Shown: positions 1 to 39,607 of the stretch, one piece after another
Position numbering within the stretch: position 1 is the first letter of the stretch
Layout: each line of letters starts with the position of its first letter
Assembly: GCA_944372335.1 (NCBI GenBank)
Contig: CALVYQ010000011.1
Coordinates: 1-39,607 of the forward strand
DNA: 39,607 nt
Origin: an uncultured Clostridia bacterium
GTDB taxonomy: Bacteria; Bacillota; Clostridia; Christensenellales; UBA1242
Reading direction: 5' to 3'
Program-made: the position numbers and the translations under genes
Notes under the pieces: generated by a model
Seen by the model: the letters and a program-made list of their open reading frames with translations, nothing else
Told to the model about the DNA's origin: nothing
Database searches by the model: none

Positions 1-89
1 TATTTTAAGATAAAACTTAATTTATACTCTTTTCTTTCTCTAAAAATACCGCTAGTTTCAAAATTGCTTGACTAAAATAAAGCTGTTTT

Positions 90-506
90 TTAATCTTCGT
101 CTTTAACTTCTTTCAGAGCTTTTTTAGCTTCTTTTTCTTTTCTTTTATAATAATCGTCTATAGCACTTTGTATTGTTTCTTCTGCCATAACAGAGCAATA
201 TGCCTTTTTGTCTGGAAGTTCTCCAATTATTTTTAAAACATCTTGATTTGTTATCTGTAAGGCTTCCTCAATTGTCTTTCCTTTCACTAAATCACAAGTA
301 ACATCTGCTGAAACAATGGAAGCACAACAACCAAAGGTTTTAAATTTTGCATTTTCTATAATATTATTTTCGTTAATTTTAAGATATAAACGAGTGAGTT
401 CGTTGCAATTTTCTTTGACAACCTCTCCTATGGCGTTTGCTCCATGCATACCCCCAGCGTTTGTTGGATATTGAAATCTCTCCATAATATATCTATTATA
501 ATACAT
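90..506 (-). CDS. nifU: NifU/IscU-type Fe-S cluster scaffold protein
   Basis: A 138-residue protein of the IscU/NifU N-terminal family, which holds a nascent iron-sulfur cluster built with sulfur from the adjacent cysteine desulfurase. Three ligand-type cysteines are visible: one in KENCNE (about residue 34), one or two in KTFGCCAS (about 60-61), and one in KAYCSVMAEE (about 104). In most family members the first reads CGD. Here it reads CNE, so the usual aspartate is a glutamate. The C-terminal 20 residues are a charged Lys/Glu tail. The ATG at 506 has GGGAGG about 7 bases upstream, and that site is formed by the last Gly-Arg codons of nifS. The stop of nifS and this start lie within 7 bases, so the two are co-translated. 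A second ATG (residue 8) is possible. Confident in family; no nitrogenase link is implied. Confidence 0.9.
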   Translation of the reverse strand: MYYNRYIMERFQYPTNAGGMHGANAIGEVVKENCNELTRLYLKINENNIIENAKFKTFGCCASIVSADVTCDLVKGKTIEEALQITNQDVLKIIGELPDKKAYCSVMAEETIQSAIDDYYKRKEKEAKKALKEVKDED

Positions 507-507
507 A

Positions 508-1680
508 TTATATCCTCCCTGCTTGAATTGGTGAAATAGCTCTTAGTTTTGCCACAGCTTTTGCAAGCTCGTCAACAACATAATCGACATCTGCTTTGCT
601 GATATTTGTGCCAAAAGAAAATCTAATTGAGCCTTGTGCAATATCGCTTGGAATTTGCATTGCTTCAAGAACATGAGATGGTAATAGAGATTTAGAAGTG
701 CAAGCAGAACCTGTTGAAACACAAATTCCTGCAAGGTCTAAAAGCATTAAAAGAGCCTCTCCTTCGATTCCATAGAAAGATATGTTCACTATGGCGTTAG
801 ATTTTTGATATTGATGACCATTTATCTGATAAAATTCCACTTTTTCAGCCAATTTCTCAAGAAAATAGTCACGAATTATCTTTAATTTTCTGTTTGTGAT
901 GATGTAATTTTTTGTGGCAAGCTCAACCGCTTTACCAAGTCCTGCAATTCCTGGAACATTTTCTGTGCCAGAACGCATATTTCTTTCCTGATTTCCGCCA
1001 TAAGTTATCGGCTCAAACTTTATGCCAGATTTAACATAGAGAGCCCCCACCCCTTTTGGCCCGTGTATTTTGTGAGCAGATAAGCTCAAAAGGTCGATTT
1101 CCATATCTTGCACATCAATTTTAACTTGACCAATCGCTTGAACGGCATCGGTATGAAAGATTATGCCGTAATCATGAGCAATTTTCGCAATAGATTTAAT
1201 GTTTTGTATTGTTCCAACTTCATTATTTACAGACATAATTGAAATTAAAATAGTGTCCTTTCTTATTGAATGTAGAAGGTCAGGTAAACTAACAAGGCCA
1301 CTTTTATCAACAGGAAGATAGGTCACTTCATAACCTTCTTTTTCTAACTCTTTGCAAGCATTAAGCACTGCGTGATGCTCAATTTGGCTTGTTATTATGT
1401 GCTTCCCTTTCTCAGCATAAGCGTGAGCAACACCAATAATTGCCAAATTATCCGCCTCAGTTCCTCCACTCGTGAAGTAGATTTCAGTTGACTTTTGGGC
1501 ATTTATCCCCTCACGAACTCTGTCTCTTGCTTTATCAACTATGCTCATTGCAGTGCGTCCAAAACTGTGAATTGAGCCAGCATTGCCGTATAGCACATTA
1601 AAGCAAGGCATCATTTCGTTTAATACCTCTTGTGAAACATAAGTTGTAGAAGCATTATCCAAATAAATTTTTCTATCCAT
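508..1680 (-). CDS. nifS: Cysteine desulfurase (NifS/IscS family)
   Basis: A 390-residue PLP-dependent cysteine desulfurase, normal length for the family. It removes sulfur from cysteine as an enzyme persulfide and passes it to the scaffold encoded just downstream. Visible landmarks are YLDNASTT at the N-terminus, GGTEADN near 72-78, the EHHAV histidine near 102-103, the PLP lysine in SAHKIHGPKG (Lys204), RSGTEN near 236-241 and the catalytic loop STGSACTS with Cys327. The long active-site loop is of the group I (NifS/IscS) type, not the SufS type. The gene begins a two-gene operon with nifU and has its own predicted promoter just upstream. No iscR, iscA or hscBA gene is nearby. This is the minimal arrangement common in clostridia. 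Confidence 0.95.
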   Translation of the reverse strand: MDRKIYLDNASTTYVSQEVLNEMMPCFNVLYGNAGSIHSFGRTAMSIVDKARDRVREGINAQKSTEIYFTSGGTEADNLAIIGVAHAYAEKGKHIITSQIEHHAVLNACKELEKEGYEVTYLPVDKSGLVSLPDLLHSIRKDTILISIMSVNNEVGTIQNIKSIAKIAHDYGIIFHTDAVQAIGQVKIDVQDMEIDLLSLSAHKIHGPKGVGALYVKSGIKFEPITYGGNQERNMRSGTENVPGIAGLGKAVELATKNYIITNRKLKIIRDYFLEKLAEKVEFYQINGHQYQKSNAIVNISFYGIEGEALLMLLDLAGICVSTGSACTSKSLLPSHVLEAMQIPSDIAQGSIRFSFGTNISKADVDYVVDELAKAVAKLRAISPIQAGRI

Positions 1681-1705
1681 TTTATCCTCTTTTTATTCTA
1701 GTTAA

Positions 1706-1734
1706 ATTTTATCACGCTTAGTCCAAAAAGTCAA
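1706..1734 (-). promoter_or_regulatory. Predicted sigma-A promoter of nifS-nifU
   Basis: On the minus strand TTGACT (1734-1729) and TAAAAT (1711-1706) are separated by exactly 17 bases, with TGA directly before the -10 box (an extended -10). It lies about 25 bases upstream of the nifS start. A small inverted repeat, AAATATGA/TCATATTT at 1739-1760, sits between this promoter and the end of trxA and may separate the two units, but it lacks a T-run on the minus strand. Confidence 0.7.
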
Positions 1735-1768
1735 TACCAAATATGAAATCTATCATATTTTTTAAGCT

Positions 1769-2077
1769 TTACATAAGACTTTCAATTTTTGAAACAAGAA
1801 TATCTTTGTTAACAAGCCCAACTTGTTTTTCAACCATTTCGCCATTTTTAAAGAAAAATAGACATGGAATACTCATAACTCCAAACTGCCTTGCTAAATT
1901 TTCCTCGTCATCGACATTGACCTTATAAATTTCCACTTTATCTTTTAACTCATCTTTAACTTCTTCCAAAATTGGTGAAAGCATACGGCATGGCCCACAC
2001 CAATTGGCAAAAAAATCAACTACAACAAAGCCTTTACCTGTTTTTTCCTTAAAATTTTTCTCATTGATTAATTCCAT
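1769..2077 (-). CDS. trxA: Thioredoxin
   Basis: A 102-residue single-domain thioredoxin, the usual length. It is a cytoplasmic dithiol-disulfide reductant. The active site WCGPC places the redox pair at Cys27 and Cys30, the buried aspartate is in VVDFFANW, and the cis-proline is in SIPCLFFF. The start at 2077 is preceded by a run of nine G (2083-2091) that ends 5 bases before the ATG and is the only possible Shine-Dalgarno sequence. A predicted -10 box lies immediately upstream of this run. The gene sits between tcdA and nifS, 68 bases from the former, so read-through from the hsl operon is also possible. The unusual leader makes variable expression plausible. Confidence 0.95.
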   Translation of the reverse strand: MELINEKNFKEKTGKGFVVVDFFANWCGPCRMLSPILEEVKDELKDKVEIYKVNVDDEENLARQFGVMSIPCLFFFKNGEMVEKQVGLVNKDILVSKIESLM

Positions 2078-2082
2078 ATATT

Positions 2083-2124
2083 CCCCCCCCCAAAAATTAT
2101 ATGTTTATTATCTTCTATTTTAAA
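2083..2124 (-). promoter_or_regulatory. trxA promoter with a nine-G tract at the start site
   Basis: On the minus strand TTTAAA (2124-2119), a 17-base spacer and TATAAT (2101-2096) form a plausible sigma-A promoter. The expected transcription start, about 7 bases downstream near 2089, falls inside G9 (2091-2083). The same G9 then acts as the Shine-Dalgarno sequence, 5 bases before the trxA ATG. The promoter call is moderate because the -35 box matches 4 of 6 positions. The homopolymer itself is directly visible. Confidence 0.55.
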
Positions 2125-2145
2125 TCTTTTGCTAAAAATAGGTGT

Positions 2146-2814
2146 TTATTTTATTAATTCATTTACGATATATGCACAAATAACACAGCCACACATCGTT
2201 GGGTAATATGCAATACTGCCAACAGGAACTTTCTTTTCTGCCACGCTTTCACAGGCAACCACATTGAGTTTTTTTACACCATGTTCTTTTAGTTGTTTTC
2301 TCATAATTTTTGCGAGCCCATCGTTGGAAGTTTTATAGATATCCAAAACTTTGAAATTTGGCAAATCATATCTATTTCCTGCTCCCATAGCTGAAATTAT
2401 TGGAATTTCGTTTTTATAGCAGTAATCACATAAATCAACCTTATCTTTAACGCTGTCAATCGCATCAACAACAAAGGTATCGTTTGAGATGAGGTTATAG
2501 ATATTTTCTTTTGTCAATCTTGTGCTAAATTTCTCAACTTGGCAATTTGGATTGATATCTAAAATCATATCGTATAACACATCAGTTTTATTTTTTCCAA
2601 CAGTCTTTGTGTTTGCAACAACTTGCCTGTTGATGTTCGTTTCATCTACTTTATCAAAATCTACTAACCTTAGCCTTCCAATACCGCATCTAGCAAGCAT
2701 AACTGCCGTTATTCCGCCAACTCCACCAAGCCCTATCACCGTGACATAGGCATTTTTTAACTTTTCTAGGTTATCTTTTCCTATCAAAAGTTCGGTTCTG
2801 TCCGTCCACATCAT
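2146..2814 (-). CDS. tcdA: tRNA threonylcarbamoyladenosine dehydratase-like (TcdA/CsdL, ThiF-E1 fold)
   Basis: A 222-residue protein of the ThiF/MoeB/E1-like family. The TcdA branch uses ATP to cyclise t6A to ct6A at position 37 of ANN-decoding tRNAs. The Rossmann nucleotide loop reads VIGLGGVGG (residues 26-34), followed by RLRLVDFDKVDETNINRQ with the conserved Asp and Arg. The C-terminus keeps the YYPTMCGCVI region with a Cys pair. At 222 residues it is somewhat shorter than the roughly 250-270 usual for TcdA. It starts 6 bases after the hslU stop with AAGGA upstream; two adjacent ATGs make the exact first residue ambiguous. It is the last gene of the topA-trmFO-hslV-hslU group. The alternative is another E1-like sulfur-transfer adenylyltransferase, but no ubiquitin-like partner gene is nearby. 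Confidence 0.85.
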   Translation of the reverse strand: MMWTDRTELLIGKDNLEKLKNAYVTVIGLGGVGGITAVMLARCGIGRLRLVDFDKVDETNINRQVVANTKTVGKNKTDVLYDMILDINPNCQVEKFSTRLTKENIYNLISNDTFVVDAIDSVKDKVDLCDYCYKNEIPIISAMGAGNRYDLPNFKVLDIYKTSNDGLAKIMRKQLKEHGVKKLNVVACESVAEKKVPVGSIAYYPTMCGCVICAYIVNELIK

Positions 2815-2820
2815 ATATCC

Positions 2821-4116
2821 TTATAGCACATATTTTTTAAGGTCAAATTTTTGATTTTTGTCCTTAAAGGTCTTTTGAACATACTCACGGTCAATAACAA
2901 CCTTGGTCATTGGGTGTTCGCCTGTTGCATTGAAGGAGATATCTTCAAGAAGTGCTTCCATAATTGTATGCAGTCTGCGTGCTCCTAAATCTTCGCTTGT
3001 TTCATTTTCATTAGCAGCAAGCGTTGCGATTTCATCAAGAGCATCATCTTTAAATTCAAGGTCAATATTGTCAACCTTTAAAAGATTGGCGTACTGAAGC
3101 GTCACAGCATTCTTTGGTGCAGTAAGAATTTTCTTGAAGTCCTTTTGTGTCAAACTTTCAAGCTCCACTCGAATTGGAAATCTACCTTGAAGTTCTGGTA
3201 TCATATCTTCCATCTTAGCAACATGAAAAGCCCCTGCTGCAATAAAGAGGATAAAGTCAGTTTTCACATTGCCATATTTTGTAGGCACAGTGCTTCCTTC
3301 AACAATAGGAAGTATATCTCTTTGCACGCCCTCTCTTGAAACATCGGCACTGTTTGTTGCCTGACTTTTTCCTATAATTTTATCAATTTCGTCTATAAAG
3401 ATAATGCCCTGCTCCTCTGCAAGAGAGATGGCCTCTTCATTGACGTTGTCCATATCAATAACCTTCTCTGTTTCCTCTTGCAAAAGTAGGTCACGTGCGT
3501 GGCGGACGCTCATCTTCTTTTTCTTATGCTTTGGTGGTTGAAGCCCATCAAACATAGAGCCTAAGTTTATCTCATTTCCGCCAAAAGCCATAATTGGTTT
3601 TGGATTATCTAAAACACTAACTTCAACTATTTCATCTTCACATTTACCTGAATGTAGTTCACTTTCAAGATCCTCACGCTTCACCTCAACGGTGGTTACA
3701 CGTCTATTTTGATAGATGGCGTCAATAAGCTTATTTTCCACAATTGGCATTACCTTATTTTCCACCTCTTTCTTCTTTTGGTCTTTTACCATACGAACAG
3801 CAACTTCCACCAAATCTCTGACCATACTTTCGACATCTCTGCCAACATAGCCAACTTCGGTATATTTTGTTGCCTCGACTTTCACAAAAGGTGCTCCCAC
3901 AAGTTTAGCAAGACGCCTTGCAATCTCCGTTTTACCAACACCGGTAGGCCCACGCATCACGATGTTTTTTGGAGTTATTTCATCTCTTATCTCTGCCGGC
4001 AAATGGCTTCTGCGATACCTATTTCTTAGTGCCACAGCAACCGCACGTTTAGCCTTACTTTGACCGACAATGTATTTATCAAGTTCGTTGACAATCTGTT
4101 TTGGTGTGTAATTCAT
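2821..4116 (-). CDS. hslU: HslU, AAA+ unfoldase of the HslUV protease
   Basis: A 431-residue AAA+ ATPase that unfolds substrates and feeds them into HslV. Walker A is GPTGVGKT (56-63), the pore loop is GYVG (89-92), and Walker B is IIFIDE (238-243). The inserted I-domain lies about residues 105-235. Sensor and arginine-finger segments follow, with PELQGRFPIRVEL and the late motif EDLGARRLHT. The C-terminus KKYVL has the hydrophobic end that docks between HslV subunits in this family. It lies 40 bases downstream of hslV and directly before tcdA on the same strand. The order hslV-hslU downstream of topA and trmFO matches that of Bacillus relatives, though no codY follows here. Confidence 0.96.
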   Translation of the reverse strand: MNYTPKQIVNELDKYIVGQSKAKRAVAVALRNRYRRSHLPAEIRDEITPKNIVMRGPTGVGKTEIARRLAKLVGAPFVKVEATKYTEVGYVGRDVESMVRDLVEVAVRMVKDQKKKEVENKVMPIVENKLIDAIYQNRRVTTVEVKREDLESELHSGKCEDEIVEVSVLDNPKPIMAFGGNEINLGSMFDGLQPPKHKKKKMSVRHARDLLLQEETEKVIDMDNVNEEAISLAEEQGIIFIDEIDKIIGKSQATNSADVSREGVQRDILPIVEGSTVPTKYGNVKTDFILFIAAGAFHVAKMEDMIPELQGRFPIRVELESLTQKDFKKILTAPKNAVTLQYANLLKVDNIDLEFKDDALDEIATLAANENETSEDLGARRLHTIMEALLEDISFNATGEHPMTKVVIDREYVQKTFKDKNQKFDLKKYVL

Positions 4117-4156
4117 ATCTTTCTCCCTTTATTATCTAATATTTAGTAAATATTTA

Positions 4157-4696
4157 TTAAAGTTCTTCAACAATGATATTGTCATTTGTGAAAACACAAA
4201 TTTCGCTTGCTATTTTAAGCGATTTTAAGGCAATTTCCTTTGCAGAAAAGTCTGTGTTTTGCATAAGTGCTTTTCCAGCAGCAAGGGCATAATTTCCGCC
4301 CGAACCAATTGCGCAGACATCATCTTGTGGTTCAATAACATTTCCTGTGCCATCTAAAATTAAAATTTGGTCTTTGTCGGCAACAATCATGAGAGCCTCT
4401 AATTGTTTCATAATTTTGTTTGTTCGCCAAAGTTGTGCAAGCTCGACAGCACTACGCATCAAATTGCCTGCAAATTTATTTAGCATCTCTTCAAATCTCT
4501 CGCTGAGAGCAAATGCGTCTGCAACAGAACCAGCAAAGCCTATCACAACTTGATTATTGAATATTCTTCTAACCTTACGTGCGTTGTTTTTAAAAATAAT
4601 ACTATTTTGCATGGTAACTTGTCCGTCACCTGCGACAGCAATTTTTCCATTTCGCTTAACGGCACAAATGGTTGTTCCTCTGAAAATACTTTCCAT
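4157..4696 (-). CDS. hslV: HslV, peptidase subunit of the HslUV protease
   Basis: A threonine peptidase of the proteasome-beta fold. An in-frame ATG at 4750 exists, but 4696 is the better start: AAGGAG lies a few bases upstream, and it gives MESIFRG followed by TTICAV, a seven-residue propeptide ahead of the nucleophile Thr8. This matches the short propeptides of the family and leaves 179 residues, the usual size. Other visible landmarks are [34 protein letters not shown] and [16 protein letters not shown]. The 5' end overlaps the last 41 bases of the trmFO-like gene, so its translation is probably coupled to that gene. Confidence 0.95.
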
Positions 4697-5849
4697 AATA
4701 GTTCTCCTTAAATTTTGTGATAGCATCACTTTCAACCGAAAACCTATCACTCTTTTTTATTATATCATAGTTTAAATTTAAAAGCATATAATTTAACACA
4801 CTTTTTTGTAATAATTTTTCGATAATGACACTTGTGCAAGAATTTTTTGGGCATTCTTGCAAATTTTTACCCTCCGCCTCGCTCATAAGATTGTATGCAA
4901 GGTAGTTTGCTACAAGCAAATTTTCATGCACACCGCCTATGCCTAAGAAACTCCCTCCAATAAAAAGGTTGTGATAATTTTTGACTTGTAAATATTTATT
5001 TAAACACGCACTTGAATGTAGGTAAGTACGTTTATAAAGCTTGCTAAACTCAGAAATACTAGCCCCTTTAAAGGCGTTTATTCCACCAATAAGTTTTGCT
5101 TGCTCTTCATCGCTTAGTGCAGAATAAAAATTGATTAAACTATAGTCACCGTCTTGCTTTTTTAACTTTATTGAAGCATAAGGCTTGGAGTTTTCGCTAA
5201 AGATAGGCCTAAGAAATGTGCGTAAAGAGTTATTTTCTGCTCGTTTTTCTACGCTTATCTCATTTAGAAGATTTGAGCTATCATAAAAGCTTCGATATCT
5301 TTTTAAATTATCGGATAATATTTTATATTCCTCTTCGTTTAGATTAACATGATAAAAATCATCATGGTCATGGTATAGATGTTTTAAATCTATATAAGCT
5401 AGCTCCATCGGTGCTGGGTGGAAATATTCAATCTTATTCTCGCCCACATATTTTGATAGATTTTCTATTAATAGTTTTGTGGTGTTGTTACCGGTTGAAA
5501 TCAATGAAAGCTCGTTTAAGTTAAGTTCAGTAAGTTCTGCATCAATAAAAGAGACATTGGAAAATTTTTTAAGAGAATCTTCCATTATTTTAACAAAATC
5601 ATGATCAATAGTTTCAAGATTAACTCCTAAACGCTTAGCTGTCAGAAAAGTAGGACTATTCCACGCTAAGAGCTCTTCTTGCATCTCCTTTTTAAAAGGT
5701 ATATCTCTTTCTATATGGCACATCGAAGGCTGTTCGTGATTAAAAATATGCACAACAAAGCCATTCCTTGCAAGAATATAAGCTACCTCTATTCCAACAA
5801 GTCCGCCACCAATTATTTTTATATATTTTTGCCTAACCTCGCCCGTCAA
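4656..5849 (-). CDS. TrmFO-like flavoprotein, divergent
   Basis: A 397-residue FAD protein resembling TrmFO (Gid), the folate-dependent tRNA uracil-54 methyltransferase, and found in its classical place between topA and hslV. The dinucleotide loop is [10 protein letters not shown] (12-21). Alignment from memory to Bacillus TrmFO continues through [18 protein letters not shown], the YRSFYD region, [20 protein letters not shown] and [20 protein letters not shown]. It is about 40 residues shorter than usual. The ELVCSNS motif with the first catalytic cysteine has become [10 protein letters not shown] (Cys44), and the GCMP segment carrying the second catalytic cysteine is absent, reading around [10 protein letters not shown]. 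The start is TTG at 5849, overlapping the topA stop as TTGA with GAGGAT upstream. It may be a weak, changed or lost TrmFO. Confidence 0.75.
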
Positions 5850-7927
5850 GCCTTATTATCCTCTTTCACATATTTACAGCTTGAACATCTGACGGTTTTG
5901 CCCTTTTTTATAAGGTAGTTATCACACTCTGGGCACTTTTCGCCTGTTGGAATATCCCAACTCATAAAGTTGCACCCATCTCTATCTTCGCAGGCATAAA
6001 AAGTCTTACCTCTTTTAGTTTTAAGTGCATAGACTTCTTTTCCGCAATTTGGACATATTCCTACGCTTTTTTTCTTCTCCTCCTCTTTTTCGTTATAAGG
6101 CATAATATTTCGACACTTTGGGAAATTAGAGCAACCCAAGAACTTGCCATATCTTCCCTCACGAAGTAGCATTTTGTGTCCACACTTTTCACAAATAATA
6201 TCCGTCTCAATCGGCTCGGCTTTCATAGTAACAGAAGAAGCATCGGCCTTTTCAAGCAAGCCTTTAAAGCCATTCCAAAAACTTGAAACGACATCATGCC
6301 AATCGTCTTTATTTTCAGCAATATCATCAAGTCTATTTTCCATGTGTGCTGTGAACTTGACATTAATAACGCCACTAAAAAACTTTTCAAGATATTCGGT
6401 AATTTTTCTGCCAAGCTCTGTTGGAACAAGAAACTTACCCTCTTTTTCACAATAACTTCTCGCTGTTAAAATGGTGATAGTAGCAGCATAAGTTGCAGGA
6501 CGGCCGATACCTTTTTCTTCCATCGCTTTAACCAGGCTAGCTTCAGTGTATCTAACAGGAGGCTTTGTGAATTTCTGTTCTTCTTTTATATCCTTAACAA
6601 CAAGCTTTTCGCCCTCTGATAATTTTGGAAGCTTACTTACATCTTGCTTTTTCTCTTTATCTTCATCGACAAATTCTTTATAGACGGCAGTATAACCCGC
6701 AAATTCCAAAGTTCTTCCACTTGCTTTGAAATTATACCCGCCTGCATCGATATTAACCACAACATTGTTATATTCTGCCTCTATCATTTGACTAGCCAAA
6801 AAGCGTTCATAGATAAGTTTATATAATCTATAATTATCCTTTGACAGACTATCTTGCACCATCTCAGGTGTGATTTGCATGGAAATAGGCCTTATTGCCT
6901 CGTGTGCATCTTGTGCATTCTTTTTCGCCACATAAATATTTGGCTTTTCTGGTAAATATTCTTTACCATATTTGTTTGCTATAAATTCCCGGCAAGCTTT
7001 TTGAGCGTCTTCAGAAACACGAGTAGAGTCGGTTCTTATATATGTGATAAGTGCTATCTTACCTTCGCCCTTAACCTCTACCCCCTCATATAACTCCTGA
7101 GCAGAAGCTGTGGTCTTTTTAAGGCTCATATTAAGTTTATTTAAAGCATCTTGTTGCATAGTGCTTGTTGTGAAAGGAGCTGGTGCGTGCGTCTTTGTCT
7201 TACTTTTCTTGACACTTTCAACAATAAAGTCACTGTTTTTAATGACCGATAAAGCCTCATCAACCTGTTGACGATTTTCAAGTTTTATCTTTTTGTTTTT
7301 ATATGCTTGCAATGTCGATTTAAAAGCTATGTTTGATTTCTCATGAAAAGCTGTAACATTCCAATATTCTTCTGGTTTGAAGTTTTCAATTTCTTTTTCT
7401 CTATCGACAACAAGTTTAAGAGCAACCGATTGCACTCTTCCTGCTGATAATTTTGGTGCAACTTTTTTTGAGATGATTGGTGAGAGTTTATAGCCCACAA
7501 TTCTATCCATCACACGGCGTGCCTGTTGAGCGTTGACTAAATTTAAATTGATAGCTCTTGAATTTTTAAGTGCTTTTTGAACGGCATTTTTAGAAATCTC
7601 GTTATATTCTATTCGGCAATTTTTATTTAAATCCAAGTTTAAAACATTGGCAATATGCCAAGCAATCGCCTCACCCTCACGGTCGGGGTCAGTTGCGATT
7701 AACACTTCTTCGGCTTTATCTGCTTTATGCTTAAGTTCGCTTATAAGTTCTTTTTTATCTGGTTTGTTTTCATAATGTGGTTGGAAATTATTATTTATAT
7801 CAATTGCAAAGCTTTTAACCGGCAAATCTCGTATATGACCTTTTGTAGCAAATACCTCATAGCCTTGACCAAGATATTTCTTTAATGTCTCCCTTTTTGC
7901 TGGGGCTTCAATAACAACAAGTTTCAA
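5846..7927 (-). CDS. topA: DNA topoisomerase I
   Basis: A 693-residue type IA topoisomerase, which relaxes negative supercoils. The N-terminal Toprim domain begins KLVVIEAPAKRETL, slightly altered from the usual VESPAK, and contains ATDPDREGEAIAWH (78-91) with the acidic metal ligands. The DNA-linking tyrosine is Tyr296 in LITYIRTDSTR. The C-terminal third has two clear Cys4-type zinc modules (CEKCGHKM with CSNFPKC; CPNCGKEV with CEDRDGC) and a last CPEC/CSSC pair. The start is TTG at 7927, with GGAG about 8 bases upstream and no better in-frame start. It lies 14 bases after dprA and overlaps the trmFO-like gene by 4 bases, so all are likely on one transcript. Confidence 0.95.
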   Translation of the reverse strand: MKLVVIEAPAKRETLKKYLGQGYEVFATKGHIRDLPVKSFAIDINNNFQPHYENKPDKKELISELKHKADKAEEVLIATDPDREGEAIAWHIANVLNLDLNKNCRIEYNEISKNAVQKALKNSRAINLNLVNAQQARRVMDRIVGYKLSPIISKKVAPKLSAGRVQSVALKLVVDREKEIENFKPEEYWNVTAFHEKSNIAFKSTLQAYKNKKIKLENRQQVDEALSVIKNSDFIVESVKKSKTKTHAPAPFTTSTMQQDALNKLNMSLKKTTASAQELYEGVEVKGEGKIALITYIRTDSTRVSEDAQKACREFIANKYGKEYLPEKPNIYVAKKNAQDAHEAIRPISMQITPEMVQDSLSKDNYRLYKLIYERFLASQMIEAEYNNVVVNIDAGGYNFKASGRTLEFAGYTAVYKEFVDEDKEKKQDVSKLPKLSEGEKLVVKDIKEEQKFTKPPVRYTEASLVKAMEEKGIGRPATYAATITILTARSYCEKEGKFLVPTELGRKITEYLEKFFSGVINVKFTAHMENRLDDIAENKDDWHDVVSSFWNGFKGLLEKADASSVTMKAEPIETDIICEKCGHKMLLREGRYGKFLGCSNFPKCRNIMPYNEKEEEKKKSVGICPNCGKEVYALKTKRGKTFYACEDRDGCNFMSWDIPTGEKCPECDNYLIKKGKTVRCSSCKYVKEDNKA

Positions 7928-7941
7928 ATGTCTTCTCCTTT

Positions 7942-9015
7942 TTAACTTAACATATATGTTTTAGCTGGCATTCTTTTTATTATCCCACGAATTTCCAAAG
8001 TTGTCAAACAACTATTTAAAATATTTGTTGGCAGTTTTGATTTTTTTGAAAGTTCATCAAAATCTTGCTCGCCGTCTTCAAGCAGTTTTAAGATTGTTGC
8101 CTCATCTAAACTAACCTCAACTGCTTTTGCCATATTTTTGACACCTTTTATGTTATACCTTGAAAGTATATCCTCTGGGTCAAGCACACATTCAGCCTGT
8201 GCTGAGCGAATAAGCGAGTTTGGCAGTTCACTCTTTAAAGAGTTTATGTTTCCCGGCACAGCAAAGACATCTCGCCCATATTCAAGAGCATACTCCTTAG
8301 TGTGTATCGTTCCACTCTTCTTGCCCGCTTCCGTTATAAGTGTGCCAAGAGATAGCCCGGCAATAATACGATTTCTTAGCGGAAAGGTGTATTTTGTCGG
8401 TTTAGCAAATGGCGGATATTCACTTATCAATAATCCCTTTTCAATAATTTCGCTTGCAAGATTGGCGTTGGCTTCAGGATAAATATGATTTAGTCCGCCT
8501 CCAAGAACGGCAATAGTCTTACCATTTACCTCTAACGTCTTTCTGTGAGAGATAGCATCAACCCCATACGCAAGCCCGCTCACAACAGTAAGCCCAGCAC
8601 TAGCAAGAGCACCCGCAAATTTTTCTGTCACAAATTTACCATAATTTGATGGCATACGTGTGCCGACAATAGAGATTGCGTCTGTGTTTAAAAGCGAAAT
8701 ATCACCCATGCAATATAAAAGCAATGGTGCGTCATCTAGGTATCTAAGTTTCTCTGGATATTCCGCCTCCTCAATAGTTACAACTTTTATATTGTCATTT
8801 TCAAGATTTGATAGGTATGCTTTAAAGAGCCTGTCATTACATTTTTTTACAAGATTAGCAAACTCATTTGTTGATAATAGATTGACAATCTCCTTATTAT
8901 CGACAACTTCTCTAATCTCTTTAATTTCTTCTCGCTCTACTATATCCATAATCTTCTCTAACTTTTTATTAGATATTTCGACTAAGGATAGAAAGATTAA
9001 TATATTTTTGTTCAT
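7942..9015 (-). CDS. dprA: DNA-processing protein DprA
   Basis: A 357-residue DprA/Smf protein, which loads RecA onto incoming single-stranded DNA during natural transformation and is widespread even in species not known to be competent. The central Rossmann-like domain carries SIVGTRMPSNYG, VVSGLAYGVDAISH, TIAVLGGG and EYPPFAKPTKYTFPLRNRII, then ITEAGKKSGTIHT and FAVPGNINS. The last 65 residues form a winged-helix domain of the kind found at the end of many DprA proteins. The ATG at 9015 has AAGGA upstream. It follows comM on the same strand, and the two competence-associated genes are commonly neighbours. It has its own predicted promoter in the 60-base gap. Confidence 0.95.
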   Translation of the reverse strand: MNKNILIFLSLVEISNKKLEKIMDIVEREEIKEIREVVDNKEIVNLLSTNEFANLVKKCNDRLFKAYLSNLENDNIKVVTIEEAEYPEKLRYLDDAPLLLYCMGDISLLNTDAISIVGTRMPSNYGKFVTEKFAGALASAGLTVVSGLAYGVDAISHRKTLEVNGKTIAVLGGGLNHIYPEANANLASEIIEKGLLISEYPPFAKPTKYTFPLRNRIIAGLSLGTLITEAGKKSGTIHTKEYALEYGRDVFAVPGNINSLKSELPNSLIRSAQAECVLDPEDILSRYNIKGVKNMAKAVEVSLDEATILKLLEDGEQDFDELSKKSKLPTNILNSCLTTLEIRGIIKRMPAKTYMLS

Positions 9016-9027
9016 AGCTTCCTTTTA

Positions 9028-9057
9028 AAGATAACGATTATCACACTGTCTTGTCAA
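9028..9057 (-). promoter_or_regulatory. Predicted promoter of dprA-topA operon
   Basis: The minus strand shows a perfect TTGACA (9057-9052), an 18-base spacer and TATCTT (9033-9028, 4 of 6 positions). The start codon of dprA is 13 bases further on. The spacer includes a small inverted repeat, GATAA/TTATC, that overlaps the -10 region and could bind a regulator. The weak -10 box limits confidence. Confidence 0.45.
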
Positions 9058-9075
9058 GCAATTTTCAAAATTTAT

Positions 9076-10617
9076 TTACACACTAAAATACTTCCTATCA
9101 AGTCCACGATAGGAAATTGCCTCTGCTATATGAGCTGGAAGAATATTCTCTTCACCCGCTAAATCGGCAATCGTTCTTGCCACTTTAAGTATTCTGTCGT
9201 GTGCACGGGCACTTAATTTTAGATTGGTAAAAGCGTAAGACATAAGGTTCTGACACTCTGGTGAAAGTTTACAAAATTGCTTTGTTTGAGGCACGCTCAT
9301 CTTGGCATTGCAAAAGACCTTACTACCCTTAAAACGCTCTAACTGAATCTCTCTTGCCTTATCCACTCTTTCTTTAATTTTACTTGTTGGTTCTTCTTTG
9401 TTTTCGTCATTAAGCTCTTTATATGTTATATTATCCACTTCTACGTGTATGTCGATTCTGTCCATAATTGGGCCTGAGAGTTTAGATAGATATCTATGTA
9501 TCTGTGTTGGAGAGCAAGTACATTCTCTATCCTTTGAGCCATAATTCCCACACGGACAAGGATTCATGGAAGCAATGAGAGTGAAAGATGCAGGATAGGT
9601 TATCGTCTGTTGAGCACGTGCCACTGTTATATATCCATCTTCAAGTGGCTGTCTAAGCGTTTCGATTAGATGTCTTGAATATTCTGGAAATTCGTCTAGG
9701 AATAAGACGCCGTTATGAGCCAAACTTATCTCTCCGGGCTTACTGTGTGTTCCGCCTCCTGTCAAACTAATAGCGGTTGCTGTGTGATGTGGGCTTCTGA
9801 AAGGACGCTCTGTGATTATGCCTTGATTTAAGTCTAATTCACCTGCGATGGAATGTATCTTTGTCACCTCCAATGCCTCTTCAAAGGTGAGATTTGGCAA
9901 GATTCCTGAAAAGCATTTGGCAAGCATACTCTTACCGCTTCCCGGAGGGCCAATCATAAGCACGTTATGTCCGCCAGCTGCCGCAATTTCAAGAGCACGC
10001 TTTGCCATTTTCTGACCTTTAACATTCTCAAAATCAAGTTTATTTACGCTTGACAGGGCAATTTCCTCAAAACTCATAGTTTTAACCTTAAATTGCTCTT
10101 TCTCCACTTCATTATTTAAATACGCCACAACCTCCCTTAAATTTTCAAAGGCATAGCAGTTGATGTTTGAGATAAAACTTGCTTCTTTGGCATTTTCTTT
10201 TGGTATGATAAAATCTTGATAGCCCTGAGAACGAGCTGATATTAGCATAGGAAGAACACCTCTAATCTTTTTAATTCTTCCATCAAGAGAGAGTTCTCCT
10301 AAAAATATGTATTTTTTATAATCTCTGTTGTTTATCTGTTCGGAAGCGGAGAGTATGCCAATAGCTATTCCTAAATCATATACCGGCCCCTCTTTCTTTA
10401 AATCAGCTGGTGCTAAATTGACTGTATAATGCTTTAAAGGATACTCAAACCCACTATTTCTTATAGCAGACTTAACCCTCTCTTTCGCCTCTTTTACCGC
10501 TGTATCGCCAAGCCCTACAAGGTCAAAATGTGGAAGTCCGCCAACAATATCTGTCTCTATCTCCACTAAAAATCCATCAATACCCGTCAAGCCGTAACTC
10601 AAAAGTTTAGATAACAT
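9076..10617 (-). CDS. comM: ComM/YifB family AAA+ ATPase (Mg-chelatase-like)
   Basis: A 513-residue protein with the ComM layout: an N-terminal Lon-like/ChlI domain (VEIETDIVGGLPHFDLVG), a central Mg-chelatase AAA+ domain, and a C-terminal Mg-chelatase domain. Walker A is GPPGSGKS (223-230) and Walker B is LFLDEF (305-310). A four-cysteine zinc site is visible in MNPCPCGNYGSKDRECTC. In Gram-negative bacteria ComM is a helicase that drives branch migration during transformation; the role in Firmicutes is less certain. The ATG at 10617 has GGAGG at the right distance. It is transcribed from its own promoter, away from the fabG-like gene, and is followed by dprA. Confidence 0.93.
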   Translation of the reverse strand: MLSKLLSYGLTGIDGFLVEIETDIVGGLPHFDLVGLGDTAVKEAKERVKSAIRNSGFEYPLKHYTVNLAPADLKKEGPVYDLGIAIGILSASEQINNRDYKKYIFLGELSLDGRIKKIRGVLPMLISARSQGYQDFIIPKENAKEASFISNINCYAFENLREVVAYLNNEVEKEQFKVKTMSFEEIALSSVNKLDFENVKGQKMAKRALEIAAAGGHNVLMIGPPGSGKSMLAKCFSGILPNLTFEEALEVTKIHSIAGELDLNQGIITERPFRSPHHTATAISLTGGGTHSKPGEISLAHNGVLFLDEFPEYSRHLIETLRQPLEDGYITVARAQQTITYPASFTLIASMNPCPCGNYGSKDRECTCSPTQIHRYLSKLSGPIMDRIDIHVEVDNITYKELNDENKEEPTSKIKERVDKAREIQLERFKGSKVFCNAKMSVPQTKQFCKLSPECQNLMSYAFTNLKLSARAHDRILKVARTIADLAGEENILPAHIAEAISYRGLDRKYFSV

Positions 10618-10659
10618 ATCTTCCTCCGTGCAACTTTGAAATTTATCATAACATTCTTC

Positions 10660-10688
10660 ATTATAGCACCTTTTATCTTTTCGACCAA
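10660..10688 (-). promoter_or_regulatory. Predicted extended -10 promoter of comM
   Basis: On the minus strand TATAAT (10665-10660) is preceded by TGC, giving an extended -10 box, with TTGGTC 17 bases upstream (10688-10683). The -35 matches only three positions, which extended -10 promoters tolerate. It lies in the 241-base divergent gap before the reductase gene. The gap also holds two copies of AAATATTT, one within the 10-bp palindrome CAAATATTTG at 10700-10709, a possible operator. Confidence 0.6.
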
Positions 10689-10798
10689 ATATTTTTGAAC
10701 AAATATTTGAAGATTTGAAACTTGATTAAACAAATTACAACTTTATTCGATTTTAAAAAATATTTTATAAGAATTTTAACAATATTTGTCGAAACACT

Positions 10799-10826
10799 TT
10801 GAAATTATTTTAAAGCGTGCTATCAT
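10799..10826 (+). promoter_or_regulatory. Predicted promoter of the FabG-like gene
   Basis: TTGAAA (10799-10804), a 16-base spacer and TATCAT (10821-10826) precede the gene. GAGG lies 9 bases before the ATG at 10859. This would place the transcript start near 10833, downstream of the GTG at 10817, which supports ATG 10859 as the start codon. Confidence 0.5.
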
Positions 10827-10858
10827 ATATATGTTCGCTAAAAAAAGAGGTAAAAAAA

Positions 10859-11590
10859 ATGAAAAAAACAGTGATAATTACAGGAGCATCTGGCGGTATA
10901 GGAGAAGCCATAGCAGAAAAATTCGCCAAACTTGGCTATAATCTTGCCCTTTGCTCTAACAAAAACAACGTAGAATATGACGATGATTTAAAAACTAAAT
11001 ATAAAATTGAGATTAAAAATTACAAGATAGATATCAGAGATTTTAATCAAGTTGAGAGTGTTTTTAACAAAATTTTCAGTGACTTTGATGCCGTTTCTGT
11101 CCTTGTTGCAAACGCTGGTATAAGTGAAAAGAGAAAACTTGTTATAGACGTCACCAACGATGAAATAAATGATTTAATTGACACAAATCTCAAAGGCAAC
11201 ATTGTTTGCTCACGTGAATTCGTTAAGCACGCTATGGATAAAGGCGGAAAAATCATCTTAATTGGTTCATTTGTGGCAAATTATGGTTGTGCTTGTGAAA
11301 GTGTCTATAGTGCAAGCAAAGCTGGACTTTTTGGCTTCTGTAAATCTCTTGCAAACGAACTTGGTAATTTTGATATAACTGTAAACATGGTAAATCCAGG
11401 CTTTATCGACACCAAAATGAACAACAATCTTTCTAGTGCTGAAAAGGAAGATATTGAAAGTATGACCCCACTAGAACGACTTGGAGAGCCAGTTGATGTA
11501 GCGGAAGCAGTAGCCTTCCTTGCAGAAGATAGTGGTTCTTTCATAACCGGGCAAACTATCAATGTCGATGGAGGTTATATACCTTTATAA
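10859..11590 (+). CDS. fabG: SDR-family reductase, FabG-like (3-oxoacyl-ACP reductase)
   Basis: A 243-residue classical short-chain dehydrogenase/reductase. The NADP(H) loop is TGASGGIG (8-15), NAG is at 85-87, and the catalytic Ser-Tyr-Lys set is Ser137, Tyr150 and Lys154 (YSASK). The NPGFIDT segment and the C-terminal [13 protein letters not shown] are typical of FabG. An upstream GTG (10817) would add 14 residues without homology, while ATG 10859 has a GAGG site, so the shorter form is preferred. The gene stands alone, not in a fatty acid synthesis cluster, so the substrate may be something other than 3-oxoacyl-ACP. It is divergent from comM. Confidence 0.85.
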
Positions 11591-11626
11591 TTAAACTAAG
11601 ATTGTGTATTGTTTATAGTTTTGATG

Positions 11627-11657
11627 GCATACTACACCATATATTGTGGTGTTATGC
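11627..11657. repeat. Imperfect inverted repeat downstream of the reductase gene
   Basis: GCATA and ACACCA pair with TGGTGT and TATGC around a short AT-rich loop, with a one-base bulge. It lies 37 bases after the fabG stop. A run of six T begins about 15 bases later (11672-11677), so it could be a weak terminator for the reductase gene, but the T-run does not directly follow the stem. The alternative is a protein binding site upstream of the Rho-like gene. Confidence 0.4.
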
Positions 11658-11717
11658 TATGATATAAATTGTTTTTTAAGATTTTGTAAAAAGTTAGTCG
11701 AAATTTGTTAATTTTAA

Positions 11718-11746
11718 TTGCCTAAACTAATTTAATGTGATATAAT
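11718..11746 (+). promoter_or_regulatory. Strong promoter of the Rho-like gene
   Basis: TTGCCT (11718-11723), a 17-base spacer and a perfect TATAAT (11741-11746), with TGA just before it as an extended -10. The gene's ATG is at 11777 behind AAGGAG. This suggests that the gene is well expressed in vegetative cells on its own transcript. Confidence 0.75.
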
Positions 11747-11776
11747 TATTTTGTTTATTAAAAAGGAGAAAATAAT

Positions 11777-12943
11777 ATGAGTAAACAACAGATAACTTAT
11801 GATGGATTGACATCAGCTCAGCAAAAGAGTCTTAACCTTATTCAATCTGTCGGTATATATGAACTAAGAGCACTTGCAAGAGTTTTTGGAGAGCCATCAC
11901 CTACCACTCTTAGAAGAAATGAGCAAATAAAGTATATTATGGACGTTATCATTTCTGGAAAAGACTTGAAGCCTATTCCTCTTCGTCAAGGTCGTCCATA
12001 TAAAGAGCTTTCAAATATCGAACCTATCCTTGAAGAACTTTCTGAAATCACAGGAAAAGATTATACTCTAAAGAAAAATCAGGAAAAAACAGCAAGAACC
12101 TATGGCAAAGTGTTCACTTTTAAACAAGTTGAGCAAAAGACGGTTGAGCAAAAACTCTTTCCTATCAAGGTTAAAGGCGTTGTTTTAACAAATCCAGATA
12201 AATCACTTTATCTTTTAAATGATAACAACCTCCCTGTGCTTGTTAAAAACTTCGACAAAGTAAATGAGTTTGACTACATAGCAGGCAGTGCTGTAATTAT
12301 GAATGAAAGCCACGAATACATACTTGACAACATCGAAACGATAAATTTTGTAGATTATAAAGATTACGCTCCAAAAAGCGTTGAGTTTACTCCTACCTTA
12401 CCATCATCTAGTGTAAAAGTAGGAAAAACAGAGATTAAACTTGGAAGTAGATATGTTTTAAATCAACCAAAACTCACCGAGCCTAATCTTAAAACTTTGC
12501 TTTCAGTTTTAAAGAAAAATCGTATAGTCACAATCGCTCTTGCAAGCAATGTTTTATATGAAGATAGCATAGCACTTTCAAATATGGGCTTTGATAACAT
12601 CTTTCTATTAAAATATGATGACGAGCCAAAAACTTATGATGACAAGATGAATATGTTTATTGCAAATATAAAGAGACTTCAACAAGTTGGCACTAATATG
12701 GCTATTTTTGTGCAAGATATCGTGACAATTGCTCACACATTAGATGCAAATTACAAAAATTCACCTAAAACTTACTTTAATCACACCGAGGAAACTGCAA
12801 GCACAATCAAAGAAATTGTCATGCTGGCAAAATGCAATGTAGAAAACACTTCCACCCTGTTTATCACTAACGAGGAAAGTGACAACTTAGATGCTCTTTA
12901 TTCTACTTGCATAAACAAAGTTTCAAACAAAATTCAACTTTAA
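11777..12943 (+). CDS. Rho-like protein lacking the ATP-binding loop (predicted pseudo-ATPase)
   Basis: A 388-residue protein that follows transcription terminator Rho almost from end to end. Residues 15-60 fit the Rho N-terminal helical domain (SVGIYELRALARVFG). Residues 128-190 fit the RNA-binding OB domain, and 201-216 match the conserved FENLTPL region. From 223, GSRYVLNQPKLTEPN stands where Rho has GQRGLIVAPPKAGKT, so the frame is kept but GKT is lost. KYDDEPKTYDD and RLQQVGTNMAIFVQDIVTIA then align with FDEP...RH and RLVEHGKDVVILLDSITRLA. The Q-loop residues (LTGGVD) are replaced, and the protein ends where Rho reads NMELHL, before the R-loop and arginine finger. ATP hydrolysis is therefore unlikely. 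It could bind RNA or modulate Rho; that is inference. Strong promoter upstream and terminator downstream make it a single-gene unit. Confidence 0.75.
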   Translation: MSKQQITYDGLTSAQQKSLNLIQSVGIYELRALARVFGEPSPTTLRRNEQIKYIMDVIISGKDLKPIPLRQGRPYKELSNIEPILEELSEITGKDYTLKKNQEKTARTYGKVFTFKQVEQKTVEQKLFPIKVKGVVLTNPDKSLYLLNDNNLPVLVKNFDKVNEFDYIAGSAVIMNESHEYILDNIETINFVDYKDYAPKSVEFTPTLPSSSVKVGKTEIKLGSRYVLNQPKLTEPNLKTLLSVLKKNRIVTIALASNVLYEDSIALSNMGFDNIFLLKYDDEPKTYDDKMNMFIANIKRLQQVGTNMAIFVQDIVTIAHTLDANYKNSPKTYFNHTEETASTIKEIVMLAKCNVENTSTLFITNEESDNLDALYSTCINKVSNKIQL

Positions 12944-12962
12944 TAGTATATTTAAAATTTAG

Positions 12963-12986
12963 CACACCCTACACCGGTGTGTTTTA
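12963..12986 (+). terminator. Intrinsic terminator of the Rho-like gene
   Basis: CACACC (12963-12968) pairs with GGTGTG (12976-12981) around a 7-base loop, followed by TTTTATT. It starts 20 bases after the stop codon and separates this gene from lgt. Confidence 0.75.
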
Positions 12987-12999
12987 TTATGTAATTTAT

Positions 13000-13028
13000 T
13001 TGACATACTTTGTTTTTTTTCATATAAT
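13000..13028 (+). promoter_or_regulatory. Consensus promoter of lgt
   Basis: A perfect TTGACA (13000-13005), a 17-base spacer and a perfect TATAAT (13023-13028) lie 17 bases before the lgt ATG, with AAGG just ahead of the start. This is the strongest vegetative promoter match in the window and probably drives lgt, the membrane protein and the DivIVA-type gene. Confidence 0.85.
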
Positions 13029-13045
13029 TACTCAAGGTAGATTTT

Positions 13046-13879
13046 ATGGATAAAGGATTTTTATTATTTGGTATTCCAATCAATTATTACGGGCTTATAA
13101 GTGCCCTTGGCTATCTTATTGGCGTTATAGTATCCTGTCTTTATGCTAAAAAGAGAGGCTTTAAGGTTGATGATATCATAACGCTTGCCTGTTTTGTTAT
13201 TCCGCTTGCCATAATTGGTGCAAGAATTTACTATGTTCTCTTCTCGCTTGATGAATTTACAAACTTTTGGGATTTCTTTAAAATTTGGGAAGGCGGACTT
13301 GGCTTTTATGGAGGATTAATCGGAGGAGCACTTGGCGTTGTTCTATACTGTGTTGTTTTTAAAAAGAATTTTTTGAAACTTGCTGATGTTGTCGTTGCTG
13401 GGCTTGTGATTGGGCAAGGAATAGGAAGATGGGGAAACTTTGTCAATCAAGAGGCATTTGGCTATTACATCGATAATCCAAGTATGCAATGGTTTCCGTT
13501 TGGAGTGTATATCGAACACTGCCATCAAGCTGGCTGTACCTGCCCGGGATACGGTTGGCACTTAGCCACTTTCTTCTATGAATTTATGAACAACACCATC
13601 ATATTTATCGTTTTAAGCATTCTTTTATTTAAGGTGAAATTTAAAAATAACGGCATAATCGCCGCCTGCTATCTCATAATGTATGGCTTTTGTCGTTTTA
13701 TTGTTGAAGGACTCAGAACTGACAGTCTATACCTCGGCTCATTCAGAATATCACAACTTGTCAGCATTGTTTTAATATTATGTGGCATCGCCTACATCGT
13801 CTTTTGTGCTATAAAAAACAAACGAAAGAAAACACCTGATGAAATTATTATGAATGTCCTAAAAAATGATTTAAAATAG
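13046..13879 (+). CDS. lgt: Prolipoprotein diacylglyceryl transferase
   Basis: A 277-residue integral membrane enzyme that moves diacylglycerol from phosphatidylglycerol to the lipobox cysteine of prelipoproteins. About seven hydrophobic segments are visible. The family signature reads GRWGNFVNQEAFG (127-139), preceded by the conserved GARIYYV and EGGLGFYGG stretches; the catalytic-type Arg and Asn are present. The late segment YGFCRFIVEGLRTD is also conserved. The start ATG 13046 has AAGG upstream and a consensus promoter. Substrates include the NMT1-type lipoprotein encoded at 19513. It heads a run of three plus-strand genes. Confidence 0.96.
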   Translation: MDKGFLLFGIPINYYGLISALGYLIGVIVSCLYAKKRGFKVDDIITLACFVIPLAIIGARIYYVLFSLDEFTNFWDFFKIWEGGLGFYGGLIGGALGVVLYCVVFKKNFLKLADVVVAGLVIGQGIGRWGNFVNQEAFGYYIDNPSMQWFPFGVYIEHCHQAGCTCPGYGWHLATFFYEFMNNTIIFIVLSILLFKVKFKNNGIIAACYLIMYGFCRFIVEGLRTDSLYLGSFRISQLVSIVLILCGIAYIVFCAIKNKRKKTPDEIIMNVLKNDLK

Positions 13880-13921
13880 GATAAATGAATAGTTGTCCCT
13901 TTTTTGAGGGATAATTTTAGT

Positions 13922-14428
13922 ATGCGAGGAAGAATAGGGAATATAAAAAAATCCAAGATTTTGAGCATTGTTCTCTTATTTTTTCTTTTAGTTTTCGTCA
14001 CTTTTATAGTCTTAAATATTATCCTATTTAACGAATATAAAACTCTATGGTTCTATGCGTTCTCCACCCTTACAGGGCTATATGAAATTTTAAAAAGCCG
14101 ATTTTTCAAATTAGATAGTGCGTTTTACTTTGGCATGGCTATCTTTCTAATCGGCATAAGTGGTTTTATTTTTTCTTTCACAAACACCCTTGAATTCTTA
14201 AGCGTCTATCTCCTCTCTGATTTTGCTCTTGCTTCACTTTTATCATTTTTTGTATGCGGGCAAAAATTTCATCTAATAATCTTTTATTCGCTATTTTTCG
14301 TGCTTATTTTTCAACTTTTATATAAATTAAATTTAATAACTTTTGCCATTTCTATTGCAATTTCCCTATCATTTTTGCTATTATTAATAGTGATAACGAC
14401 TGTGAGTTTTTTATGTAGCAGAAAATAA
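13922..14428 (+). CDS. Membrane protein of unknown function
   Basis: A 168-residue, very hydrophobic protein not recognised as a known family. It has a short basic N-terminus (MRGRIGNIKKSK) followed by about five predicted membrane helices (roughly 13-34, 42-60, 67-90, 95-115 and 120-165) joined by short loops, and a basic C-terminal end (CSRK). The ATG at 13922 is preferred over an in-frame TTG at 13904 because GAGGG lies about 11 bases upstream of it and the TTG has no ribosome site. It sits 42 bases after lgt and 13 bases before the DivIVA-type gene, so it may act at the cell envelope or division site; that is inferred from position only. Confidence 0.7.
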   Translation: MRGRIGNIKKSKILSIVLLFFLLVFVTFIVLNIILFNEYKTLWFYAFSTLTGLYEILKSRFFKLDSAFYFGMAIFLIGISGFIFSFTNTLEFLSVYLLSDFALASLLSFFVCGQKFHLIIFYSLFFVLIFQLLYKLNLITFAISIAISLSFLLLLIVITTVSFLCSRK

Positions 14429-14441
14429 AAGGAGCTCCAAA

Positions 14442-15230
14442 ATGAATTTTTCAGAACAATTTAATGGTTACAATAAACAAGAGGTCGATGCTTACATAGA
14501 GCGTTTAAAGGCTAGTTATGAATCTAAGCTAATGGACGAAAAACTTAAAACCTTAGAAAGCGAAAGACGCCTTTTGAATTTTAAAAATCAACATACAGAA
14601 CTCGCCCATAAGGAAAAGAGTATATTGGAAGCCCTTGATGTGCTTGAAAAGGCTAAAAAATTTCAAGAAGAAGGAACACGAAGTTTCTATTCTCTTGTTT
14701 TTGACAAATTAAAACTTTTGGTTCATGAGCTTGATATGCGTTTCCCTAATATGCGTCGTAACACAGAATATAATAACATTTTGCAAGAGCTTTACAGCCT
14801 AATAACCGATTATAAAGAAAAATTCGTTCCTGAAAATTACATTACTAATCCTATAAACTCCTCTAATGACAGTATGCGTCTCCTTTTAAATAAAATGCAA
14901 GAGTATAAAACGCCTAAAAAAGAAGCTCCTAAGGAAGTAAAGGTAAGCACAAATAATGTCTCTGACACCACAAAATATACTAATTTCTATAAAAGAAACA
15001 GCTTTGTTTTTAAGCCTAAAGATAAAGAAGAAAATACGGAAAAAGCGGACGATAGTTTAGAAAGAAAAAGTGTGGAAAATAAAAAGATTTTGCCAGACGA
15101 ATATCCTAAAAGTGAGAGTGGGTTTAGTTTTCAAGAGGCATTGCACCCAAAAGTTGGCTTAGAAGAAATTATGAAGGCATTTGATTTCTATAATGAAGGC
15201 AAGAAAAATAATCAAGGCGGACAAAATTAG
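14442..15230 (+). CDS. DivIVA-domain protein
   Basis: A 262-residue protein whose N-terminus, FNGYNKQEVDAYIERLKASYE, has the DivIVA/GpsB pattern (F..GY...EVD.YI), which senses curved membrane or septa in Gram-positive cells. Residues 24-70 are likely coiled coil. The middle (75-145) is helical, and the last 110 residues are low-complexity and rich in Lys, Glu and Ser, ending in a short conserved-looking helix (LEEIMKAFDFYNEGKK). GGAG lies 7 bases before the ATG. It is translated with the membrane protein upstream. It probably recruits partners to the division site or pole; it is not a canonical DivIVA because the coiled coil is short and the tail is disordered. Confidence 0.75.
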   Translation: MNFSEQFNGYNKQEVDAYIERLKASYESKLMDEKLKTLESERRLLNFKNQHTELAHKEKSILEALDVLEKAKKFQEEGTRSFYSLVFDKLKLLVHELDMRFPNMRRNTEYNNILQELYSLITDYKEKFVPENYITNPINSSNDSMRLLLNKMQEYKTPKKEAPKEVKVSTNNVSDTTKYTNFYKRNSFVFKPKDKEENTEKADDSLERKSVENKKILPDEYPKSESGFSFQEALHPKVGLEEIMKAFDFYNEGKKNNQGGQN

Positions 15231-15329
15231 TTCGCTTTTATTTATATTTAAATATACACATTATCTAATTATCTAAAAATTTGAAATATTAAAATATTTA
15301 AAATTATTTAACAAATTTTTAATAAAAAG

Positions 15330-15358
15330 TTGAAAAATATATGGCATTATAGTAAAAT
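15330..15358 (+). promoter_or_regulatory. Predicted promoter of the ABC transporter gene
   Basis: TTGAAA (15330-15335), a 17-base spacer and TAAAAT (15353-15358) lie 29 bases before the ATG at 15387, which has AGGAG upstream. The rest of the 156-base gap after the DivIVA-type gene is plain AT-rich sequence. Confidence 0.55.
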
Positions 15359-15386
15359 AATAACATAGATTTTATAGGAGAACCCT

Positions 15387-17423
15387 ATGGACGAAATGTT
15401 AAAAGTAGTCAATGTCAACAAGATATATAAAATCAATAAATACGAAAGTTTTCAAGCTTTACATAATATCTCCGTAGCATTTAAAAGCGGAGAACTTGTA
15501 TCTATTGTCGGAGAGAGCGGAAGTGGTAAATCTACCCTTATGAATCTAATTGGCGGGCTTGATTCTGATTTCACAGGGAATATCATTGTCGGTGACCAAG
15601 ATTTAAGTAAACTTTCAGATAAAGAACTTGACAGATATAGAAAAGATAAGGTAGGCTTTGTTTTTCAATCGTTTAATCTAATTCCTCATCTATCAATTCT
15701 CGACAATGTCACTCTCGCCCTCACCCTATCAAATGTTGGTGAAAAAGAAAAGGTGGAACGTGCAACAAACATCTTAAAACTTGTTGGGCTTGAATCTCAA
15801 ATCAAGAAAAAGCCAACACAGCTTTCTGGCGGACAAAAACAGAGAGTGGCCATTGCCCGTGCCCTTATAAATAACCCAGACATCATTATTGCCGATGAGC
15901 CAACAGGTGCACTTGACACAACAACAACCATGCAAATACTCAAAATTTTAAAAGAGATAGCCGACAGTGGTAAACTTGTCATCATGGTTACACACTCTGA
16001 AAAAGTCGCTTCAATTTCCTCTCGTGTGGTTGAAATTTCAGACGGCAGGATTGTCAGCGACAAAATAAATGAAAACTATAAAAAAGAAAAAGCCAAAATT
16101 TTTGTGCAGAAGGAAGCTTCAGATAAGAAAAATAAGCCATTAAAACAGAATTTATCCTATCTTTCAGCAATTAAATTAGCTTTTCATAATATGTGGGCTA
16201 GCAAAACTAAGAATATACTTATGGCATTTGGAGTGGCAATTGGTATAGGTAGTTTACTCCTTATGTTATGCTTTAGTTCTGGTATCACAGACTACATCAA
16301 CAACACAATGAAATCTTACTCTGACCCCACTATTGTGACAATTTCAAAACAGAGCGAAAGCCTAACAGATATTCCCCTTTTTGATGCTGAGGGCACAGAG
16401 ATTGAAGAAATAAAAAACGGTATTAATGATTATCTTGCCAAAAATGGCTATGATTATGTTGTGACTGACGACAATCTTGCACCCGGCTTTAATGTTATGA
16501 CCATGTTTGGCCCAATTTCAGCTTATCTTGAATATGATAAAAATAATGATAGCGAGATAACAGAAGACGAGAGGATAAGTATATATTATCTCTACACCAC
16601 TCCGCCATACTACACAGAAACAAATCTGGTAGAGGGCGAAATGGCAACAAGTTCTGGTGGCATCATGTTGACGCCTGCTGTTTATAATTTCTTTGGAGAA
16701 GAATCCCCAATTGGTAAAAAGGTGGATTTTTTCGTGGATATTAACCTGCAAGGTTTTGACCAAGAAATTCCAATAAATCGAGTGGAGATAACCGGCATTG
16801 TTGATACTTCTGTTATGAGTGGATTTCCTATTTTATACATAGACTATAATTTCTTCATGTCATACTATGCAAACTATGCCACCCCTCAACCTTCCACCTA
16901 CTACATTCAAACAGAAAGCGAGAAAATTTCAAGTGCGATAAATAGATATATCTCCACGCTTGATGGTTACACAGGTTCTATTGAAGAGAGTTTAGCAAAT
17001 ATGTTCCAAAGCATGGGAAGTACCATTGGCAATTCACTAGTTATATTATCCGTTATCTCACTTGTTGTGTCGGCTATTATGATTTTGGTTGTCATGTATA
17101 TGAGTGTCTCAGAACGAACAAAGGAAATTGGCGTTTTAAAATCTATCGGTGCTAGAAAGAAAGATATTCATCGCATCTTCTCCTCAGAGAGTTTCCTTGT
17201 AGGGCTACTTAGTGGCGTTTGCGGGCTTATTGTTGCTGGCTTTTTGATTTTAATTATTTACTTCATTTTAATATCCCTTGTAGGCATAGCTCCTCTCTCA
17301 TTTAAATGGTACTACATATTCATAGCCCTTGGAGTTTCAGTTGTCATCAGTATTTTAAGCGGACTATATCCAGCAAGTAAAGCCGCCCGCCTTGACCCTG
17401 TAGAATCTCTTAGACGTGAATAA
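15387..17423 (+). CDS. MacB-like ABC transporter, ATPase fused to FtsX-type permease
   Basis: A 678-residue single-chain ABC exporter of the MacB/LolCDE mechanotransmission class. The N-terminal ATPase has Walker A GESGSGKST (42-50), Q-loop VFQSFN, signature LSGGQ (146-150), Walker B IIIADE (166-171) and the H-loop in VTHSEK. A linker to about 260 leads to the first membrane helix (about 275-297), a large extracellular domain (about 300-535), and three further helices at the C-terminus (about 540-565, 595-625, 640-662) with the usual SERTKEIGVLKSIGARKKDI loop and the closing SGLYPASKAARLDPVESLR. In Gram-positive bacteria such proteins often export peptides or sense antibiotics, and the usual companion is a separate permease or a membrane fusion protein. 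Neither is seen here. Substrate unknown. Confidence 0.92.
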   Translation: MDEMLKVVNVNKIYKINKYESFQALHNISVAFKSGELVSIVGESGSGKSTLMNLIGGLDSDFTGNIIVGDQDLSKLSDKELDRYRKDKVGFVFQSFNLIPHLSILDNVTLALTLSNVGEKEKVERATNILKLVGLESQIKKKPTQLSGGQKQRVAIARALINNPDIIIADEPTGALDTTTTMQILKILKEIADSGKLVIMVTHSEKVASISSRVVEISDGRIVSDKINENYKKEKAKIFVQKEASDKKNKPLKQNLSYLSAIKLAFHNMWASKTKNILMAFGVAIGIGSLLLMLCFSSGITDYINNTMKSYSDPTIVTISKQSESLTDIPLFDAEGTEIEEIKNGINDYLAKNGYDYVVTDDNLAPGFNVMTMFGPISAYLEYDKNNDSEITEDERISIYYLYTTPPYYTETNLVEGEMATSSGGIMLTPAVYNFFGEESPIGKKVDFFVDINLQGFDQEIPINRVEITGIVDTSVMSGFPILYIDYNFFMSYYANYATPQPSTYYIQTESEKISSAINRYISTLDGYTGSIEESLANMFQSMGSTIGNSLVILSVISLVVSAIMILVVMYMSVSERTKEIGVLKSIGARKKDIHRIFSSESFLVGLLSGVCGLIVAGFLILIIYFILISLVGIAPLSFKWYYIFIALGVSVVISILSGLYPASKAARLDPVESLRRE

Positions 17424-17437
17424 AATTCGGAGAAAAT

Positions 17438-18172
17438 ATGGTTGACAAAAGTGAAATTAAAAAATTTTTATTGGATAACGCCTCAGAAAACGGACGAAAA
17501 TTTCAAGAAAAATTAATATACACACTTCTGCCCGTCTATGGTATAAGCACTCCTAAACTTAGAAAATATGCCACCTACTTAGCAAAAAATGGCGTTCTTC
17601 CATCGGGCATCGACAACACTTCAAGCGAAGAGATTGTCTTAAAAGGACTTGTTCTGTCTAAACAAAAATGGAGTGATTTAAAAATTATTGAGGAATATGA
17701 AAAGTTCAATTCATATATTGATAATTGGGGAACATGCGACACTATTACCCCTTCTTTAAAACGCCTTAAAACTGAGAATGGGAAAAAATATTTTCTTCAT
17801 CTCCTTTCCGATGAAAATTTTTATAAGCGAAGAATTGGTATCATTGGCTTAATGTCGCAATTTATTAATGATGATAATTTAGATGAAATTATTGATGCCC
17901 TTATAAATCTAGCAAAAACGCTTTCAGCAAACACTTCCTACTCTTTCAGCGGAACAACAGAGGAAAAAATTAAAAATTTAAGCGAATATTATGTCAAAAT
18001 GGCAATAAGTTGGTATCTCTGCACACTTATTTGCAAAAAGTATGATTATGGCAAAAAGGCACTTCAAAAATTTTCCGATAAATTTATTCGTAACAAAGCA
18101 ATTTCAAAGTGCCATGACTCCTTTCGCCTCTCACCAGCCCAAAAAGAGGAATTAAAAAAACTTAAAATATAA
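17438..18172 (+). CDS. AlkD-like DNA alkylation repair protein
   Basis: A 244-residue protein of the AlkC/AlkD family of DNA glycosylases built from HEAT-like repeats. AlkD removes bulky or positively charged alkylated bases. It is all helical, with YGISTPKLRKYA near 35-46, DNWGTCDT near 96-103 (the aspartate and tryptophan region that contacts the lesion in the family), and KRRIGIIGLM near 131-140. The segment EYYVKMAISWYLC near 188-200 is typical of the clostridial members. It follows the ABC transporter by 14 bases with GGAG upstream, so the two may share a transcript. It is followed by a clear terminator. Confidence 0.85.
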   Translation: MVDKSEIKKFLLDNASENGRKFQEKLIYTLLPVYGISTPKLRKYATYLAKNGVLPSGIDNTSSEEIVLKGLVLSKQKWSDLKIIEEYEKFNSYIDNWGTCDTITPSLKRLKTENGKKYFLHLLSDENFYKRRIGIIGLMSQFINDDNLDEIIDALINLAKTLSANTSYSFSGTTEEKIKNLSEYYVKMAISWYLCTLICKKYDYGKKALQKFSDKFIRNKAISKCHDSFRLSPAQKEELKKLKI

Positions 18173-18212
18173 AAATTAATTAAAAATAAAATATAATAAA
18201 CGAATTTATAAG

Positions 18213-18239
18213 AATATTGGAGCAATTCCAATATTTTTT
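18213..18239 (+). terminator. Intrinsic terminator after the AlkD-like gene
   Basis: AATATTGGA (18213-18221) pairs perfectly with TCCAATATT (18227-18235) around GCAAT and runs into six T. It ends plus-strand transcription between two convergent genes. Confidence 0.85.
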
Positions 18240-18274
18240 ATTAGTTTAAAGAATATATAAAATTTAAAATTTTA

Positions 18275-19369
18275 TTAATATTTTCTCGCTCGATTATAAA
18301 TTTCATCAATATCCGATTTTGAAAAATATGCACCATATTCGCTTTGCATAGAATTCCAAATTCTATTAAAATTCCCCACCATATTAATGCGTTCGTCCAA
18401 TGTGACTAATCCCCTTCTCTCATAGTCTGCCATTCTTTTATTACAAAAATCTGGAATTAGATCCATAATTAATTTTACATTTTTAGCAGGCAATTCGCCC
18501 GTTCTTTGATAATTAATGAACCAACTATCTATCGCATGGCAAACTGTACGCCAAGCATCATCTCCCATATATTTATCAAACTCTTTCTCAATATGCATTG
18601 GGTCAAAAACGATTCCATATAGGAAATCATTGCCACGAACTACTGAGCCATCTCCAAGTTTATTAGTTAATGTAAAAATACCATACCCAGCGTCAACGTA
18701 AGATTGATAATTGAAATTTGAATCACCAACATTTGAAAATGCAGCAATCATCAATCTTGTGATTGACGTGAAAAAGGTGTAACCTGTTTGCTGATTCCCT
18801 GTTGTTGTGTAGTTATTGCGTAAAACATCATCAACTGTCGTATATGTGATTGTTGGAGCATAATTATTTATTGCCATGGCAGAAATTATATCCATCATTG
18901 TCTCATTAAACATCTTTCCATAATAGTGATTTCCAACCAGCTTACCTGTTTTTGGGTCAGTTTCTTTGATAAGTCCTGCACTATTTTCTCTAACTACTCC
19001 CTTTTTTGTAATCTTTTTGGAGGTTGCTGAAGATAATAAATCAACAAAGGCATGGCAAAACTCATGTACACCCTCATGCTCTATCCACTTTCGTTTATCG
19101 ACTGGAGCGTTTGTATATCCCCACATTTCAATGATAATTTTATCTTCATCATCAAACCTACATACACCAGGAGTATTTGAGTTTATGTATTCCTTATTTA
19201 TTCCCCAAGGGATAATTTCCACTTTTTTCACATATTCAGCAAACATTTCTCTCATAATAGATGTTTTGTCCTTATTGTTTTTTGAGCCAAAAATCATATT
19301 TGCAATGTATGAAAACGAATTTTCAATCAATTTTCTATCTGCATCTGATTTGTAGATATATTTTGTCAT
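18275..19369 (-). CDS. Putative zinc metallopeptidase with HExxH motif
   Basis: A 364-residue protein, not assigned to a named family. It carries two interlocked HExxH motifs, HEGVH (98-102) and HEFCH (102-106), sharing His102. About 50 residues later comes NETMMD (155-160), a good candidate for the downstream glutamate ligand of gluzincins. The stretch between is rich in Ser, Thr and Lys. There is no signal peptide, membrane segment or lipobox. The C-terminal half is helical with aromatic residues and is not recognised. The ATG at 19369 has AGGAGG upstream. The gene stands alone, convergent with the AlkD-like gene and divergent from a lipoprotein. Its promoter contains a run of nine C in the spacer, so expression may vary between cells. 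Confidence 0.7.
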   Translation of the reverse strand: MTKYIYKSDADRKLIENSFSYIANMIFGSKNNKDKTSIMREMFAEYVKKVEIIPWGINKEYINSNTPGVCRFDDEDKIIIEMWGYTNAPVDKRKWIEHEGVHEFCHAFVDLLSSATSKKITKKGVVRENSAGLIKETDPKTGKLVGNHYYGKMFNETMMDIISAMAINNYAPTITYTTVDDVLRNNYTTTGNQQTGYTFFTSITRLMIAAFSNVGDSNFNYQSYVDAGYGIFTLTNKLGDGSVVRGNDFLYGIVFDPMHIEKEFDKYMGDDAWRTVCHAIDSWFINYQRTGELPAKNVKLIMDLIPDFCNKRMADYERRGLVTLDERINMVGNFNRIWNSMQSEYGAYFSKSDIDEIYNRARKY

Positions 19370-19390
19370 TTTACCTCCTACATTTTTCTA

Positions 19391-19419
19391 ATTTTAACAC
19401 GGGGGGGGGAGTTGGTCAA
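19391..19419 (-). promoter_or_regulatory. Zincin promoter with a nine-C tract in the spacer
   Basis: On the minus strand TTGACC (19419-19414) and TAAAAT (19396-19391) are separated by exactly 17 bases, with TGT just before the -10 box. The spacer reads AACT, then nine C (plus-strand G at 19401-19409), then GTGT. A gain or loss of one or two C would move the boxes away from the best spacing. This is the only long homopolymer of C or G in this AT-rich gap. Confidence 0.7.
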
Positions 19420-19512
19420 GGCTTTAACATAAAAATTAAAAAAATAAAGTTTTTTATTAGTTTAAAACAAAATTTCTGCTTTAAACATAGACTTTATTTG
19501 TAAGGAGGAAAA

Positions 19513-20541
19513 ATGAAAATTTGGAAAAGACTAACGCTACTTTGCTTGGCATTACTTATGGTGGCAACAAGCGGACTTCTCTTTGGCTGTAACAAAAAAG
19601 ATTACAACAAGATTGAACTCAATGAAGTCACCCACAGCATCTTCTATGCCCCGCTCTATGTTGCGATAAATAACGGCTATTTTGAAGATGAAGACTTAAC
19701 AGTCACCCTAACAAATGGTGGAGGCTCTAACACTTCAATGAGTGCACTTCTTTCAGGCTCCGCTGATATGATTTTGGCAGGGCCAGAAACAGCGGTATAT
19801 ACCAATCAGCAAGGTGTTGCAAATGCCCCTGTTGTGTTTGGTCAACTGACGCAATGCGATGGTTCTTTTATCGTGTCAAAAGAAACGGTTGAAGATTTCA
19901 CCTTAGATGACCTTGTAGGAGAGACTATCATCGGCGGAAGAGCTGGCGGACTTCCTGCAATGACACTTCAATACATCATCGAATCGCAGGGCTACGAAAT
20001 TGGCACCGGTGCTGACCAAATAAATTTAAGAACCGATGTTGCCTTCGACCTTACTGCAAGTGTTTGGGAAAATGATAGCACAGTTAAATATTGCACCCTA
20101 TTTGAACCTACTGCAACCAATATTGTAAACGCAGTGTCTGGTTCTGAGATTGTGGCAAGTTTAGGCGAACTTTCTGGCTCAATTCCATACACCTGCTTTA
20201 TCGCTCGTGAAAATTATATTGAAGATCACAGTGATGTTGTCGAAAAATTTTTAACGGCCGTTAAGCGTGCATATAGTTATATCGTCACCAATGATTCCTA
20301 CGCAGTTGCTCAAGCACTTCTTCCGTCTTTTGATGGAAACACTGTAGAAGAATTACAAATCGCTGTTGAGCAATATGTAGCAATCAATGCATGGAGTTCA
20401 AATATGATTATGTCAAGTCAAAGTTTTGATAATCTTATGAATGTTATGCTTAATGCTGGCGTTATCACAGAAAAATCAGTTTTCTCTGAAGTTGTTGACA
20501 ACACCTATGTTGAAAATTTACTTGAAGAAAATGTGGCATAA
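19513..20541 (+). CDS. NMT1/THI5-type substrate-binding lipoprotein
   Basis: A 342-residue lipoprotein resembling periplasmic-binding proteins of the SsuA/ThiY/NMT1 group, which deliver sulfonates, pyrimidine thiamine precursors or similar small molecules to an ABC importer. The signal peptide (1-25) ends in LLFGC with the lipid-anchored Cys26. Conserved stretches include FYAPLYVAINNGYFEDEDL, GGGSNTSMSALLSGSADM and the IGGRAGGLPAMTLQYI loop. TAAGGAGG precedes the ATG. No permease or ATPase gene adjoins it, and no TPP riboswitch was found upstream, so the ligand cannot be told from context. It is followed by a long hairpin terminator. Confidence 0.85.
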   Translation: MKIWKRLTLLCLALLMVATSGLLFGCNKKDYNKIELNEVTHSIFYAPLYVAINNGYFEDEDLTVTLTNGGGSNTSMSALLSGSADMILAGPETAVYTNQQGVANAPVVFGQLTQCDGSFIVSKETVEDFTLDDLVGETIIGGRAGGLPAMTLQYIIESQGYEIGTGADQINLRTDVAFDLTASVWENDSTVKYCTLFEPTATNIVNAVSGSEIVASLGELSGSIPYTCFIARENYIEDHSDVVEKFLTAVKRAYSYIVTNDSYAVAQALLPSFDGNTVEELQIAVEQYVAINAWSSNMIMSSQSFDNLMNVMLNAGVITEKSVFSEVVDNTYVENLLEENVA

Positions 20542-20576
20542 AAAATTAAAATAAATCTCTAAAATTTTATTCTTTT

Positions 20577-20637
20577 AAAAAAATCACTATTTTTAACTAA
20601 AATTTTAATAAAAAATTGAAAAAATAGTGATTTTTTT
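20577..20637. terminator. Long-stem terminator, bidirectional
   Basis: An 18-bp perfect stem, with TCACTA at its core and A/T runs on each side, pairs 20577-20594 with 20620-20637 around a 25-base AT-rich loop. The flanking A-run and T-run give a U-tail on either strand. It lies between the convergent lipoprotein and pepF units. Confidence 0.75.
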
Positions 20638-20678
20638 ATTATTTTTATAAAATAAATATTTTTAAATATAAAATTAAT

Positions 20679-20713
20679 AAAAAACAATCCAAATTTTCTT
20701 TGAATTGTTTTTA
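20679..20713 (-). terminator. Terminator of the ileS-pepF operon
   Basis: ACAAT and CAAA pair with TTTG and ATTGT with one mismatch and a short loop, flanked by A6 on the plus strand, so the minus-strand RNA ends in a U-run. It lies directly after the pepF stop. Confidence 0.65.
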
Positions 20714-20719
20714 TTTATA

Positions 20720-22501
20720 TCATTTAATTAATTTATTCATATTTTTTAGATAATCTTTGCAATAGGCAAAAACATCGTCGTAAATCTCTTCGTTTTCAAG
20801 GTCGCAACCACAGCGTTTTAAAAGTGTGATAGGGCTGGCAGTTGAACCAGAGGATAGGAATTTTTTATATCTTTCAACCGCTCCGTCAGCTTTTCCTAAT
20901 ATATTTCTTGCGATATTGATTGCCGAAATCATGCCCGTTGCATATTTATATACATAAAAGTGCGAATAGAAGTGTGGAATGCGAGCCCACTCATATTGCA
21001 TCTCCTCAATTTCTTCCACCTTTTCGCCGTGGTAGAAATCGTTTAGCTCTCTATATTTATTGCACATACTTTCTCGAGTTAAAGCCTCACCTTTTTCAAA
21101 GCTACTATGCGTCCATTCTTCAAATTCACTAAACATCGTCTGTCTAAATATTGTTGAGCGAACCTCAGTGAGAAAGTAGTCATAATAATATATTTTCTCT
21201 TCATCTGTTTTGGCGTTTTTGAGAAGATAGTCAAGAAGGAGCATTTCATTCGTTGTGCTGGCAACTTCTGCCACAAAGATGACATATCCTGCAGTTTGGA
21301 TAGGCTGATGAGTGTCGGATAGATATGAGTGCATAGCGTGGCCTAATTCGTGAGCAAGCGTAAATACAGAAGAGAGATTTCCTTCAAAATTACAAAGCAC
21401 AACAGGAGTCGCACCATAGCACCCCCAAGAGAATGCCCCGCTATCCTTATTGAGATTAGGATAGACATCAATCCAACGCTCCTTAACCGCCCTATCTATC
21501 AATTTTACATAATCCTCACCAAGCACGCTTAATGCTTTTTTGATTACATCAATCGCCTCTTCAAAGGTAAACTTTTGCTTTGGCATATTGGAAATTGGTG
21601 CGAAAGTGTCATAAATTGCCACCTTATCAAGTTTAAGTGCCTTTCTTTTTATCTCGTAAAAATCTTGAAGTATTTTGACATTTTCTCGCACTTTTCTTAT
21701 AAGCAAATAATAGGCTTTTTCACTTGCTTCTTCCTCATAAATTTCTCTTGAAAGAGCAGATTTATAATTTCTAATTTTAGCAAAAGTGCAAGCCTCTTTA
21801 ACATCACTAGCATAATTGTTGGCAATAAAGTTGATAAATTCGCCAAACTTGCCATTCATTCTCTTATAGGCATTTTTTCGTAGCGTTCTATCTTCGCTTT
21901 CAGCATACACTGAAAAATTTGATTGATTGAATGAGTGTTTCTTCTTATCCTTATCCTCAATCTCGCCAAAATCTAAATCGACATCGGCAAACTTGTCAAA
22001 ATTATCAGAAAAGCCACCAAGAAAATTACCCAATTTTGAAATCAAAAGTTCCTCTTTTTTCGACAAAATATGTTTTTTATCTCGCCTTATTGCCTCAAAA
22101 AGCCTTTTATAATTTTTAAAACGCTTATTTTTTTGCAAATTTTTTAATTTTTCATCAGAGAAACCAGCCATTTCCACTTCAATATAGGAAGAGAGAGTGG
22201 AATATTGTGTTCGGAGAGTGTTTAATTTATCACACATCTCATTCGCCTTTGTGTCAGCATTATCTACCTTTTTTGAAAGTTCACTATAGAGCGTTAAAAA
22301 GCCAAACTCCTTGCTGAAGGCATAACTTTTCTCTAGACAATCAAAGAGCATATCGTCATCTTCAAGCTTCCCCTCATATTCGCATATTAACTTTATCCTT
22401 TTTTCAAGCTTTTTCATGCGTCTATAAAAATCTTCATCATTTTTACAGAATTTAGTGATATCCCACTTATATTTTTCGGCAATTTCACTTCTCTTTTTCA
22501 T
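20720..22501 (-). CDS. pepF: Oligoendopeptidase F
   Basis: A 593-residue M3-family zinc metallopeptidase that cleaves short peptides in the cytoplasm. The zinc motif HELGH is at 384-388, followed by the second-half ligand region VAEVASTTNEMLLLDYLL, and the substrate-loop Tyr/His segment HFYSHFYVYKYATG is near the C-terminus. Length and the long helical N-terminus (SEIAEKYKWDITKFCKNDED) fit PepF. The ATG at 22501 is preceded by GAGGT formed by the end of the pseudouridine synthase gene, one base after that gene's stop. It is the last gene of the T-box-led ileS operon, linking peptide turnover to isoleucine supply. Confidence 0.95.
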   Translation of the reverse strand: MKKRSEIAEKYKWDITKFCKNDEDFYRRMKKLEKRIKLICEYEGKLEDDDMLFDCLEKSYAFSKEFGFLTLYSELSKKVDNADTKANEMCDKLNTLRTQYSTLSSYIEVEMAGFSDEKLKNLQKNKRFKNYKRLFEAIRRDKKHILSKKEELLISKLGNFLGGFSDNFDKFADVDLDFGEIEDKDKKKHSFNQSNFSVYAESEDRTLRKNAYKRMNGKFGEFINFIANNYASDVKEACTFAKIRNYKSALSREIYEEEASEKAYYLLIRKVRENVKILQDFYEIKRKALKLDKVAIYDTFAPISNMPKQKFTFEEAIDVIKKALSVLGEDYVKLIDRAVKERWIDVYPNLNKDSGAFSWGCYGATPVVLCNFEGNLSSVFTLAHELGHAMHSYLSDTHQPIQTAGYVIFVAEVASTTNEMLLLDYLLKNAKTDEEKIYYYDYFLTEVRSTIFRQTMFSEFEEWTHSSFEKGEALTRESMCNKYRELNDFYHGEKVEEIEEMQYEWARIPHFYSHFYVYKYATGMISAINIARNILGKADGAVERYKKFLSSGSTASPITLLKRCGCDLENEEIYDDVFAYCKDYLKNMNKLIK

Positions 22502-22502
22502 A

Positions 22503-23201
22503 CTACCTCACAAAATATTTCTCCATATTAAATCTCTTCCACGGTTCTTTTGTGGTGTCAGGACAGGCAATAAACACCATTTTATCTTTAGTGGTTGGGT
22601 GGGTAAAAATTAGCCTGCCCGCCCAAAGCCCCAGATTTTTAGAGGACATATTTTTATTTTTGCCATATTTAGCGTCACCATACAATGGATAGCCAAAAGA
22701 GGAAAGTTGCACACGTATTTGGTGACTTCGCCCGGTGAGTATTCTCACTTCAAGCAAACTCATTTCGCCATCATTTTCAAGTTCTTTATAATTTAATTCT
22801 GCCTTTTTAGCTCCGCTTGTAAGCATAGGAACAACCTTAACAATGTTTTCCTTCTCATTCTTTTCAAGGTAATTTACAAGTGTCTTACTTTTTTCTCTGA
22901 CCACCTTTGTTGTGACAGCATAATATACCTTTTCAACATCGTGACTAGCAAATTCCTCAGAAAGCCTTTTTGCAGACTTAGAATTTCTTGCGAACACCAT
23001 AATTCCACCGGTTGGCCTATCAAGTCTATGCACAAGCCCAACAAAAGCTTCGCCCGGCTTATTATACTTTTCTTTGATGTAGTTTTTGACCATGGTCAGC
23101 ATATCAACATCTTTACTCTCATCGCTCTGCGTTGGTACATTTTGAGGTTTTATAACGACCACAATTTGATTATCTTCATATAGCACATTTAATTTTTCCA
23201 T
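22503..23201 (-). CDS. RluA-family pseudouridine synthase
   Basis: A 232-residue pseudouridine synthase of the RluA group, which isomerises uridine in rRNA or tRNA. The catalytic aspartate is Asp61 in HRLDRPTGG. Other family blocks are VVVIKPQNVPTQ, GRSHQIRVQLSSFGYPLYGD and LWAGRLIFTHP. There is no S4 domain, so it resembles the small single-domain members. An in-frame start at 23225 is possible, but ATG 23201 has a GGTGA site and begins directly at the conserved fold. It overlaps the end of the methyltransferase gene by 13 bases. Target uridine unknown. Confidence 0.9.
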   Translation of the reverse strand: MEKLNVLYEDNQIVVVIKPQNVPTQSDESKDVDMLTMVKNYIKEKYNKPGEAFVGLVHRLDRPTGGIMVFARNSKSAKRLSEEFASHDVEKVYYAVTTKVVREKSKTLVNYLEKNEKENIVKVVPMLTSGAKKAELNYKELENDGEMSLLEVRILTGRSHQIRVQLSSFGYPLYGDAKYGKNKNMSSKNLGLWAGRLIFTHPTTKDKMVFIACPDTTKEPWKRFNMEKYFVR

Positions 23202-24037
23202 ATCTTCACCCCTGTTGCACCACACGGCAAAATATATTCTTCCTCTGTTGGCAAGCCTATCTCGTCAGCCTCAACGCCGTCACTTCCAAAAACTCCTTTA
23301 AGTAGATTGGCAATCACTGTTGGTTGAAGCCCTGTTGTGTAGGAGTTGATAAGCACAAAAAGAGGATTATTTGATACGACCTTTTTTACAAGTTCCAGAA
23401 AGTCAGCTAAATTATCTTCAAGCTTCCACATCTCACCACTTGGCCCTCTGCCATAGCTTGGAGGATCCATTATGATAGCATCATAGAAATTTCCACGTCT
23501 AATTTCACGCTCAATAAACTTTTGGCAATCATCAACGATAAAGCGGATATTAGATATGCCGTTTAGCTTCGCATTTTCTTTCGCTCTTTCCACCATACCC
23601 TTTGAAGCATCAACGTGCGTGACAGATGCCCCGACTTTTGCTAGTGCCACCGATGCACCGCCAGTGTAAGCAAAAAGATTTAAAACTTTTATTTCACGCC
23701 TACTCTCTTTAACAAGCTTTTGCATAAGTTCCCAGTTGACCGCCTGTTCAGGAAAGATACCGGTGTGCTTAAAGCCCATAGGTTTAACTATGAACCTTAA
23801 ATCTTTCCAAGAAATCTGCCAAGAGTCCGGCAATGTCTTATTATAATGCCAAAGTCCGCCACCCTCACGCTTTTCATAGTATGCGTCAATATCTTTTCGC
23901 TTAAATAGGTTATTTTTTGCGTGCCAAATAACCTGCGGGTCAGGACGGAGCAAGTTGAACTTTCCCCAAGTTTCCAGCTTATATCCGTCCCCCGTTGACA
24001 GCACTCTATAGTCTTTCCAAGCCTTTGCTAATCTCAT
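23189..24037 (-). CDS. Class I SAM-dependent methyltransferase, RlmI-like without PUA domain
   Basis: A 282-residue methyltransferase of the RlmI/COG1092 group, which makes 5-methylcytosine in 23S rRNA in known members. The SAM loop is LNLFAYTGGASVAL (119-132), the acidic end of strand 2 is HVDASKGMV, and the motif IV equivalent is DPPSYGRG (191-198). The long N-terminal part (1-110) has the WGKFNLLRPDPQ and LPDSWQISW segments typical of short members. Longer RlmI proteins have an N-terminal PUA domain, absent here. It follows ileS by 13 bases. The target base is unknown; rRNA is the likely substrate. Confidence 0.85.
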   Translation of the reverse strand: MRLAKAWKDYRVLSTGDGYKLETWGKFNLLRPDPQVIWHAKNNLFKRKDIDAYYEKREGGGLWHYNKTLPDSWQISWKDLRFIVKPMGFKHTGIFPEQAVNWELMQKLVKESRREIKVLNLFAYTGGASVALAKVGASVTHVDASKGMVERAKENAKLNGISNIRFIVDDCQKFIEREIRRGNFYDAIIMDPPSYGRGPSGEMWKLEDNLADFLELVKKVVSNNPLFVLINSYTTGLQPTVIANLLKGVFGSDGVEADEIGLPTEEEYILPCGATGVKIWKN

Positions 24038-24050
24038 ATTTCTCCTTGAA

Positions 24051-27000
24051 TTATTTTGAAAATTTCACTGTGACAAAGCCGTCACCGACCTCTAAAGCTT
24101 TTTCGACTTCAAAATTTACCAAGTTATCAGAAATTTCCTTAATTAAAACTTCTTGCATGATTTTGTTTTTAAATTTCTTAATCATATTCTCTAAATCAAT
24201 ATTATCCGTTTTAAACGATGCTTTGATTCTGTCATCAATAGAGAAATCCGCCTCTTTTCTTAAAACTTGCAAACTTCTCACAAATTCACGATATAGCCCC
24301 TCTTCGATGAGTTTATCATCAAGCGTTATATCCAAAACAACTGTCTTTCCATTTTCGTGAGCAATAACATAGTCTTTTTTAGGCTTCTTTTCAAGGTTGA
24401 AGAGTTCTTTATCAAGCTCCTTAAACTCGCCAATATCAACCTTGCCATTTTTGTAGCCCTCTACGGCCTTTTTAATTTCATCATCAGTTAAAACTTGCAA
24501 AGTTGTTTTAAGTTTTTGAACATCACCCTTTAAAACAGCTCCTGCTTTTTTGAAATTGACGGATAAATATTCATCGTTGAACTTACTGTCATCTTTAACT
24601 ACTTCAATCTCTTTGATGTTAAGTTCGTCTTTTATGATATCTTCAAGGCTGTCAACTGCAAGTTTCATGCTTTCATCGCCAGAAACATAGAGTCTGCGAA
24701 GTGGTTGTTTAACCTTTATTTGATTTTCGTTTCTAAGACGCTGTGCAATTGACATAACATCACGTGCTGTCTCCACCTTTTCTATGATATCACTAAATCT
24801 TTCTTTATAAATCAGCTCCGGATAGCCACTAAGCATAATGCACTCGGCTTCGTCTTCTTCAATCTCTCTAACCATATTTTGCCAGATATGCTCTGTCATA
24901 AATGGAATGATTGGTGTCATTATTCTAATCAGTGCTTTAATGGCATTATATAGACACCAATACGCTGTTAGTTGGTCATCTTTATTTTCTGATTTCCAAA
25001 ATCTCTTACGATTGCTTCTGATGTAGAAATTGGAGATATCGTCAACAAGTTTTTCAAAGTCTCTAACCACCAAGTAGTTCTTGTCATCAGCATAGAATTT
25101 GTCGCTGTTTTCAATAAACTCATTGACGCTCTCAATTAACCACTTGTCTGCCACAGTAAAGTTTTTCGGCTTAAAGTGTGCAATATCAGGATTGTCTATG
25201 CTTGCATAGGTATTAAAGAAAGTATATATGCTCCAAAAACTTAACAACTTTCTTCTTGCCTCATCTGTCAATGAATAGCCAAATCGCATATCATTCATTG
25301 GGCTGGAAGAGGAATATAGATATCTAATTGTGTCTGCACCGACCTTATCTGCAACCACATCGGCATCAAGAGTGTTACCACCGCTCTTATGGAACTCTCC
25401 GCCGTGCTCATCTTTGACATATTGATAGGTTACCACTTTTTTATATGGTGCTTTGCCTGTCAACACCACGCTCATGATGAGGATAGAATAGAACCAAAGT
25501 TTAATCTGTTCCACCATTTCGCAGACATAGTCGCTTGGGAAATTATTTTCAAAAAACTTCTTGTCAGTAAAATATTTTTTTGTGCTAAAAGGAGTTATTC
25601 CAGCGTCAAGCCAAACATCGCCGACATCGGGAATTCTTGAAACTTCTTCGCCACAGTCGCATTTAATTTTTATATCGTCAATCCAAGGTCTATGAATATT
25701 TGGAAGTTTATCTACAAGCGAAGGATTAACCGCTCTTTCTTTTAACTCCTTTAAACTGCCAATCACGTGAACTTTACCACACTTAGGGCAGACATAGAAA
25801 GGAAGCGGAAGTCCATAGAATCTACTTCTTGATATATTCCAATCACCCATATTATTTAGCCAATCAATCATTCGCTTTTTAGCATATTCCGGCTTAAACT
25901 CCACTTCTTCGACGGCTTTAAGAGCAAGAGGCCTTATCTCGTCCATTTTAATGAACCAGCCAGAGATAAGCTTATAAACAATATCAGTTTTACATCTCCA
26001 ACAATGGATATAACTATGCTTGTACTTATGAGAATATAGAAGTTTTCCATCATTCTTTAAGCGTTCAACAACAAGCTCGGGCACCTCGGTTGTCTTTTTG
26101 CCAGCAAGGAAGCCGGTATTTTCAAGCATAACGCCCTGCTCATTTATTGGGCAGATTTCAGGAAGATTTAAAGTTTTGCCAAGTTCAAAGTCCTCTACAC
26201 CACAGCCCGGTGCGATATGAACAACGCAGGCACCCTCTGCATTATCGACCATATCCCAAGCAACAATCTTATGAGGGAAATTCTGTTCCTTTAATTCAGG
26301 GAAACAGGTCTCATAAGTAAGCCCAACAAGTTCCTCTCCCTTAAATTCCTTTAAAATCTCCACTTTTTCCTTTAAAATAGAAAGTCTATCCTTTCCAAGC
26401 ACAAGTTTTTCGCCGTGAAAGTCAACTAAGCAATAGGTAAACTCTGGATTGACAGCAAGAGCAACATTGGCAGAAAGTGTCCATGGAGTTGTTGTCCAAG
26501 CTATTATTTTGAAATCTCTATCTTTAACAGGGAATTTTGCAAAGATTGCAGTATGCTCCACCTCATGATAAGAACCTGAGGTCTCGTGCTCACTTAAACT
26601 TGTTCCACATCTAGGACACCACGCCATAGGCCTATTTTTTCTTACTATCCAACCTTTTTCATCGCATTTCTTTAAAAAGTGCCAAATAGCGGTGATATTT
26701 TCGTCTGTGTTGGTAAAATAGGAATTTTCCCAATCCATCCACTGTCCCATACGGATACTTTGATTAGTGATTTCGTTTGCAAAATATTTCACCCTTTCCA
26801 TGCACTTATTGGTGAACTTGTCAATGCCATATTTTTCAATCTCAGGCTTGCCGTTGAGGCCTAATTCCTTCTCGACATTGACCTCGACCCAAAGCCCTTG
26901 AGCATCGAAGCCGTTTTGATATTGACAATCTTTGCCCTTTAAGGCATTGTATCTTATTGTCAAGTCTTTAAGTATTCTTCCCCAAAAATGGTGTATTCCA

Positions 27001-27158
27001 GCCCTATTATTAGCCGTAATTGGTCCATCAAGAAAACGAAAACGCTCATTATTTTCATTCTTTTTCATAAGTTTTTTGAAAGACTTATTATCCTCCCAAA
27101 ACTTTAAGATGTATTTTTCCATCTTCACAAAATCTGGCACAACTTGTTCTTTTTTCAT
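24051..27158 (-). CDS. ileS: Isoleucyl-tRNA synthetase, variant-signature type
   Basis: A class I synthetase of 1,035 residues that charges tRNA-Ile. Typical IleRS blocks are NGFDAQGLWVEV, WCPRCGTSLSEHE, the editing-domain TTTPWTLSANVALAV, and a SNRKRFW-type anticodon-binding part. The two class I signatures are altered: ANNRAGIHHFWGR stands where HIGH is expected (GIHH at 54-57), and GGEFHKSGGN (FHKS at 25383-25394) replaces KMSKS. As far as I recall, a clade of bacterial IleRS with VHHAWGR and MHKSWGN patterns exists, and this fits it. An upstream in-frame start at 27188 lies inside the terminator hairpin, so ATG 27158 with TGGAGGA is chosen. It heads a four-gene operon behind an Ile T-box. 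Confidence 0.92.
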   Translation of the reverse strand: MKKEQVVPDFVKMEKYILKFWEDNKSFKKLMKKNENNERFRFLDGPITANNRAGIHHFWGRILKDLTIRYNALKGKDCQYQNGFDAQGLWVEVNVEKELGLNGKPEIEKYGIDKFTNKCMERVKYFANEITNQSIRMGQWMDWENSYFTNTDENITAIWHFLKKCDEKGWIVRKNRPMAWCPRCGTSLSEHETSGSYHEVEHTAIFAKFPVKDRDFKIIAWTTTPWTLSANVALAVNPEFTYCLVDFHGEKLVLGKDRLSILKEKVEILKEFKGEELVGLTYETCFPELKEQNFPHKIVAWDMVDNAEGACVVHIAPGCGVEDFELGKTLNLPEICPINEQGVMLENTGFLAGKKTTEVPELVVERLKNDGKLLYSHKYKHSYIHCWRCKTDIVYKLISGWFIKMDEIRPLALKAVEEVEFKPEYAKKRMIDWLNNMGDWNISRSRFYGLPLPFYVCPKCGKVHVIGSLKELKERAVNPSLVDKLPNIHRPWIDDIKIKCDCGEEVSRIPDVGDVWLDAGITPFSTKKYFTDKKFFENNFPSDYVCEMVEQIKLWFYSILIMSVVLTGKAPYKKVVTYQYVKDEHGGEFHKSGGNTLDADVVADKVGADTIRYLYSSSSPMNDMRFGYSLTDEARRKLLSFWSIYTFFNTYASIDNPDIAHFKPKNFTVADKWLIESVNEFIENSDKFYADDKNYLVVRDFEKLVDDISNFYIRSNRKRFWKSENKDDQLTAYWCLYNAIKALIRIMTPIIPFMTEHIWQNMVREIEEDEAECIMLSGYPELIYKERFSDIIEKVETARDVMSIAQRLRNENQIKVKQPLRRLYVSGDESMKLAVDSLEDIIKDELNIKEIEVVKDDSKFNDEYLSVNFKKAGAVLKGDVQKLKTTLQVLTDDEIKKAVEGYKNGKVDIGEFKELDKELFNLEKKPKKDYVIAHENGKTVVLDITLDDKLIEEGLYREFVRSLQVLRKEADFSIDDRIKASFKTDNIDLENMIKKFKNKIMQEVLIKEISDNLVNFEVEKALEVGDGFVTVKFSK

Positions 27159-27171
27159 CTTCTTCCTCCAT

Positions 27172-27207
27172 AAAAAAATTCTTAGCAAAACAAGACTTCG
27201 CTAAGAA
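27172..27207 (-). terminator. Attenuator hairpin of the T-box leader
   Basis: On the minus strand TTCTTAGC (27207-27200) pairs perfectly with GCTAAGAA (27186-27179) and is followed by seven T (27178-27172). It is the regulated terminator of the leader and lies just before the ileS Shine-Dalgarno sequence. Confidence 0.9.
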
Positions 27208-27465
27208 AGTTAACCACTTGTTTCACTTTGTGAGCCATCACTCACTTCTTCTATCACGGGAAGTCCCGTCCTGACTTACTCAATTTCAGTTGGAAGCTCG
27301 AAAAGTGATAACCTTACCACCGCCATATTGCCTTTCACCACACGGCAACTCTCTATGATGACAAATTGGAAAGATGTTGTCTTTTCTCAAACGCCTTTAT
27401 GTGAATATTTTTAGAAAACAAGCCCTATCAACGCAAAAGTATATTTAAAAAAACTTGCTTTCTTT
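27172..27465 (-). ncRNA. T-box leader (isoleucine) of the ileS operon
   Basis: The minus-strand leader has the parts of a T-box riboswitch. A Stem I base pairs GGGCTTG (27425-27419) with CGAGCTT (27300-27294). An upper stem GTTGCC/GGCAAT (27349-27344 with 27332-27327) carries an AGAGAG bulge region and the GGTGAAA loop. The specifier is the Ile codon ATC at 27309-27307, followed by ACTTTTCGAGC. A GC-rich Stem III (ACGGGACTTCCCGT) follows. The bulge TGGT at 27216-27213 is complementary to a tRNA ending ACCA, and it leads into the terminator. Uncharged tRNA-Ile is expected to favour the antiterminator and switch on ileS and its downstream genes. Confidence 0.9.
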
Positions 27466-27471
27466 ATTTAA

Positions 27472-27500
27472 AGTATAACGATAATTGTTAAATTTGTCAA
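27472..27500 (-). promoter_or_regulatory. Promoter of the ileS operon
   Basis: The minus strand has TTGACA (27500-27495), a 17-base spacer and TATACT (27477-27472). The expected start near 27465 gives a leader of about 300 bases ahead of ileS, the right size for the T-box. It begins 18 bases after the stop of the HEPN-CBS gene. Confidence 0.8.
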
Positions 27501-27517
27501 CCAATTGCAATGAAATA

Positions 27518-28249
27518 CTAATAATTCTCCAAAACGCTATTCATCTTCAAAACATCACTGCCGGTTATAATTCCAAGAGGTCGCTCCTTTGCTCCACCAT
27601 TTTTTGTGACAAGAATGGCAAGAAGTTTGGAGTTATTATGGAAAAATTCAAGTGCTTCTTCCACCGTCAAATCACGATTGGCAAAGATATAGTAATTGCT
27701 GTTTTCAATCTTAGAGAGCATATCTTCAATCTTGACATTATCTAAAAAGACGTCTGCCTTTCCGCCTGTGATTAAAAACTTACCAAGAGCATCTAATATC
27801 TTCTGTCCATTTGCCACCCCAATTATCTCGCCCGAATTACTAAAAACAGGGATATTGGAATAGTTAGATGATGCTATCAAGATTATTGCTTCTCTCATAG
27901 ATTTATCACTTGAAATTGTTAAAACATCACGCCTACACACCGTTTCAAGTGCCTTTGGAGGAGCAGTTAAAAGCCTTTCAATCTTTTCAATCTGCTCAAC
28001 CACCTCATAGTGCGGTTCTGCCATTATGTAATCTTCATTGCCGTGAACGATAGCGTTTCTAAGCCTACCAAAATCAATTAGGTCGTCCTCATATTTTCTG
28101 ACGATATAATTTAAAGCTACACTTCTTCTAATGAGTTCAGAAAAGCCCATACTTCTATTTAAATTATATCTTGTTCTAATCGCATAATCAATGTTGTTAT
28201 ACGCCTGCAAAAAACGCTGTGCATTTGATAAATCTTTTTTCTCTTTCAT
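27518..28249 (-). CDS. HEPN-like domain fused to a CBS pair
   Basis: A 243-residue two-part protein. The N-terminal 90 residues are helical and carry RNAIVHGN (64-71), matching the R-x4-H motif of HEPN nucleases and related non-catalytic folds, after a helix with FGRL. Two CBS motifs follow (about 100-160 with NIPVFSNSGEIIGVANGQ, and 170-240 with LLAILVTK and PLGIITGSDVL). CBS pairs usually bind adenine nucleotides or cyclic dinucleotides. A nucleotide-gated RNA-cleaving or RNA-binding protein is one inference; a structural HEPN is another. GAAGGG precedes the ATG. It is transcribed alone, upstream of the ileS promoter, and divergent from yunB. Confidence 0.7.
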   Translation of the reverse strand: MKEKKDLSNAQRFLQAYNNIDYAIRTRYNLNRSMGFSELIRRSVALNYIVRKYEDDLIDFGRLRNAIVHGNEDYIMAEPHYEVVEQIEKIERLLTAPPKALETVCRRDVLTISSDKSMREAIILIASSNYSNIPVFSNSGEIIGVANGQKILDALGKFLITGGKADVFLDNVKIEDMLSKIENSNYYIFANRDLTVEEALEFFHNNSKLLAILVTKNGGAKERPLGIITGSDVLKMNSVLENY

Positions 28250-28437
28250 TTTTCCCTTCTTTTTATAAGTAATGATGTTTTTTATGAAATTTTATCATAA
28301 CATTTTTATTATACCGATTTTTAACAAAAAAGAAAAACAATTTAGCGATAAATAATAAAAAATTAAAAAAATCGACAGATTTTAACATATTTTGCATTTT
28401 TAGCAAGATTGATAAATATAGAGCATATATATAAAGC

Positions 28438-29109
28438 GTGAAAAAACTTTGCTACTTACAGCGAAAATCAAGAAAGAGACGAGTTATTGTGGCTTTAACT
28501 TTACTAAGTATTTTTCTTGCCTCAATTTTTTTATATATCTTCTGCGTTATCAACCCCGTTATTAAAGAGGCAACAAGAGCCCTCATCTACTCACTCTCCA
28601 CCTCCGCAGTGAGTGATGCCGTCTATGATGTGCTTGCCGAACAGAATGTAAAATATGAGGATATGGTGGAAATAACCTACGATAATAATGGTGATATATC
28701 TTTAATATCAATCGACACTGTTGTTGTAAATAATCTTGCTCGTAGATTTTATCAAGTGGCACAGGTATATCTTGATAGAATGGGAAAAGAGGGAATTGAT
28801 ATAGCTCTCGGCACATTCACAGGACTGCCATTTTTGGTAGGAATAGGTCCGACAGTCAACATAAAAATCGTTCAAATTGGGGCTATGACCTCTTCTTTTA
28901 AAAGTAGTTTTACAAGTGCCGGCATCAATCAAACAAATCACTCACTATATGTAGAACTTCATGCCAGTGTAAGTTTGGTACTTCCAACATATTCTTCAAC
29001 CGTTGACAGTATTACAGAATTTTTAGTGACTGAAAGCGTTATTGTTGGTGATATACCAGATGTCTATCTCGGCTCAGACAACACGATAACTCTTGCCCCA
29101 AGCACATAG
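28438..29109 (+). CDS. yunB: Sporulation protein YunB
   Basis: A 223-residue protein matching YunB, a membrane protein made in the mother cell during sporulation in Bacillus. It has a basic start, one membrane helix (about 18-40), then INPVIKEATRAL, VKYEDMVEITYDNNGDIS, the GTFTGLPFLVGIGPTVNIKI block, the conserved AGINQTNHSLYVEL and a C-terminal TESVIVGDIPDVYLG. The start is GTG at 28438; an in-frame stop lies just upstream, so no earlier start exists. No Shine-Dalgarno sequence is evident, and a CATATATAT stretch lies only 7 bases ahead. Its closeness to spoVAE/spoVAD supports a sporulation role. Confidence 0.88.
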   Translation: MKKLCYLQRKSRKRRVIVALTLLSIFLASIFLYIFCVINPVIKEATRALIYSLSTSAVSDAVYDVLAEQNVKYEDMVEITYDNNGDISLISIDTVVVNNLARRFYQVAQVYLDRMGKEGIDIALGTFTGLPFLVGIGPTVNIKIVQIGAMTSSFKSSFTSAGINQTNHSLYVELHASVSLVLPTYSSTVDSITEFLVTESVIVGDIPDVYLGSDNTITLAPST

Positions 29110-29194
29110 ATGAAATTTTACTGAATATAAATCAGATTTTTAATAAATACAAAATATAAGATTTTTGGTGAATATGTAAATTGGAAAACAATAT

Positions 29195-29238
29195 ACAGCG
29201 TAGTATGCATTGCATAACACAATATATATTGTATTTTC
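29195..29238. terminator. Palindromic terminator region between yunB and spoVAE
   Basis: TATGCATTGCATA (6-bp arms around one T) is followed by the perfect palindrome ACAATATATATTGT (29219-29232) and then a T-rich tail in the plus strand. It lies between convergent yunB and spoVAE and most likely ends yunB transcription. The exact functional stem is uncertain because several palindromes overlap. Confidence 0.5.
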
Positions 29239-29239
29239 T

Positions 29240-29608
29240 TTATTTTTTTGTATGCGAATGGAAGATGAGAGCAAAGATAAAAGCAAAGATAATGGCTGCC
29301 GCAATACCACCAGCAGTCGCAGTTAGCCCACCTGTGAATATTCCAAGAATACCCTGCGATTTAACTGCACCTATTGCCCCTTTCGCAAGTGACGCTCCAA
29401 AGCCGATAATTGGAACATTGATGCCAGCTCCAGCAAAGTCTGAAATATAATCAAACACTCCAATAGCCTCTAAGAAGACACCAACAAGCACAAAAGTGAC
29501 AAGTATGCGTGCGGAAGTTATATTGGTTGTGATAATCAACAGCTCACCAATCATACACACCAGCCCGCCTATTATGAATACCCATAGATAATCAATAAAC
29601 ATCTCCAT
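29240..29608 (-). CDS. spoVAE: Stage V sporulation protein AE
   Basis: A 122-residue membrane protein (126 if the ATG at 29620 is used) of the SpoVAE(b) type, part of the channel that moves calcium dipicolinate into the forming spore. Four membrane helices are visible, with the family blocks IGGLVCMIGELLI, SARILVTFVLVGVFLEAIGV, FAGAGINVPIIGFG, ALIF near the end, and glycine-rich GILGIFTGGL. The first ATG has a site with almost no spacing, while the ATG at 29608 has GGAG six bases upstream and matches the usual N-terminus, so the shorter form is preferred. It lies 50 bases downstream of the spoVAD fragment, the normal order. Confidence 0.9.
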   Translation of the reverse strand: MEMFIDYLWVFIIGGLVCMIGELLIITTNITSARILVTFVLVGVFLEAIGVFDYISDFAGAGINVPIIGFGASLAKGAIGAVKSQGILGIFTGGLTATAGGIAAAIIFAFIFALIFHSHTKK

Positions 29609-29670
29609 AAATATCTCCATTCCTTTTAAAGTTTTTGTAGTACAATTTAAATTTGAAATTTAATATAAAC

Positions 29671-30075
29671 TCACTCCTCATACGCCTCTACCACAACAGC
29701 GTGGCAGACTCCCGGAATGCTCTCGCCTTGCTGTGAGGCAGTGGTGCTGAGTAACGCTCCCGTTGGCATAAAGAGTATTCGCTTATATTGCCCATCTTGT
29801 AATTTTTTCATAATGTAAGAATTAAATACAGTTGCACAGCAACCACAACCAGAGCCTCCGCAAAGAGTGTTTTGGTCACGCCTAAAATACATCTGTCCGC
29901 AATCACTATAATTTAGCCCTAACTTTATGCCGTTGTCTTCCATAAGGTCGATAAGAATTTCACTGCCAAGTTTTCCCAAATCTCCAGTGACGATGAGGTC
30001 ATAATCATCAGGCGTTGTTTTGGTGTTTTCAAAATGTGAAAGTAGTGTCTGTGCACAAGCAGGTGAGATTGTCAA
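29671..30075 (-). pseudogene. spoVAD: spoVAD, 3' fragment interrupted by a mobile element
   Basis: The last 134-140 residues of SpoVAD, a thiolase-fold dipicolinate-binding protein normally about 335-340 residues long. ISPACAQTLLSHFE aligns with the conserved MAPAAADT region, followed by DDYDLIVTGDLG, NYSDCGQMYF, GGSGCGCCATVFN and TGALLSTTASQQGESIP. The apparent TTG start at 30075 is not a true start: the open frame continues only to a stop at 30096, and homology ends near 30076-30087. The other 200 residues are absent and are expected beyond the inserted element. The remaining frame has no damage, so loss is recent or reversible. In its present form it cannot make full-length SpoVAD. Confidence 0.88.
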
Positions 30076-30076
30076 G

Positions 30077-30087
30077 TATGGACCATA
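30077..30087. other. Candidate attachment-site palindrome at the spoVAD junction
   Basis: TATGGACCATA has 5-bp inverted arms around one base and lies exactly where SpoVAD similarity ends and AT-rich element DNA begins. Large serine recombinases cut at a 2-bp core flanked by imperfect inverted arms, so this is the best candidate for the crossover region. The core dinucleotide cannot be fixed without the other end. Confidence 0.4.
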
Positions 30088-30124
30088 AAATTTTTAAAAA
30101 AATATAAATTTACAACCAAATCCA

Positions 30125-30165
30125 CATAAAACAGCCACTTTTTAATCCAAAATGACTATTTTATG
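30125..30165 (-). terminator. 17-bp inverted repeat at the recombinase 3' end
   Basis: Positions 30125-30141 pair with 30149-30165 around a 7-base loop. The DNA arms differ at three places, all C/T transitions. In minus-strand RNA these become G-U pairs, so the RNA stem is unbroken. It overlaps the recombinase stop codon. It may be a terminator for the recombinase operon, or a structured site near the element end. No strong U-run follows, which lowers confidence. Confidence 0.5.
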
Positions 30166-31808
30166 CAGTTTTCGTCTAAATACATACTAATCGCTTCAAA
30201 CTCATCTTGAAAATTAAATTCCACTTCAATATGTTTGTTGTCATATATCAAAATTTTCTTGATGAGTTCATCTGCCATCTCCTTTGTAAGAGATGTAAAA
30301 CCTTTGTATTTAGCAAATGCGGTTATAAATTTATTATTCTCAATTTCGACATTTTTATTTATATTACTACAAATTGCAATCAATTGATTTTCAAGCAAAG
30401 TTATCTTTTGCGTAGCATCATCTCTTCGTTTGAGATAATCATTTTCAGTCATCTCCCCTGCCTTGAACTTTATATACAAGACATTCAAACTCTCTTTAAG
30501 CGATTTGAGTTCGTTGTCTAATTTTATATACTCTTTCTCAATGTTGCTACTTACATTAGAATTTTTTAAATTCACTTTTTGAATTATTTGTTGTATGTTA
30601 ACAGAAATCTCAATATACGATTTTACAATATCAAAAACAAGTTTCTCTAATACATCATTTCTAATTGAGTGTTTTGTGCAAATTTTCCCTTTTGTCATCA
30701 TATATGTTGGACATCTATAATAATACTTTCCTAGTAAACTTTTTTCATTACAAATGCAAGTTTGAAGCACTTTCCCACAATCACCACATCTTACAAGTCC
30801 ACCTAATATATATGTTCGAAAAGGTTTGATGAATTTAGTTTTATTTTCTTCTAACCTTAATCGCACTTTATCAAAATCTTCTCTTGAAATGATTGCTTCG
30901 TGTGTGTTTGGAACTATACACCATTCTTCACTTGATTTCTTTATGATTTTATGATTTCTATAACTAATGGTTGTTCTTGTCCCTTGCACCATATCTCCAA
31001 CATACATTCTATTAGATAATATCCTTTGAACTGCTGACGCAGTCCAAATATGGTATTTACTTTGATTTGGATTTTTATATTTATATCCTTTTGATTTTTT
31101 ATATTCAAATGGAGTTAATATTTCATTGTCATTCAAGAATTTTGCAATCGCGCTTAAACTACTGCCATTTAAAAACATTTTATAAATAATTTTAACGACT
31201 TGACTTGCTTCAGCGTCTACAACAAGTTTATGTCTATCTTCCTTACTTTTCTCATACCCATAGCAAGCAAATGCCCCTATAAACAGCCCTTGTCTCATAT
31301 AAGATTTTTGAGCAGTCTTTACTTTGATAGATAAATCTCTAACATATTCGTCATTCATTATATTTTTAAAAGGCACCAATAGTCCATTTACTGAGTTTGG
31401 GTCAAGAAAGGTATCTACATTATCTAATAGAGAAATAAATCTAACCTTTAAAATAGGAAAGATGACTTCTATATAATTGCTACTTTCTATTGTGTTTCTG
31501 CCAAATCGTGACAAATCCTTTACAATAACACAATCAATGTCCCCTGTCTTAATCTTGGCAAGCATTCTTTGAAAATCAGGTCTATCAAAATTTGTTCCAG
31601 AATATCCATCATCTATATAAAAATCATCAATTTGAATATCAGGATTTTGTGCGACAAATTTATTTAGCAAGGCTCTTTGCGATGAAATACTATCACTTTC
31701 GTTTTTAACTACATCGTCTTCTCTTGAAAGTCTTAAATAAAGCCCTGCTTTCCAAATTTTTTCTTCTTGTATTTTTGCAAGATTGTTGTATCTACTAACT
31801 CGGCTCAT
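30156..31808 (-). CDS. Large serine recombinase 1
   Basis: A 550-residue site-specific recombinase of the large serine (TnpX/phiC31-like) family, which integrates and excises DNA without homology. The N-terminal catalytic domain has YLRLSRED with Ser28, the DDGYSGTNFDRP motif and VKDLSRFGRN with the conserved arginines. The recombinase domain follows (FACYGYEKS, LNDNEILTPFEYK, VQRILSNRMYVGDMVQG). A zinc-ribbon segment has CGDCGKVL near residue 338 with later CPTYMMTKGKIC, and then a coiled coil (about 405-475). AGGTGAG precedes the ATG. It is 7 bases after recombinase 2 and is the gene nearest the spoVAD junction. Confidence 0.95.
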   Translation of the reverse strand: MSRVSRYNNLAKIQEEKIWKAGLYLRLSREDDVVKNESDSISSQRALLNKFVAQNPDIQIDDFYIDDGYSGTNFDRPDFQRMLAKIKTGDIDCVIVKDLSRFGRNTIESSNYIEVIFPILKVRFISLLDNVDTFLDPNSVNGLLVPFKNIMNDEYVRDLSIKVKTAQKSYMRQGLFIGAFACYGYEKSKEDRHKLVVDAEASQVVKIIYKMFLNGSSLSAIAKFLNDNEILTPFEYKKSKGYKYKNPNQSKYHIWTASAVQRILSNRMYVGDMVQGTRTTISYRNHKIIKKSSEEWCIVPNTHEAIISREDFDKVRLRLEENKTKFIKPFRTYILGGLVRCGDCGKVLQTCICNEKSLLGKYYYRCPTYMMTKGKICTKHSIRNDVLEKLVFDIVKSYIEISVNIQQIIQKVNLKNSNVSSNIEKEYIKLDNELKSLKESLNVLYIKFKAGEMTENDYLKRRDDATQKITLLENQLIAICSNINKNVEIENNKFITAFAKYKGFTSLTKEMADELIKKILIYDNKHIEVEFNFQDEFEAISMYLDENCIK

Positions 31809-31815
31809 ATCTCAC

Positions 31816-33507
31816 CTACATAGATAAGGCAATTTGTGCCTGTTGATATTTTTTCTCTTGCATATATACTTGCCTGTTAAATTCAATATATTGAAGTGCA
31901 TTCATATATTCATCTCTAAACTTAACTTCCACTTCAATCTTGCCACCCTCGTATATATAAATATTATTAATGAGCTCGACAACAACATCTCTTGTTAGTT
32001 CTGTTATGTTTTGATATTTTTTAAAGTTTTCAATAAACCTATTTTCAGTCGTTAGGCCATTTTTTATCGCTTCTTTTTGTAATATCAAATTTTCAATAGC
32101 ACTTAAAATCTCTTCTTTCTTCTGTGAGTATTTGTCTTTCATAGAAAGATACATATCCTGCGTGATAAATCCTTTTTTCCAATCTGGATACAAATCTTCA
32201 AGCAGTCTATTTATATCATCTCTTTCTGCATATTTCGATTTTAACATCTTATCAATTTTTGTCGTCTCTTTTGTCCGTTCTTCACTTCTATTTATGAAAT
32301 CAATAAGGTTATCCATCGTTATTGCAATATTTACATACTGCTTTATCACAGCAAAAACCGCTTCCTTGATTTTATCAACTTGAACTGCGTGTTTTGTGCA
32401 CGCTTTGCGTCCAGATTTTTTAAAAGTGCTACAAATATAGTAGTAATATTCTTTGTAAGGCTGATGAATATGCTTTTTATTCATACCACGCCTACAATCT
32501 CCACACTTGCAAAAACCTGACAATAAGTCTAATTGTTTGGTGCTTGTGCAAACTCTTGTATCTCTTGCAAGCAATGATTGCACTTTTTCAAAATCTTCTC
32601 TTGAAATAATTGGTTCGTGTGTGTTTGGCACAATTATTCGTTTGTCTTTATCAACTTTTCGGCAAATTTTAACTTTATAACTAACTATCTCTGCTTGCTT
32701 TTGCACCATATCTCCAACATACATTTGATTTGTTAAGATACGTTTTATTCCAAGTGAATCCCATTTAGGGTTTCCAGTTGTAGAAAAATGTCTATCTTTA
32801 TATCCTTTACTTCTTTTATATTCACTTGGAGTTAAATAATTATTGTCATTCATATAAATTGCTATTGAACGAATTGTGGCGCCTTCTAAAAACATTTTAT
32901 ATATCATTCTTACATTATCAGCAACCTCTTCATCAACAATGAGTTTATGCTTATCATTTGGGTCTTTAATATATCCATAGCAAGCAAATGAACCTATATA
33001 TTGCCCATTTTCTCTTTTAATCGTAAGAGAACTTCTAATCTTCATAGAAATATCACGACAATATTCATCATTGAGCAAGTTTTTAAAAGGAACTATTACA
33101 TTATTTATAGACTGCGGATTTAAAAAACTATCTATTTGGTCATTTATAGCAATAAATCTCACTTTCAACATTGGAAAAACGATTTCGATATACTTACTTG
33201 TTTCAATATGATTTCTTCCAAGTCTTGATAAGTCTTTTACAATAACACAATCAACCTTATTCGCTCTTATGTCATTAAACATTCTTTCAAAACTATCACG
33301 ATTAAAATTTGTGCCTGTATAACCATCGTCTATATACTCATCATAAAGTTTAAGGTCTGGATTTTTCAACAAAAAATTGCGCAACAGCTCTCTTTGAGAT
33401 TTCACGCTCTCACTTTCCATTTTATCACCGTCTTCACGAGATAAACGTATATACAAAGCAGTATTCCAAATCTTACCGCTTACTTTATTTTCAAAAACAT
33501 TTTCCAT
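31816..33507 (-). CDS. Large serine recombinase 2
   Basis: A 563-residue recombinase of the same family as its neighbour but clearly different in sequence, so not a recent duplicate. Catalytic Ser is in YIRLSREDGD (about residue 23 in this numbering), followed by DDGYTGTNFNRDSF, VKDLSRLGRN, FACYGYIKDPNDKHKL and the zinc-ribbon CKCGDCRRG with CSTFKKSGRKAC. A coiled coil precedes a charged C-terminus. Two close ATGs exist (33513 and 33507); the second has GAGGAG at 8 bases and is preferred. It begins the recombinase operon behind a promoter that overlaps an inverted repeat. Two-recombinase systems are known, for example ccrA/ccrB of SCC elements. Confidence 0.94.
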   Translation of the reverse strand: MENVFENKVSGKIWNTALYIRLSREDGDKMESESVKSQRELLRNFLLKNPDLKLYDEYIDDGYTGTNFNRDSFERMFNDIRANKVDCVIVKDLSRLGRNHIETSKYIEIVFPMLKVRFIAINDQIDSFLNPQSINNVIVPFKNLLNDEYCRDISMKIRSSLTIKRENGQYIGSFACYGYIKDPNDKHKLIVDEEVADNVRMIYKMFLEGATIRSIAIYMNDNNYLTPSEYKRSKGYKDRHFSTTGNPKWDSLGIKRILTNQMYVGDMVQKQAEIVSYKVKICRKVDKDKRIIVPNTHEPIISREDFEKVQSLLARDTRVCTSTKQLDLLSGFCKCGDCRRGMNKKHIHQPYKEYYYYICSTFKKSGRKACTKHAVQVDKIKEAVFAVIKQYVNIAITMDNLIDFINRSEERTKETTKIDKMLKSKYAERDDINRLLEDLYPDWKKGFITQDMYLSMKDKYSQKKEEILSAIENLILQKEAIKNGLTTENRFIENFKKYQNITELTRDVVVELINNIYIYEGGKIEVEVKFRDEYMNALQYIEFNRQVYMQEKKYQQAQIALSM

Positions 33508-33530
33508 AAGCATATCTCCTCATAATAAAA

Positions 33531-33595
33531 TTGAGATGATATGCCGTGAATATCTAATACGATATTATTATAACACATCATCTCAAAAATATACA
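33531..33595 (-). promoter_or_regulatory. Recombinase promoter overlapped by a paired inverted repeat
   Basis: On the minus strand TATAAT (33572-33567) with a weak TGTATA 17 bases upstream (33595-33590) forms a likely promoter. TTGAGATGAT occurs at 33531-33540 on the plus strand and in inverted form at 33577-33586, a perfect 10-bp repeat (13 bp with one mismatch). One arm covers the promoter spacer; the other lies in the leader just before the Shine-Dalgarno sequence. The centres of the arms are 46 bases apart. It looks like a pair of repressor sites. Confidence 0.55.
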
Positions 33596-33614
33596 GTGAT
33601 TTTTAAAATTTATT

Positions 33615-33875
33615 TTAATTTCCTATCTTTGCAAGTAAAATTTTTTCCATTTTCTCTTGAAAACTCTTATTTGTGTCAGCAAATTTTACTTTTACAACCA
33701 AATCACCAACCTTAAAAAGATAGGGATTTTTTATCTTTTCAATAAAGTCAATCAACTTTTCGTGTTTACTTTTTGATGTGTCGATATTTATATCTCTAAT
33801 ATCAACCAAACTATTTGTATTACAAGTTTTAAAATCTTGATTTTTCATTTCATTTAATTCATTTAATGTTATCAT
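33615..33875 (-). CDS. DUF6870-like small protein
   Basis: An 86-residue protein resembling the small proteins (DUF6870 type) often found beside serine recombinases in clostridial conjugative elements. The pattern is LVDIRDINIDTSKSKHEKLIDF, then IKNPYLFKVGDLVVKVKF and a leucine-rich helix at the end. The function is not established. ATG 33875 gives the start MITLNELNEMKN; an in-frame TTG at 33896 would add seven residues, and neither has a strong ribosome site. It lies just upstream of the recombinase promoter region on the same strand. Two direct copies of AAAAAGAATTAT (33911 and 33929) lie upstream. Confidence 0.75.
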   Translation of the reverse strand: MITLNELNEMKNQDFKTCNTNSLVDIRDINIDTSKSKHEKLIDFIEKIKNPYLFKVGDLVVKVKFADTNKSFQEKMEKILLAKIGN

Positions 33876-33955
33876 ACTCAAATTTTTGACATACAAAATT
33901 TTTTTATTCCAAAAAGAATTATCGAAATAAAAAGAATTATGTCAAATCCTCCCCA

Positions 33956-34351
33956 TCATAGTTCACTTGCTTTTAAATTTTCTATATCATCTTTAATCTT
34001 TTCAGTTAAATCGTAAACAAGACTTTCTAAATCACCACCTGTGACGTTGGCAAGATTGTTATAACCATCTAACTTGTAAATATCATCACTGTAAGTATCT
34101 GCTACAAAACAGCGAACTCTATCTACCCCATCTTTTGCAGCAGCTTCAAGCCAATAATCTACATCATCATCGTCTAATATATCCGAAATTTCTCTTATAT
34201 CATCATAGTAATCTGTGCTATGTTCTGCGTCAAAATCCTCTATAAGATTCTTTATGTTCTCAAAAACATCTTTCTTGCATTTAGTATCTATATCTTTTAC
34301 TTCTTCTTTCAATAAATTTATTAATTTCTTCCTTGCGTATATTTCATTCAT
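33956..34351 (-). CDS. Acidic hypothetical protein
   Basis: A 131-residue protein with no family recognised. It is very acidic: about 36 Asp/Glu against about 17 Lys/Arg, including a DDDD run near 58-61. The predicted fold is mostly helical. Its start overlaps the end of the DNA methyltransferase gene by 8 bases, so the two are translationally coupled. A DNA-mimic or anti-restriction role, or a partner of the methyltransferase, is possible but is only inferred from charge and position. Confidence 0.7.
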   Translation of the reverse strand: MNEIYARKKLINLLKEEVKDIDTKCKKDVFENIKNLIEDFDAEHSTDYYDDIREISDILDDDDVDYWLEAAAKDGVDRVRCFVADTYSDDIYKLDGYNNLANVTGGDLESLVYDLTEKIKDDIENLKASEL

Positions 34352-35444
34352 TATTGTCTCCTTTTAGATAAGGTATCAATCTTTCTGCTACTCTTTTTAT
34401 CATAAGTGGTGGGACGCTCATTCCACACACATAGGCAATATTATCTAAACTCTCCGACAGAAAGTTAAAATCCTGTGGAAAGGTTGAAATTGACACAATA
34501 TCTTGTTTAGATAAGAATTTTTTATCGCACCACCTTATGTTATTACAATGGGCAGTTATTGTTGGTGCAACCTGATCGTCATAAACAAAACAGTAATTAA
34601 AAAAAGAACTCTTGTTTCTAAGTTTTCTACAAGCGTTCTCTAAATTGCGATCTCCATATTTGGCATTATCAATAAGTTTTTTAAGATTATCTGTTATTCC
34701 TCTTTCGCTTCCATCTTTTGACTTAATTTTACTAAATATAATAGGTCTATAAAGAAAAGACATATTCAGTTTATTCAAATCGACATCTAAGCGTGTCGCA
34801 ATAAAAAATACTCTATGTCTTTTCTGTGGTATTCCTATTTGTTCACCTTTAAGAAGCCAATGTTTTACCTTGTATCCGATATTATGAAAATGTTTATAGA
34901 TATTTTGAACATATCTCCAAGCATTTCCCTTTGTAAGTCCTTCGACATTTTCCATAACAACAAACTTTGGTTTAAGCTTTTTAACAGTTTCTATAAACAC
35001 AAAAGACAAATCGTCTAACGTCTGTTCTTTTTGTCCTTCTCTAAATTTCTTTTTCTTCCCCCAAGTTTTTTCTCGCAAACCTGCCATTGAAAATGTAGTG
35101 CAAGGTGGACTTCCATCAAGTATATCTAACTCAAACAATTCCTTTGGTAAATCTTTATTAGGAATTTTATTGAAATCTCGAATATCCATTACAAAGTTTA
35201 ATTTAGGGTTATGGTTGGCAAGATATATCTCATTCATTCGTTTGTCAATTTCAAGGCAACCAACAACATCATATCCTGCCAACTTATATCCCATAGTGGA
35301 GCCTCCTCCACAAGCAAATGTGCTAAAAACTTTTAGCCCATTGCTTTTCGGATAATCTTTAAAATGCCAATACCAATCATTACTATCTTTTTCTTTATAA
35401 CAATCAAAGTCACTACCAAGCATATCAAACATTGATTGTTGCAT
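34344..35444 (-). CDS. DNA (cytosine-5) methyltransferase, orphan
   Basis: A 366-residue C5-cytosine DNA methyltransferase. Motif I is FSTFACGGGST (40-50), motif IV is GSPPCTTFS with the catalytic Cys115, motif VI is VVMENVEGL, and motif VIII is IPQKRHRVFFIATR. A short target-recognition region (about 225-300) and late motifs IX-X near the C-terminus follow. The first 35 residues (MQQSMFDMLGSDFDCYKEKD) are an extra N-terminal piece. No restriction endonuclease gene adjoins it, so it probably protects the element from host restriction or marks it. The recognition sequence cannot be told. GGGGA lies before the ATG. Confidence 0.93.
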   Translation of the reverse strand: MQQSMFDMLGSDFDCYKEKDSNDWYWHFKDYPKSNGLKVFSTFACGGGSTMGYKLAGYDVVGCLEIDKRMNEIYLANHNPKLNFVMDIRDFNKIPNKDLPKELFELDILDGSPPCTTFSMAGLREKTWGKKKKFREGQKEQTLDDLSFVFIETVKKLKPKFVVMENVEGLTKGNAWRYVQNIYKHFHNIGYKVKHWLLKGEQIGIPQKRHRVFFIATRLDVDLNKLNMSFLYRPIIFSKIKSKDGSERGITDNLKKLIDNAKYGDRNLENACRKLRNKSSFFNYCFVYDDQVAPTITAHCNNIRWCDKKFLSKQDIVSISTFPQDFNFLSESLDNIAYVCGMSVPPLMIKRVAERLIPYLKGDNNE

Positions 35445-35454
35445 AGTAGTCCCC

Positions 35455-36420
35455 TTAACTCATTTCTTCTTCGTTAACTTTTTTCATCGCCCTTTTCACA
35501 ATATTTTCTATGCAAAATTTAAAATTCTCTTCATCTTTGACAAGTGCTTCATTCACATCTTTATAATCAACACTATTATAAGTAAGATATTTAATTTTGT
35601 TTTGTTTGAAAAATTTGATTATATCTTCCGTTGCTTTTTCGCCAGCTTCATCATTATCAAAAGCAGTGATATAAATTTTTTTCTTGTTTAACTCCAAATT
35701 TTTAAACTTAGATAAATTACTCACACTCCCAAGTGCTATTGCATTAGCACCAACACTTTCTAAACTCAAACAATCAAACTCACCTTCGGTAATAAAACAA
35801 AATGGTTTATCATTATATAATGCTTCTTTGTTAAAAATATCAGTATGATGACCTTTTGTTTTATAGTATCTCAACTCATTATTTGATGTATCTATGTTGC
35901 GTGCTGTAAAACCATTTTTTGAAATTGGAATTATAATTGCTTTGAGAGTTTTATCACCAAAATTAAACTCATTGTAGCCTAAATTAAATCTTTTTGCAGT
36001 TTTTTCATCAATTTTTCGATTAAAAAGATAATTTTTTGCACTTTTTTCTTTATCTAAATTTTTAGTCCAAATTTTATATGCTCTTGAATAATCTTTCTCT
36101 TTTTGATTGTTTTCTTTATTTTTTTCTTTTGTGAACTCTTTTATTGTTCTTAAAGTTTGACCCGTTTTATAATATTGCAATGCCCTTTTAAAAGCCTCTT
36201 TGTTATCAACATTTTCAAGTATTGCAATACAATCAAACAAGTTATATGTTTCACCACAACCAAAACAATAAACTTTGTTATCATCATAATATTTCATTGA
36301 AGCATTGCTATCATTGTGATTGGGATTTATACATCGAAACATTCGACTTGTATTTATTCCGTGACTTTCAAGATAATTTCTTAAATTAGATTTGAGATAC
36401 TCATATTCAATATCTTCCAC
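35455..36420 (-). CDS. DnaG-type primase with CHC2 finger and Toprim domain
   Basis: A 321-residue short primase-like protein. The N-terminal CHC2 zinc finger uses Cys and His ligands in FRCINPNHND and CFGCGETYNLFDC (about 28-65). A linker and helical part (about 100-165) lead to a Toprim domain with FITEGEFDCLSLESVGANA (about 207-225), the conserved glutamate, and AFDNDEAG (about 252-259) with the paired aspartates. There is no helicase-binding C-terminal domain. It belongs to the kind encoded by phages and conjugative elements for their own replication. The start is a GTG at 36420, with GAGGAAA at a rather long 11-12 bases. Confidence 0.9.
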   Translation of the reverse strand: MEDIEYEYLKSNLRNYLESHGINTSRMFRCINPNHNDSNASMKYYDDNKVYCFGCGETYNLFDCIAILENVDNKEAFKRALQYYKTGQTLRTIKEFTKEKNKENNQKEKDYSRAYKIWTKNLDKEKSAKNYLFNRKIDEKTAKRFNLGYNEFNFGDKTLKAIIIPISKNGFTARNIDTSNNELRYYKTKGHHTDIFNKEALYNDKPFCFITEGEFDCLSLESVGANAIALGSVSNLSKFKNLELNKKKIYITAFDNDEAGEKATEDIIKFFKQNKIKYLTYNSVDYKDVNEALVKDEENFKFCIENIVKRAMKKVNEEEMS

Positions 36421-36426
36421 AATAAT

Positions 36427-36747
36427 TTACATTTCCTCACTGCTTAATTTCTTGTATCTATCTTGAATATCATAGTAAATAAATTCTCTCAAATCATCTT
36501 GCGTCAAGTCATATTCTGTTTTCATAAATCTATAATACAAATCTTCTACAATTTCTTTTTTTGCAAAATCTCTTCTCATATAACTTTTGCCATAGTTTAC
36601 AAGGAAATTATAAAATTCTTCGTGTGCGTGAATTTGATAAAAACTTTCGTATAATTCTTCTGCTGGAAGTTTTTTCATTTGCATTTTATATTTTTCGTGT
36701 TCTCTATCAAGTTCTCTCACGAACTCTCTATACTCATCTTCTAACAT
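36427..36747 (-). CDS. Small element protein, DUF3848-like
   Basis: A 106-residue helical protein. The pattern EYREFVRELDREHEK, LPAEELYESFYQIHAHEEF and LTQDDLREFIYYDI resembles the DUF3848-type proteins of clostridial mobile elements, a tentative match. The ATG at 36747 has GGAG eight bases upstream and lies one base after the preceding stop. An in-frame start at 36765 is less likely because it sits inside the previous gene. No enzymatic motif is seen. Confidence 0.65.
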   Translation of the reverse strand: MLEDEYREFVRELDREHEKYKMQMKKLPAEELYESFYQIHAHEEFYNFLVNYGKSYMRRDFAKKEIVEDLYYRFMKTEYDLTQDDLREFIYYDIQDRYKKLSSEEM

Positions 36748-36748
36748 A

Positions 36749-37120
36749 TTACATCTCCGAGTCATATTTTTTATTTTTAGATTTTCGGCTATTTGCTTTA
36801 TATTCAGCTATCTCTTTCAAAATTCTTTGTGTGTTTTTGTATTTCTCTTTGTTGTAATATTCTTGCTTTTTGATATATTTATCTAAATCCTTCATATCCT
36901 TTTCTTCAAGTTCATACTTAATGCCACAATCACAAGAGATAAATTGCAATCCGCAAGCGGGACAGCGCTCAATATCGCACATATCTAAATGTTTTTCTCC
37001 AACGTGAACACCGCAATCTCCACAAGTTGGGTTTTCTTCATCTCCTACCCAATCTTCGTCCTCATCACCAAATAGTATTGGATCATAAAGTTTGCCTTTA
37101 ATCAAGTATTTTACCGACAT
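36749..37120 (-). CDS. Zinc-ribbon protein of mobile elements
   Basis: A 123-residue protein with several Cys/His pairs: CGDCGVHVGEKH (33-44) and CDIERCPACGLQFISCDCG (48-66), two probable zinc sites. The acidic N-terminal part (FGDEDEDWVGDEE) and the long charged helix at the C-terminus flank them. Similar CGDCG/CPxCG proteins are frequent in conjugative elements and phages of gut Firmicutes. The function is unknown. AGAGGGA lies before the ATG; it is directly downstream of the YubB-like gene. Confidence 0.7.
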   Translation of the reverse strand: MSVKYLIKGKLYDPILFGDEDEDWVGDEENPTCGDCGVHVGEKHLDMCDIERCPACGLQFISCDCGIKYELEEKDMKDLDKYIKKQEYYNKEKYKNTQRILKEIAEYKANSRKSKNKKYDSEM

Positions 37121-37129
37121 AATTCCCTC

Positions 37130-37903
37130 TTACATTTCTTCATCACACTGATTATATTCATAAGTATGGGTTTTCTTATTAAAAGAATAATATCTTTTAG
37201 AATCAGGCCAAAGTTCAAAACTTTTTTCATAAGCTTCTTTGCTGCCTTCATCAAAAATGATTTCTTTTGTGCAATCACCTTTTTCAAACTCATATTCACC
37301 ACAAAGCACCCAAATTTGCTCCTCAGAAAAATCATATTCAAATAAATTTTCTGGAAACATTGAAGAAAGCTTTCTCATTAATTCTGGAACAGGACTCCAA
37401 GCAGTATCAAATAAAATCACATTATCTTCTATTACTGTTTCGCGAGCATTCCACTTGGTCCCCCAATTTCGAATACTCCAATCATACCAATCCACTACAC
37501 CATAATTTAAAATGTTATCTAGTGCCATTCTTCCATAATCTAAAACAGCTTGTTCGCTATCAAATCTTTTGTTTCCTTTCCAATCTTTTTCTTCTGCAAT
37601 TTCTTTTAATTTCTCTTTAAATTCATCGTCTTTCATTCCGATGTAATTTTCACCAATTGAAACAATAATCGATATATATTTTTTAAACTCATCAGTCTTT
37701 TTAATTGAGTTCAAAAAAAGATTTATATATGTTGGAACTCGTGAAGAAGATTCCATTTTCGCTATACTTTCTGGCATAGGCGTGATTTTGTTAAAATCCA
37801 AAACCACTTTATGTTCTTCGTTGTCAAATGTTGTGATTTGATGTAGAATTTCTTTATATTGTGGACCTCGAATTGTTAGACGATTTCTTACCCAATTTGG
37901 CAT
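37130..37903 (-). CDS. YubB/Api92-like ferredoxin-fold protein (DUF1281 type)
   Basis: A 257-residue protein that begins MPNWVRNRLTIRG, the hallmark of the Api92/YubB ferredoxin-like family carried by plasmids, phages and conjugative elements. VVLDFNKITPMPES is also typical. The middle has YDWSIRNWGTKWNA, matching the conserved W.....WGTKW segment, followed by FDTAWSPVPELMRKLS. No catalytic residues are known for the family and the role is not established. GGAGGGA precedes the ATG at 37903. Confidence 0.85.
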   Translation of the reverse strand: MPNWVRNRLTIRGPQYKEILHQITTFDNEEHKVVLDFNKITPMPESIAKMESSSRVPTYINLFLNSIKKTDEFKKYISIIVSIGENYIGMKDDEFKEKLKEIAEEKDWKGNKRFDSEQAVLDYGRMALDNILNYGVVDWYDWSIRNWGTKWNARETVIEDNVILFDTAWSPVPELMRKLSSMFPENLFEYDFSEEQIWVLCGEYEFEKGDCTKEIIFDEGSKEAYEKSFELWPDSKRYYSFNKKTHTYEYNQCDEEM

Positions 37904-37912
37904 AATTCCCTC

Positions 37913-38434
37913 CTACATTTCTTCTTGTGCTTGTCGCTTCTTCTCTGCTTGTAAAGTTGCTTCTGTCCAAAATCCGTAAAAATCTTTTGGTCGTTTTATC
38001 CCTAATTGCTTATATTCTTTATCTAACCCTTTTTGCACTTCTTTGAAATCATCAAATGGATATTCAGCATATATCCATTTGTCTTTATCGTTAAATATAT
38101 AGATATACTCAATCCAACCCCATTTTTTAAGTTCTTTTAAAGAACAGATACTTGCTTCTTGGTCAGTTTCTCCCCTATCTCTTCCATAAGCAACCACAAC
38201 ATCATCTTGTCTTTGACTATAATCAAATGAATGTGGTTTACTTGGATCTGGATTAACCTTTTCACATAAACAAGAGATATTCCCAAGATTCAAAAGTTCT
38301 TCAACTTTTTCTCTATCTTTATAATGGTCAATAAGCATTGCGCCATTATAGGTTAAATAACCATCACTATGACAATAAATCGCTTTATATTTATCGTCAC
38401 CAATCTTTTCACAAATCAAACTTCTTGTTGACAT
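37913..38434 (-). CDS. Conserved mobile-element protein of unknown function
   Basis: A 173-residue protein beginning MSTRSLICEKIGDDKYKAIYCHSDGYL, a pattern frequent in plasmid and conjugative-element proteins of Firmicutes. The middle contains YGRDRGETDQEAS and the WGWIEYIYIFNDKDKW strand pair. The C-terminus is a charged helix rich in Gln and Glu. No enzymatic motif is recognised. Its Shine-Dalgarno site is part of a run of seven G (38439-38445) that overlaps the stop codon of the upstream gene. Confidence 0.7.
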   Translation of the reverse strand: MSTRSLICEKIGDDKYKAIYCHSDGYLTYNGAMLIDHYKDREKVEELLNLGNISCLCEKVNPDPSKPHSFDYSQRQDDVVVAYGRDRGETDQEASICSLKELKKWGWIEYIYIFNDKDKWIYAEYPFDDFKEVQKGLDKEYKQLGIKRPKDFYGFWTEATLQAEKKRQAQEEM

Positions 38435-38444
38435 AAATCCCCCC

Positions 38445-39341
38445 CTAAATTAACCTATATTTTCCTGCATATAAATTCCACGGTTCTGTATTTAGATAAT
38501 AATCTAATAACTCTTGATAAACATAAATTGACTCCAAGTTAGGACATCTTGAAAACGGTTGATAAGAAGTAGTAAAATTTGCTGACACCTCATTCTTTGA
38601 TAGGAATGTCACCTGTTTTAAGTTATCACAACCATTAAATGTGCCAAGAGTCATCTTTTTTAGACTTGATGATAACTCAACTTCTTCAAGATTTTTGCAA
38701 TTAAAAAAAGCATAAGGATCTATTTGTTCGACTGTGCTAGGCAAAATTAGCGACTTTATATTTGTTCCCCAAAATGCACTGTCACCTATTCTTTTAAGTC
38801 CCTCACTGAATTCTATTATTTCTAAATTTGAACAATCTCTAAAAGCAAACAATTCTATTGTTTCTATTGTTTTTGGTAAAATGACTTGTTTTATTTTTTT
38901 ATTGTTTTGAAAAACACTATTTGAAATACTTGTTATTTTTACATCTCTTCCTTCAATAAAAGTAGGTGTATCTATTGAGTATTCATAAGTCCAAGGATAT
39001 AATTGATTATATATCATTTCATAAAAATCATAATATCCATTAGCTCCAGTGGTATAATGTTCTTGTAAAAATTGAAAAGCCTCTGCTCTATCATTAAATG
39101 TAATAATTCCACTATAATTTTCAGTATCACCAAATGAATATGAACTTGGAATTTCTACTATTTCTTTATCACCATTATACTCAACTATTTTGCTTCCATT
39201 AAATACAAATCCTTCAACGGATATTAATGGCTCTTGTTTTTCAAAACTAACTCTTTGGGTAAGTGCAAATATAAAAAGTATTAAAACTCCAATAATTAAA
39301 AACAAAACTCCCCAAGATATTGTTGATTTGCTTTTACTCAT
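38445..39341 (-). CDS. BspA-type leucine-rich-repeat membrane protein
   Basis: A 298-residue protein with one N-terminal membrane helix (about 10-28) and an extracellular part. After a spacer (30-130), it has about five LRR_5/BspA repeats (about 130-270), seen as ITSISNSVFQNNKKIKQVILP, IETIELFAFRDCSNLEIIEF, LKRIGDSAFWGTNIKSLILP and VEQIDPYAFFNCKNLEEVELSS. Such repeats form surface adhesin or binding scaffolds. As cargo of a mobile element it may act in surface recognition or exclusion, but nothing shows the partner. The start overlaps the previous gene's stop as ATGA. Confidence 0.85.
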   Translation of the reverse strand: MSKSKSTISWGVLFLIIGVLILFIFALTQRVSFEKQEPLISVEGFVFNGSKIVEYNGDKEIVEIPSSYSFGDTENYSGIITFNDRAEAFQFLQEHYTTGANGYYDFYEMIYNQLYPWTYEYSIDTPTFIEGRDVKITSISNSVFQNNKKIKQVILPKTIETIELFAFRDCSNLEIIEFSEGLKRIGDSAFWGTNIKSLILPSTVEQIDPYAFFNCKNLEEVELSSSLKKMTLGTFNGCDNLKQVTFLSKNEVSANFTTSYQPFSRCPNLESIYVYQELLDYYLNTEPWNLYAGKYRLI

Positions 39342-39598
39342 AAGTAGTTTTCTTCCTGTTTAAGCAATGTGTCAAACAAAAAATCATAACTATGTTCACT
39401 TCGTTCCTTCATTTCACCAATCATTTCTTTTAAAGTAGTAAATTCAAATACACCCATACATTCTATGAGTTCATCATTTTGGTCTGTAATATCAAAAGCA
39501 TAGTATTGTGGAATACCACGAAGCCATCTATCATATTCTTCAACTTCTGTTTCAATTAAAGCGCGACAAGTATCATAACTTCCAATATCGTCTGCCAT
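39338..39598 (-). CDS. Small hypothetical element protein
   Basis: An 86-residue protein with a mildly acidic composition, LIETEVEEYDRWLRGIPQYYAF near the N-terminus and IECMGVFEFTTLKEMIGEMKE in the middle. No family is recognised with certainty; the IPQYYAFDI-type strand is common among small proteins of conjugative elements. The ATG at 39598 is complete, but the window ends nine bases upstream, so its ribosome site cannot be checked. Translationally coupled to the leucine-rich-repeat gene by a 4-base overlap. Confidence 0.6.
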   Translation of the reverse strand: MADDIGSYDTCRALIETEVEEYDRWLRGIPQYYAFDITDQNDELIECMGVFEFTTLKEMIGEMKERSEHSYDFLFDTLLKQEENYL

Positions 39599-39607
39599 AT
39601 TGTGTTC

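Follow-up and report, generated by a model that had tools for sequence, protein, structure and literature searches.

Several intervening elements in sporulation genes are known. The element gin, 28.6 kb in gerE of Bacillus cereus ATCC10987, carries three serine recombinases and no phage genes, and its rearrangement during sporulation was shown (PMC5595907). SP-beta leaves spsM in the mother cell only, and mother-cell genes are also the targets in the further cases that this paper names (PMC4191935), while yin, a prophage in yabG of a single Clostridium botulinum strain, exists in culture in integrated and excised forms side by side (PMC10747680). Beyond sporulation genes, Tn4451 (TnpX), Tn5397 (TndX) and CTn-type integrative and conjugative elements (ICEs) use large serine recombinases and have circular forms (PMC3158075), and excision of ICEKp1 changes the promoter that drives element genes by bringing a 3'-end promoter to int (PMC13023037). 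One further report mentions spoVAD as cargo of islands, not as a target (PMC6907783). Our literature searches, which covered few subscription papers, turned up no paper in which spoVAD is the target, in line with the first-pass annotation of the DNA analysed here, which knew of no such interruption.

To our knowledge, programmed rearrangements in spore formers have been described in mother-cell genes, and the mother cell dies. SpoVAD is needed by spores to load their protective acid. Its gene differs from the mother-cell cases cited above in that in C. difficile, a member of another genus, it belongs to the sigma-G regulon (PMC3789822), which agrees with its earlier designation as a forespore gene. 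A spore made with SpoVAD would therefore need a chromosome free of any element that splits spoVAD.

The window, by which we mean the whole stretch of 39,607 nucleotides that was analysed, is contig C11 of a 1.2-Mb assembly in 14 contigs (G000; 85% complete) from an uncultured Clostridia bacterium. It contains, in this order, two tandem large serine recombinases, the C-part of spoVAD, spoVAE and a yunB-like gene. The host spoVAD sequence extends on the minus strand from the Pro codon of a Met-Ala-Pro triplet to the stop (29671-30063), inside an open frame of 29671-30075, and matches positions 201-329 of PF07451 (E = 7.8e-52); it is followed by host spoVAE (29240-29620, minus; PF03862, 5.3e-30) and the host yunB-like sporulation gene (28438-29109, plus; PF09560, 4.5e-26). 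The first-pass annotation had proposed that a serine-recombinase element interrupts spoVAD and that the remaining codons stay in frame ahead of spoVAE, and our analysis bears out both points. It had also put the boundary at 30,076-30,087; the break itself is real, but similarity to the host gene sets in with the Pro codon (30063-30061), 13-24 bp away, and the bases in between are the attR arm of the element.

The gene in the window starts at codon 205, as numbered on the intact gene of G020. The search for its 5' part that had been suggested found the preceding 204 codons on another contig of the same assembly (C6:17590-18231, minus), where the N-part enters foreign DNA within the same Met-Ala-Pro codons as the C-part does. 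The PF07451 match of the N-part is given as 3-229 with two stops, the tail of that match being element DNA. When joined, the two parts yield an ungapped SpoVAD. The residues ACAQ that follow the join are unusual in the genus; damage was considered as their origin and rejected, since the intact spoVAD of the sister genome G037 carries the same residues. spoVAC lies on C6 (24001-24354) and spoVAE in the window, and a second intact copy of spoVAD, also sought at the annotation's suggestion, was not found in this 85% complete assembly. No overlap was detected between the start of C6 and the ends of C11, so that the middle of the element must lie elsewhere, and because the halves occupy different contigs we infer the join for this assembly. 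Judged from its sequence, the insertion into spoVAD in the window is real, and the halves would rejoin exactly and in frame.

The same cut recurs across genomes. A hand tally of the profile-match table gave a PF07451 match in 110 of 112 genomes of the genus and none in the other two: 92 matches were full length, 11 were cut at profile position 200-206 (G000, G011, G022, G025, G028, G030, G049, G059, G103, G113 and G130) and seven were truncated elsewhere, at a contig end in all six that were checked (the seven without G110). Both halves are present in eight of the 11 cut genomes, on different contigs in all eight, and no intact second copy was found in any of the 11, some of which are incomplete. 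The attR arm motif, with at most one mismatch, occurs in eight of the 112 genomes and always at the spoVAD C-part, while its reversed control had no match in the same 112. Outside the genus, the cut is present in G066 (N-half) and in G153-G162 (one or both halves; Clostridia of other families). A single contig of 237,429 bases from G153 (HAN096) holds spoVAC, the spoVAD N-part, an element of ~24.7 kb, the spoVAD C-part and spoVAE in one order and on one strand. A 4.5-kb record in the viral collection covers the spoVAD C-part together with the adjoining right end of an element of this kind, and matches among plasmid and phage records were all below 60% identity. In G163, spoVAC is apparently split by a related element that encodes DUF6870 and three serine recombinases, so the spoVA operon seems to be targeted at two genes.

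Errors of assembly or binning, with unrelated contigs ending in spoVAD by chance, could be suspected from the separate contigs of G000 and from two genomes that are probably mixed bins, one with an intact spoVAD plus two C-halves of differing sequence (G161) and one with two C-halves (G156). Such an artefact is hardly credible given the identical cut and arms in many assemblies; for G153, where one contig bears both halves, it is excluded if that contig is sound.

Comparison of the 13 elements with both arms revealed a short core common to attL and attR in every pair. The positions at which attL and attR agree in all 13 are the leading CC of the Pro codon plus a single C two bases upstream, which points to CC as the crossover dinucleotide (codon CCT at 30061-30063, minus, in the window). 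The attP arms, read by eye, are inverted repeats: arm comparison and the attR motif search place the outer attR arm of the window, ATGGTCC, at 30080-30086 (minus), and the attL arm of the same element carries its inverted repeat, GGACCAT. The element thus has what marks a site-specific large-serine-recombinase element, namely a shared attL/attR core and, adjoining the attachment site, the domain set of these enzymes, which is found in both recombinase B (550 aa; 30156-31808, minus; PF00239, PF07508 and PF13408) and recombinase A (565 aa; 31816-33513, minus; the same three domains and PF14287).

The nearest solved chains to recombinase B are the SP-beta integrase YokA and TnpX (1.7e-25), and TndX is 32% identical to the element recombinase. 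A tree of 90 of the 333 distinct recombinase ORFs placed the 17 spoVAD-adjacent recombinases (those of L121 excluded) in a single clade of 30 with support 0.74, inside which A and B form two branches; at least two of the 13 unlabelled members are also linked to spoVAD, namely L083 (from the G130 element) and L090 (with a C-half in its genome). Upstream of recombinase A, TGTTATAAT and the palindrome TTGAGATGAT...ATCATCTCAA (33530-33586, minus) are kept in G000, G130 and an IMG/VR contig, and TGTTATAAT can be read by eye as an extended -10. A DUF6870 protein is encoded at 33615-33896 (minus; PF21757, 2.9e-28), with matches in 24 of the 27 element loci searched, four of these being second fetches of one contig; we consider it a candidate recombination accessory or directionality factor.

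With a probability of roughly 0.8, we explain this locus by a family of integrative elements specific for spoVAD, in which the Met-Ala-Pro codons serve the large serine recombinases as attB, excision rebuilds the gene exactly and the excised circle assembles a promoter. The recombinases, aided by a directionality factor for which DUF6870 is the candidate, would excise the element as a circle, frequently enough to provide a working spoVAD when spores form. Circle formation would place TTGACA and TATAAT 17 bp apart and so activate a promoter of the sigma-A type directed at the left-end genes, and integration would turn it off. As long as the element is in place the cell would be SpoVAD-minus, and to persist after leaving, the circle would have to be carried along by the spore or be passed on to a different cell.

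The promoter is predicted from the implied attP, in which the attR arm is joined to the attL arm and TTGACA-17 bp-TATAAT arises with the crossover lying between its two hexamers; integration therefore splits it. The -35 half of the element in the window is TTGACA at 30070-30075 (minus), and the -10-side hexamer TATAAT lies at C6:17605-17600 (minus). Nine of the 13 elements, which stem from about five lineages and so are not independent cases, have the perfect pattern (G000, G030, G103, G059, G028, G130, G153, G154 and G156; for G156, attP was built with the attR of contig C43, and its other attR also has TTGACA at this place). G155 and G160 deviate from it in a single letter (11/12), and G162 (9/12) and G157 (8/12) are without the circle promoter. 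On the same scale, attB reaches at most 8, attL at most 9 and attR at most 11, the last with a 15-bp spacer. Random joins of element DNA gave a perfect promoter in 2 of 200,000 trials, and the perfect pattern occurs 34 times in 2.17 Mb of sequence, both strands counted. Recombinase recognition alone could conserve part of the hexamers, since they lie within its symmetric arms. The predicted promoter reads across the core into the left-end genes, which encode a Bro-N protein followed by BREX in G000, ParA-ParB (parA-parB) in G066 (included for its left-end genes only) and, in both G153 and G156, a small protein that matches no Pfam family. From these comparisons we infer that excision assembles a sigma-A type promoter on the circle, to be switched off again by integration.

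Contig ends provide possible traces of excision. In G113, the end of the N contig and the start of the C contig coincide with the bases common to filled and empty sites, assuming arms like those of G130, and the breaks in G049 fit these shared bases likewise, assuming arms like those of G000. In G072, a member of another family, one contig spans the empty site and another starts at the core. The contigs of the remaining nine split genomes of the genus do not break at the shared bases. The ends in G113, G049 and G072 suggest that empty and filled sites coexist, which either excision or a mixture of strains would produce. L083 stops at the final base common to attR and attP, an end equally expected if two hosts differ at the wobble base that follows. 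Contig starts at one element base in G028, G059 and G011 were considered as evidence of circles and dropped, the distance being a misfit in G028. A search of viral contigs for attP as an exact or gapped pattern found none.

Base-exact breaks of this kind, which suggest empty sites in the same populations, are at odds with plain disruption, in which the element would inactivate spoVAD, excise for transfer only and leave carriers that sporulate poorly or not at all. That reading draws its support from horizontal spread. In the pair G000/G030, dS of element genes is 0.03-0.18 versus at least 1.2 for host genes; in L092/L093, recombinase dS is 0.009 and 84.5 nonsynonymous changes over 125 codons separate the spoVAD C-halves of the hosts. 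The element appears to spread horizontally, and these insertions look young, so the absence of decay in them may only mean youth. The reading frame is open along almost the whole of 17 N-halves and 23 C-halves, a result whose meaning rests on that coverage, as the extraction picked stop-free frames. For most species pairs dS either has reached saturation or greatly exceeds the value for the element, and dN/dS is therefore silent on the time since insertion. The two C-halves of G156 (36 synonymous and 0 nonsynonymous changes) were dropped as a vertical pair because they adjoin different elements in one bin.

An older insertion is found in G153 and G154, compared here over both element ends and their flanks, with the middle 11 kb of the element left out. 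The two genomes share a colinear stretch across each boundary, 7.9 kb (85%) at the left flank and 8.6 kb (83%) at the right flank, both reaching into the element. Their recombinases are sisters, 84% identical to each other with dS 1.05, and 40% and 43% identical to the query. Values of dS are 0.49-1.17 for element genes and 0.75-1.98 for flanking host genes (0.98 for a sigF-like gene and 1.00 for spoVAC); the element is as diverged as the host genes, so the insertion most likely predates both species. The ratio w is 0.039-0.060 for the spoVAD N-half and 0.042-0.044 for the C-half, as against 0.029 for spoVAC, 0.026 for spoVAE and 0.067 for the sigF-like gene, all intact neighbours. Only 17 of 325 SpoVAD residues differ, while crude neutral simulations at the same distance produced 236 or more differences, along with a stop, in every one of 1000 runs. 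Four ORFs of this pair with w >1 were taken as spurious, being antisense to longer genes or in overlapping frames.

Halves that have been split for so long and are as constrained as their intact neighbours are most simply read as parts of a gene that is regularly rebuilt, and the split spoVAD would then have been kept functional over evolutionary time in this one species pair. Because of this constraint in an insertion older than the species split, our estimate for plain disruption was halved, and we now consider it unlikely. The constraint would also be accounted for if the two halves acted as separate polypeptides and made excision unnecessary, and the frame of the C-half does begin with a TTG in the attR arm. 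The cut falls in a conserved motif, however, the N-half acquires an element-encoded tail and 92 of the 112 genomes keep one chain, all of which makes separate halves very improbable.

Excision could be timed by sporulation: sigma-G transcription of spoVA would read through the N-part into the left-end genes, trigger excision and restore spoVAD in the forespore, and the circle would stay in the spore and re-integrate after germination. Besides the sigma-G membership of spoVAD in C. difficile, this timing is favoured by the strong selection on the long-split gene of G153/G154, which raised our estimate somewhat; by spo0A and spoIVA, kept in all 11 split genomes of the genus; by a first left-end gene co-directional with spoVAD in G000, G130, G153, G156, G160 and G066; and by parA-parB at the left end in G066. 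Against it stand the sigma-A type of the recombinase promoter as read by eye, the opposite direction of the first left-end ORFs in G155 and G157 (with those of G162 ambiguous) and the precedent of SP-beta, which acts in the mother cell only. A simple scan found no sigma-G/F/E/K-like sites before recombinase A (three elements) or DUF6870, and it also missed those of spoVAC in four genomes, so that its negative outcome carries no weight. We hold forespore timing to be possible, and tentatively so. A fuller version is doubtful: an excision switch in a forespore gene, by which the spore-bound chromosome would lose the element and regain spoVAD, the same crossover would assemble the sigma-A promoter for left-end genes (partition genes in G066), and a spore-borne episome would re-integrate on germination. 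Such a switch, if true, would be the spore-genome counterpart of the mother-cell rearrangements.

The elements share a backbone and differ in cargo. In the window, the block at 33956-39598 (minus) encodes an unknown ORF, a C5 DNA methylase, a Toprim/primase-like protein, a weak DUF3848 match, DUF1281_C, a BspA-type LRR protein and small ORFs, and the same right-end block is found in G030. The defence cargo of G000 (C6:693-15557) comprises BrxA, BrxB, BrxC, PglX, a PDC-S20-type ATPase, PglZ and BrxL (BREX); G030 has PDC-M33 genes, a DrmD-like helicase and type III restriction-modification instead. Beyond this cargo, the attL contig of G030 carries a LexA-like S24 protein and, 33-45 kb from attL, a T4SS coupling protein (PF02534, 1.1e-50) and a TraG/VirB4-like ATPase (PF19044, 5.1e-15); this whole contig end presumably belongs to the element, its far end being without a tie to attR. 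Neither the coupling protein nor the TraG-like ATPase was seen on the pieces of G000 analysed or in those genes of G153 that were examined. The G153 element has an aldose epimerase (a sugar gene), one recombinase and DUF6870, and its further sugar genes were named by reading ORF starts. No phage genes were noted among the ORFs examined, for which no phage-specific library was used. In the genus studied, the element is probably an ICE with exchangeable defence cargo.

A recurrent, exact and, in one lineage, long-held interruption of a gene that the forespore needs opens three questions to testing: whether elements of this type alter the heritable genome, how a mobile element survives doing so, and whether it controls the ability of gut Clostridia to form durable spores. 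The split promoter would serve as a reporter of excision, and recombinases with one conserved target are possible genome tools for uncultured Clostridia.

The known systems resemble the spoVAD element each in part. It shares with gin a split sporulation gene, serine recombinases, a short shared core and inverted repeats; unlike gerE, which acts in the mother cell, its target is hit recurrently across Clostridia by elements with defence or sugar cargo, and their excision is a prediction. Like skin in sigK and SP-beta in spsM, it would reconstruct its gene exactly through a recombinase, but the spore genome keeps SP-beta, and a forespore gene such as spoVAD cannot be served in that way. The prophage yin likewise splits a clostridial sporulation gene, though a different one and in one strain. 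Tn4451/Tn5397-type elements have related large serine recombinases, whereas the spoVAD element targets spoVAD. Tn4451 also has a promoter at its circle junction; the joint promoter predicted here reads into the left-end genes and not into the recombinase. Excision alters promoter use in ICEKp1 too, while in the spoVAD element the crossover would separate the two hexamers of a single promoter. Intervening elements of sporulation genes are thus known, and what appears to be new is spoVAD as their target, a circle promoter split by integration and the long-held split in G153/G154.

To judge from sequence divergence, the left end of the element that splits spoVAD has been swapped between the elements of the source assembly (G000) and of a second genome of its genus (G130), because their Bro-N genes (L053 1748-2584 and L003 16610-17446) are 96% identical with a dS of 0.18, whereas their copies of recombinase A, one of the tandem large serine recombinases, show far greater divergence (dS 1.7). 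As cargo, the G000 element bears a BREX gene set (C6:693-15557). In another Clostridia genome, G066, parA-parB lies immediately past the left end, attL, downstream of the TATAAT -10 half (L046 6267-8049).

At positions 33530-33586 of the window, a palindrome (TTGAGATGAT...ATCATCTCAA) overlaps the presumed recombinase promoter; it is kept in three elements and may serve as operator for a repressor of the element.

Contigs of the element were also found under other labels. IMGVR_UViG_3300023371_002967 (L067), catalogued among viral contigs, consists of a spoVAD element's right end together with spoVAD-C, and its ORFs include recombinases and a DUF6870-like protein. Two further element contigs, L083 (CASDOW010000055.1) and L086 (record title: Phocaeicola), are placed in genomes with no PF07451 match and are probably misbinned.

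Further apparent insertions were seen in the spoVA operon. The neighbouring gene spoVAC appears to be split in genome G163 (L121 10900-11260), with three serine recombinases and DUF6870 adjoining. Its pieces lie at C18:431-712 and C2:17195-17332, the N-terminal part terminating at ...SPAMEFQS and the C-terminal part resuming at ...AEGRILGTGAKLF; contig C3 of this genome contains a second, full-length PF03862 match. The interval between spoVAC and spoVAD-N is a second insertion spot of the operon: it holds five ORFs in ~5.6 kb in G000 (C6:18339-23962), one of which, judged by eye, resembles a macro-domain protein, and one other gene in each of the same-genus genomes G028 and G059. Lastly, a single 477-aa open frame in G093 (C3:28997-30172) has SpoVAD matches 2-174 and 174-329, an apparent in-frame insertion around position 174.
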